This document shows, piece by piece, positions 1 to 45,756 of a DNA stretch of 45,756 bases. Both the position numbers and the translations under genes were made by a program. The notes under the pieces were generated by a model. It was not told the DNA's origin. It saw only the letters and a list, made by a program, of their open reading frames with translations, and made no database searches. This DNA comes from Bacteroidales bacterium (GTDB taxonomy: Bacteria; Bacteroidota; Bacteroidia; Bacteroidales; UBA10428). The DNA lies in assembly GCA_016926375.1 (NCBI GenBank), contig JAFGOR010000163.1, positions 1-45,756 of the forward strand. The letters are read 5' to 3'. Within the stretch, counting starts at the first letter, position 1, and each line of letters starts with the position of its first letter.

Positions 1-72
1 CAGGAAACCAGTGAAGAAAAACAATTGCTGGTGAAGTTCGCGAAATTGAGAATTGTAACTGGCAACGAGTAA
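1..72 (+). CDS. Possible C-terminal tail of an upstream gene (partial)
   Basis: Frame 1 is open from the window edge to a TAA at 70-72 and gives 23 residues ending KLRIVTGNE. The other two forward frames hit stops early. The fragment is too short to assign a family. It could also be chance open sequence, so this is only a flag that a gene may end here. Confidence 0.3.
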   Translation, partial: QETSEEKQLLVKFAKLRIVTGNE

Positions 73-96
73 CAGGCTTAAAAACATGCTACTAAA

Positions 97-129
97 AGCT
101 AACAGCCAACAGCTAAGGGCCAATAGCAG
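97..129 (+). repeat. Degenerate AGCTAACAGCC-type intergenic repeat
   Basis: The spacer before the DUF4290 gene contains the related units AGCTAACAGCC, AACAGCTAAGGGCC and AATAGC in direct succession. It is simple, degenerate and non-coding. No promoter box was recognised beside it. Confidence 0.4.
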
Positions 130-194
130 ATTCCAAACCATTTCTCACAAATAATTTGAATGAGAGCAATTTTTACTTTAGCTTTGTCAAAATT

Positions 195-833
195 ATGGAT
201 ATGGAATACGATTACAACACCAGCCGCAATCATTTGATTTTACCCGAATACGGCAGGAACATCCAGAAAATGGTGGAACACATCCTCACCATTCCCGACC
301 GCGAAGAGAGAAACCGGTTGGCGCATGCTGTCATTATCATCATGGGAAACATGAATCCGCATCTACGCGACATCAATGATTTCAAACATAAACTTTGGGA
401 CCACCTGGCCATCATGGCCGATTTCAAACTTGACATTGACTTCCCCTACGAAATACCGCGTCCCGAAGAGTTTGCCGAAAAACCCAGAGTCGTAAGTTAC
501 AATGACAGCGACATCCGTTTCCGCCACTATGGTCACATTGTAGAAGCCCTGATTAAGGAAGCTCTCAAATTGCCTGACGGAGATGATAAGGATACACTGA
601 TCAAGCTGATCGCCAATCACATGAAAAAATCCTATTTGGCCTGGAACCGTGATTCGGTCACCGATGAGATCATTCTGAACGATTTGTTCGAACTATCGGG
701 ACGAAAAATTACCATTAAAGAAGGTATCAAGCTTGCCGATCAGAAAGATTTCCAGAAGCCAAAACCGCAAAGCCAGCAACAACAGCAGCGGAAGCGGATG
801 CAGATGCAGCAGCAGCGTAAAAGAACCATGTAA
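195..833 (+). CDS. DUF4290 domain-containing protein
   Basis: The N-terminal part, with NHLILPEYGRNIQKMVEH near the start, matches my recollection of DUF4290, a Bacteroidota-specific family of unknown function usually next to murA. It has no signal peptide or membrane segment, so it is probably cytoplasmic. The open frame begins at 156, but the family alignment starts near MDMEYDYN, so 195 (or 201) is preferred; neither has a clear Shine-Dalgarno site. The last 25 or so residues form a Gln/Lys/Arg-rich low-complexity tail with a run of five Gln, likely disordered and possibly nucleic-acid binding (inference). The stop lies 10 bp before murA, so the two are probably co-transcribed and the protein may relate to the cell envelope or division by context only. 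Confidence 0.85.
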   Translation: MDMEYDYNTSRNHLILPEYGRNIQKMVEHILTIPDREERNRLAHAVIIIMGNMNPHLRDINDFKHKLWDHLAIMADFKLDIDFPYEIPRPEEFAEKPRVVSYNDSDIRFRHYGHIVEALIKEALKLPDGDDKDTLIKLIANHMKKSYLAWNRDSVTDEIILNDLFELSGRKITIKEGIKLADQKDFQKPKPQSQQQQQRKRMQMQQQRKRTM

Positions 834-843
834 ACTTTTCAGA

Positions 844-2151
844 ATGACTTCCTTCAGAGTTACCGGCGGTCATCAGCTCAGGGGTGAAATTATTCCGCAG
901 GGTGCAAAGAATGAGGCCCTGCAGGTGATCTGCGCCACCCTGTTGACACCTGAAAAAGTTACCATCCACAACATTCCGGATATATTGGACGTCAACAACC
1001 TGATTGACCTGATCAGCGCGCTTGGCTCCGAAGTGATCCGCATCTCCCGCAACTCCTGCAGTTTTTCAGCCCAAAACATCAACATCGACTACCTGCTCAG
1101 CGACGATTTCAGAAAACGCAGCGGCAGCCTGCGCGGGTCGCTGATGATCATGGGCCCCCTGTTGGCCCGCTTTGGCAAAGGCTATATACCCAGGCCCGGT
1201 GGCGATAAAATCGGCCGCAGAAGAATGGACACCCACATCAACGGATTGGTTAAACTGGGGGCTAATTTTGATTATGAATATACAAGTGAATTTTACAAGC
1301 TTCATGCCGAAAGGCTGATTGGCTGTGATATGTTATTGGAAGAGGCTTCTGTGACCGGCACAGCCAACATACTTATGGCTGCAGTTCTGGCAAAAGGCAT
1401 AACCACCATCTACAATGCGGCCTGCGAACCTTATGTACAGCAGTTGTGTCATATGCTAAACCACATGGGAGCCAATATCTCCGGCATCGGCTCCAACCTG
1501 CTCACCATTGAAGGAGTAGATTCACTGGGTGGTTGCGAACACACGTTGCTTCCCGATATGATTGAAGTTGGTTCGTTCATAGGCCTGGCCGCCATGACCC
1601 GCTCGGAAATCACCATTAAAAATGTTTCGTGGAATAACCTGGGAATTATTCCTTCGGTGTTTCGCAAAATTGGAATTGAATTTGAGAAACGCGGTGATGA
1701 CATTTACATTCCTGGAAAAAATCATTACCAGGTGGAAACCTTCATTGACGGTTCCATTCTGACCATTGACGATGCCCCATGGCCCGGTTTCACGCCCGAC
1801 CTGATCAGCGTAGTGCTGGTGGTTGCCACCCAGGCCCGCGGCAATGTGCTGATTCACCAGAAAATGTTTGAAAGCAGGCTGTTTTTCGTAGACAAACTCA
1901 TTGAAATGGGCGCCCAGGTGATTCTATGCGACCCGCACCGCGCCACGGTTTACGGGCTGGATAACCAAATCAGGCTGAGACCTACTACCATGACATCTCC
2001 CGACATACGTGCCGGGGTGGCCCTGCTGATCGCCGCTCTTTCAGCTGATGGCACCAGCACCATTCACAATATCGACCAAATCGACCGCGGATATGAGCAG
2101 ATTGACCTCCGCCTGAATGCCATGGGCGCCAGAATTGAGCGGATTTCCTGA
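844..2151 (+). CDS. murA: UDP-N-acetylglucosamine 1-carboxyvinyltransferase (MurA)
   Basis: MurA transfers enolpyruvate from PEP to UDP-GlcNAc, the first committed cytoplasmic step of peptidoglycan synthesis. The 435-residue protein has the family's N-terminal GxxxPxGAKNEAL-type substrate motif (about residues 14-26), the RGSLMIMGPLLARFG segment (about 97-111) and the loop PRPGGDKIGRRRMDTH (about 116-131). In that loop Asp121 stands where Escherichia coli MurA has Cys115, the residue alkylated by fosfomycin; Asp at this site is known in naturally resistant lineages. The start at 844 is chosen because MTSFRVTGG fits the family start. The frame is open back to 733, but that extension lies inside the DUF4290 gene and is not MurA-like. 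Confidence 0.96.
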   Translation: MTSFRVTGGHQLRGEIIPQGAKNEALQVICATLLTPEKVTIHNIPDILDVNNLIDLISALGSEVIRISRNSCSFSAQNINIDYLLSDDFRKRSGSLRGSLMIMGPLLARFGKGYIPRPGGDKIGRRRMDTHINGLVKLGANFDYEYTSEFYKLHAERLIGCDMLLEEASVTGTANILMAAVLAKGITTIYNAACEPYVQQLCHMLNHMGANISGIGSNLLTIEGVDSLGGCEHTLLPDMIEVGSFIGLAAMTRSEITIKNVSWNNLGIIPSVFRKIGIEFEKRGDDIYIPGKNHYQVETFIDGSILTIDDAPWPGFTPDLISVVLVVATQARGNVLIHQKMFESRLFFVDKLIEMGAQVILCDPHRATVYGLDNQIRLRPTTMTSPDIRAGVALLIAALSADGTSTIHNIDQIDRGYEQIDLRLNAMGARIERIS

Positions 2152-2162
2152 AATGTTCGTTT

Positions 2163-2180
2163 CCTGTTGGCAAAAACAGG
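2163..2180 (+). terminator. Weak hairpin after murA
   Basis: CCTGTT and AACAGG form a 6-bp stem with a 6-nt loop 11 bases after the murA stop. There is no good T-tract, so it may be an RNA 3' end or chance. Confidence 0.25.
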
Positions 2181-2186
2181 AGCTCA

Positions 2187-2219
2187 TTGAATACTTTTGC
2201 ATCAAAAACGTTACATTTG
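2187..2219 (+). promoter_or_regulatory. Candidate Bacteroidota promoter for the Ehr operon
   Basis: TACATTTG at 2212-2219 fits the Bacteroidota -7 consensus TAnnTTTG. A TTG at 2187-2189 lies 22 bp upstream, near the usual -33 spacing. Transcription would begin about 15 bases before the ATG at 2241. This fits a new operon starting after murA but is motif evidence only. Confidence 0.4.
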
Positions 2220-2240
2220 TTGCCTGTGTTGTAATAAGCC

Positions 2241-4232
2241 ATGAACCCTGAATTTATTGTTTTTGGTATCTGCGGTTTTGTTGTACTTTCCATTTTGCTG
2301 ATTCCCCTGCTGAGGGCAAATCTTAAGTCGGTAACTGCACTTTTTCTGATTTTTCTGAATGCATTGCTCACCTCTGTTCCGGCAATCGGGGCATTACTGG
2401 GTAACACCTTTACGCTGGAGATTTTTGGCGGACTTAACTTCGGTAACATCCTGCTTGAAATCGATCCGTTATCGGCCTGGTTTATTCTGATTGTCAACAT
2501 CACCCTCATAAACGGGGCCATTTACGGAATCGGGTACATGAAGGCTTATGAAAAACAAACCGGAAACCTCAGCCTCCACTGGATTATGTTTGTGATATTT
2601 CATGCCTCAATGCTCTGGGTATGCATGTTACACAATGGCTTTGCCTTTCTCATTGCCTGGGAAATCATGACCCTTTCATCACTCATCCTGGTACTGTTCG
2701 ACCACAACAAGGCCAATACACTGCAGGCAGGGGTGAATTACCTGGTTCAGATGCACATTGGCGTTGCCTTTCTTACACTGGCCTTCATCTGGATATTTGT
2801 TACTCAGCAGACCTCCGGCTTTCAGGGCATTGCCACCTTTCTGCAGGGACCCCATACACACTGGGTAATACTTTTCTTTTTCCTCGGTTTCGGAATCAAA
2901 GCCGGTTTTATTCCGCTTCACACCTGGCTCCCCTATGCCCATCCTGCTGCACCTTCGCATGTTTCAGGAGTCATGTCGGGAGTTATCGTGAAAATGGGAA
3001 TTTACGGAATCATTCGGATTGCCATGATGATCAACACGGATGCACTTATCCCGGGGATCATGCTGATGATGATATCTGCTGCAACAACTCTGTATGGCAT
3101 ATTGAATGCTGCTGTCCACAGAGACTTTAAGAAAATGCTGGCATTCTGCACTACCGAGAACATTGGCATCATTGGTATGGGAATCGGGTTGGCCCTAATC
3201 GGAAAAGCACTGGATAATCAGGCCCTGTTGATATTCGGTTTTGCAGCAGCATTAATTCATGTACTCAACCATTCGCTCTACAAATCGCTGCTCTTTTTTG
3301 CGGCAGGGAATATTTATACCAAAACACACACCCGCAACATGGAAATGCTGGGCGGACTTATCAGGCAGATGCCCCAAACAGCCATCCTGTTTCTTATTGG
3401 TGCACTGGCCATTGGCGGTTTGCCGCCTTTTAACGGGTTTGTTTCCAAGTTCCTGGTATATTCAGGATTTGTAGAAGCATTCCGAAACCAGGATATGGCG
3501 CTGAATGCGCTGATGATCATCGGCATCACCATACTATCCATGGCAGGCGGCGTTTCGCTGTTAACCTTCACCAAAGCATTTGGTACTATTTTCCTGGGTG
3601 AACCCCGTTCGGAGATCATGCACAGGCCCGGCGAAGTTTCCCTGCTCATGCGATTACCCTTGTATGCCATTGTGTTGATCATGCTCGTTATTGGTGTTTT
3701 TCCGGTTTTGGTCATGAATCCCGTATTAAGCATCATCACCGGGTTTACGCCTGCCGGCCTGATCATGCCATTCACCAACATCACCGGCATGCTTACCCTG
3801 GTTGGAAGAGCCTCCCTGTTGCTGATTGTGCTGATTGCCCTGCTTTATTTTATCAGAAGCCTTGCTTTCCGCAGGAAACCGGTGGAAATCACCTCTACCT
3901 GGGGTTGCGGGTACATTGCTCCGGGGCATGCCATGCAGTATACGGGCAAGTCGTTTTCCAAAAGCCTGGCCAAGCTTTTCGGATTCATTACCATTGAAAA
4001 CAAAAAGTATAAGGAACTGAAGACCGTTTCCATCTTCCCTTCTCCCAGGACCTATACATCCTGTTATCTCGAATTTTTCGAAACCCGGATCATTGATCCT
4101 GTGATCAGGCAATTCCTGAGGCTTTTCAATTACTTTACCTTCATTCATAATGGCAAGATCCAGTTTTATGTGCTTTACGGACTGTTGTTTATGGTCATAC
4201 TGATCATCCTGTCGTTTATTAATGTGTTGTAA
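2241..4232 (+). CDS. HyfB-like proton-conducting antiporter subunit of Ehr complex (copy 1)
   Basis: This 663-residue polytopic membrane protein belongs to the NuoL/NuoM/MrpA-type family that forms ion channels in complex I and group 4 hydrogenases. The half-channel signatures are visible: AWEIMTL with the TM5 glutamate (about residue 141), GFGIKAGFIPLHTWLPYAHP with the central lysine (about 220), then SHVSGVMSG and HVLNHSLYKSLLF with His/Lys. The C-terminal TWGCGY motif and final helix are typical of HyfB rather than NuoM. It is the first gene of a tight seven-gene operon, and the next gene, 9 bp away, is a paralogue of nearly equal length. The coupling ion (H+ or Na+) cannot be told from sequence alone. 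Confidence 0.9.
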   Translation: MNPEFIVFGICGFVVLSILLIPLLRANLKSVTALFLIFLNALLTSVPAIGALLGNTFTLEIFGGLNFGNILLEIDPLSAWFILIVNITLINGAIYGIGYMKAYEKQTGNLSLHWIMFVIFHASMLWVCMLHNGFAFLIAWEIMTLSSLILVLFDHNKANTLQAGVNYLVQMHIGVAFLTLAFIWIFVTQQTSGFQGIATFLQGPHTHWVILFFFLGFGIKAGFIPLHTWLPYAHPAAPSHVSGVMSGVIVKMGIYGIIRIAMMINTDALIPGIMLMMISAATTLYGILNAAVHRDFKKMLAFCTTENIGIIGMGIGLALIGKALDNQALLIFGFAAALIHVLNHSLYKSLLFFAAGNIYTKTHTRNMEMLGGLIRQMPQTAILFLIGALAIGGLPPFNGFVSKFLVYSGFVEAFRNQDMALNALMIIGITILSMAGGVSLLTFTKAFGTIFLGEPRSEIMHRPGEVSLLMRLPLYAIVLIMLVIGVFPVLVMNPVLSIITGFTPAGLIMPFTNITGMLTLVGRASLLLIVLIALLYFIRSLAFRRKPVEITSTWGCGYIAPGHAMQYTGKSFSKSLAKLFGFITIENKKYKELKTVSIFPSPRTYTSCYLEFFETRIIDPVIRQFLRLFNYFTFIHNGKIQFYVLYGLLFMVILIILSFINVL

Positions 4233-4241
4233 TAACCCAAC

Positions 4242-6245
4242 ATGAGCGTTGCTTTTCTGATATCAACCCTGCTCTTTATACTGCTTATTTCCCTGGTTCA
4301 TCCCGGGAAAAAGGGGATGGTTGCTGTTGCCGGAATTATTGTAAACTCGGTCATGAGCTCATGGATAGCAGTGGCTGCGCTTTCAGGCAATGCTTTTTCT
4401 CAGGTACTGAATGGCGGTCCGGTTTTTGGTGATATTGCCATACGGCTCGACAGCATTTCAGCCTGGTTCATTTTGGTTACGAATTTTACCATGCTGATGG
4501 GAATTCTTTACGGACGACAGTATCTCAGGCACCACCCTGCCCGATCTGCCGACATGAGCATGCATTACATCAGCTACCTGTTAAACCATGCCGCCCTCAC
4601 AGGCATTTACTTCATACAAAACATGCTGGCCTTCCTTTGTGCCTGGGAAATCATGGCCATAACAGCCTTTATACTGGTTATCTTTGAACATGCCCGCATG
4701 GAAACCCTCAAAGCAGGAATCAATTACCTGATTCAGTCGCACATCAGCATCATCCTGCTCACCCTGGGTTTCATCTGGGTTTATACTTCCACAGGTTCAT
4801 TTGATTTTGAAGCCATTCGCACCTATTGCCTTTCCGCAGGGAAAGAGGCGGCCCTGCTGCTGTTTCTCGTATTTTTTGTTGGTTTTGGCATTAAAGCCGG
4901 TTTTGTTCCCTTTCACACCTGGCTGCCCCATGCCCATCCTGCAGCGCCTTCGCATGTTTCAGGAATCATGTCGGGAATACTGATAAAGGCCGGCATCTAC
5001 GGTATCCTGCGGCTCCTCCTGTTAATGCCCGAAAACCACCTGGCCATGGGTTATTTTATCCTGGCGGTTTCAGTAATTACCGGACTCTACGGGGTGATCC
5101 TGGCCATTGTGCAACACAACATTAAGAAATTACTGGCTTACCACAGTATCGAAAACATAGGTATCATTGGTATCGGAATGGGTATTGGCACAATCGGGGT
5201 GGGACTGGGCAGCCCTTTCATGGCATTCGCAGGATATGCCGGTGCCATGCTGCACGTACTCAATCACGCACTGTTCAAATCACTTCTTTTTTACAGTGCA
5301 GGTAATGTATATAATGCGCTGCACACACTGGTAATCGACCGAATGGGCGGTCTCATCCGCAACATGCCCCGCACGGCCCTTTTCTTTCTCATTGCCTCCC
5401 TTGCCATATGCGGTCTTCCTCCATTCAACGGGTTCATATCGGAATTCCTCATTTACTCGGGACTTCTCAGCGCAATCGGATCAAGTCACACGGCCTCTGT
5501 AATCATACTGGCCGTGATTGCGCTGGCATTAATAGGCGGACTGGCCTTACTGTGCTTCACAAAAGCCTTCGGCATAATTTTTCTGGGAACAGCCCGGCAT
5601 GTGCAACATGCCGAAATCCGCGAGGAAAACAATGCAACACTGTTCCCCATGGCACTTACTGCAATACTCATCATCTTCATTGGTTTGCTGCCCCAGCTTT
5701 TCATTTCCGTTCTCAGGCGACCTGTGGAATTGTTTATGAATATGCCCGACCTGGAAGGAATGCGAGTATCTGCCCAAATCATGCAGCAAATCAGCATTGC
5801 TGTTTGGGGATTGGTACTGCTGATTGCAATCCTCTGGCTGCTCAGAAAAGCCATTGCCAGCAGGCAGGTAACTGTTGGCCCTACATGGGGATGCGCCTAC
5901 ACCACTGATTCGCCAAAGCTGCAATACACAGCCAGCTCATTCGTTCGTTCCTATGCAAAAATTATCAAACCACTTACCATCACCAAAAAATCAAAAGATG
6001 AGGTGTTGGGAATCATTCCCAAACCACTGCATACCGAAACACATTTCCACGATAAACTGGAATCGGGGCTGGTAGACTGGCCCACGAGAAACCTCAGGGG
6101 ATTTCTTGGCCGGTTCAAGTTTCTTCAGAACGGAAGTGTGCAGTTCTATGTACTTTACGGGGTAGTTTTTATAGCCATAAGCATTGCCGTACCCCTGATT
6201 ATTAATGCTGTCAGAAACCTTGCCCACATATTAAAACATTTGTAA
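4242..6245 (+). CDS. HyfB-like proton-conducting antiporter subunit of Ehr complex (copy 2)
   Basis: The 667-residue product is a diverged tandem paralogue of the preceding protein. It keeps the same functional landmarks in the same order: AWEIMAI with the TM5 glutamate, GFGIKAGFVPFHTWLPHAHP with the channel lysine, HVLNHALFKSLLF, GLPPFNGFISEFLIYSG and the C-terminal TWGCAYTTD. Both copies therefore look functional as ion-translocating subunits. With HyfF below, the complex would have three antiporter-like subunits, giving several possible ion channels as in complex I and hydrogenase 4. It is 1 bp from the HyfC-like gene, so translation is probably coupled. Confidence 0.9.
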   Translation: MSVAFLISTLLFILLISLVHPGKKGMVAVAGIIVNSVMSSWIAVAALSGNAFSQVLNGGPVFGDIAIRLDSISAWFILVTNFTMLMGILYGRQYLRHHPARSADMSMHYISYLLNHAALTGIYFIQNMLAFLCAWEIMAITAFILVIFEHARMETLKAGINYLIQSHISIILLTLGFIWVYTSTGSFDFEAIRTYCLSAGKEAALLLFLVFFVGFGIKAGFVPFHTWLPHAHPAAPSHVSGIMSGILIKAGIYGILRLLLLMPENHLAMGYFILAVSVITGLYGVILAIVQHNIKKLLAYHSIENIGIIGIGMGIGTIGVGLGSPFMAFAGYAGAMLHVLNHALFKSLLFYSAGNVYNALHTLVIDRMGGLIRNMPRTALFFLIASLAICGLPPFNGFISEFLIYSGLLSAIGSSHTASVIILAVIALALIGGLALLCFTKAFGIIFLGTARHVQHAEIREENNATLFPMALTAILIIFIGLLPQLFISVLRRPVELFMNMPDLEGMRVSAQIMQQISIAVWGLVLLIAILWLLRKAIASRQVTVGPTWGCAYTTDSPKLQYTASSFVRSYAKIIKPLTITKKSKDEVLGIIPKPLHTETHFHDKLESGLVDWPTRNLRGFLGRFKFLQNGSVQFYVLYGVVFIAISIAVPLIINAVRNLAHILKHL

Positions 6246-6246
6246 C

Positions 6247-7161
6247 ATGCGCATGATAAGTTTACTATTGATACTGATAACCAGCTTTTTCTTCACCGGG
6301 ATCATCATCCGCACCAAAAGCATCCTGTCGGGAAGAAAAGGCCCCGGTATAATGCAGCCCATGAAGGACATCATCAGGTCGTTGCGCATCGGATCAGTTT
6401 ACAGCAAAACCACCAGTTTCATTTTTCAACTGGCACCTACTGTTTATATCGCCACCATTCTCATGGCCATTCTCTTTATTCCGTTTGGCAATCAAAGGGG
6501 CGTTTTATCGTTTAACGGCGATTTCGTCTTTTTCGCTTATACCCTGGCACTGGGCAAATTCTTCATGATCATTGCCTCCCTCGATACCGGGAGCAGCTTC
6601 GAAGGTATGGGTGCCAGTCGTGAAGCCCTATACTCCATGCTTGTGGAACCTGCCTTTTTTATCATCATGGGCTCTTTCTCTCTGCTGACCGGCTTTACAT
6701 CGTTTGTTGACATATTCAGCGCCATGCATTTCGGCTCGTACGTTACGTATGGCTTGGGTGCACTGGCCGCTTTTGTTTTTGCCATCATTGCCCTTATAGA
6801 AAACAGCCGCATGCCTGTGGATGACCCCAAAACCCATTTGGAACTGACTATGATCCACGAAGTAATGATATTGGATAACAGCGGTTACGATCTCGGATTG
6901 ATCCTTTATGGCACCAACCTGAAATTTGCCATGTACGGAGCGTTGATTGCCAACTTCTTTCACACACCGGGCTATGAATGGTACTATTCCATCCCCATAT
7001 TTTTCGGAGTTCAGCTGGCATTTGCCGTAACCGTGGGTGTTGTTGAATCCTTTTCGGCCCGTTTCAGAATGAATCACAACCCGCAGTTCATCCTGATGTT
7101 TACTTCCATTTCACTCCTGATATTTTTAGGTGTGCTGCTTCTTACGGGTAAAATCATTTAA
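6247..7161 (+). CDS. HyfC/NuoH-like membrane anchor subunit of Ehr complex
   Basis: This 304-residue, roughly eight-helix membrane protein belongs to the NuoH/HyfC/HycD family that links the soluble arm to the ion-pumping arm and forms part of the quinone-like cavity in complex I. The N-terminal segment with GRKGPGIMQPMKDIIR (about residues 29-44) and the loop ENSRMPVDDPKTHLELTMIHE (about 188-208), rich in conserved acids, are the family signatures and are intact. The interface between the arms is therefore preserved even though downstream cofactor sites are not. It sits between the second HyfB-like gene (1 bp) and the HyfE-like gene (11 bp). Confidence 0.9.
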   Translation: MRMISLLLILITSFFFTGIIIRTKSILSGRKGPGIMQPMKDIIRSLRIGSVYSKTTSFIFQLAPTVYIATILMAILFIPFGNQRGVLSFNGDFVFFAYTLALGKFFMIIASLDTGSSFEGMGASREALYSMLVEPAFFIIMGSFSLLTGFTSFVDIFSAMHFGSYVTYGLGALAAFVFAIIALIENSRMPVDDPKTHLELTMIHEVMILDNSGYDLGLILYGTNLKFAMYGALIANFFHTPGYEWYYSIPIFFGVQLAFAVTVGVVESFSARFRMNHNPQFILMFTSISLLIFLGVLLLTGKII

Positions 7162-7172
7162 AACTTACAGCC

Positions 7173-7802
7173 ATGATCAACATACTCCTGATAGTTTTTA
7201 CCATAAGCCTGATTTACCTGGCCATGGCCAACCGCATGCTCACCTACATCCGCATCATAGCCTTTCAGGGTGCGCTGCTTTTCGGCGTGGCTTTTATAGA
7301 ACTCATTGAAATCAGCCTGCCCAACCTGGTTTTTGTATTGCTGGAAACCATCATCATCAAAGCTGTGGCCATTCCACTCTTCATCAAATACATCATCGAC
7401 CGCAACCACATCACACGTGAAGCCGAACCCTATGTTTCCAACTTCTTTTCGGTTGTCATTGTCACGGTGATCATCCTGGGGTCATTTTTCCTGGCCAATG
7501 CCATTACCGGAACCCATGTCAGGAAGATATTCTTTATTGTTGCGCTTTCATCACTTTTTACAGGACTTTATATCATCATCACCCGCCGGAAAATTCTGAC
7601 CCACGTGATGGGCTTCCTGATTATCGAAAATGGTGTTTTTGTGCTTTCACTGGCCGTGGGAAGCGAAATGCCCATGCTGGTAAACATCGGAATCCTGCTC
7701 GATATTTTCGTGAGCGTTATTCTACTGGGCATTTTTGCTGATAAAATTGGAGATGTATTTGAAGAACAAGATGTTGAACAACTCAGGAATTTAAAAGACT
7801 GA
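7173..7802 (+). CDS. HyfE-like membrane subunit of Ehr complex
   Basis: The 209-residue product has about six hydrophobic helices, and its second half contains IENGVFVLSLAVG, the NuoK-like motif with a membrane glutamate used in proton transfer. The first half resembles the extra N-terminal helices of HyfE. LLETIIIKAVAIPLFI also carries buried Glu and Lys. Length and position between HyfC and HyfF agree with hydrogenase-4-type operons. The charged C-terminal tail is probably cytoplasmic. Confidence 0.85.
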   Translation: MINILLIVFTISLIYLAMANRMLTYIRIIAFQGALLFGVAFIELIEISLPNLVFVLLETIIIKAVAIPLFIKYIIDRNHITREAEPYVSNFFSVVIVTVIILGSFFLANAITGTHVRKIFFIVALSSLFTGLYIIITRRKILTHVMGFLIIENGVFVLSLAVGSEMPMLVNIGILLDIFVSVILLGIFADKIGDVFEEQDVEQLRNLKD

Positions 7803-7818
7803 TTATTACCTGCTGCAT

Positions 7819-9246
7819 ATGATAGGAATATTCTTAATAGGTTCGCTGCTGATAAGCCTGGCATACTTCTTCAGTAAAAATCACCTGCTGAATGTGGTGC
7901 TGGCATTTGCCTTTTGCCTGCTGCATGGCGCTTTGGCCATTGATGTATACATACACCGCGACATCACCCAACTGGTATATTTTACACCCGATGCCCTGGC
8001 TGTTATCCTGGTTTGTGTGAACAGCATTATTTGCATACCCGTGTTTTATCACAGTTTCGTTTATTTCAGCAAGCATCCCTACAAACCGCATGAAATGGGA
8101 TTGTTTTTTGGCGCCATGGTGTTGCTTACAGCTTCCATCAGTGCAGCATACCTTTCGAACCACATGGGAATTTTATGGATATTTGTTGAACTAACCACAC
8201 TGAGTGCTTCGGCACTGATATACCACCGCCGGAACAAGCTTACCCTCGAAGGCACGTGGAAATACATATTCATCTGCTCCATCAGCATCACACTTGTTTT
8301 TATAGGAATTCTTTTTGTAACGTTAGCCATACAGCATAAAGGTATAACCGACCTGTTCTATACAACGCTCTCCGAAAATGCAACCCTGCTCAGTCCTTTC
8401 TGGCTGAAACTGTCGTTTTTGTTCATATTTACAGGGTTTACAGCCAAAGCCGGCCTGGTTCCCATGTATACGGCCGGAATCGACGCAAAAGACAAGGCCC
8501 CCTACCCGGCAGGAGCAATCCTGGCAAGCGTTCTGATGAATGTGGGTTTTGTGGGCATTTTCAGGTTTTATGAGATTACCAGCCACACCGAAATCTTTGC
8601 ATGGACCAATAACATTTTGCTGATCTCCGCCATCCTGTCGGTTTTTGTTGCCGCCGTATACATGCTTCGTGTAAAAAACATCAAGAGAATGATGGCCTAT
8701 TCGGGCGTGGAACACATGGGCATCATCATGCTGGGTATAGCCGCCGGGGGAATTGGCTATTATGCAGCCATCCTGCACCTGATATTGCATTCATTTGCCA
8801 AGCCTGCGTTGTTCTTTCAGTTTGGACAGATTTACCGCACCTACGGAAGTAAAAGCGTTTACGATGTTGGGCATTACTTTAAATACAACATAACCGGAGC
8901 TCTTGTGCTGCTCTTTGCCTTTTTCATTGTAACGGCCATGCCCCCTTCAGGAATGTTTGTGAGCGAATTCCTGGTGTTTAAATCACTTTTTGCGTCAGGC
9001 TACCTGTGGGTGCTGATCCTTACCATGATATTGCTCACGGTGATCATCTGGGCTTTCGGGAAAAATGTGTTTAAAATGCTGTTTATTAAACCGGTAGATT
9101 TTGACGAATCAAACGTAACACGAATTCCTTTTTCGGAATCACTCAGTCAGTATATCCTGCTGGCTCTTGTTGTTTATCTGGGACTTAATCCGCCCGAGCA
9201 ACTGGTATCACTGATTCACTCAGCCATCAGTACGCTGCCAAAATAA
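7819..9246 (+). CDS. HyfF-like proton-conducting subunit of Ehr complex
   Basis: This 475-residue NuoN/NuoM-family membrane protein is the third antiporter-like subunit. ILWIFVELTTLSASALIYH contains the TM5 glutamate (about residue 122), GFTAKAGLVPMYTAGIDAKDKAPYPAGA is the HyfF-type form of the central lysine segment, and LHLILHSFAKPALFFQFG supplies the His/Lys pair. It lacks the C-terminal TWGCGY extension of the HyfB copies, as HyfF does. The gene lies 16 bp after the HyfE-like gene and 48 bp before the HyfG-like gene, where the operon changes from membrane to soluble subunits. Confidence 0.9.
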   Translation: MIGIFLIGSLLISLAYFFSKNHLLNVVLAFAFCLLHGALAIDVYIHRDITQLVYFTPDALAVILVCVNSIICIPVFYHSFVYFSKHPYKPHEMGLFFGAMVLLTASISAAYLSNHMGILWIFVELTTLSASALIYHRRNKLTLEGTWKYIFICSISITLVFIGILFVTLAIQHKGITDLFYTTLSENATLLSPFWLKLSFLFIFTGFTAKAGLVPMYTAGIDAKDKAPYPAGAILASVLMNVGFVGIFRFYEITSHTEIFAWTNNILLISAILSVFVAAVYMLRVKNIKRMMAYSGVEHMGIIMLGIAAGGIGYYAAILHLILHSFAKPALFFQFGQIYRTYGSKSVYDVGHYFKYNITGALVLLFAFFIVTAMPPSGMFVSEFLVFKSLFASGYLWVLILTMILLTVIIWAFGKNVFKMLFIKPVDFDESNVTRIPFSESLSQYILLALVVYLGLNPPEQLVSLIHSAISTLPK

Positions 9247-9294
9247 AACAACAGGAACTTGATTGATAAAAACGATTGACAAAGCGCATCAGAT

Positions 9295-10800
9295 ATGACA
9301 AATGCCTTAGAAATAAAAAACAACCAGCGGGTTCAGCTCAAAGACATACCTGTGCTCCCTTATGAGGAATTCCTGGAATTGAACACCAACCTCACCAAAG
9401 ATTTCTATTTTCATTGTGTGAATTACTTTGCCTGGCCGCAGGGTAATCAGCTTCGCTTATTTTGCTGCATTGCCGATGATACAACAGGGCACATACTTCT
9501 TTCCTCGTCTGTAGTTGCCCATGACAACTCCCGTGAATACCCTTCATTCTCCGCAAAAAATTTGGCATTTCATGTATTTGAAAGAGAAATCCATGAAAAT
9601 ACCGGACTGAAATATTCCGATCATCCCTGGTTGAAACCGGTGCGCTATCCGGTTAACAGGGCCGATAGGAACAGTGACATCAGCAATTATCCTTTCTACC
9701 AGATTGAAAGCGAAGAATTGCACGAGGTTGGCGTAGGACCCATTCACGCAGGAATTATCGAACCCGGACATTTCAGGTTCATCTGCAACGGGGAACAAAT
9801 CCTTCACCTTGAAATTCAACTGGGCTACCAGCACAGGGGTGTTGAACAATTGTTCCTGACACCAAAAAACCTGCTGCAGCGCACTGTGCTTGCCGAGAGT
9901 ATTGCAGGAGACACCGTGATTGGGCATACCACTGCCTTCGCCGGTTTGTGGGAAAGCCTGTGCGATTTTACTCCGGGTGAAGACATCCTCCATGCCCGCA
10001 CCATCGCCTCGGAACTCGAACGGGTTGCCATTCATACCGGCGACCTGAGCGCCATATGCGCTGATATTGCCTACCAGTTAGGAAATTCGGTATTTGGCCG
10101 GTTGCGTACACCTGTAATCAATACTTTTCAGAAATGGTGCGGCTGCAGGCTGGCAAAAGGTCTCATCAGGGTAGGGAAAAACCAGTACCCGGTAACGCCT
10201 TACATGGTTGACAGCCTTACCCAACTTTTTGATGAATATGAACCCGACACCTACGAAATGTATGACCGGATGAAAACCCTACCCAGTGTGCTGGCACGAC
10301 TGGAACGAACCGGCATAGTAACACATGAACAGGCCGAACGTATTGGTTGTGTGGGCATGACAGCACGGGCATCAGGTTTGATTCGCGATATCCGATGGAC
10401 ACATCCTTACCTGATATATGGACAGATACCCCACCAGCCCATCGTTAAACACCACGGCGATGTGTACTCCAGAACCCAGATCCGCCGTCATGAGATCAGC
10501 CAATCCATACGATATATCCGCGATTTGATTGCCAACGTGCCTGCTGAAGGCAATGGCAACCCTGAACTTTCATCACCTCAACCCGATTCATTCGTGATTT
10601 CCCTAACCGAAGGCTGGCGGGGCGAGATTTGCCATTGTGCCATCACCAACGATACCGGCGAACTGGCCTTGTATAAGGTCAAAGATCCCTCGTTGCACAA
10701 CTGGCTCGCACTGGCATTGGCTGTAAGAAATAACGATATTTCCGATTTTCCGATCTGTAACAAGAGCTTTAATTTGAGCTATTGCGGAAATGATCTTTAA
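9295..10800 (+). CDS. HyfG-like (NuoCD-type) subunit lacking NiFe-binding cysteines
   Basis: The 501-residue protein joins a NuoC-like 30-kDa domain (about residues 1-130) to a NuoD/hydrogenase-large-subunit domain (about 145-501). VGPIHAGIIEPGHFRF and QLGYQHRGVEQL (about 147-186) are family signatures. The first NiFe motif, RxCGxC in hydrogenases, reads ESIAGDTVIGH here, with Ala204 and Thr207 in place of the two cysteines. The second, DPCxxC, aligns to the C-terminal SFNLSYCGNDL, with Ser495 and Gly498 in its cysteine positions and one out-of-register Cys497. It therefore cannot hold a normal NiFe centre and belongs with energy-converting hydrogenase-related (Ehr) proteins. Its present reaction is unknown; the last residue is Leu, with no maturation-protease tail. 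Confidence 0.88.
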   Translation: MTNALEIKNNQRVQLKDIPVLPYEEFLELNTNLTKDFYFHCVNYFAWPQGNQLRLFCCIADDTTGHILLSSSVVAHDNSREYPSFSAKNLAFHVFEREIHENTGLKYSDHPWLKPVRYPVNRADRNSDISNYPFYQIESEELHEVGVGPIHAGIIEPGHFRFICNGEQILHLEIQLGYQHRGVEQLFLTPKNLLQRTVLAESIAGDTVIGHTTAFAGLWESLCDFTPGEDILHARTIASELERVAIHTGDLSAICADIAYQLGNSVFGRLRTPVINTFQKWCGCRLAKGLIRVGKNQYPVTPYMVDSLTQLFDEYEPDTYEMYDRMKTLPSVLARLERTGIVTHEQAERIGCVGMTARASGLIRDIRWTHPYLIYGQIPHQPIVKHHGDVYSRTQIRRHEISQSIRYIRDLIANVPAEGNGNPELSSPQPDSFVISLTEGWRGEICHCAITNDTGELALYKVKDPSLHNWLALALAVRNNDISDFPICNKSFNLSYCGNDL

Positions 10801-10832
10801 TTTGATAATTTGATGATTTGAAAATTTGATAA
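10801..10832 (+). repeat. Tandem octamer repeat, 4 x TTTGATAA-like
   Basis: Directly after the TAA of the HyfG-like gene are four contiguous octamers: TTTGATAA, TTTGATGA, TTTGAAAA, TTTGATAA. The period is exactly 8 with single-base variants. It is non-coding and lies inside the operon, before the last subunit gene. Confidence 0.75.
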
Positions 10833-10861
10833 TTGTGTCCTTTTCAAAATAATGTATTATA

Positions 10862-10897
10862 GTCACAAACCTGCCTGCCGTCAGGCAGGGTCACAAA
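10862..10897 (+). repeat. 20-bp palindrome flanked by 8-bp direct repeats
   Basis: A palindrome at 10870-10889 (CCTGCCTG, loop CCGT, CAGGCAGG) is bounded on both sides by the same octamer, GTCACAAA, at 10862-10869 and 10890-10897. This is what a tiny insertion with target duplication would look like. A related 21-bp palindrome lies at 44577-44597. Confidence 0.7.
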
Positions 10898-10975
10898 GAC
10901 TCGAAGAACCCAATTATCATAATATTGTAGATGAATATAATATATACTTAGTGCCTTAGTGACTTAGTGGCATGA
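10898..10975 (+). repeat. Degenerate CACAAAG / CTTAGTG intergenic repeat
   Basis: After the palindrome the spacer contains GACTCGAAG and then TTAGTGCCTTAGTGACTTAGTGG, a near-periodic run of CTTAGTG units described here by its parts (10950-10972). Related words occur at 31205-31350. It is non-coding with no promoter recognised. Confidence 0.45.
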
Positions 10976-11025
10976 TTTAACAACAGCCTGTTAAGAACAG
11001 ACTCCTAATTTGAAGATTTAAAAAT

Positions 11026-11823
11026 ATGAAGTACAAAGCAAACATAGGTTCGGTTTTCTCTGAGATGCGCATTTTATACCACCAGGGAAAACAATACATA
11101 CCGGATGTCACTACCGTCGAAGTTCCGGGAATATTCAGGGGACGGCCGGTTATTAAGACAGCGGCAGCGGCAGGAGCAGGAGCAGATGAAGATATCCGTT
11201 TTCTGCCCGACCTTTGTCCTACCGGAGCCATTGACCTTGAGCCATTGCGCATCGACCTGGGGAAATGTATCTTTTGCGGCGATTGTGAAAGAGCCTGCCC
11301 GTCAAGGATAAAATTCACCAAAGACTACAAAATATTTTCTGCAACCCGTAACGGTCTTATCATACGTGAAGGCGAAGATCAAAAAATGACCATCAAAGCC
11401 GATGAGGTAAGAAAGGAGATCCGGAAATACTTCGGCACTTCGCTGAAGCTCCGCCAGGTATCTGCTGCCGGCGACAACAGTTGCGAGTGGGAACTGAACG
11501 CGTCGGGAAATGTGAATTTCGACATGGGCCGTTTTGGTATTGAATTCGTGGCTTCTCCGCGGCATGCCAACGGCATTGTTGTTACCGGACCCATCTCCCA
11601 AAACATGGCCGAACCTTTGCAAATATGCTACGATGCCATACCCGATCCCAAAATAATCATACTGGCCGGAACCGATGCGATCAGTGGCGGAATATTCGCC
11701 GGAAGCCCGGCGATCGACAGATCGTTTCTAAACAAATACCAGGTTGACCTTTACCTGGCCGGGAATCCTACACACCCCTTAACCATCATCAACGGTATAT
11801 TAGCACTAACCCGGGGCAATTAA
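11026..11823 (+). CDS. Ferredoxin-HyfI (NuoB-type) fusion subunit of Ehr complex
   Basis: The N-terminal part (about residues 60-95) is a reduced 2[4Fe-4S] ferredoxin domain: motif 1 keeps only Cys64-Pro, while motif 2 is complete (Cys81, Cys84, Cys87, Cys91-Pro). One cluster is therefore possible. The C-terminal part (about 145-265) is the hydrogenase small-subunit/NuoB fold, recognised by RFGIEFVASPRHANGIVVTGPIS and the SGGIF segment. Of the four ligands of the proximal N2-type cluster only Cys153 remains; the others are replaced by Asp150, Asp217 and Asn247. An Ala/Gly-rich stretch (about 46-53) precedes the ferredoxin domain. HyfH and HyfI are normally separate proteins. The gene ends the operon, 225 bp after the HyfG-like gene, and its 3' end overlaps the convergent DUF434 gene by 18 bp. 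Confidence 0.82.
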   Translation: MKYKANIGSVFSEMRILYHQGKQYIPDVTTVEVPGIFRGRPVIKTAAAAGAGADEDIRFLPDLCPTGAIDLEPLRIDLGKCIFCGDCERACPSRIKFTKDYKIFSATRNGLIIREGEDQKMTIKADEVRKEIRKYFGTSLKLRQVSAAGDNSCEWELNASGNVNFDMGRFGIEFVASPRHANGIVVTGPISQNMAEPLQICYDAIPDPKIIILAGTDAISGGIFAGSPAIDRSFLNKYQVDLYLAGNPTHPLTIINGILALTRGN

Positions 11824-12504
11824 ACCGGAAAGTTCCGGAAACGTTGCATTGTAAGTCCTTTCAAGTATGTCCCTGGGTATATCAACAACCTGTGTTAATG
11901 CCTTTTCAATGATCGCCGTATCCGCAGTTGCTATCACAGCTGTTTGTTGCTGCTTCAGCGCCCAATCGGCTGAACGGATCACATAACACGCCCCTTGAAT
12001 CCCAGCCTCCTTCATGTTTTCGCTGATCATCAGAGCATGTTTTTGACTGTGTGATACGGGCGCATCCAGATAAATAGCTGCTGATACCGGTTGCTTTGAT
12101 TTCAGGTACTTCAACATCAGATCCGTACATTCCCGAAAGGTTTTCTCATCACGCAATTTACCATGCAGCGAACCGGCATCGCGCAGGTAGTTGTCGGTGC
12201 TGATAAACAGGATTCTTCCCAGCCTGTAGTTCAGCAGTGTAAACAGCACGTTGTATCCGTCAATCACAAGTTCCTTGCCTTCCACATCATTTGTAAGCAA
12301 AGATTTGCGGACTTCCGATCGCTTTTTGGCCGAGATGCCCCGGTAGAGCACCGTACGCTGGTCGCCATTGAGCCGGTAGCGGTCGCCCACCAGCTTCAGC
12401 ACACCCCTTTCGGGAAATTCATGATCAACAAGATAAAAATAATCCCGGCAGGCGTTTCTGAAATTTTCATCCACCATGAGGTTATTTGTATTATTGGCTG
12501 CCAT
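11806..12504 (-). CDS. DUF434 / DUF5616 domain-containing protein
   Basis: The 232-residue protein has an N-terminal DUF434-like region (ERGVLKLVGDRYRLNGDQRTVLYRG split across about residues 32-56) and a C-terminal DUF5616-like region beginning near VIDGYNVLFTLLNY (about 81-94). The latter has spaced Asp residues and a Rossmann-like pattern that could be a PIN-like nuclease fold (inference). The family occurs mostly in archaea and anaerobic bacteria and has no established function that I know. It is cytoplasmic by sequence. It is convergent with the Ehr operon, overlapping it by 18 bp, and divergent from doxX with a 142-bp spacer. Confidence 0.8.
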   Translation of the reverse strand: MAANNTNNLMVDENFRNACRDYFYLVDHEFPERGVLKLVGDRYRLNGDQRTVLYRGISAKKRSEVRKSLLTNDVEGKELVIDGYNVLFTLLNYRLGRILFISTDNYLRDAGSLHGKLRDEKTFRECTDLMLKYLKSKQPVSAAIYLDAPVSHSQKHALMISENMKEAGIQGACYVIRSADWALKQQQTAVIATADTAIIEKALTQVVDIPRDILERTYNATFPELSGLIAPG

Positions 12505-12613
12505 AACAAGCCAATTTACATTAAAATGTTGATCAAAATGAGTGATTTGCAGATTTTTTGCTGAACCGTTCAGGTATATGACATACTTAATCCTTTTTAC
12601 AAAAAAGTTTTTT

Positions 12614-12645
12614 TAGATTTGATTATTCTTAAAAAAATAATCAAA
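12614..12645 (+). promoter_or_regulatory. -7-like box and perfect 10-bp inverted repeat before doxX
   Basis: TTTGATTATT (12618-12627) and AATAATCAAA (12636-12645) are perfect reverse complements separated by 8 A/T-rich bases; the right arm ends one base before the ATG. TAGATTTG (12614-12621) fits the -7 consensus but has no clear -33 partner. The repeat could be an operator or an mRNA hairpin that masks the start codon. Confidence 0.5.
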
Positions 12646-12646
12646 T

Positions 12647-13141
12647 ATGTCCGTTCAATCCAACGTAAAGAACTATTTCAATCTCCAGACCTTTTTCCTT
12701 GTTTCGCTCAGGTTGCTGCTGGGCTGGTACTTTTTATACGAAGGCCTTGTCAAGATAGCCAATCCCGACTGGTCGGCCTTTGGCTACCTGATGGATTCAC
12801 AGGGGCCCCTGGCAGGATTCTTTCATTCCTTGGCAGGAAATGCCAATACAATGGCCACCATTGATTTTCTGAACAAATGGGGACTCGCGCTAATCGGACT
12901 GGGCCTGATTCTGGGCCTTTTTACCGGGATGGCCTTAATCTTCGGGATGATGCTGCTCATTCTGTATTATTGCTCTCACCCGCCCCTGGCTTCAATCAGC
13001 TATATCATGCCGCAGGAAGGAAGCTACCTTTGGGTAAACAAAACGCTCATTGAAATATTTGCCATGGCGGTTTTGCTTGTTTTTCCGACAAGTCAGATTT
13101 TCGGGATGGACCGATTGATTTCTAAATGGTTTAAAAATTAG
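12647..13141 (+). CDS. DoxX family membrane protein
   Basis: The 164-residue integral membrane protein has about four hydrophobic helices. The segment RLLLGWYFLYEGLVKIANPDWSAFGYL, seen around residues 22-48, is the DoxX signature with Arg and Glu in the first helix. DoxX-type proteins are associated with quinone-linked oxidation in the inner membrane, although their chemistry is often unproved. Here it starts a run of exported sugar oxidoreductases, 11 bp before the first, so it may pass their electrons to quinone (inference). The start at 12647 is fixed by the first ATG after the inverted repeat. Confidence 0.88.
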   Translation: MSVQSNVKNYFNLQTFFLVSLRLLLGWYFLYEGLVKIANPDWSAFGYLMDSQGPLAGFFHSLAGNANTMATIDFLNKWGLALIGLGLILGLFTGMALIFGMMLLILYYCSHPPLASISYIMPQEGSYLWVNKTLIEIFAMAVLLVFPTSQIFGMDRLISKWFKN

Positions 13142-13152
13142 GTTGCTACATC

Positions 13153-14736
13153 ATGACAAAAAAGAATTCATCAAAGGTTACTACCTCCAATACCCAGACT
13201 CAAAAAATTGCCCGGCGCGACCTGATCAAAGGATTGGCTGCCGTTCCGGTATTGGGAGCTTTCTCGTATGCGTGGTTACGCAAAAACAACATCGACGAGA
13301 CTTTCAGAAAACAAATGCGCGAGGTAGTCAATTTAACTTCGCAACCCGTTGAACTGGCGCCTGCTGTTAAAGACGGGAAACCCATCCGTCTGGGCATCAT
13401 CGGATTTGGCATTCGCGGAAAACAACTCCTGCGGGCAGCAGGATTTCCCGAACCCGAATGGATTGATGAGCAGAAAAAAGCACATACCGAAAACAGGCAG
13501 AACACCAATTACCAAAATTACATGGAGCAGGAGCAGCTCAATATTGAAGTAAACGGTGTATGCGACATCTTTTCGGTATATTCCCGCGCAGCTGTTGTTG
13601 CCGGATCCAACCAATACCGCGAAGGAACCAAAGGTAAAATGGGAAAAGAACCCAAACAATACAAAACCTACCTTGAGTTACTCGATGCTCCCGACATTGA
13701 TGCCGTGATTATTGCCACTCCCGACCACTGGCATGCGCCCATGGCCATTGAGGCCGCAAAAAGGGGTAAGCATGTTTATTGCGAAAAACCAGTGAGCTGG
13801 ACCGTTCCCGAAACCTATGAACTGGTTAAGGTGGTTAAAGAGAAAGGTGTTGTTTTTCAGCTGGGTCACCAGGGAAGGCAAACGGAAAGCTATACCAAAG
13901 CCCGCGAGGCCATTGAAAAAAATGTGCTCGGGAAGGTGAACCTGATTGAAGTGTGTACCAACCGGAACGATCCAAACGGCGCCTGGGTATACGACATACA
14001 TCCCGAAGCCAATGCCGCTACAATCGACTGGTCACAGTTCATCGGACAAGCGCCTTTTCATGAATTCAGCCTGGAACGCTTCTTCCGCTGGCGCTGTTGG
14101 TGGGATTACAGTACGGGGCTTAACGGCGACCTGCTTACCCATGAGTATGATGCCCTCAACCAGATCATGAATCTGGGCATTCCGGGAAGTGTAGCCTCAT
14201 CGGGTGGCATTTATTTCTTTAAAGATGGCCGCACCGTGCCGGATGTGTTGCAGGTAGTTATGGAATTTCCCAAACACGATCTTTCGTTCCTATACAGCGC
14301 CACACTGGCCAGCGGACGCTCACGCGGAAAGGTGATCATGGGTCACGATGCCAGCATGGAAATCAGTGACCGGCTTGTGATCCACGCCGAACCGGAATCA
14401 ACACAATACAGGAAAAAAATTGAAGAAGGGCTCATTGACACCAATACACCCCTTTACGCATTCACTCCGGGTAAAAAAGGAGCCGACGGCTTTGCCACGG
14501 CTACTGAACAGTACTTTGCCAGCAGGGGCCTGCTGTATACCTACCGCAACGGCAAAAGGGTGGATACCACGCACCTTCACATAAAAGAATGGTTGAATTG
14601 CATCAGGGCAGGAATTCAACCCAGCTGCAATATTGATCAGGCATTTGAGGAGGGAATCAGCGCTCACATGTCCACCAAAGCCTTTCTTGAGAACCGGAGG
14701 GTATTCTGGGATGCAGAAAAGCAGGTGATCGTTTAG
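13153..14736 (+). CDS. Tat-signal Gfo/Idh/MocA family oxidoreductase (1)
   Basis: The 527-residue protein begins with a twin-arginine-type leader (ARRDLIKGLAAVPVLGAF, about residues 17-34), so it is probably exported folded with its NAD(P) cofactor. The Rossmann motif IIGFGIRGKQLL (about 82-93) binds the nucleotide, and ATPDHWHAPMAIEAAKRGKHVYCEKP (in two adjoining motifs, about 188-213) carries the catalytic EKP lysine of the family. It is longer than the usual 350-400 residues because of the leader and insertions. The neighbours (DoxX, a second paralogue, DUF1080, TIM barrel) point to C3 oxidation of glycosides or related sugars, but the substrate is unknown. Confidence 0.9.
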   Translation: MTKKNSSKVTTSNTQTQKIARRDLIKGLAAVPVLGAFSYAWLRKNNIDETFRKQMREVVNLTSQPVELAPAVKDGKPIRLGIIGFGIRGKQLLRAAGFPEPEWIDEQKKAHTENRQNTNYQNYMEQEQLNIEVNGVCDIFSVYSRAAVVAGSNQYREGTKGKMGKEPKQYKTYLELLDAPDIDAVIIATPDHWHAPMAIEAAKRGKHVYCEKPVSWTVPETYELVKVVKEKGVVFQLGHQGRQTESYTKAREAIEKNVLGKVNLIEVCTNRNDPNGAWVYDIHPEANAATIDWSQFIGQAPFHEFSLERFFRWRCWWDYSTGLNGDLLTHEYDALNQIMNLGIPGSVASSGGIYFFKDGRTVPDVLQVVMEFPKHDLSFLYSATLASGRSRGKVIMGHDASMEISDRLVIHAEPESTQYRKKIEEGLIDTNTPLYAFTPGKKGADGFATATEQYFASRGLLYTYRNGKRVDTTHLHIKEWLNCIRAGIQPSCNIDQAFEEGISAHMSTKAFLENRRVFWDAEKQVIV

Positions 14737-14783
14737 GATTTGAAGTGCAGTTGCATTTTTTAACATGTTTTTAACTGTTTCAG

Positions 14784-14817
14784 GTTCAACTAAGTTTGAA
14801 TTTGATTAACTTAGAAC
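14784..14817 (+). promoter_or_regulatory. Inverted repeat with -7-like box before second oxidoreductase
   Basis: CTAAGTT (14790-14796) and AACTTAG (14808-14814) are separated by 11 bp, and the stem extends by GTT (14784-14786) and AAC (14815-14817) after a 3-nt bulge. TAAGTTTG (14791-14798) inside the left arm matches TAnnTTTG, but no good -33 box was seen. The 132-bp spacer may hold an internal operator-promoter. Confidence 0.35.
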
Positions 14818-14868
14818 TTCATCAACTGCTCCATAATACAAAACTATATTTAACTAAAATCTGCATCT

Positions 14869-16356
14869 ATGAACCAAGACAAGAAAACAGGGATCAGCCG
14901 CCGGGAATTCCTGGGCAACACAGCAAAAGCTGCTGCCGTTTTCACCATTGTCCCCAGTCATGTTGTGAGTGGACTTGGGTACAAGGCTCCCAGTGATAAA
15001 CTGAATATTGCCGCAGTAGGTATCGGCGGCATGGGAAATTCCAACCTGAAAGCCGTTACCAGCGAAAACATTGTGGCTTTGTGCGATGTCGACTGGGGTT
15101 ATTCGGCAGGCGTTTTCAACTCATTCTCAGGAGCTAAAAAGTACTGGGACTGGCGCGTTATGTACGATGAGATGAAAGACTCCATCGATGCCGTTATTGT
15201 GGCAACCGCCGACCATACACACGCAATCATTGCGGCAACCGCCATGACCATGGGCAAGCATGTGTTTGTTCAAAAGCCGCTGACCCATACCGTTTATGAG
15301 TCACGGCTGCTCACCAAACTGGCTGCCAAATATAAAGTGGCCACCCAAATGGGTAACCAGGGCAGCTCGGGAGAGGGTGTCAGACAAGCCTGCGAATGGA
15401 TCTGGGCAGGCGAAATTGGCGAGATCAAAAAGGTTGAAGCCTTTACCGACCGGCCGATATGGCCGCAGGGCCTGAATCGTCCCGCACAGGGCCATTGGGT
15501 TCCTGAAACACTGAACTGGGATCTTTTCATTGGCCCTGCTCCCATGCGTCCCTATAACTCCATTTACACTCCCTGGAACTGGCGCGGATGGTGGGACTTC
15601 GGAACCGGCGCGCTGGGCGATATGGCTTGCCACATTCTTCATCCCGTATTTAAAGCCCTCAGGCTGCAATACCCCACCAAAGTGCAGGGTAATTCCACAC
15701 TGCTGTTAACCGATTGTGCTCCCAATGCTGAATTCGTAAGGTTTACCTTCCCCGCACGCACCGGGTTGAAAACAGATAAAATCAAGTTCCCCGAAGTGGA
15801 GGTTACCTGGTCCGACGGTGGCATCAAACCCCTGTTCCCCAAGGGATGGCCTGCCGGAAAAGATATGAATGATGCCGGTGGCGGTGTGATTTTCCATGGC
15901 ACCAAAGACACGCTGGTTTGCGGTTGCTACGGTAAAGATCCCTGGCTGCTTACAGGAAGAACACCTGCTACCCCGAAAACCCTGCGCCGCGTGGATGTAA
16001 GTCACGAAATGGACTGGGTGAATGCCTGCAAACAAAGTCCTGAAAGCCGTGTTGAACTTTCATCCGACTTTAAAGAAGCCGGACCCTTCAACGAAATGGT
16101 AGTGATGGGCGTGCTGGCTGTTCGCCTGCAGGGACTGAACAAGGAACTCGAATGGGACGGCCCCAGTATGCAATTCAAAAACCTGGGAGATACCGAAACC
16201 ATCAAAATATGTGTTGAAGACAACTTCTCCATCAAAGACGGGCATCCCACATTCAATAAAAAATGGACCGACCCGTTGCCGGCCAAGGCATTTGCCAGTG
16301 AACTGATCAAGCATACCTACCGGAATGGCTGGTCGCTGCCGGCTATGCCTGCATAA
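14869..16356 (+). CDS. Tat-signal Gfo/Idh/MocA family oxidoreductase (2)
   Basis: The 495-residue product starts with SRREFLGNTAKAAAVFTIVP (about residues 8-27), a clear Tat leader. VGIGGMGNSNL (about 49-59) is the nucleotide-binding loop, and ATADHTHAIIAATAMTMGKH followed by VFVQKP (about 111-136) is the catalytic region; QKP replaces the commoner EKP but keeps the lysine. PWNWRGWWDFGTGALGDMACH (in parts, about 237-257) resembles the larger periplasmic members of the family in Bacteroidota and Planctomycetota. It is only distantly similar to the first paralogue, so the two probably act on different substrates or steps. A 39-bp gap leads to the DUF1080 gene. Confidence 0.9.
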   Translation: MNQDKKTGISRREFLGNTAKAAAVFTIVPSHVVSGLGYKAPSDKLNIAAVGIGGMGNSNLKAVTSENIVALCDVDWGYSAGVFNSFSGAKKYWDWRVMYDEMKDSIDAVIVATADHTHAIIAATAMTMGKHVFVQKPLTHTVYESRLLTKLAAKYKVATQMGNQGSSGEGVRQACEWIWAGEIGEIKKVEAFTDRPIWPQGLNRPAQGHWVPETLNWDLFIGPAPMRPYNSIYTPWNWRGWWDFGTGALGDMACHILHPVFKALRLQYPTKVQGNSTLLLTDCAPNAEFVRFTFPARTGLKTDKIKFPEVEVTWSDGGIKPLFPKGWPAGKDMNDAGGGVIFHGTKDTLVCGCYGKDPWLLTGRTPATPKTLRRVDVSHEMDWVNACKQSPESRVELSSDFKEAGPFNEMVVMGVLAVRLQGLNKELEWDGPSMQFKNLGDTETIKICVEDNFSIKDGHPTFNKKWTDPLPAKAFASELIKHTYRNGWSLPAMPA

Positions 16357-16395
16357 AAAATAACTGATTACTAATACTTAAAAATAATTTTTGGT

Positions 16396-17199
16396 ATGAA
16401 ACATTTAATATCTTCGTTGCTGCTGATCAGCCTGTTAGTTGCAGGCAGTCAGATGTTTTATTCCTGCAAATCTTTCGGAAAAAAATCCGACTCAACAAAT
16501 GCTGAAGTCATGGTAGTTGATCCGAACAACAGCCTCACCGAACAGGAAAAAACCGAAGGCTGGATCATGCTGTTCGACGGCAAATCGTTCGACGGTTGGA
16601 GAAGCTACGGAAAAGACTCCTTCCCTGCCGGCGGATGGGTAATTGACAGCAATGCATTGAAATGTAACGGCTCGGGCCGTGGCGAAGCCGGCGGCGCTTC
16701 CGGTGGCGATATCATCTACAATAAAAAATATGCCAACTTCCACCTCAAACTGGAATGGAAAATTTCAGCAGGTGGCAACAGCGGTATTTTCTATCTTGGA
16801 CAGGAAGATCCGGCTTTCGATGTGATTTGGAAAACAGCTCCTGAAATGCAGGTGCTCGACAATGCCAAACATCCCGACGCCCAGGCCGGAAAAGACGGCA
16901 ACCGCCAGGCCGGTTCACTGTACGACCTGATTCCTGCTGTTCCGCAAAATGCAAAACCTGCCGGCGAATGGAACACCGCCGAGATTAAGGTTTACAAGGG
17001 AACCGTATGGCACTACCAGAATGGCGTACAGGTACTTGAATACCACCTGTGGACACCCGAATGGAATAAAATGGTTGCCGACAGCAAATTCCCCTCGCTG
17101 AACCCAAAATGGGCTGAAGTTGCTGCCGAAGGTTATATCGGCCTCCAGGACCATGGCGATGACGTATGGTACAGGAATATTAAAATTAAAGAATTGTAA
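16396..17199 (+). CDS. DUF1080 (3-keto-disaccharide hydrolase-like) lipoprotein
   Basis: The 267-residue protein begins with a hydrophobic signal ending in MFYSC (Cys24), a relaxed lipobox, so it is probably a lipoprotein. GWIMLFDGKSFDGWRSYG (about residues 55-72) starts the DUF1080 concanavalin-like fold, and GGNSGIFYLGQE (about 132-143) and the C-terminal GYIGLQDHGDDVWYRNI (about 248-264) are its other typical strands. Members of this family have been shown to cleave 3-keto-glycosides. Together with the two oxidoreductases upstream this supports an oxidise-then-cleave route. A strong hairpin follows the gene. Confidence 0.9.
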   Translation: MKHLISSLLLISLLVAGSQMFYSCKSFGKKSDSTNAEVMVVDPNNSLTEQEKTEGWIMLFDGKSFDGWRSYGKDSFPAGGWVIDSNALKCNGSGRGEAGGASGGDIIYNKKYANFHLKLEWKISAGGNSGIFYLGQEDPAFDVIWKTAPEMQVLDNAKHPDAQAGKDGNRQAGSLYDLIPAVPQNAKPAGEWNTAEIKVYKGTVWHYQNGVQVLEYHLWTPEWNKMVADSKFPSLNPKWAEVAAEGYIGLQDHGDDVWYRNIKIKEL

Positions 17200-17218
17200 G
17201 GAACAGCATCAATAAATG

Positions 17219-17252
17219 AAAAGGTTGTTGGTTTTACCGGCAACCTTTTTCG
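17219..17252 (+). terminator. Rho-independent-like terminator after DUF1080 gene
   Basis: AAAAGGTTG (17219-17227) pairs with CAACCTTTT (17241-17249), a 9-bp stem with a 13-nt loop, followed by T and CG. It would separate the oxidoreductase/DUF1080 transcript from the TIM-barrel gene, or attenuate read-through into it. Confidence 0.65.
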
Positions 17253-17283
17253 TTTCGGCTCATATTCAATAAAAAACTCCATC

Positions 17284-18183
17284 ATGAAACAATCAAGAAG
17301 AGCTTTTTTGCAATCGGCCGCCCTGGCGGCCGCAGGTATTCCGCTGCTTTCCGCAGCATCTTCGGGAATGGCAAACAAATCCAAACCGCGTTTTGATATT
17401 TCGCTGGCTGAATGGTCGCTTCACAGAGCTCTTTTCGCCAATGAAATGACCAACCTCGAATTCCCTGTCAGGGCGGCTAAAGAATTTGGCATTTACGGAG
17501 TGGAATATGTAAATGTCTTCTTTAAAGATACAAGCACTGCATATCTCAGTGAGCTGCTGCAAATCACCCGCGACCATAATGTCACCAACGTGCTGATTAT
17601 GGTTGACCGCGAAGGTTCACTGGGTGATGCCGACAAGACTGCCCGTGAACAGGCTGTTATCAACCACCACAAATGGGTGGAAGCTGCAGCATTTCTCGGT
17701 TGTCATTCCATACGTGTAAATGCCGCAGGAGAGGGAACGCAGGAGGCAGTGGCCGATGCCGTTGTGGAATCACTCACAAAACTGTCTGAATTTGCCGCAA
17801 AAACAAACATCAACGTCATTGTTGAAAATCACGGCGGGTATTCCTCCAACGGCAAATGGCTTTCCGGAGTTATGCAGCGTGTGAATATGAAAAACTGCGG
17901 CACCCTGCCCGATTTCGGTAATTTCAGGATCAGCGCAAATGAAGAGTACGACCGCTACATGGGAATTACCGAACTGATGCCCTTTGCCAAAGGGGTTAGC
18001 GCCAAGTCACACGACTTCGATGCCGAGGGCAATGAGGTGCATACCGATTTTGCCCGCATGATGCAGATTGTCAGAGATTCAGGATATACAGGCTGGATTG
18101 ATGTGGAGTATGAAGGCAGTAAATTAAGCGAGCCCGAAGGCATTGTGGCTACCAAAAAACTGCTGGAGAAATTGATTAAGTGA
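17284..18183 (+). CDS. Tat-signal sugar phosphate isomerase/epimerase-like TIM-barrel protein
   Basis: The 299-residue protein starts with SRRAFLQSAALAAAGIPLLSAA (in parts, residues 4-25), a Tat-type leader. The rest is a xylose-isomerase-like TIM barrel: ISLAEWSLHRALF (about 39-51), GIYGVEYV (about 69-76), VIVENHGGYSSNGKW (about 179-193) with a metal-type Glu, and GWIDVEYEGS (about 277-286) near the end. Such proteins accompany 3-keto-glycoside genes and may isomerise or eliminate keto-sugars; the substrate is not known. The preceding terminator suggests it is expressed partly separately. Its stop overlaps a possible GTG start of lipB. Confidence 0.88.
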   Translation: MKQSRRAFLQSAALAAAGIPLLSAASSGMANKSKPRFDISLAEWSLHRALFANEMTNLEFPVRAAKEFGIYGVEYVNVFFKDTSTAYLSELLQITRDHNVTNVLIMVDREGSLGDADKTAREQAVINHHKWVEAAAFLGCHSIRVNAAGEGTQEAVADAVVESLTKLSEFAAKTNINVIVENHGGYSSNGKWLSGVMQRVNMKNCGTLPDFGNFRISANEEYDRYMGITELMPFAKGVSAKSHDFDAEGNEVHTDFARMMQIVRDSGYTGWIDVEYEGSKLSEPEGIVATKKLLEKLIK

Positions 18184-18206
18184 AGAAACAGCATATGCCG
18201 GAAACC

Positions 18207-18896
18207 ATGAACCAGGTCCGATTTATCGATCTTCAGCTGATGGACTACAAAGAAGCCTGGGATTTTCAGCAGGAGCAGCAAAACAGGCTGATACAGGCAA
18301 AAACAACCGGAACCAGTTCGGGTTCCGGTGAGATGCCATGCCTGATTTTTGTGGAACACCCCCATGTGTATACTCTTGGGAAAAGCGGTAAAGAAAATAA
18401 CCTGCTTATCAACGACAAATTCCTGGCATCCATTCAGGCCACCTATTACAAAACCGACCGGGGTGGCGATATTACCTATCACGGGCCGGGACAAATTGTA
18501 GGGTACCCGGTATTCGACCTGGATCAGCTTAAAACAGGGGTAAAGGGATATATCAGCCGGCTCGAAGACGCCATCATCCGAACACTTGAAACCTATGGCA
18601 TACCCACGGAAAGGTTACCCGGCGCAACGGGCGTATGGATTGATGCGGGCAAGCAGGGAAGTCAGCGGAAAATATGTGCCATCGGAGTTAAGGTAAGTCG
18701 CGGCATTACCATGCACGGCTTTGCGCTGAACGTGAACACCAACCTGAATTACTTCAATCACATCAACCCTTGCGGGTTTACCGACAAAGGGGTAACCTCC
18801 ATGGAAAAAGAACTGGGTCACCTGGTTGATTTTGAAAAAGTAAAAAGCCAACTGCGCAGTAATATCGCTTCAGACTTTGGTTTCACCCTGATTTAA
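18207..18896 (+). CDS. lipB: Octanoyl-[acyl-carrier-protein]-protein N-octanoyltransferase (LipB)
   Basis: LipB moves octanoyl from acyl carrier protein to the lipoyl domains of dehydrogenases and GcvH in the cytoplasm. RGGDITYHGPGQIVGYPVFDL (in parts), GATGVWID, KICAIGVKVSRGITMHGFALN (in parts, with the catalytic Lys) and HINPCGFTDKGVTSME with the catalytic Cys are all present. The frame is open from a GTG at 18180 that overlaps the upstream stop, and an ATG lies at 18195. MNQVRFIDL at 18207 fits the family start best, so that start is given with some doubt. The 3' end overlaps the convergent lipid kinase by 27 bp. Confidence 0.95.
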   Translation: MNQVRFIDLQLMDYKEAWDFQQEQQNRLIQAKTTGTSSGSGEMPCLIFVEHPHVYTLGKSGKENNLLINDKFLASIQATYYKTDRGGDITYHGPGQIVGYPVFDLDQLKTGVKGYISRLEDAIIRTLETYGIPTERLPGATGVWIDAGKQGSQRKICAIGVKVSRGITMHGFALNVNTNLNYFNHINPCGFTDKGVTSMEKELGHLVDFEKVKSQLRSNIASDFGFTLI

Positions 18897-19838
18897 ACGA
18901 AAGCCCTTTATTGGCAGCAACTGCTTCTTTCTGCGGGTGGTTGCGGGAATCATTACATTCAGGGCATTCGGAATTACTTTTACTTTGAGTTTTTGTTTCA
19001 GGGTTACCGGCTCACCGTCGAGGTGCAGCGTGATCTTCCGTTTGCCCTTTCTTTTCAGGGTGGCTTTCTTCATGCGCATTACCTCAAGGTAGGGGCTCTG
19101 GTCGATATTTTTAAAAAACAGCCTCAATCCCAGTTCCAGCGTTGAGGTTTTCGGGAATGGCCTCAGAATGCACAGATCCAGCATACCGTCATCAATGAGC
19201 GCATTGGGCGCTATATAAGCATTATTGCCATACTGCCCCGAATTGGCAAAAGTAACCAGAAAGGCCTTCAATCTGATTTTCTTATCCTCAACTTTCAGGA
19301 TGTAAGATTTGGGTGAATAGGTGATGTATTGATGTATGGTAGCCCTCACGTAGCTTAACATGCCCCGGCGGCTGTCGGTAGCAAATTTTTTACCTACCGA
19401 AGCATCAAAGCCGGTTCCGCAAGTACAGAAGAAGTAACGATCGTTCGCCTTTCCCACGTCTATCGACTTGATCTTGTGATTTCGTATAACAGAAAGTGCA
19501 TCGGCAAAATGTATGGGCAACTTTAAATGTCGTGCCAGTCCGTTCCCCGAACCGGCAGGAATGATACCCAGATTGCAGGAGGTGCCAACCAGCGCTGAGG
19601 CAACCTCATTCACGGTGCCATCGCCACCCACCGCAATAATGTGGGTAAATCCTTCCTCAACTTTTTTTACAGCGATATCAAAAGCATGACCCCGGTACTC
19701 CGTATAGCATACTTCAAACTGTTCCTCAGGAAATTCCTGAAGAATGGTATCATGGATAATCTGCTTCTGACTGGTTCCCGCAATCGGATTGATAATAAAT
19801 ATATATTTATCGAACTCCGAAGCAGCTTTGTTGTTCAT
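18870..19838 (-). CDS. Diacylglycerol kinase family lipid kinase (YegS/BmrU-like)
   Basis: The 322-residue protein has the DAGK catalytic domain: FIINPIAGTSQKQ (about residues 14-26), AVGGDGTVNEVASALVGT (about 69-86) with the nucleotide-binding GGDGT, and GIIPAGSGNGLARHL (about 92-106). The C-terminal half carries ALIDDGMLDLCILRP and the final HLDGEP, typical of YegS-like lipid kinases. It probably phosphorylates diacylglycerol or a related membrane lipid at the cytoplasmic face; Bacteroidota sphingolipid bases are another possible substrate (inference). It is divergent from porQ, with 64 bp between starts. Confidence 0.92.
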   Translation of the reverse strand: MNNKAASEFDKYIFIINPIAGTSQKQIIHDTILQEFPEEQFEVCYTEYRGHAFDIAVKKVEEGFTHIIAVGGDGTVNEVASALVGTSCNLGIIPAGSGNGLARHLKLPIHFADALSVIRNHKIKSIDVGKANDRYFFCTCGTGFDASVGKKFATDSRRGMLSYVRATIHQYITYSPKSYILKVEDKKIRLKAFLVTFANSGQYGNNAYIAPNALIDDGMLDLCILRPFPKTSTLELGLRLFFKNIDQSPYLEVMRMKKATLKRKGKRKITLHLDGEPVTLKQKLKVKVIPNALNVMIPATTRRKKQLLPIKGFRLNQGETKV

Positions 19839-19902
19839 GTTTTAAAATAAAGAACACGAAGTTATTATAATTTTCCACTAAATTTACTCGTTTTCAATTA
19901 TC

Positions 19903-21000
19903 ATGATTCAGCTTCAAAACAGGAACCGGATAAATGCTGGCAGGATAACACTGCTGCTGGCGGGGATGCTCTTATCTGCCGTTGCAGCCTGGAGCCAGCC
20001 CGGAGGAAAAGCATTTCAATTCCTCGAAATGACCAACTCGGCACGTATTGGTGCGCTCGGTGGAGACGCTGTGGCCATTCACGACAAGGACCCCGAACTT
20101 GCCTACCACAACCCATCGTTGCTGAATCCCGAAATGCATCACCACATGGCACTGAACTATGTGAACTATTTTGCCGGTACCAATTTCGGTTATGCTACAG
20201 CTGCAACAAAAACGGGGCCCAAAGGCATGCTGGCCGGCGGAATCCATTACCTGTATTATGGCACATTTAAGGGATATGATGAAAACAACATGGCCACCGG
20301 AAAATTCAAGGCAGCAGATTACTCCGTTAACATCATGTACTCCCGGCCGCTCGACTCGCTGATAACATATGGATTTACCGTAAAATCGGTATATTCCGAC
20401 TATGAAGCATACAATGCCACAGCACTGGCTGTTGATGCAGGAATCACTTACTACAATCCGCAATCGAAACTCACCATCGGACTTGCATTTCGCAACCTGG
20501 GATTCCAGGTCGACAAATATTATGCTGAAGGAAGCCAGGAACCACTGCCCTTCAACATAGCTCTGGGCCTGAGTAAAAGCCTTGAGCATGCACCGCTTAC
20601 TTTTTATATTGTGATCAACCACCTCGAAAAATGGGACCTCACCTACACTACCCAAAAAGAAAGAGAGGACAAAGAAGACAACGAGGGAAGTATGGTAATT
20701 GACGGCGGGTCATCGGAAAGCAAATTCGACAAGCTGGTGGACAAATCCATGCGCCATTTTGTTGTTGGAGCAGAATTCAATATGGGCCAAAACCTGGTAT
20801 TCAGGGTAGGCTATAATTACCGGCGCAGGCAGGAGCTAAAAATTGAGGATAAGCCCGGAATGGTAGGCTTTTCATGGGGGGCAGGACTCAACCTGAACAA
20901 ATTCCGCATCAGTTACGGCAGGGCAATTTATCACCTGGCCGGCGGAACCAACCAGTTTTCGTTCAGCATGAACCTCGATGAATTCTACAAAAAGTTTTAG
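19903..21000 (+). CDS. porQ: Type IX secretion system protein PorQ
   Basis: The 365-residue protein has an N-terminal signal peptide (hydrophobic LLLAGMLLSAVAAWSQ, about residues 17-32) and then FQFLEMTNSARIGALGGDAVAI, read in parts at about 38-59, the PorQ/PorV-family start of an outer-membrane beta-barrel. Alternating aromatic strands run to a C-terminal GTNQFSFSMNLDEFYKKF that ends in Phe, as expected for the outer membrane. PorQ takes part in the attachment step of type IX secretion, so the organism probably has a T9SS elsewhere. The porQ-cmk-ispH order is, from memory, conserved in several Bacteroidales. Confidence 0.9.
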   Translation: MIQLQNRNRINAGRITLLLAGMLLSAVAAWSQPGGKAFQFLEMTNSARIGALGGDAVAIHDKDPELAYHNPSLLNPEMHHHMALNYVNYFAGTNFGYATAATKTGPKGMLAGGIHYLYYGTFKGYDENNMATGKFKAADYSVNIMYSRPLDSLITYGFTVKSVYSDYEAYNATALAVDAGITYYNPQSKLTIGLAFRNLGFQVDKYYAEGSQEPLPFNIALGLSKSLEHAPLTFYIVINHLEKWDLTYTTQKEREDKEDNEGSMVIDGGSSESKFDKLVDKSMRHFVVGAEFNMGQNLVFRVGYNYRRRQELKIEDKPGMVGFSWGAGLNLNKFRISYGRAIYHLAGGTNQFSFSMNLDEFYKKF

Positions 21001-21004
21001 TCAC

Positions 21005-21712
21005 ATGAAATCACAAGCCCCCTTCATCATAGCTGTAGACGGGTATTCATCCTGCGGTAAAAGCACCTATGCCCGGCTCATAGCCAAAGAGCTGAACTAT
21101 GTTTATATCGACAGCGGGGCCATGTACAGGGCAGTTGCATTGTACGCCATCGAAAAGAATTTAGTCAGCGAAAAGGAAATTGACATTGAAACCCTGAAAA
21201 AATCACTTGACAGCATCCAAATCACATTCAGGCTGAATCAGGCAAGTGGTTTGCAGGAAACCTGGCTGAACGGGGTCAACGTGGAAGAAAAAATAAGGGG
21301 AATTGAAGTCTCCGGAGTGGTTAGTAAAATCAGCAAGATCAGGGAGGTGCGTGAAAAGATGGTAGCCATTCAGCGTACCATGGGCAGTAACGGCGGCGTG
21401 GTAATGGACGGCAGGGATATCGGGTCGGTTGTTTTTCCCGGTGCCGCGCTCAAGATATTCATGACAGCCTGTACGGATGTTCGCGCCATGCGCCGCTATA
21501 AAGAACTGAAAGAAAAAGGTATTGATATAACCATTGATGAAGTGAAGGAAAACATCCGCATGCGCGACCATGAGGATGAGAACCGCAAGGAAAGTCCCCT
21601 TACCAGGGCCCATGACGCAATTATACTCGACAACAGCCACATGACTGTTGAACAGCAGATGACCTGGTTCAGGGAAACATGGAAAAAAATTCTGAAGACA
21701 CATGAAGATTGA
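21005..21712 (+). CDS. cmk: Cytidylate kinase (Cmk)
   Basis: Cmk phosphorylates CMP and dCMP with ATP. The 235-residue product has the P-loop VDGYSSCGKST (about residues 10-20), DSGAMYRAVALYA (about 34-46), VVMDGRDIGSVVFPGA (about 131-146) and the lid/base-binding RDHEDENRKESPLTRAHDA (about 187-205). The start at 21005, 4 bp after the porQ stop, is chosen because MKSQAPFIIAVDG fits the family. The frame also opens at 20978 inside porQ, but those nine extra residues are not needed. It overlaps ispH by 11 bp, indicating coupled translation. Confidence 0.96.
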   Translation: MKSQAPFIIAVDGYSSCGKSTYARLIAKELNYVYIDSGAMYRAVALYAIEKNLVSEKEIDIETLKKSLDSIQITFRLNQASGLQETWLNGVNVEEKIRGIEVSGVVSKISKIREVREKMVAIQRTMGSNGGVVMDGRDIGSVVFPGAALKIFMTACTDVRAMRRYKELKEKGIDITIDEVKENIRMRDHEDENRKESPLTRAHDAIILDNSHMTVEQQMTWFRETWKKILKTHED

Positions 21713-22577
21713 AATCGATCCAAAGGCCGGTTTTTGCTTTGGAGTGACCCGGGTGGTGAGCAAGGCTGAGGAAATTATGCAGCAGCACGGGCAATTGTAT
21801 TGCCTGGGAGAAATTGTGCACAACCAGAAAGAAATCGAAAGACTGGAAGAAATTGGTTTAAAAACTATAACCAACGACGAATACCTGAAACTCTCCAATT
21901 GCCGCGTACTGATCAGGGCACATGGTGAGCCGCCCGAAACTTATGAGTACGCCCGGAAAAACAACATCGAACTGATCGACGGAACCTGTCCCATAGTGCT
22001 GCGGTTGCAAAGCAAGATTAAGAAGGATTTCGGCACCAACAGCGACTCAGGAGCCCAGATTGTGATCTTCGGGAAAAAGGACCATGCCGAGGTAAGGGGA
22101 CTTGCAGGGCAAACCAACTACCAAACCCTGATTGTGGAATCGCCCGATGATATTAACAAGATCGATTTCAGCAGGCCCGTTCATTTGTATGCGCAAACCA
22201 CCATGAGCACCGATAAGTACCATGATCTACAGCAGGCCATCCTGCAAAAAGCAAAGGCAGATGAAAAAGGGATGCATTCTTTCATGTGTAACAACACCAT
22301 TTGCGGACAGGTTTCAGGCCGCATTCCACAGCTGAAAAAATTTTGTACCCTGCATGATCTTATACTATTTGTAAGTTATAAGCAAAGTTCCAACGGCAAG
22401 TTGCTTTTTGAACAGTGCAAAACGGTGAATGCGAATTCGCATTTCATTAACGAAAAAGAAGACATTCAACCCGGTTGGTTCAGCGGTATTCAAAGTGTGG
22501 GCATAACCGGCGCCACCTCAACCCCCCGTTGGCTGCTCGAAGAAATTGAAGCGCATGTGAATGATATGGGAGTATGA
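21702..22577 (+). CDS. ispH: 4-hydroxy-3-methylbut-2-enyl diphosphate reductase (IspH)
   Basis: IspH makes IPP and DMAPP from HMBPP in the last step of the MEP isoprenoid pathway, using a [4Fe-4S] cluster. The three cluster cysteines are visible: Cys12 in KAGFCFGV, Cys96 in DGTCPIV and Cys201 in NNTICGQVSGR. Substrate-binding His40-Asn41 (IVHNQKE), His74 (IRAHGEPPE), His128 and Glu130 (KKDHAEVRG) and Thr167-Thr168 (AQTTMS) are also present. The 291-residue length is normal. The gene overlaps cmk by 11 bp and ends convergent to a histidine kinase gene. Confidence 0.96.
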   Translation: MKIEIDPKAGFCFGVTRVVSKAEEIMQQHGQLYCLGEIVHNQKEIERLEEIGLKTITNDEYLKLSNCRVLIRAHGEPPETYEYARKNNIELIDGTCPIVLRLQSKIKKDFGTNSDSGAQIVIFGKKDHAEVRGLAGQTNYQTLIVESPDDINKIDFSRPVHLYAQTTMSTDKYHDLQQAILQKAKADEKGMHSFMCNNTICGQVSGRIPQLKKFCTLHDLILFVSYKQSSNGKLLFEQCKTVNANSHFINEKEDIQPGWFSGIQSVGITGATSTPRWLLEEIEAHVNDMGV

Positions 22578-22677
22578 AATTGCCTATGGGTATACCTCAA
22601 GGGCAATGAATCAAAACAGAAACATTACAATTGTTTTCACTTTAGCCAGAAACGGCAGGCCACAGGTTTTACCATAA

Positions 22678-25600
22678 TTACAAATACCGGCTTATAACTG
22701 ACAATAACTGTTCCCGGCTTGTGGGTTTGCTGATGTAATCAACGCACCCTGCATCCAGGGCTCTTAAATGTTCATCGTTTGAAGCATAGGCTGTTTGGGC
22801 TATTATCTTCAGTCCCGGAAAATTCTGTAAAATCGTCTTTGTTGCATCGTATCCTGTTATGTCGGGAAGGCGCACATCCATTAATACCAAATCAACAGAT
22901 TGCTTATTTACCAGCTTTATGGCATCAAGCCCGGTTCCGACTACGTATACTATTGAAAAATAATTTCTTATTAACTCCTCCAGGTACAAAGCATTGTTTT
23001 GGTCGTCTTCTACAATGAGTATGCTTTTTCCGGATGTAAAACGTTGGGTGGCAATTGCAGGTGAATTAACGGGAGCATTGGTTCTGTCGACTTTTTCATA
23101 ATTGATAGTAAAGTAAAATGTGCTTCCCTTGTTGCATTCCGACTCGATCCATACTTTTCCGCCCAGCAAATCTACCAGTCCTTTGACTATTGGAAGTCCC
23201 AAACCCGTTCCTCCAACATAGCTTTTGGAAATTACTGTTTCAATACGCGTAAAACGATCAAAAATAAATTCATGTTTATCGACTGGGATACCCACGCCTG
23301 TGTCGGATACATGAAACAACAATTGATTGTTGCTGAGTTTGCAACCACATTCAATCCTGCCTGATTCGGTAAATTTAAAAGCATTTGTGATCAGGTTGAT
23401 TAAAATTTGCTTCAGCTTGTGCTGATCGGTTATCATATTGGCTATATCCTCATCCAAAACAGGGTGTATCAAAAGCTGAATATGCTGCTTGTCCGTACGT
23501 TTCTGGTAATCGGCAAAAAACAAGGCAAGTTCCGAAAACAATTCGTTGATGTTATATTCTTCCAATTGCAAAGTACCCTGCCCCGATTCGATTTTTGAAA
23601 TATCGAGCATATCATTTATAATGGCCAGCAAATCGTAGCTCCGCTGCTCAATTATTTCTGAGAACTGCTCCAGTTTTTCCTTGTTGCTGCAATTTTCGGC
23701 CATTAAACTTGCAAAACCAATTATGGCATTCATAGGAGTGCGTATTTCGTGGCTCATGTTTTGCAAAAAGGCTGTTTTCAGGCGGTCGTTTTCCTCCGCC
23801 TTTTCTTTGGCCAATATGGCTTCCAATTCAATCTGTTTGCGCTCGGTAATATCCAATGCAACGCCAACGATCCCATTGCTTTCGTTTGAAATTGAAATAG
23901 GGGTTACAATATTAAAATGAATTGCTCCTTTTACATTTGATTCAAAAGTTGTCATCTCACCCGATAGTGCCTTTTGCACTGATTCAATTATATGCGGATG
24001 GTCTTTATACAGTTCAAAAGCAGATATACCGACAACCTGGTTGGGCTGTAAACCAAGACTTTGCAGACCTGCGCCAATCGACAATTTAAAAAAGCCATCG
24101 TTATCCAACATATAGAATATAATGGGCAAGTTTTCGATGGCAGTTCTCATTAACAATTCGCTTTTTATGAGTTCTTCTTCCACCCGCTTGCGTTCGGTGA
24201 TATCAATACCAATCCCGGCGAAATAGTGCTTTTCAAATAGCACCAACGGGCTTGCAGTGAAATACATAGGAATTTGTGTGCCGTCCTTTTTTTGCAGGTT
24301 GGCCTCAGCTTCACCAAACCCTGATTCCATTGTAGTTTTTACACCATCAAGCACGGCTTTCTGGCTTTTCTCATCATCCCTGAACCAGTCAAGCAGACGC
24401 ATGCGCGACATCTCTTCGGAAGTATACCCGGTCATTGCCTCGTGCTTGCGGTTCCACCTGACAATTTGCCCGTCCTCATCGTACAGGTAAAGCATACCCG
24501 GGACACTATTGAAGATGGCTTCAATAAACGTCTTCTGAAGGAAAAGCTCCTCCTCAAACCGTTTGCGTTCGGTGATGTCCCTGGCCGCTGCATAAATTTT
24601 GTTGCCATAAGGATAAGATCTCCATTCAATCCATTTGTAAGAACCGTTTTTGCAACGATACCTGTTGGTGAAGTTCAGTATATTACTATTACCCGCAAGT
24701 TGTGATATAACCTGAAGTGTGGCATCCACATCATCAGGGTGCACAAAATCGAGGAATCGTTTACCTTCCAATTCTTCGAGGGCATATCCAAGTACATTGT
24801 TCCATTCCTGGTTGAGTCGTTCAAAATACCCGTCGGTAGTGGCTATGCATAATAAATCAATGGCGCAGTTAAAGAAATTTTCTATCTCTTCAGCCTGATG
24901 TTTTACTTTAAGCTCGCTTGCTTCGGCCAGCTCTTTTGCTTTGATGAGTTTGGCCTCCGTTTCTTTAATAGCCGTTATATCTCGGATATTAACAACCACG
25001 GCATTTATGGCCGGGTTATCAAGGTGGTTCTGGGCTGCAGCTTCGTACCAGATATATTCCTTATGCTTATGCTTGTGTCGGTATTGAACCCGAACCACTT
25101 CATTCTTGGAATTCAATAGTTTTTCCCACACCTGCATTACCATATCCAAATCAGGTGGATAAATCACATTTTGAATAGGGCCTTTAAGTTCATCAATGGT
25201 AAAGCCTGTATCTCTTTCAACTGCATCGCTGATATAAAATTGCTCACCATTTTTGTTTACCAATATTAAAGTATCATTGGAGTTTTTGAGTATCAACCGG
25301 AAACGCTCTTCGCTTTTTTCAAGACATTGTTTGGCATATACCAATTCACTGTTTGCTTGTATTAGTTCCTTGTTCAGTTGCTGGTATTCTTCGTTTTTTT
25401 CCTTCAGCTGTTCTTCATGTTGCTTGCGCTCGGTGATGTCGTTAAAAGCAGCAACCATATTACCCCTGCTGGTCTGAAAGGCAATAACCTCAAAAGCTCC
25501 GGTTATTTTATTATCCTCATAGGATATTTGTTCTGTAGTCCATAAAAGTCCCTTCTCAGCTGCTTCGCGGTATCTGAATGGTATTTCTGTCTGCACCAAC

Positions 25601-25896
25601 GGAGGAAATGCTTCTTCAATTGTTTTTCCTGCAAATTGCGAATTGTTCATATGCAACAACTTATCGGCAGCACGATTAGCGCCTGTAAAGATCAAAGAAT
25701 CGTTTTCCAGCTTATAAAAGTGCATTCCCCAGGGAGCATTTTCGATCAGCCTTCGGAAAAGCCGCTCACTTTTCTCTGCTTTTTCCCAGGCCTGGGATAA
25801 CTCCTGCTCATTTTTCAACTTCTGTTGCGCTTCCAGTTGCTGTTTCAGCTGCTCGATTTCCTTTAACAGATCATTATATGTTGGCTTGTTGCTCAT
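22678..25896 (-). CDS. Five-PAS hybrid sensor histidine kinase/response regulator
   Basis: The 1072-residue protein has no signal peptide or membrane helix and so appears cytoplasmic. A short coiled coil (about 8-45) precedes five PAS domains, four of which end in recognisable DITERK or DITA linkers (near residues 154, 306, 441, 566 and 683). HisKA follows with FLQNMSHEIRTP (phospho-acceptor His716), then HATPase motifs NLITNAFKF (N box), DTGVGIP, FDRF and GGTGLGLPIV, and a C-terminal receiver with VEDDQNN, Asp1007 in LMDVRLP and YISKP. No DNA-binding output domain is present, so the phosphate must pass to another protein or the receiver is autoregulatory. Ligands of the PAS domains cannot be read. 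It is divergent from pfkA. Confidence 0.95.
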   Translation of the reverse strand: MSNKPTYNDLLKEIEQLKQQLEAQQKLKNEQELSQAWEKAEKSERLFRRLIENAPWGMHFYKLENDSLIFTGANRAADKLLHMNNSQFAGKTIEEAFPPLVQTEIPFRYREAAEKGLLWTTEQISYEDNKITGAFEVIAFQTSRGNMVAAFNDITERKQHEEQLKEKNEEYQQLNKELIQANSELVYAKQCLEKSEERFRLILKNSNDTLILVNKNGEQFYISDAVERDTGFTIDELKGPIQNVIYPPDLDMVMQVWEKLLNSKNEVVRVQYRHKHKHKEYIWYEAAAQNHLDNPAINAVVVNIRDITAIKETEAKLIKAKELAEASELKVKHQAEEIENFFNCAIDLLCIATTDGYFERLNQEWNNVLGYALEELEGKRFLDFVHPDDVDATLQVISQLAGNSNILNFTNRYRCKNGSYKWIEWRSYPYGNKIYAAARDITERKRFEEELFLQKTFIEAIFNSVPGMLYLYDEDGQIVRWNRKHEAMTGYTSEEMSRMRLLDWFRDDEKSQKAVLDGVKTTMESGFGEAEANLQKKDGTQIPMYFTASPLVLFEKHYFAGIGIDITERKRVEEELIKSELLMRTAIENLPIIFYMLDNDGFFKLSIGAGLQSLGLQPNQVVGISAFELYKDHPHIIESVQKALSGEMTTFESNVKGAIHFNIVTPISISNESNGIVGVALDITERKQIELEAILAKEKAEENDRLKTAFLQNMSHEIRTPMNAIIGFASLMAENCSNKEKLEQFSEIIEQRSYDLLAIINDMLDISKIESGQGTLQLEEYNINELFSELALFFADYQKRTDKQHIQLLIHPVLDEDIANMITDQHKLKQILINLITNAFKFTESGRIECGCKLSNNQLLFHVSDTGVGIPVDKHEFIFDRFTRIETVISKSYVGGTGLGLPIVKGLVDLLGGKVWIESECNKGSTFYFTINYEKVDRTNAPVNSPAIATQRFTSGKSILIVEDDQNNALYLEELIRNYFSIVYVVGTGLDAIKLVNKQSVDLVLMDVRLPDITGYDATKTILQNFPGLKIIAQTAYASNDEHLRALDAGCVDYISKPTSREQLLSVISRYL

Positions 25897-26152
25897 ATCT
25901 CATTCCTGGATTCATAACTAATTTACTGAAGAATTTTAACTTAATAAACATCCAATCATGAAAAAGTAAAGTTACAGGTTGTGTTTTTGCATCTTGTTGC
26001 TACCCTCACTCATCATCCGGAATAAAAATAACTTCGCACCTTCAGTACCATAAAAAAAATGTTTCCTCACCCAAATGATACTCCGCCGGAATCATTAAAT
26101 TTGAGCGCTTAATAAGCAGTTATTCCTTACTATTTTTAACAATACATTTGCA

Positions 26153-27127
26153 ATGGAAGAAATCAGGAAAATTGGCGTGCTCACTTCAGGTGGAGATGCT
26201 CCCGGCATGAATGCAGCCATCAGGGCTGTTGTGAGAACAGGTATTTATCACGGGCTGGAAGTATTTGGCATAAAACGCGGCTACCAGGGAATGATTGAAG
26301 GTGATATCATCCCGCTGGCCACCCAGGATGTCAGCGGCATCATCCAGCGCGGGGGAACCATCATTCAAACTGCCCGTTGCAAAGAGTTTCATCAGTACGA
26401 AGGAAGAAAAAAAGCCTATGACCAACTGATGAAATTTGATATTGATGCGGTCATTGTCATTGGTGGCGATGGTTCCTTTACCGGCGCCAGCATCATGTCG
26501 AAGGAATTTGACATACCTTTTATCGGCATTCCCGGCACCATCGACAACGACCTGTATGGTACCGATTACACCATTGGATACGACACAGCCACCAATACGG
26601 TAGTTGAGGCAGTAGATAAAATAAGGGACACTGCCTCATCGCACGGACGCATATTTTTTGTTGAAGTAATGGGAAGGGAAGCCGGTTTTCTGGCCTTGCG
26701 AAGCGGCATTGCCTGCGGCGCAGAAGGCATTCTGGTACCTGAAGAAAAAAAGCAGCTCGACAAACTCCGGAAATATATGGCAGAAAGAGCTGCCAAGAAA
26801 AAATCGAGCATCATCATTGTGGCCGAAGGCGATGAAGAAGGTGGCGCCATTGGAATTGCAAAAAGAATAAAAGAAGAATTTCCCGAACTAAGTATACGCA
26901 CCACCATTCTCGGCCATATTCAGCGCGGAGGTTCGCCATCTGCGCTCGACCGCATCAATGCCAGCCGCATGGGATCAGCTGCAGTGGAGGCATTGCTCGA
27001 CGATCAGAAAAGCATCATGATCGGACTGGTAAATAACGAAATTGTTCATGTGCCACTGAATAAAACGGTGAAAATGGACAAGGACGTGGACAGAAACCTG
27101 CTCAGGCTGGCAGAAGTGTTGATTTAA
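26153..27127 (+). CDS. pfkA: ATP-dependent 6-phosphofructokinase
   Basis: PfkA phosphorylates fructose 6-phosphate at C1 in glycolysis. The 324-residue length is standard. IGVLTSGGDAPGMNAAIRAV (residues 7-26) starts the fold, IGGDGSFTGA (about 103-112) has the Gly of ATP-using enzymes instead of the Asp of PPi-using ones, and GIPGTIDNDLYGTD (about 124-137) has PGTIDND rather than the PKTIDND of PPi types. VEVMGREAGFLAL (about 169-181) and ILGHIQRGGSPSALDR (about 248-263) bind sugar phosphate. A TACATTTG box ends only 2 bp before the ATG, so it is probably not the promoter of this start. Confidence 0.96.
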   Translation: MEEIRKIGVLTSGGDAPGMNAAIRAVVRTGIYHGLEVFGIKRGYQGMIEGDIIPLATQDVSGIIQRGGTIIQTARCKEFHQYEGRKKAYDQLMKFDIDAVIVIGGDGSFTGASIMSKEFDIPFIGIPGTIDNDLYGTDYTIGYDTATNTVVEAVDKIRDTASSHGRIFFVEVMGREAGFLALRSGIACGAEGILVPEEKKQLDKLRKYMAERAAKKKSSIIIVAEGDEEGGAIGIAKRIKEEFPELSIRTTILGHIQRGGSPSALDRINASRMGSAAVEALLDDQKSIMIGLVNNEIVHVPLNKTVKMDKDVDRNLLRLAEVLI

Positions 27128-27131
27128 TGGC

Positions 27132-27154
27132 CCGGCATCCAAAGTCGATGCCGG
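27132..27154 (+). terminator. Hairpin after pfkA
   Basis: CCGGCATC (27132-27139) pairs with GATGCCGG (27147-27154) around a 7-nt loop, 5 bases after the pfkA stop. Only ATTTC follows, so termination would be weak or factor-assisted. Confidence 0.45.
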
Positions 27155-27218
27155 ATTTCAATGTCATTCCTCCTGCAGGTCGTCACTTCAAGTCACCGCT
27201 TACATACCCCAGCATGCT

Positions 27219-29231
27219 ATGGCCGAAAGCTATTATACCGATCTCCTGCTACCCCTGCCCCTGCACGGAACTTTTACCTATGCTCTTACCGCTGAACAGG
27301 CTGATGTATTGATGCCGGGCATGCGGGTGACCGTTCAGTTCGGCAAAAAGAAGGTATATACAGCACTGGTTACCCGGATTCACAATCAGAAACCCGCGGA
27401 TTACGAGATCAAAGAGATCCTTACGGTGATTGACTCCGCTCCTGTTGTGCTCGATTCACAGCTTGCCCTGTGGAAATGGATCAGCGAATATTATATGTGT
27501 GCCCGGGGTGAAGTGTTCAAAGCGGCCATTCCTGCACAGCTGAAGCTGGAAACCAAATCCCGCGCAAAAAAAAATGACACTTCTGAAATCCGCGACCTTT
27601 CGGAGTTAAACCCCTCACAGCAGCGGGCACTGGAGGACATCCGGAAAAGCTTTGCCGAATCCGACGTAACCCTGCTGCACGGAGTCACTTCTAGTGGCAA
27701 AACCGAAATCTACATCCACCTGATACGGGATGCGATATCAAAGGGACAACAGGTGTTGTACCTGCTTCCTGAAATAGCGCTCACCACGCAGATGATCTCC
27801 CGCCTGAAAGCCGTGTTCGGTCAGCGTATTGCGGTTTATCATTCAAAGTACAGTACTTCGGAAAAGATCAAAACCTGGAAAAACCTCCTGGATGGAGACA
27901 ACCCGGGTGATCATCACATTCAGGTTATACTTGGGGTTCGTTCTTCCGTTTTTCTTCCTTTCAGTAAGCTGGGACTCATTATTGTTGATGAGGAACACGA
28001 AAACACCTACAAGCAATTCGATCCTGCCCCGCGTTATCATGCACGCGACACAGCCATCATGCTGGCCAGAATACACGGGGCAAAAACCCTGCTGGGGACA
28101 GCCACGCCTTCTATTGAGACCTATTATAATTGCAGAACCGGCAAATACAGGCTGGTTGAACTCAACGAGCGGTATCTCGATTTGCAGCTGCCGGAAATAG
28201 TCGTGGTAAACACCCACGAACTCAGGCGACGCAAACAAATGCAGTCGAATTTTTCACCTGCCTTGCTTGATAATATTGACGAAGCATTGAAGAACGGGGA
28301 ACAAGTCATCCTTTTTCAGAACCGGCGGGGATTTTCCCTGTTCCTCGAATGCGGTGAATGCGGTGATATTCCCAGGTGCCGCCATTGCGATGTGAGTCTC
28401 ACCTACCACAAAAAGAGCAACCGGCTCTATTGCCATTACTGTGGTTACAGCACCGCGGTGCCTTCAGTATGCCCGGTTTGTAACCAGGGCAGTCATAAAA
28501 TGAGAGGCTTTGGCACTGAAAAAATTGAAGAAGAGATTGCCCTGTTTTTCCCGCAAGCCCGTATTGAACGAATGGACCTGGATGCAACCCGCAGCCGGAA
28601 GGCATTCGAAAAGCTGATAGCCCGGTTTGAAATGAAGGAATCAGATATACTGGTCGGGACCCAGATGGTGTCGAAGGGTCTCGATTTCGACAATGTGAAA
28701 CTGGTAGGAATCATGAATGCAGATACCATGCTCAACTATCCCGATTTCAGGGCTTACGAAAGAAGCTACCAGCTCATGTCGCAGGTGAGCGGCAGGGCAG
28801 GCAGAAAAAATGCCCGGGGTATGGTAATCATCCAAACCGCAAGCCGGGATCATCCGGTTATCAACCAGGTAGTTCATAATGATTACCAGGCTATGTATAC
28901 CGACCAGCTTGAGGAGCGCAACAGATTCCGCTATCCGCCTTTCAGCAGGCTGGTTAAAATTATCCTGAAGCACCGCTTCCAGGAAACGCTTGATCAGGCA
29001 GCAGTATTTCTGGCACAACAGCTTCGTACCACAGTAAAGGAAACGGTAATGGGCCCCGAGTACCCTTTGGTGAGCAGAATACAAAACCTGTACCTGAAAG
29101 CACTGCTGGTAAAGATTGAAAGGGGAAACCTTACTGCTGTTAAAAATCAAATACTGGCCTGCACCCAGGAAATGACCAGAATACCTGAATTCCGGGCAGT
29201 TCAGTGTACACTTGATGTAGATCCGCAATAA
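27219..29231 (+). CDS. priA: Primosomal protein N' (replication restart helicase PriA), apparently lacking the winged-helix domain
   Basis: PriA is a 3'-5' DNA helicase that restarts stalled replication forks. The 3' DNA-binding domain (about residues 1-108), Walker A GVTSSGKTE (155-163), Walker B DEEH, zinc-binding cysteines in CGECGDIPRCRHC and CHYCGYSTAVPSVCPVC, and the helicase C motifs VGTQMVSKGLDFDNV and QVSGRAGR are present. After KLETKSRAKK (about 109-118) the chain goes almost directly to the helicase start LNPSQQRALEDI. The Walker Lys is residue 161, against 230 in Escherichia coli, so a segment the size of the winged-helix domain is absent. The junction contains a run of nine A (27566-27574) but stays in frame. 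Confidence 0.93.
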   Translation: MAESYYTDLLLPLPLHGTFTYALTAEQADVLMPGMRVTVQFGKKKVYTALVTRIHNQKPADYEIKEILTVIDSAPVVLDSQLALWKWISEYYMCARGEVFKAAIPAQLKLETKSRAKKNDTSEIRDLSELNPSQQRALEDIRKSFAESDVTLLHGVTSSGKTEIYIHLIRDAISKGQQVLYLLPEIALTTQMISRLKAVFGQRIAVYHSKYSTSEKIKTWKNLLDGDNPGDHHIQVILGVRSSVFLPFSKLGLIIVDEEHENTYKQFDPAPRYHARDTAIMLARIHGAKTLLGTATPSIETYYNCRTGKYRLVELNERYLDLQLPEIVVVNTHELRRRKQMQSNFSPALLDNIDEALKNGEQVILFQNRRGFSLFLECGECGDIPRCRHCDVSLTYHKKSNRLYCHYCGYSTAVPSVCPVCNQGSHKMRGFGTEKIEEEIALFFPQARIERMDLDATRSRKAFEKLIARFEMKESDILVGTQMVSKGLDFDNVKLVGIMNADTMLNYPDFRAYERSYQLMSQVSGRAGRKNARGMVIIQTASRDHPVINQVVHNDYQAMYTDQLEERNRFRYPPFSRLVKIILKHRFQETLDQAAVFLAQQLRTTVKETVMGPEYPLVSRIQNLYLKALLVKIERGNLTAVKNQILACTQEMTRIPEFRAVQCTLDVDPQ

Positions 29232-29241
29232 TCAAAATAAT

Positions 29242-29913
29242 ATGAATGTCATTGCACTAACCGACCTGCATGGAAGGAAAAACATATTGACTGCACTGGC
29301 CCCGGAGCTTGAATCAGCTGATCTGTTGCTGCTTTGCGGCGACAACACCCATTTCGGCAAACAAAAGGAAATGGAGGAGATTGTTAATGGGCTTCGCGGA
29401 AAAATTTCTGCTATTTATGCAGTTACCGGTAATTGCGATTACCCCGAAGCCGAAAAATACCTTACCCGCGAAGGGATTTCACTCAACGCCACAGTAAAAA
29501 AACATGCCGGGTATACACTGGTGGGACTGAGCGGTTCGCTCCCCTGCCCCGGTAAAACACCCAACGAATACTCCGAAGAAGAATACGAGGCCATCCTGGG
29601 TGCGCTCTCAATACCCGCCGGAGAGCCCTTGTTGATGGTTTCTCACCAGCCGCCGTTTAATACACTGAATGATGCCGTGTCGCCCGGTTTTCATGTGGGC
29701 AGTAAAAGCATCCGGAAGTTTATTGAAAAATACCAACCGCTTGTTTGTTTTACCGGGCATATCCACGAAGGAAGGGCAGTTGACCGTATTGGTGATACGC
29801 TGGTTGTGAACCCCGGGCCATCCGGTGCCGGAAACTTTACATCAGCCCTGTTGGAAGAAAATGAAGTAAAAAATATCAGGCTGCGCAACCTTTTCAATCC
29901 CGATGCAATCTAA
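29242..29913 (+). CDS. Metallophosphoesterase family protein
   Basis: The 223-residue protein has the calcineurin-like phosphoesterase metal ligands in order: TDLHGRK (Asp7, His9), LLCGDNTHF (Asp), TGNCD (Asn), MVSHQPP (His) and the final FTGHIHEG (GHxH). It is cytoplasmic by sequence. It may hydrolyse a phosphodiester or phosphomonoester, but this broad family cannot be given a substrate from motifs. It begins 10 bp after priA and may share its transcript; the vWA lipoprotein gene follows after 27 bp. Confidence 0.88.
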   Translation: MNVIALTDLHGRKNILTALAPELESADLLLLCGDNTHFGKQKEMEEIVNGLRGKISAIYAVTGNCDYPEAEKYLTREGISLNATVKKHAGYTLVGLSGSLPCPGKTPNEYSEEEYEAILGALSIPAGEPLLMVSHQPPFNTLNDAVSPGFHVGSKSIRKFIEKYQPLVCFTGHIHEGRAVDRIGDTLVVNPGPSGAGNFTSALLEENEVKNIRLRNLFNPDAI

Positions 29914-29940
29914 CAGGTAGCAATAATTAAACCCGCTACT

Positions 29941-31158
29941 ATGAAAAAATACGCATTGACTGCACTTGCATGCCTGCTTGCCCTTGTTATGATCCGCTGT
30001 ACCGAAGACGGCGGGGGCTCAGCATCTCCCGACAAAATTGACGGAGCCACACCGGGCATTTATTCTGAATACGGTTTATCCGGCGCAGGAGGGGGATCTT
30101 CTTCCGGTAATGGCGATTCTGCTCAAACACAACCGGCAGAGCCGGGACAAATTACGGCCGCTGAATGGAACGACCTTACAGAATGGGACTTCTGGAAAAA
30201 CCTGGGCCAAAATGAAGATTTTACCAAAGCGCAGGAAAACTGGAAATTTTACCTGGCTGAGAGGTATTCCTTCCTGGTTACCGATTTGTTGTCGAAACCA
30301 CTGATCGACTGTGAGGTGACACTCGAAACCCTGAACGGTGAAGAAGTGTGGAAAGCACGAACCGATAATGAAGGCAGGGCCGAGTTGTGGCTGAACATCA
30401 ACGGGCAAAACCAGGGAAGTGTTAAAGCCGTTATCAGCTACCAAAACCAGAAAATCACCGTGGTGGATCCCAAAACGTATGACGAAGATGTAAACGAAGT
30501 TGTTGTTGCCACTGCAGGTAATCAGCTGAAGACTGCCGACATTCTTTTTGTTGTGGATGCAACCGGATCCATGGGCGATGAAATTGAATATCTGAAATCA
30601 GAACTGCTCGATGTTGTCGGTCGTGCCGAAGACCTCAACAACCAGCTTTCATTGCGTGTTGGCTCAGTATTCTACCGCGATGAAGGAGATGAATACCTGA
30701 CAAGGGTTTCACCTTTTTCAACCAATTTGCAGCTGACCCATGCATTCATTAACAACCAGCATGCTGACGGCGGCGGTGATTATGAGGAAGCGGTGCACAC
30801 CGCCCTCAGTACTGCCATTACGCAGCTGAGCTGGAGCGAAGATGCCCGGGCCCGCCTGATATTCCTGCTGCTCGATGCACCGCCCCATCATACCAACGCC
30901 ATTGTGGATGACCTCAACGAATCCATCCGGAATACTGCCGCTAAAGGAATTAAAATCATCCCGGTTTCCGCAAGCGGAATCAATAAAGATACCGAATTCC
31001 TGTTCCGGTTCTTTGCCACAGCCACCAACGGAACCTATGTATTCATCACCAACGACAGCGGCATTGGCGGAGAACACATAGAAGCTACCGTGGGCGATTA
31101 CGAGGTGGAACTGCTGAATGATTTGATTGTGCGGTTGATTACCAAATACACCCTGTAA
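29941..31158 (+). CDS. vWA domain-containing lipoprotein
   Basis: The 405-residue protein has a hydrophobic leader ending in MIRC (Cys20). Arg before the Cys is unusual, but Bacteroidota lipoboxes are relaxed and the Gly/Ser-rich segment after it is typical of an exposed linker. Residues about 110-190 form a carboxypeptidase-like or Ig-like beta domain (LLSKPLIDCEVTLETLNG). A von Willebrand A domain begins near 200, with the MIDAS motif DATGS starting at Asp206 and a later LLLDAPPHH. Such domains bind protein or sugar partners through a metal. A role in adhesion or envelope sensing is inference. A strong terminator follows. Confidence 0.86.
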   Translation: MKKYALTALACLLALVMIRCTEDGGGSASPDKIDGATPGIYSEYGLSGAGGGSSSGNGDSAQTQPAEPGQITAAEWNDLTEWDFWKNLGQNEDFTKAQENWKFYLAERYSFLVTDLLSKPLIDCEVTLETLNGEEVWKARTDNEGRAELWLNINGQNQGSVKAVISYQNQKITVVDPKTYDEDVNEVVVATAGNQLKTADILFVVDATGSMGDEIEYLKSELLDVVGRAEDLNNQLSLRVGSVFYRDEGDEYLTRVSPFSTNLQLTHAFINNQHADGGGDYEEAVHTALSTAITQLSWSEDARARLIFLLLDAPPHHTNAIVDDLNESIRNTAAKGIKIIPVSASGINKDTEFLFRFFATATNGTYVFITNDSGIGGEHIEATVGDYEVELLNDLIVRLITKYTL

Positions 31159-31172
31159 ATTTACCAAAATGT

Positions 31173-31202
31173 AAAGCGCAGTCTCCCGACTGTGCTTTTT
31201 TT
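31173..31202 (+). terminator. Terminator hairpin of the GCGCAGTC-tccc-GACTG type (copy 1)
   Basis: AAAGCGCAGTC (31173-31183), loop TCCC, GACTGTGCTTT (31188-31198), then further T: an 11-bp stem with one G-U pair and a T-tract. The same core with a perfect 11-bp stem occurs at 34416-34441. Confidence 0.8.
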
Positions 31203-31204
31203 AT

Positions 31205-31350
31205 TAACACAAAGTGCACGAAGAGAAAACCTCACTAAGTCCACTAAGTTTAGGAATACCAAAAGTCCCGCCAATAGCGGAACTCTCCTTTGTGTGCCTG
31301 TTTCTTAGCGTTCTTCGTGACGATTTCACTTTGGGAGCTTTGTGTTTAAA
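31205..31350 (+). repeat. Imperfect inverted CACAAAG / CTTTGTG intergenic repeat
   Basis: The 349-bp spacer before tldD has a left part with AACACAAAGTGCACGAAG (from 31205) and CACTAAGTCCACTAAG, and a right part with CTTTGTGTGCC, TTCTTCGTGACG and GAGCTTTGTGTTT. The arms are imperfect reverse complements with insertions. No convincing gene lies here; a 63-codon frame at 31214-31405 only reads through the repeat. Confidence 0.5.
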
Positions 31351-31355
31351 AAATC

Positions 31356-31377
31356 TGCCGGATAGGCGTTTCCGGCA
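31356..31377 (+). repeat. Short hairpin TGCCGGA / TCCGGCA
   Basis: TGCCGGA (31356-31362) and TCCGGCA (31371-31377) form a 7-bp stem around an 8-nt loop. No T-tract follows. It lies next to the CACAAAG repeat and may be part of the same intergenic element. From here to 31507 nothing else was recognised. Confidence 0.4.
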
Positions 31378-31507
31378 CGAAGGCAGACGGAACGCAGCGG
31401 ATTAGCCGTTATTGCTATTGTTAAATATTGTTATTTTCTGCCTGAGCCATTGATTTTTGTTGAAATACTCCTTAATTTAGTTCAACATTCAATCAATTAC
31501 ACTCAAA

Positions 31508-33052
31508 ATGAAACCCATTCACCGGAGGAAATTCCTTAAAGGTGCTGCCATGGCTGGCGGTACCTTTTTTTTACTCCCCAAACTCGATGCAGGTACCTGG
31601 CTGGACACCCAAACCTCCGGCAGTTACTTTCTGAAGGAATTCGGAGTTGATGAAGCACTCTGCCAGAAATTACTGGCTAAAGCACTCTCCAAAGGCGGCG
31701 ACTTCGCCGACCTGTACTTTGAATTTACATTATCCAATTACCTGGGCCTCGAAGATGGCAAGGTGAACCAGTCCTATGGCGATATCGGACTGGGGGTAGG
31801 CATCCGAACCGTTAAGGGCGATCAGGTGGGATATGGTTATACGCAGGAGCTTACAGAAGAGTCCATGCTCTCGGCAGCTGCAACCGCATCTACCATCAGC
31901 AGCATGAGCGCATCTGCTGTCAACGGCTCTTTCAGTGCGCCAAATATCGGAAACTACTACCCTGTGAGTCCCGATTTCAATGGTTATCCCGCCAGGGAAA
32001 AGCTGCCTTTATTGCAGGCTCTGAATCAGAAATGCTTTTCATTGTCATCTGAAATTGTGAAAGTCAACGCCGGCTTTTCCAACAATGTAAAGCGCGTTCT
32101 GATTGTTACCAGCGACGGGGTAATGGCAGAGGACCTGATCCCCTCAGGCTATCTTTACGCCTCTGTGGTGGCCGAAAGAAATGGCAAGCGGGAACAGTCG
32201 TTCTGGAACCTGGGTGGCCGTCGGGAGTTTTCTTATTATAACGAGCAGGCTCTCGAAGAAATAGCATCCATGTCCGTTCACAATGCCCTGAAACTTTTTG
32301 ATGCCATTCAGCCTCCCGCAGGTGAAATACCCGTGGTGCTCGGACCCGGAGTTACCGGCATTCTGCTTCATGAAGCCATTGGCCACGGTATGGAAGCCGA
32401 TTTCAACCGCAAGAACATCTCAACATACAGCACCCTGCTCGGCAAAAAAGTTGCGGAACCCTTTATCAACATCATCGATGACGGGACCAACATGAATCTG
32501 GCCGGAAGTATTAACGTGGACGATGAAGGCATTCCCGGACAAAAAACCATGCTGGTTGAAAACGGTATTCTTACAAGTTACATACACGACAGGATTTCCG
32601 CAAAACATTACGGTGTGAAACCAACAGGAAATGGCCGCAGGCAGGATTTCCAGAACTACCCGATGCCGCGTATGCGAAATACATACATGCTGGGCGGACA
32701 GGCCACGCCGGAAGATGTGATCAAACAGGCAGGCAATGGTATTTATGTTGAAAACGTGAGTAACGGACAGGTAAAAATCGGAGAAGGCGATTTTGCCTTT
32801 TATGTTTCACAAGGACGTTTGATCGAAAACGGTAAACTCACAGCCCCAATCAAAGATGTGAACATCATGGGCAACGGACCGAAAATGCTGGCCAACATGA
32901 CTATGGTTGCCAATGACCTGGTTATGTACCAGGGAGGTGCCGGTCAGTGCGGCAAAAATGGACAGGGTGTGCCCGTAGGTTTCGGGATGCCCACCTGTTT
33001 GGTAAAATCATTAACCGTTGGGGGTACCCAGCAGAAAGGAGGCCAGTCATGA
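31508..33052 (+). CDS. tldD: TldD-like metalloprotease with Tat signal
   Basis: TldD and its partner PmbA/TldE form a zinc metalloprotease that digests unfolded or unstructured peptides. The 514-residue product has the active-site motif HEAIGHGMEADF with His288, Glu289 and His293, and the C-terminal GGAGQCGKNGQGVPVGFGMP (in parts) typical of TldD. Unusually it begins with HRRKFLKGAAMAGGTFFLLP (residues 5-24), a textbook twin-arginine leader, which implies export of the folded protein. Its stop overlaps the pmbA start as ATGA, so the two are translationally coupled. It is also longer than Escherichia coli TldD (about 480 residues), as the leader would predict. Confidence 0.92.
   Translation: MKPIHRRKFLKGAAMAGGTFFLLPKLDAGTWLDTQTSGSYFLKEFGVDEALCQKLLAKALSKGGDFADLYFEFTLSNYLGLEDGKVNQSYGDIGLGVGIRTVKGDQVGYGYTQELTEESMLSAAATASTISSMSASAVNGSFSAPNIGNYYPVSPDFNGYPAREKLPLLQALNQKCFSLSSEIVKVNAGFSNNVKRVLIVTSDGVMAEDLIPSGYLYASVVAERNGKREQSFWNLGGRREFSYYNEQALEEIASMSVHNALKLFDAIQPPAGEIPVVLGPGVTGILLHEAIGHGMEADFNRKNISTYSTLLGKKVAEPFINIIDDGTNMNLAGSINVDDEGIPGQKTMLVENGILTSYIHDRISAKHYGVKPTGNGRRQDFQNYPMPRMRNTYMLGGQATPEDVIKQAGNGIYVENVSNGQVKIGEGDFAFYVSQGRLIENGKLTAPIKDVNIMGNGPKMLANMTMVANDLVMYQGGAGQCGKNGQGVPVGFGMPTCLVKSLTVGGTQQKGGQS
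33035..33042 (+). promoter_or_regulatory. Shine-Dalgarno sequence deciding the pmbA start
   Basis: AAAGGAGG lies 6 nt before the ATG at 33049. Clear sites of this kind are uncommon in this window, and it rules out the longer open frame beginning at 32947. Confidence 0.7.
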
Positions 33053-34389
33053 ACTATAGGAAAGATCAGCAACAGGAATTCCGCGAACTGGCAGGTTGGG
33101 TAATTGACCAGACATTAAAAGCCGGGGCAAAGGATTGTAAAGTGAATATCTCCAAAAGAAGATCCGTTGAAATCAATTACCGCGAAAGGAAACCCGAGAT
33201 TATTAAGGAGGCAACAACACAGGGCCTGTATCTTGAGGTATTTTACAATAACAGGTATGCCGGAAAATCTACTCCCGATTTCCGCAAATCAACCCTTGAG
33301 GGCTTCATTACCGATCTGATTGACAATGCCCGAATCATGGAGGAAGATCCGTTCCGCACGCTGCCTGACCCAAAGTATTATAGCGGAAGATCAAGCCTGG
33401 ATCTGCAACTGTCGGATCCCGATTTTAGTAAATTGTTGCCCGAAGACCGGCATGCCATGGCAAAAGCTGTTGAAGATGCCTGCCTGAAAAGTGGCGGAGA
33501 AAAAGTAATCTCTGTTGAAGCCGGAGAAAATGATGACACCTGGGAAGATTTTACCAAAACCAGTAACGGGTTTGAAGGCTTTAACAAAGGCACCAATTAC
33601 TCCATTGGCGCATCCATGACGCTCCAGGATGAAGGAGACAGAAGACCAAACGGATATTACTACGTGAGTTGCCGTTATAAAACCGACCTTCCCTCATTGC
33701 AGGATATCGGAACAAAGGCTGCCAAAAGAACATTTGATTTGATGGGTGGTAAAAAAATTCCAACCGAAACACTTCCGGTTATTCTTGAAAACCGCGGAGC
33801 AGCAAGGATTCTGGGCGGACTGCTGAATCCGATGTCTGCGGGCAGTATACAACAGAAAAGATCATTCCTTGCAGATAAAAAGGGACAACAATTCGGCAGT
33901 AAACTGCTGACTGTTCAGGAGGACCCTTTTATTCCCAGGGGACTGGGATCGAGGCTGTTTGATGATGACGGATTCCCCACCCGGAAGCGCAACCTAATCA
34001 CCGAAGGCAGGGTTAATGAGTTTCTGGTCGACTGGTATTACAGCCGCAAACTGGGATGGGAACCCACATCGGGATCGATCACCAACCTGATCATACCTCC
34101 CGGCCAAAGAAGCGTTGATGAGATCATCAAGGATCTCGGTCGCTGCATCCTGGTTACCGACTATATCGGAGGCAATTCCAATGCAACCACGGGTGATTTT
34201 TCGGTGGGCATTATCGGTAAATTGTACGACAAGGGGCAGTTTGTTCAGAATGTTGCCGAAATGAACGTTGCCGACAATCACCTCACTTTCTGGAACAAGC
34301 TGGTTGAAGTGGCCAACGATCCCTGGATTTACAGCCAGGCCCGGTTCCCCAGTCTGGTCATCGACAATGTAGTGGTTGCCGGAATCTAA
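33049..34389 (+). CDS. pmbA: TldD/PmbA family protein (TldE partner)
   Basis: The 446-residue protein resembles PmbA/TldE, the inactive partner that shapes the TldD protease cavity. It has the fold's repeated strands (VEINYRERKPEIIKEATTQG in parts, about 44-63), PVILENRGAARILGGLL (about 243-259), and the C-terminal GDFSVGIIGKLYDKGQFVQ (in parts), but no HExxxH motif, as expected for TldE. The start at 33049 overlaps the tldD stop and has a good Shine-Dalgarno. No signal peptide is visible, although its partner has a Tat leader. Co-export as a complex carried by TldD is one explanation. Confidence 0.9.
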   Translation: MNYRKDQQQEFRELAGWVIDQTLKAGAKDCKVNISKRRSVEINYRERKPEIIKEATTQGLYLEVFYNNRYAGKSTPDFRKSTLEGFITDLIDNARIMEEDPFRTLPDPKYYSGRSSLDLQLSDPDFSKLLPEDRHAMAKAVEDACLKSGGEKVISVEAGENDDTWEDFTKTSNGFEGFNKGTNYSIGASMTLQDEGDRRPNGYYYVSCRYKTDLPSLQDIGTKAAKRTFDLMGGKKIPTETLPVILENRGAARILGGLLNPMSAGSIQQKRSFLADKKGQQFGSKLLTVQEDPFIPRGLGSRLFDDDGFPTRKRNLITEGRVNEFLVDWYYSRKLGWEPTSGSITNLIIPPGQRSVDEIIKDLGRCILVTDYIGGNSNATTGDFSVGIIGKLYDKGQFVQNVAEMNVADNHLTFWNKLVEVANDPWIYSQARFPSLVIDNVVVAGI

Positions 34390-34415
34390 AATCACGGTTA
34401 ATTATAGCTCTGCGT

Positions 34416-34445
34416 AGAGCGCAGTCTCCCGACTGCGCTCTTTCT
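34416..34445 (+). terminator. Terminator hairpin of the GCGCAGTC-tccc-GACTG type (copy 2)
   Basis: AGAGCGCAGTC (34416-34426), loop TCCC, GACTGCGCTCT (34431-34441) form a perfect 11-bp stem followed by TTCT. It lies between convergent genes and may serve both strands. Confidence 0.75.
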
Positions 34446-34448
34446 GTT

Positions 34449-35678
34449 TCAGCGCCTGACGGGCGTATCCGTCATTGCAATCCTGCCAACCGCTTTTTTA
34501 AGCATATCAACAAAATAATCCTTGTCTTTTACCTGCTCATCCCGGTTTTCCCAGGCGGCCAGGAAGGTATAAACAGTGGGTTGATCACTGCTCAGTGCCA
34601 GTGAAACCAAATGGGTGTTGACAATACCGGTTCCGGTAGTATCCGCTTCACGATATCCTTTGAACTGTTCCGCGTACACCAGGATGCCCATACCCAGCCA
34701 TTCTCCGCTGTAACCTTGTTTACCTAAGGAATACATCACCTTCATATTCCCTGAATCAAAGGTATCGGCGGCCACATCATGCAGGTTCACAATGCCGGTA
34801 ACCAGCTCTTCGTCGCCCTGCAGACCATCAACCCAAACATCGTTCCGGTAAAAATGCTCCCCGGCATAAATGGATATCCGGTGTGTGACGTTGTACAGGC
34901 GGTTGGCGGCCGGCACATTTTTATAAGTAAATTCAAGCATGGCGCGCACCGGCCCCTCACTAATCTGCCGGTAACTGCCTTCTTCGCAGAGACCCACGCG
35001 ATACAGCGAATCACCAATGCCAATGGCAATAGCACCGGCGCCAAGAGAATTTCCAACTTTTAAAATATCCATGCCCCAATCGGCCAGCATGTGATATTCC
35101 CGGCCGTTGACGCCCACACTGTCCAATACCATTTCCGCTGTGCATTTCCCGAAGATATCCATGCCGTTGCGTGCATCGTAATAATTGCGGAAAGCAATTA
35201 CATCGTTTTCCCAGGCCGGTCCTTCCATCTGGTAAACAGGTGTCGTGAACTCCGTATCGTTGGTTTTCATGCGCAAATCTCCCACCACTTCCTCAAAGGG
35301 CTTTGTCATGCGGCCAAACCGGATGTTGGTCCGTTTGGGAAATTCAGGCATGGAATCCGGAATTTCAAAAACAACTTTTTTGCTTTCACCGGCTTTCAGG
35401 CTGCACAGGAAGGCTAACTCGTCCCACCGGCCGTCGCCGTCCAAATCGTCGCATTGCGAGGGCAACCAGGTTCCGCTTTCATCGCGCACACCGGGCTTTA
35501 ATTCTGTTGTTGAATCAGCCAGAAACCGGTTCACAACCGACCGGTTCAGCACATACGCCAAATCGGTTACCGGCTCGTTTTCACTGTTGCTGATGACATA
35601 AACTTTATCCTTACTGCAACCTGTTAACAAAATAAACAGGATGACCAGGGTGAATAACGAATTGCTGCAGGTTTTCAT
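34449..35678 (-). CDS. DUF4861 family lipoprotein
   Basis: The 409-residue protein starts with a signal peptide and lipobox LLTGCSK (Cys21). The body fits DUF4861, with SQCDDLDGDGRWDELAFLC (about residues 74-92), YYDARNGMDIFGK (about 166-178) and REYHMLADWGMDILKVGNSLGAGA (in parts, about 193-216). Families of this type occur in pectin and unsaturated-uronate loci of Bacteroidota, but no activity is established to my knowledge. It is the last gene of the minus-strand kduI-kduD-DUF4861 group, 49 bp after kduD. It is probably periplasmic or surface anchored and may act on an oligo-uronide before uptake (inference). Confidence 0.85.
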   Translation of the reverse strand: MKTCSNSLFTLVILFILLTGCSKDKVYVISNSENEPVTDLAYVLNRSVVNRFLADSTTELKPGVRDESGTWLPSQCDDLDGDGRWDELAFLCSLKAGESKKVVFEIPDSMPEFPKRTNIRFGRMTKPFEEVVGDLRMKTNDTEFTTPVYQMEGPAWENDVIAFRNYYDARNGMDIFGKCTAEMVLDSVGVNGREYHMLADWGMDILKVGNSLGAGAIAIGIGDSLYRVGLCEEGSYRQISEGPVRAMLEFTYKNVPAANRLYNVTHRISIYAGEHFYRNDVWVDGLQGDEELVTGIVNLHDVAADTFDSGNMKVMYSLGKQGYSGEWLGMGILVYAEQFKGYREADTTGTGIVNTHLVSLALSSDQPTVYTFLAAWENRDEQVKDKDYFVDMLKKAVGRIAMTDTPVRR

Positions 35679-35727
35679 ATTCCGGGTTTAATTACAATGG
35701 TTTTCAATATACAAAATACAGGCTCGC

Positions 35728-36525
35728 CTACCCCACCTCATTCTCGCCCTTCACATAGCCGAAGTTGGCCAGAATTCCGCCATCCACAAAGAGAATGTGC
35801 CCGTTGACGAAATCGCTGGCTTTTGATGCCAGAAAAAGAGCCGCGTTGGCAACATCGTCCGGTTCGCCCCAACGGCCTGCCGGTGTGCGCGTCATCACCA
35901 GGTCGTTGAACGGATGTCCGTTTTCACGAATGGGTGCAGTTTGCGAAGTGGCAATATAACCGGGGCCAATGCCGTTGATCTGGATGTTGTACCTGGCCCA
36001 TTCGCAGGTCATGTTGGCGGTTAAAAGCTTCAGACCACCCTTGGCCGATGCATAGGCCGACACGGTATTGCGACCATATATACTCATCATGGAGCACATG
36101 TTGATAATTTTACCCTGTTTTTTGCGGATCATTCCGGGTGCCACCCTCTTGGAAACAATGAGCGGTGCCACCAGGTCCACATCAATCACCTGTTTGAAAT
36201 CGGCAATCGGCATATCCAGTATGGGAATTCTTTTGATAATTCCGGCATTGTTCACCAGGATATCCACCTGTCCTACATTTTTCTCAATTTCCGATATGCC
36301 CCTGTTGACATCATCTTCATCAGTCACATCAAATACAAGTGTATAAGCCTCCAGCCCTTCGCGGGAAAAAGCTTCACGACACTCCTTCAATTTATCTTCC
36401 GTTCGGTCGTTTACACAAACCCGGGCTCCTGCCTTGCCCAGGAGGATTCCGATGGCCAGTCCGATGCCGTGTGTTCCCCCGGTTACCAGGGCTGTTTTAC
36501 CTGTCAGATCAAATAGTTCTTTCAT
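35728..36525 (-). CDS. kduD: 2-dehydro-3-deoxy-D-gluconate 5-dehydrogenase (KduD), SDR family
   Basis: The 265-residue protein is a classical short-chain dehydrogenase: GGTHGIGLAIG (about residues 16-26) binds NAD(P), LVNNAGI (about 86-92) is the NNAG motif, and the catalytic Ser, Tyr and Lys lie in INMCSMMSIYGRNTVSAYASAKGG (in parts, about 140-163). Position directly after kduI (11 bp) supports reduction of 2,5-diketo-3-deoxygluconate to 2-keto-3-deoxygluconate. Many genomes label this type gluconate 5-dehydrogenase, so that is the main alternative. It is cytoplasmic. Confidence 0.9.
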   Translation of the reverse strand: MKELFDLTGKTALVTGGTHGIGLAIGILLGKAGARVCVNDRTEDKLKECREAFSREGLEAYTLVFDVTDEDDVNRGISEIEKNVGQVDILVNNAGIIKRIPILDMPIADFKQVIDVDLVAPLIVSKRVAPGMIRKKQGKIINMCSMMSIYGRNTVSAYASAKGGLKLLTANMTCEWARYNIQINGIGPGYIATSQTAPIRENGHPFNDLVMTRTPAGRWGEPDDVANAALFLASKASDFVNGHILFVDGGILANFGYVKGENEVG

Positions 36526-36536
36526 TTTGGCTTCTT

Positions 36537-37373
36537 TTATTTTAATTGGTCGGGTTGCCTGATGTCCATATCTCCGTAATCAAGGTTTTCCCCGGTCATT
36601 CCCCAGATAAAAGAGTAACTGGCGGTGCCGGCAGCGCTGTGGATACTCCACGATGGAGAAATGACAGCCTGATTGTTCTTCATCCAGATGTGACGGGTTT
36701 CATCGGGATCTCCCATGAAGTGGCATATGGCCTGTCCTGCCGGAACTTCAAAGTAAAAATAAGCTTCCATCCTCCGGCCGTGGGTATGCGGGGGCATGGT
36801 GTTCCATACGCTGCCCGGACTCAGCGTGGTGAGTCCCATTTGCAACCCGCAGGTTTCCACCACACCACTCACCAGCAATTTGTTGATATTCCGGTGGTTC
36901 GATGCCTCAAGGCTTCCCATTTCTGCCACTATGGCTTCTTTAAGTGTCACCTTCTTACACGGATAAGCATGGTGTGCAGGTGCTGAATTGATGTAGAGCT
37001 TTGCAGGCTTGCTCTTATCAACTGACCGGAAAACAATACCTGCTGTTCCCTTCCCCAGGTATAGGGCTTCTTTATAACCCAATGTGTAGGTAACTCCGCC
37101 GGCAATAATTTCCGCATCACCACCCACATTGATCATTCCCATTTCACGGCGATCAAGAAAATCGGCAGCTTTCAGGTCATCAAACGCTTCGAGTTTCAAA
37201 GGTTTGTCGGTCGGCATGGCTCCTCCCACGATGTATCGGTCGTACATGCTGTAAGTCAGCGTAATACCCCCCGGCACAAACAGTGTTTCAATGAGAAATT
37301 CCCTGCGGATGCGCGTGGTATCGTAACTCCTGAAATCATCAGGGTGACTGGCATATCTTAATTCAGTTTTCAT
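36537..37373 (-). CDS. kduI: 5-dehydro-4-deoxy-D-glucuronate isomerase (KduI)
   Basis: KduI isomerises 5-keto-4-deoxyuronate, released from pectin or glycosaminoglycan lyase products, to 2,5-diketo-3-deoxygluconate. The 278-residue length matches the family. The cupin metal site is visible as MPPHTHGRRMEAYFYFEV (His-x-His and Glu, about residues 193-210) and HIWMKNNQAVISPSWSIHSAAGT (in parts, with a further His). ELRYASHPDDFRSYDT at the N-terminus is characteristic. It is the first gene of the minus-strand group; no convincing -7 box was found upstream. Confidence 0.95.
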   Translation of the reverse strand: MKTELRYASHPDDFRSYDTTRIRREFLIETLFVPGGITLTYSMYDRYIVGGAMPTDKPLKLEAFDDLKAADFLDRREMGMINVGGDAEIIAGGVTYTLGYKEALYLGKGTAGIVFRSVDKSKPAKLYINSAPAHHAYPCKKVTLKEAIVAEMGSLEASNHRNINKLLVSGVVETCGLQMGLTTLSPGSVWNTMPPHTHGRRMEAYFYFEVPAGQAICHFMGDPDETRHIWMKNNQAVISPSWSIHSAAGTASYSFIWGMTGENLDYGDMDIRQPDQLK

Positions 37374-37731
37374 AATAGTGAACCTGTTAATTGTTATTAC
37401 TCTATTTTTCTTGTTTTACAGCATCTAATTGTAATATTCATGAAATCAGTATACCAAAAGCTCAATTTTTTTCCGTGTGCGTTAACGGAGCCAGGCCCGT
37501 AAAAAGAAGCATTCTTTTCAAAACCAGCACCTTTCTCTTTTTAATGGATCACCTTGGTTTAATGTCATACCAAATTTAGTTTTGTTTCTGAAGTAAGCAA
37601 AATATTTGTTTCAATTGTGACGAATTCATAAACAGATATATTATCAATGGCATTTGAACACATGGGCCAAATTGCCGGTTATGCTAAAATTACGTTAAAA
37701 CTTAAAAAATCGCAGTTTTTTTCTTATATTA
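37374..37731. other. Divergent intergenic region between kduI and a sensor kinase
   Basis: This 358-bp A/T-rich spacer contains no credible gene. A candidate promoter for the plus-strand kinase is at 37554-37584. On the minus strand, no TAnnTTTG box was found near kduI. A binding site shared by the kinase pathway and the uronate genes could lie here but no clear palindrome was seen. Confidence 0.5.
37554..37584 (+). promoter_or_regulatory. Candidate Bacteroidota promoter for first substrate-binding-domain kinase
   Basis: TTG at 37554-37556 and TAGTTTTG at 37577-37584 (fits TAnnTTTG) are 20 bp apart, the expected -33/-7 spacing. The leader would be about 140-170 bases, long enough for post-transcriptional control. 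Confidence 0.4.
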
Positions 37732-40170
37732 ATGCCACGTAAATATTCCACCATTACAATGGGCAAAATTAGCAAGTATGCATCGGTATTCCTGGTTCTG
37801 CTAACGCTCATTTCAGGGAAAGCCAGGCTTCAGGATACCCATTCGGAAATGCATCATGTGCTGTACGTTAATTCTTATGCCCTGGGGTATTACTGGACTG
37901 ATAGTCTGATTTGCGGAATTCAGAAATCCTTCTCTTCCAGACCTGATATCCGGTTGTACACGGAATTTCTGGACGGAAAACGTTTCGGACAAACTCATTT
38001 TGATCAACTTTACACGCTCTATAAGGAAAAATACAGGACCATCCGTTTTGATGCAGTAATCGCTACCGACAACGACGCACTGGATTTCATGATGATGTAC
38101 GGAGACAGTCTGGCTCCGGGTATTCCCCGAATCTTTGGCGGAATCAACAATCCCGGTGATTATAGTTTCAAAGACAGGGAGTTTTATGGAATACTTGATG
38201 CCGTTGACCTGAAGGAAGAAATTGATTTGATCATCCGGGTTATTCCTGATTGCAAAAAGATCTATTTCATAACCGATAAAAGCACCACCAGCCTTTCGAA
38301 CCTCAGTATTGTAAAGCAAATTCAGCCCTTATATGTCAGCCATCTGAAATTTGAATACATACATAACTATGCACTGGATTCACTCATGCAGGCTGTTTCT
38401 GAATTTGAGAAAGGAAATGCAATTGCGTTGATCAACTATTACCAGGACGATCAGGGTAATCCGGTTAATGTTGAAGCAGTGCATCGTGAAATTGCCAGGA
38501 GATCTGCTGTTCCCATATTCACTGATAATGAGTCTTTACTGGGAAAAGGTCTGGCCGGAGGTATTATCAATAACGGTGCCGCACATGGCAGGGAAATTGC
38601 AGAACTCACGCTGAACTTTATCGACAATAAGAATTACAGTCCGAATCAGCAATTGTTAAAACCAAAAGGCATTTCCTATTTTGATTACCAGGTGCTGAAA
38701 AGGTTCAATATATCAGAAAAGTTGCTCCCTGAAGGCGCCGTCATCATTAACAAACCGCAATCCTTTTTCAAATACCTGAAATACATCTTCCTTTTACTCG
38801 CGTTAATCGGCTTGCTGTTGTTCATCATCATGCTGCTGTTCATGAATGTTGGCAGAAGAAAGAAGGCCGAAGAACTGGTTCGGCAGAAACTTCATGAGAT
38901 CAGTGAGAAGAACGAAAAACTGGAGTTTGCTCAACTGAAGGTAAACGAAATGAATGCCGAGCTGGAAGAAATCAATGAACACCTTTCGAAAACCAATGAT
39001 GAATTGATTCAGGCCAGGGAAAAATCTGAAGAGTCGGATAAGCTGAAGTCTGCGTTCCTGGCCAACATGTCGCACGAAATACGGACACCCCTTAACGCAA
39101 TTTTAGGCTTCTCCTCTCTACTCTCTGATGCTTCAATGTCCATCGAAGACCGGGAGGAATACTTCCGGATCATTACCTCCAACAGTGATCTGTTGCTTCA
39201 CATAATCGACGATATTCTTGATTTATCCAAAATTGAAGCCGGGCAATTGAAAGTATTCACGGAGTCCTTTTCAGTCAACGATTTGCTTATTGATCTGGTG
39301 AATTCTTTCAAACCAGGTAAGGGTGATGATTTGGTAGATATCAGTTTATCAATACCTGAAGATAAGTCCCGGATTATGCTGAATTCCGATCCGATGCGGT
39401 TTAAGCAGATATTCAGCAACCTCCTGTCGAATGCTGTGAAGTTCACCCATAAGGGCGTTATTCAAATAGGGTATCATTTTGACCTGAAAGATGAAATCAC
39501 GTTTTTTGTGAAAGACCCCGGTATTGGTATTGAAAAGAAAGATATGGGCAATATATTCAACAGGTTCTGGAAAGCAAATGAGCAGGGCGAAAGGTTTTAT
39601 GCCGGCACAGGCCTGGGGTTGTCAATCACCAAAAAGTTAAGCGAAGCATTGGGTGGCAGAATATGGCTGGAATCAACTCCCGGAATTGGCTCCACTTTTT
39701 TTGTTGCATTTCCAACTTCGCATATAAAGAAATCGAATGTGAAAGCCGGTAGCAAAAGTCCGGCCTATTCCGACAATCACAATTGGAGTGGCTTCACCAT
39801 TGCCATTGCCGAAGACGAAACCTACAACCTTTACCTGTTAACCCGAATTCTGAAGAAGTTGCAGGTGGAAATTATCAGCTTCAAAAACGGAAAAGAAATT
39901 GTTGATTTCTTTCAGGATAGCGCACATCAAAAGGTAGATCTGATCCTGATGGACATCAAAATGCCCGGTATGGATGGGTATACTGCCACCAACTACATCC
40001 GGAAAACAGAGCCCCGCATACCGATCATTGCTCAAACTGCTTATGCCATGGTTGAAGATGTGAACAAGATTAAATCTTCGTCATTTGACGATTATATTTC
40101 AAAACCTATCAGGCCCGGCTTATTAATTGAAAAAGTGAAGAAATTCTTAAACCCCGAACGCGTGCAATGA
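37732..40170 (+). CDS. Hybrid histidine kinase with periplasmic substrate-binding-like sensor (1)
   Basis: This 812-residue protein has a signal-like helix (about residues 11-29), a periplasmic domain (about 40-335) resembling the ABC-transporter substrate-binding family of COG2984 type (VLYVNSYALGYYWTDSLI at 43-60, FGGINNPGD), one membrane helix (about 345-370) and a coiled coil. HisKA carries NMSHEIRTPLNA (His448), and the ATPase has NLLSNAVKF, DPGIGI, FNRFWKA and GTGLGLSI. A receiver domain ends the chain with AEDETYN, Asp741 in LMDIKMPGMDG and YISKPIRP. The start may be Met10 (37759). There is no DNA-binding output. It lies 26 bp before a paralogue and is divergent from the uronate genes, so a sugar-acid ligand is conceivable but unproved. 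Confidence 0.93.
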   Translation: MPRKYSTITMGKISKYASVFLVLLTLISGKARLQDTHSEMHHVLYVNSYALGYYWTDSLICGIQKSFSSRPDIRLYTEFLDGKRFGQTHFDQLYTLYKEKYRTIRFDAVIATDNDALDFMMMYGDSLAPGIPRIFGGINNPGDYSFKDREFYGILDAVDLKEEIDLIIRVIPDCKKIYFITDKSTTSLSNLSIVKQIQPLYVSHLKFEYIHNYALDSLMQAVSEFEKGNAIALINYYQDDQGNPVNVEAVHREIARRSAVPIFTDNESLLGKGLAGGIINNGAAHGREIAELTLNFIDNKNYSPNQQLLKPKGISYFDYQVLKRFNISEKLLPEGAVIINKPQSFFKYLKYIFLLLALIGLLLFIIMLLFMNVGRRKKAEELVRQKLHEISEKNEKLEFAQLKVNEMNAELEEINEHLSKTNDELIQAREKSEESDKLKSAFLANMSHEIRTPLNAILGFSSLLSDASMSIEDREEYFRIITSNSDLLLHIIDDILDLSKIEAGQLKVFTESFSVNDLLIDLVNSFKPGKGDDLVDISLSIPEDKSRIMLNSDPMRFKQIFSNLLSNAVKFTHKGVIQIGYHFDLKDEITFFVKDPGIGIEKKDMGNIFNRFWKANEQGERFYAGTGLGLSITKKLSEALGGRIWLESTPGIGSTFFVAFPTSHIKKSNVKAGSKSPAYSDNHNWSGFTIAIAEDETYNLYLLTRILKKLQVEIISFKNGKEIVDFFQDSAHQKVDLILMDIKMPGMDGYTATNYIRKTEPRIPIIAQTAYAMVEDVNKIKSSSFDDYISKPIRPGLLIEKVKKFLNPERVQ

Positions 40171-40196
40171 TTCATAAGCAATAATTCCATCAGCTC

Positions 40197-42620
40197 ATGA
40201 CAAGGAAAGCAGCAAAGCTTCTCGCAGTTGTAATGTTTCTTTTTGTATACACAAGTAAGATTCAATCTCAGGAAATTGTTTCTGCCGGAAGCAATGTGCT
40301 GTATATCAATTCCTATGCGCCCACATATACCTGGACTGACAGCATTGTTGCAGGTGTTTTGAATGTGTTTAACCAACGCAAGGACGTACAGCTTTATATC
40401 GAGTTCCTGGATGCCAAACGATTTGAAAGATCACAATTTGATGATCTGTTTGATCTTTATAAAAATAAGTACCGCAATATCCAATTCAATGTGGCCCTGG
40501 TAAGCGATAATGATGCGCTTGACTTTATGATGCAATATGCCGACAGCCTGATACCCGGAGTGCCCGTGGTATTTTGCGGCATTAACAATTCCGATGACTA
40601 TCATTTTGAAAACACCCACTTCTATGGAATTCTGGAAGGAATTGACCTGAAAGCCGAAATCGACCTGATAGTGCAGGCTATGCCCGACCTGAAAAAACTC
40701 TATTTCATTTCTGACGGCATTACAACAACCGGTCTGATCAACATGAGGTATGTCAGAAACCTTGAAACTGAATATGCCAACCGTTTTAAATTTGTTTATT
40801 TATCCGGCCTTTCTTTGGATTCTTTGCTAAAGGAAGTAAGTATGATTGAAAAAGGTGCTGCCATAGGTCTGATAAATTATCATCAGGACAAACAAGGAAA
40901 TTCCTACAATACGGAATCGGTTAATTTACAGGTGATTCGTAAATCAAAGGTTCCGGTGTTTATGGAAAGTGAAACGCTTCTGGGAAAAGGAATTGCAGGA
41001 GGAATTTTTATCAAAGGCAGTGTACATGGCAGAGATGCGGCTAACCTGGCATTGAAGTTTATTGATATTCCTGATTTTACACTACCGGAAAGGGTTGTCC
41101 GACCCGAAAACAAGTACTATTTCGATTATAAAATTATTGATCAATATCATATAGCAAAAAATAACCTGCCTGATGATGCGATAATCATTAATAAACCTCA
41201 TGATGCGCTATTTAAATATTTTAAGTTCATTATTGCACTGATCGCATTTATTGGATTTCTCCTGGTTATCGTGATGATTCTGTTTATGAAAATAAGACAG
41301 AGAAAGGCAGCCGAGGAATTGGTTTTGCAAAAACTCGATGAAATTAAGGAGAAGAATTTGATGTTGAAGAATACCAACCAGCAGGTAAATGAAATGAACA
41401 CCGAGCTCAGGAAAATCCACGAACGGTTGACCGCCACACATAAGGAACTTCGCAAAGAGAAAGAAAAATCGGAAGAATCTGACCGGTTAAAATCAGCCTT
41501 TCTGGCCAATATGTCGCATGAAATACGTACTCCTCTCAATGCCATTATCGGTTTCACCTCGCTGCTTAACGATGCCTCCCTGTCTTCGAAAGACAAGGAT
41601 GAATATTTCGGGATCATTAACTCAAATGGCTATCAGTTACTTCACATCATCGAAAATATTCTGGACTTATCAAAAATTGAAGCCGGGCAATTGGAATCGT
41701 CCATTGAATCTTTCTCGGTATATCAATTGGTCGTTGAATTGGTTGATTTTTTTAACTCGGGTATTGACCGGGACCAGGTAAGGATTGTAATGCCGACTAT
41801 TGTGGCAAATGAAGAATTGGTACTTAACACAGATCAGGAGCGATTCAGGCAGATTTTAAGTAACCTGTTGTCCAATTCCGTGAAATTCACTCAAAAAGGC
41901 ACCATTGAAATTGGCCTTAGCTTAGATGACCCTGATTATATTACTTTTTTTGTAAAAGACACCGGAATTGGTTTTGAAAAGAAAGATTTGCCCAATATTT
42001 TCAACCGCTTTTGGAAAGCTGAAGATCACGTTGACAAGTTTCATGCCGGTGCAGGTTTGGGATTGGCCATATGTAAAAAGCTGTGCGACACATTGGGGGG
42101 AAACATTTGGGTAGAATCTCTGCCTGGCCAGGGCAGTGATTTCTGTTTCACACTGCCAAAGAGCCTGGTAAAAATGAAACCGGTTTCAGATGATGCAAAA
42201 ACTCCTGCTGAATTCCTGAATGAAAACCGGAGCAATTATTGTATTGCCATTGCAGAAGACGACGAAAGCAACCTGTTTTTGTTAACCCGCATATTAAGTA
42301 AAATGGAGGTAAACGTAATCAGTTTCCGGAGCGGAACTGAAATAACCGACTTCTTTCGCAAAAATACCGGCCAACCGGTCGATTTGATCCTGATGGATAT
42401 TAAAATGCCCGGAATGGATGGGTTTATGGCCGCCAAACTGATATGGGAAATCCATCCCGGCATACCCATAATCGCACAAACGGCCTATGCCATGATGGAT
42501 GATGCTGCCCGTTTCAAAGCAGCAGGCTTCACCGATTACCTGCCCAAACCCATCAGGCCGGGGCAGTTAATTGAAAAGGTGCAACAATACCTGAAACCGA
42601 AAACTACCAGGCATCAATAA
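40197..42620 (+). CDS. Hybrid histidine kinase with periplasmic substrate-binding-like sensor (2)
   Basis: This 807-residue tandem paralogue has the same plan: signal peptide (LLAVVMFLFVYTSKIQS, about residues 8-24), periplasmic substrate-binding-like domain beginning VLYINSYAPTYTWTDSIVAG (about 36-55), a membrane helix near 340-365, coiled coil, HisKA with NMSHEIRTPLNA (His441), ATPase with NLLSNSVKF, DTGIGF, FNRFWKA and GAGLGLAI, and a receiver with AEDDESN, Asp734 in LMDIKMPGMDG and YLPKPIRP. Kinase and receiver parts are closer to the first copy than the sensor domains, which suggests duplication followed by ligand divergence. A hairpin lies 3 bp after the stop. Confidence 0.93.
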   Translation: MTRKAAKLLAVVMFLFVYTSKIQSQEIVSAGSNVLYINSYAPTYTWTDSIVAGVLNVFNQRKDVQLYIEFLDAKRFERSQFDDLFDLYKNKYRNIQFNVALVSDNDALDFMMQYADSLIPGVPVVFCGINNSDDYHFENTHFYGILEGIDLKAEIDLIVQAMPDLKKLYFISDGITTTGLINMRYVRNLETEYANRFKFVYLSGLSLDSLLKEVSMIEKGAAIGLINYHQDKQGNSYNTESVNLQVIRKSKVPVFMESETLLGKGIAGGIFIKGSVHGRDAANLALKFIDIPDFTLPERVVRPENKYYFDYKIIDQYHIAKNNLPDDAIIINKPHDALFKYFKFIIALIAFIGFLLVIVMILFMKIRQRKAAEELVLQKLDEIKEKNLMLKNTNQQVNEMNTELRKIHERLTATHKELRKEKEKSEESDRLKSAFLANMSHEIRTPLNAIIGFTSLLNDASLSSKDKDEYFGIINSNGYQLLHIIENILDLSKIEAGQLESSIESFSVYQLVVELVDFFNSGIDRDQVRIVMPTIVANEELVLNTDQERFRQILSNLLSNSVKFTQKGTIEIGLSLDDPDYITFFVKDTGIGFEKKDLPNIFNRFWKAEDHVDKFHAGAGLGLAICKKLCDTLGGNIWVESLPGQGSDFCFTLPKSLVKMKPVSDDAKTPAEFLNENRSNYCIAIAEDDESNLFLLTRILSKMEVNVISFRSGTEITDFFRKNTGQPVDLILMDIKMPGMDGFMAAKLIWEIHPGIPIIAQTAYAMMDDAARFKAAGFTDYLPKPIRPGQLIEKVQQYLKPKTTRHQ

Positions 42621-42623
42621 TAA

Positions 42624-42655
42624 AACCTTCAGCAGTAGTTAACCCGCTGAAGGTT
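42624..42655 (-). terminator. Terminator hairpin between convergent genes
   Basis: AACCTTCAGC (42624-42633) and GCTGAAGGTT (42646-42655) form a 10-bp stem with a 12-nt loop. Read on the minus strand, a T-rich tract (TTATTATT) follows the stem, so it best serves the minus-strand gene ending at 42738; it may also stop the kinase transcript. Confidence 0.6.
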
Positions 42656-42677
42656 GTCTTGCTCAATACGCCTGATT

Positions 42678-42717
42678 GTCATTGCGAACGAAGATGCGTC
42701 ATTACGATCGAAGACGC
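42678..42717 (+). repeat. Two 20-bp tandem GTCATTGCGA-type repeats
   Basis: GTCATTGCGAACGAAGATGC (42678-42697) and GTCATTACGATCGAAGACGC (42698-42717) are adjacent and match at 17 of 20 positions. They resemble the widespread GTCATTGCGA..GAAG intergenic repeat known from many bacterial genomes. A third, partial unit may follow. Confidence 0.6.
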
Positions 42718-42737
42718 GTCTTCATTCACAATTAAGA

Positions 42738-44075
42738 TTACTTTTTCATCTTCTTCACAAATGCTTCCAGCACCATCTGCAGATTGGGTGTGCCAATTTC
42801 CTGCAGCTCATAAGTCACCCGCACCGTAGGCTTGTTGATTTTAACAATCCGGTTCAGATCAATGGGAGTGCCTATCACCACCACATCGCAGGGTGTGGCA
42901 TTAATGGTTTTTTCCAGATCGGCCACCTGTTGCTTTCCGTATCCCATGGCGGGTAATAGAGTGCCAATGTTGGGGTAGGTTTCGAATGTTTCTTTGATCT
43001 TGCCCACGGCATAAACACGCGGATCAACCAGTTCGCTGGCCCCCCATTTCATGGCGGCAACCGTTCCGGCACCCAATTTCATCTCTCCGTGGGTGAGGGT
43101 GGGTCCGTCTTCAATAGCCAGGCACCTTTTTCCCCTGATGCTTTCGGGCTTATCCAGGGTAAGGGGTGATGCCGCATCAACAACCAGGGCTGTGGGATTT
43201 ACAGCAGTAATGTTCTGGCGTACAATTTGTATATTCTCGGGTGACGAGGTGTCAATTTTGTTAATCACCACCACATCGGCCAGGCGCAGCGTAATTTCAC
43301 CGGGATAATACGACAGCTCATGTCCGGCCCGGTGCGGATCGGTTACGGTAATGGTGAGATCCGACTTGTAAAACGGGAAATCGTTGTTGCCGCCATCCCA
43401 CAGTATCACGTCGCAACCATCGGGATCTTTCTCTGCAGCATTTAAAATAGCCTGGTAATCCACTCCGGCATAAATTACATTGCCCCGTGCCACATGGGGT
43501 TCATACTCTTCCATTTCCTCAATGGTGCACTTGTGTTTAACCATGTCATCCAGCGTGGCATAACGCTGTACCTTTTGCTCGGCCAAATTTCCATAGGGCA
43601 TCGGATGCCGCACTGCAACCACCTTCAACCCCATTTTCATGAGTATCTCAATCACACGCCGCGAAGTCTGTGATTTACCACAGCCCGTGCGCACTGCGCC
43701 AACAGCTATCACCGGTTTACTGCTTTTCAGCATGCTCTGGCCCGTGCCCAGCAACTTGAAATCGGCTCCTGCCGTATTCACACGCGCACCAATATGCATC
43801 ACACGGGTATAGGGAATATCACTGTACGAGAAAACACATTCATCCACCTTCAGCTCTTTGATCAGCCTTTCCAGGTCCGATTCGGCATATATTGGTATGC
43901 CTTCGGGATACAACTTACCGGCAAGTTCAGCCGGGTACTTGCGCCCCGCAATATCGGGAATTTGCGCTGCCGTAAAGGCAACTACATGATAATCGGGATT
44001 GTCCCTGAAACAGGTGTTGAAATTGTGAAAATCTCTTCCTGCTGCACCAATGATAATGATGTTTTTTGTAGCCAT
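42738..44075 (-). CDS. Cyclic 2,3-diphosphoglycerate synthetase-like P-loop protein
   Basis: The 445-residue cytoplasmic protein starts with KNIIIIGAAGRDFHNFN (residues 4-20), a Rossmann-like segment, and has a P-loop GAVRTGCGKSQTSRRV (about 126-141). A GTPase-like region with VVINKIDTS (about 269-277) follows, preceded by ILWDGGNNDFPF (about 224-235). This combination matches the archaeal cyclic 2,3-diphosphoglycerate synthetase family and its bacterial relatives, which are often annotated simply as GTPases. Archaeal members make an intracellular osmolyte and thermoprotectant; the bacterial product is not established to my knowledge. It is divergent from hutH across a 630-bp repeat-rich spacer. 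Confidence 0.85.
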   Translation of the reverse strand: MATKNIIIIGAAGRDFHNFNTCFRDNPDYHVVAFTAAQIPDIAGRKYPAELAGKLYPEGIPIYAESDLERLIKELKVDECVFSYSDIPYTRVMHIGARVNTAGADFKLLGTGQSMLKSSKPVIAVGAVRTGCGKSQTSRRVIEILMKMGLKVVAVRHPMPYGNLAEQKVQRYATLDDMVKHKCTIEEMEEYEPHVARGNVIYAGVDYQAILNAAEKDPDGCDVILWDGGNNDFPFYKSDLTITVTDPHRAGHELSYYPGEITLRLADVVVINKIDTSSPENIQIVRQNITAVNPTALVVDAASPLTLDKPESIRGKRCLAIEDGPTLTHGEMKLGAGTVAAMKWGASELVDPRVYAVGKIKETFETYPNIGTLLPAMGYGKQQVADLEKTINATPCDVVVIGTPIDLNRIVKINKPTVRVTYELQEIGTPNLQMVLEAFVKKMKK

Positions 44076-44160
44076 ACGTACTCCTTTTGATAGTGAACTA
44101 TATTATACTCGTATTAACAGTTGAATTATTATATGTTCTTCTATATTAATATATTGTAAT

Positions 44161-44370
44161 AAACCACGGAGTGGTTTAATGTGATTAGCGCAGGGTGAAA
44201 CCCGGTGAGAAGAATAATTGCATTGGTCACAGCAACCACGGAGTGGTTGAATGTAAAAGAGTAGTTTACAATAGGCACATTCAACCACTCCGTGGTTGGA
44301 GATGAATGAATTCCCATATCACACCGGGTTGCACCCGGCGCTATTCGTATTGAACCCCTTAACAGGGGTT
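44161..44370. repeat. Inverted array of short palindromic hairpins (REP-like)
   Basis: Three hairpins of the type AACCAC-3 nt-GTGGTT lie at 44161-44177, 44233-44249 and 44282-44298. The second and third, with 5 extra bases each, are perfect 22-bp inverted copies (44233-44254 and 44277-44298). A GGGTGAAACCCGG segment (44193-44205) has an inverted relative at 44324-44338, and AACCCCT/AGGGGTT (44353-44370) closes the array. The region is non-coding; the 89-codon minus-strand frame across it merely reads the repeats. Confidence 0.75.
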
Positions 44371-44567
44371 CTGTGATATTCACATCCAAATTGTTCACCA
44401 CTCTATTCATTTAATAAAGTAAGGCTAATTTCACTGAAAAGTTAGTGATTTTTGGCCATACTGTTTTATGATATTTAGCAGTATATCGAGCCCATGATTA
44501 CAACCAAAAGTCATGTTTTACCACAAAGACAATTGATAACTTGGTATGTGGTAACTTTTTTTAGTGT

Positions 44568-44611
44568 CATACTGAGCCTGCCTCGCCGGCAGGCAGGCCC
44601 GTCGAAGTATG
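44568..44611. repeat. Nested palindrome: CATACT..AGTATG hairpin with 21-bp inner palindrome
   Basis: CATACT (44568-44573) and AGTATG (44606-44611) enclose a 21-bp palindromic segment, CCTGCCT to AGGCAGG (44577-44597), that closely resembles the palindrome at 10870-10889. The outer part (ACTGAGCC..GTCGAAGT) looks like a dispersed intergenic repeat, so one repeat seems to sit inside another. The rest of the 44371-44705 spacer is A/T-rich; only a weak TAAATTTA box (44684-44691) was noted before hutH. Confidence 0.6.
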
Positions 44612-44705
44612 TGTTATAATACTAAACATAATACAAAACACCATTCATGTTACATCGCCAAAGCAAATCACACAACTTTACATTAAATTTACTAAAAGCC
44701 TTATT

Positions 44706-45756
44706 ATGAAATTTCGCTATGGTATCGACCACATGACGCCGGGAGTGGCATTGGAACTGTGCCGGGGTACAATCGGAGGCGAACTTACGCCTGAAACGAT
44801 CGAAAAAATAAGAGTTAACCGCAATGCCGTGGAAGACATAGTGGCCGGAACGGAATCGGTATATGGCATCAACACGGGTTTCGGGCCACTCTGCACCACG
44901 CAAATCTCCGGCGAAGACACCCGCCGGCTCCAGCTCAACCTGTTGTTAAGTCATGCTGTGGGGGTTGGCGACTACATCCCCGAAGAAATCAGCAGGCTCA
45001 TGATGATCCTTAAACTACATTCCCTGGCCTTTGGCTATTCAGGTATTTCCTTTCACACCTTGAACCGCATTATCTGGCACATCGAACAGCACATCACCCC
45101 ATGCGTTCCCGCGCAGGGATCGGTGGGCGCCTCGGGTGACCTGGCTCCCCTGGCCCACTTGTTCCTGCCCCTGATCGGATACGGACAGGTACTGGTTAAA
45201 GGTAAAATTACCCCGGCTGAATCGGCACTGAAAGGCTACAGCCTCAATCCGCTTGTGCTGGGGCCCAAAGAAGGCCTGGCCCTGATCAATGGCACCCAGT
45301 TTATGGCAGCGCATGCGGTACAATTCATTGAACGCTTCCAGAACTGCCTCGACCATGCCGACATCATTGCAGCCATGAACCTCGAAGCCATGCTCGGATC
45401 GGTAAAAACCTTTGACGAGGCACTGCACCAACTGCGGCCATACGAAGGCACACTACACGTGGCAGCGCGCATGCGCCAGCTTACCGCCAATTCGAAAATT
45501 GTAGAATCGCATCGCAATTGCCATCGAGTGCAGGACCCGTACTCGCTGCGTTGCATACCCCAGGTACACGGCGCCTCGCGCAATGCCTATCTGCATCTGA
45601 AGCAAATTATTACCACCGAGTTGAATTCGGTTACCGACAATCCCATCGTATTCAGCAAAGATAAAGCCGTCAGCGGCGGCAATTTTCACGGGCAACCCAT
45701 TGCCATGCCACTCGACTATGCCGCCCTGGCGGCAGCAGAACTGGGAAACATAGCCG
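44706..45756 (+). CDS. hutH: Histidine ammonia-lyase (HutH), 3'-truncated by window end
   Basis: HutH removes ammonia from L-histidine to give urocanate, the first step of histidine breakdown. The frame runs from the ATG at 44706 to the window edge, 350 residues of an expected 500 or so. SVGASGDLAPLAH contains the Ala142-Ser143-Gly144 triad that cyclises to the MIO cofactor, at the same numbering as the Pseudomonas enzyme. LLLSHAVGVG has His83, the residue that marks histidine-specific members, and YGINTGFGPL has the catalytic Tyr. NGTQFM and QDPYSLRCIPQVHGASR are also typical. The remaining hut genes would lie beyond the window. Confidence 0.95.
   Translation, partial: MKFRYGIDHMTPGVALELCRGTIGGELTPETIEKIRVNRNAVEDIVAGTESVYGINTGFGPLCTTQISGEDTRRLQLNLLLSHAVGVGDYIPEEISRLMMILKLHSLAFGYSGISFHTLNRIIWHIEQHITPCVPAQGSVGASGDLAPLAHLFLPLIGYGQVLVKGKITPAESALKGYSLNPLVLGPKEGLALINGTQFMAAHAVQFIERFQNCLDHADIIAAMNLEAMLGSVKTFDEALHQLRPYEGTLHVAARMRQLTANSKIVESHRNCHRVQDPYSLRCIPQVHGASRNAYLHLKQIITTELNSVTDNPIVFSKDKAVSGGNFHGQPIAMPLDYAALAAAELGNIA

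Follow-up and report, generated by a model that had tools for sequence, protein, structure and literature searches.

A dispersed 20-bp palindrome of Bacteroidales that probably inserts without target duplication

The question raised by this locus is whether two identical octamers that flank a very short palindrome are the scar of a transposition-like event. The window, by which we mean the whole 45,756-nucleotide stretch of DNA that was analysed, is contig C208 of a 3.43-Mb Bacteroidales MAG (G000) that is 86% complete, and all the genomes compared are MAGs. The original prediction described a 20-bp palindrome bounded by identical octamers, and this description is exact: GTCACAAA (10862-10869), CCTGCCTGCCGTCAGGCAGG (10870-10889) and a second GTCACAAA (10890-10897) abut without a gap. 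The palindrome consists of two perfect 8-nt arms and a CCGT loop and is predicted to form a hairpin (-13.3 kcal/mol, z -4.0), while the commoner form found outside the window has a CCGG centre and is a perfect palindrome. An Rfam search of the window gave no matches. The features of the locus are as follows.

9295-10800, plus strand: gene for a complex I 49-kDa-like subunit (PF00346), the upstream neighbour
10801-10834, plus strand: AT-rich array of short period, TTTGATAATTTGATGATTTGAAAATTTGATAATT, which has relatives elsewhere in this genome
10862-10971, no strand assigned: 110-bp inverted-repeat element hosting the palindrome (from anatomy and fold)
10862-10869, plus strand: octad 1 of the left arm, GTCACAAA (from octad anatomy)
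10870-10889, no strand assigned: 20-bp palindrome CCTGCCTGCCGTCAGGCAGG, member of a dispersed family (from copy counts and hairpin fold)
10890-10897, plus strand: octad 2 of the left arm, GTCACAAA (from octad anatomy)
10898-10905, plus strand: octad 3 of the left arm, GACTCGAA (from octad anatomy)
10947-10971, minus strand: right arm, three octads without a palindrome (GCCACTAA GTCACTAA GGCACTAA G when reverse complemented)
11026-11823, plus strand: 4Fe-4S and Oxidored_q6 gene (PF01058), the downstream neighbour

The palindrome sits in the left arm of the 110-bp element. This arm is a three-unit array of period 8 with the consensus GNCACNAA, and the palindrome lies between octads 1 and 2, such that the order is GTCACAAA, palindrome, GTCACAAA, GACTCGAA. 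The matching GTCACAAA octamers are ordinary adjacent units of this arm and not a transposition scar. Because GTCACAAA is a unit of the period-8 array, the octamer match provides no independent evidence of an insertion event. When the whole element is folded (-30 kcal/mol, z -2.96), octads are predicted to pair with octads and the palindrome forms a side stem between them. A second filled copy of the element exists in the same genome (G000:C46:2015-2141, 83% identity over 126 bp), where the palindrome occupies the same place but is flanked by non-identical octads (GCCACAAA, palindrome, GGCACAAA GACACGAA). About 210 bp downstream, within the same 400 bp (L027), lies a palindrome-free copy of the repeat, which likewise has three octads.

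An empty site carrying one GTCACAAA, which the original prediction would lead one to expect in relatives, was not found in three genomes of the same genus (G003, G009 and G004). The gap between the same two genes is approximately 20 nt in those genomes versus 225 nt in the window, and the orthologous site holds no palindrome, no octad and no GTCACAAA of any kind. Since the whole insert of about 200 bp is absent there, no allele with a single GTCACAAA is seen at the site. The AT-rich array at 10801-10834 adjoins the element, and relatives of it spaced by 24 bp occur at contig ends (C39, C50 and C141).

A wider search for the palindrome, in the genome and its relatives, revealed a dispersed family. 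The pattern CCTGCC(N8)GGCAGG occurs 75 times in the MAG, compared with no occurrence of a reversed-pattern control, and the window palindrome is therefore not a product of chance. Across the order, CCTGCCTNNNGNNAGGCAGG is present in 43 of 295 sampled genomes with 1 to 67 copies each, compared with a handful of control matches. Copies reside in short-period arrays (TTTGACAA, TTTGATAA, CACAGATT, CTTGTCC, TCCAGTA and TCTTGTC), in longer inverted repeats (CTTACGCC, palindrome, GGCGTAAG), within their own kind (L017, L035 and L051), in tRNA genes, in repeats near contig ends and in viral contigs. When the flanks are joined, strong periodicity is evident for 12 of 67 palindrome copies, compared with 3% of random intergenic sites. 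A preference for hairpin loops as targets was also considered on the strength of suggestive single cases (L158, L160 and tRNA D loops), but when 100 junctions were folded and set against positions close by, no difference emerged and this idea was discarded. Searches of phage and plasmid records produced no useful match, and a description of the palindrome was not found in the portion of the literature that our search covered. A second repeat of G000 (L016, L021, L025, L032, L040 and L046) carries CCTGCCTACCGGCAGGCAGG near its ends and GATATCC/GGATA at its edges; many of its copies end contigs, and it probably breaks the assembly.

If insertion had duplicated one octad, a filled arm of the host element should hold four octads. 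We scanned 84,980 species genomes with CACNAA, palindrome, GNCACNAAG and recovered 20 stretches from MAGs of Bacteroidales, Sphingobacteriales, Chitinophagaceae, other Bacteroidetes and Ignavibacteria, none of which has identical octads on both sides of the palindrome. Among 22 distinct filled arms, 15 have three octads and seven have two, but none has four, which contradicts a target duplication; empty arms have three (26 arms), two (11) or five (2). Three octads are present both on the filled arm and on the opposite empty arm in the window, L027, L097, L105, L110, L119 and L122. Tabulation of the flanks further shows that only one of the 22 filled arms, that of the window, has identical flanking octads, and so the simplest account of the match is coincidence at the unit's two variable positions. 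Because the search pattern that recovered L104-L123 fixes the insertion phase, these loci are uninformative about phase preference, the phase-free loci being only the window, L027, L097 and L102/L075. Some arms may have spread with the palindrome already inside, as is clearly the case for a family of near-identical palindrome-bearing elements in YP1.bin85 (L111-L122).

The cleanest comparisons come from tRNA genes. In the related genome G124, a 95-nt tRNA-Arg(CCG) gene contains CCTGCCTGCCGGCAGGCAGG in its D loop, following nucleotide 22. This filled gene (304-398 of L167, from G124:C18) lies about 0.4 kb from an intact copy (755-829), and once its flanks are joined the two are identical at 75 of 75 positions, leaving a difference of exactly 20 bp with no duplication or deletion, although insertion into one copy and removal from the other would look the same in this pair. 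The palindrome is here a discrete 20-bp unit that enters or leaves without a scar. A third, partial tRNA-Arg copy (near 1089 of L167) is filled at the same point, and G088 and G192 have D-loop sites of the form GGNTA, palindrome, GAG as well, with a similar D-loop site on a viral contig (L197, position 515). On another viral contig (L190, 2239-2330), a tRNA-Met has the palindrome between its anticodon arm and its T arm, and the joined flanks give a 72-nt tRNA. Viral contigs carry the palindrome in the variable region or D loop of tRNA or tRNA-like sequence at L190 2239-2330, L169 8616 and L197 515. The tRNA insertions mentioned in a paper on Anabaena strain 90 were set aside, as that paper concerns prophages and not small repeats. 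Furthermore, in the CACCACAGATT arrays of G220 (L149-L155), palindromes lie between CACA and GATT or between CACG and GATT in all listed palindrome-bearing arrays. Palindromes occupy two successive CACA-GATT positions in one element and a single such position in another, and the number of array units is equal once the palindromes are set aside.

Given these observations, we favour, with a probability of roughly 0.8, the reading that the palindrome belongs to a family of very small dispersed elements, which enter DNA as a 20-bp unit without target duplication. The mobility proposed by the original prediction is supported by dispersal, by recurrence at octad boundaries in unrelated elements and by the tRNA pair. 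That the palindrome is mobilised in trans is an inference, and no transposase could be tied to it: some trans-acting activity would move the 20-bp unit, and because no duplication is left, this mover may be based on single-stranded DNA or on RNA. The window copy, for which no available close strain provides a palindrome-free version of its octad element as a direct filled and empty pair, might have been inserted into the host repeat or carried along with it. In an RNA or single-stranded form, the inserted palindrome would project as an extra hairpin from the side of the host element's stem. We can also imagine, though we would wager against it, that the palindrome is among the smallest mobile DNAs known and has spread by clean insertion across Bacteroidota, Ignavibacteriota and viral contigs through an undescribed activity on single-stranded DNA or RNA, with favoured targets between CACNAA and GNCAC, between CACA and GATT, and in tRNA D loops between GGNTA and GAGC.

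One candidate mover, compatible with our preferred reading, is a RAYT/IS200-type (Y1) transposase encoded elsewhere that acts on the palindrome as on a REP-like sequence. IS200/IS605 enzymes insert without duplication, and a Y1 transposase is a possible mover for this reason. The size of the palindrome and its intergenic dispersal are also REP-like, and the MAG has four Y1_Tnp matches. Against this, no palindrome is present in the examined stretches around the four Y1_Tnp loci (L124-L127) of this 86% complete genome. GTAG or CGTC tags define the REP superfamilies (PMC3733652), but neither is found at the palindrome ends, where the flanks differ among copies and no tetranucleotide is fixed. Systems of REP or REPIN sequences with RAYTs (PMC3116915, PMC3733652) share with the palindrome the character of small, intergenic, dispersed palindromes that are often nested or clustered, but differ in having the tag, and perhaps in having a RAYT gene flanked by the repeat, none of our copies lying beside the Y1_Tnp genes in the stretches examined. 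On balance, we consider a mover of this type unlikely.

Somewhat more doubtful still is the idea that the palindrome is a fixed stem-loop part of a 110-bp MITE-like repeat and moves only with its host. Its identical position in the window, L027 and L097, and the near-identical palindrome-bearing family of YP1.bin85, are what such a part would show. However, sister elements of the same genome lack the palindrome (the second copy of L027, L086 and L087), and it also resides in many unrelated contexts, including TTTGATAA, CTTGTCC, TCCAGTA and CACAGATT arrays, tRNA genes and the palindrome itself.

We regard the 8-bp target duplication of the original prediction as highly improbable, because the exact abutting GTCACAAA octamers that suggested it are accompanied by octad numbers that the palindrome does not raise, by a G124 tRNA pair with no duplication, and by the absence of GTCACAAA at the site in relatives, so that the fixed-length duplication characteristic of DDE transposons and MITEs is not seen. 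Abutting direct repeats do score at least 6 in 9 of 61 listed copies (a count in which the window appears twice and one relative is included), compared with 0.5 on average when the flanks are re-paired, but nearly all of these copies lie in arrays of period 7-10, which yield direct repeats without duplication. Both this excess and the periodicity of the flanks can be explained if short-period arrays are preferred as targets or are where insertions survive, and duplication is not needed. The sole case not placed in an array is L034, where GCCAAAG, a 7-bp repeat, stands on both sides of the palindrome.

For a dispersed unit that inserts cleanly, the closest known kind is the small dispersed repeats (SDRs) of Nostoc and its relatives. 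Eight families of these are reportedly known, and their members are said to be foldable units of about 20-27 nt that occur in short tandem repeats and mini-transposons and nest within one another. To our knowledge, the mode by which such short sequences spread has been an open question since the Nostoc SDRs were reported. The palindrome resembles SDRs in unit size and in copy number and variety of contexts (75 copies in G000), as well as in its short-tandem-repeat embedding (the 12 of 67 periodic flanks versus 3%) and self-nesting (L017, L035 and L051). It differs in phylum and probably in sequence, and is also found in tRNA loops. Precise insertion appears to be shared, in that SDR5 is described as inserting at a fixed point of the short motif HIP1 (cited in PMC4390886). 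The GC clusters of yeast mitochondria (PMC4478555) are likewise short, GC-rich, intergenic palindromes that are sporadic, merge and nest, but they belong to an organelle, and a putative target-site duplication is reported there whereas none was found here. A misleading reading of target duplication is thus replaced by a 20-bp unit with filled and empty tRNA copies 0.4 kb apart. In a family whose unit and junctions are defined and whose hosts carry many copies, the spread of such short repeats becomes testable by strain comparison.

Other repeats are also present in the window. A perfect 22-nt inverted repeat, CAACCACGGAGTGGTTGAATGT, with 22-nt spacing occupies 44233-44298, and a further near copy lies at 44162-44183. 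Two 35-bp copies of a dispersed, hairpin-like repeat beginning with GTAAAGCGCAGTCTCCCGACTG (31171-31205 and 34414-34448) are 86% identical, and sequence related to this repeat abuts a palindrome in L006.
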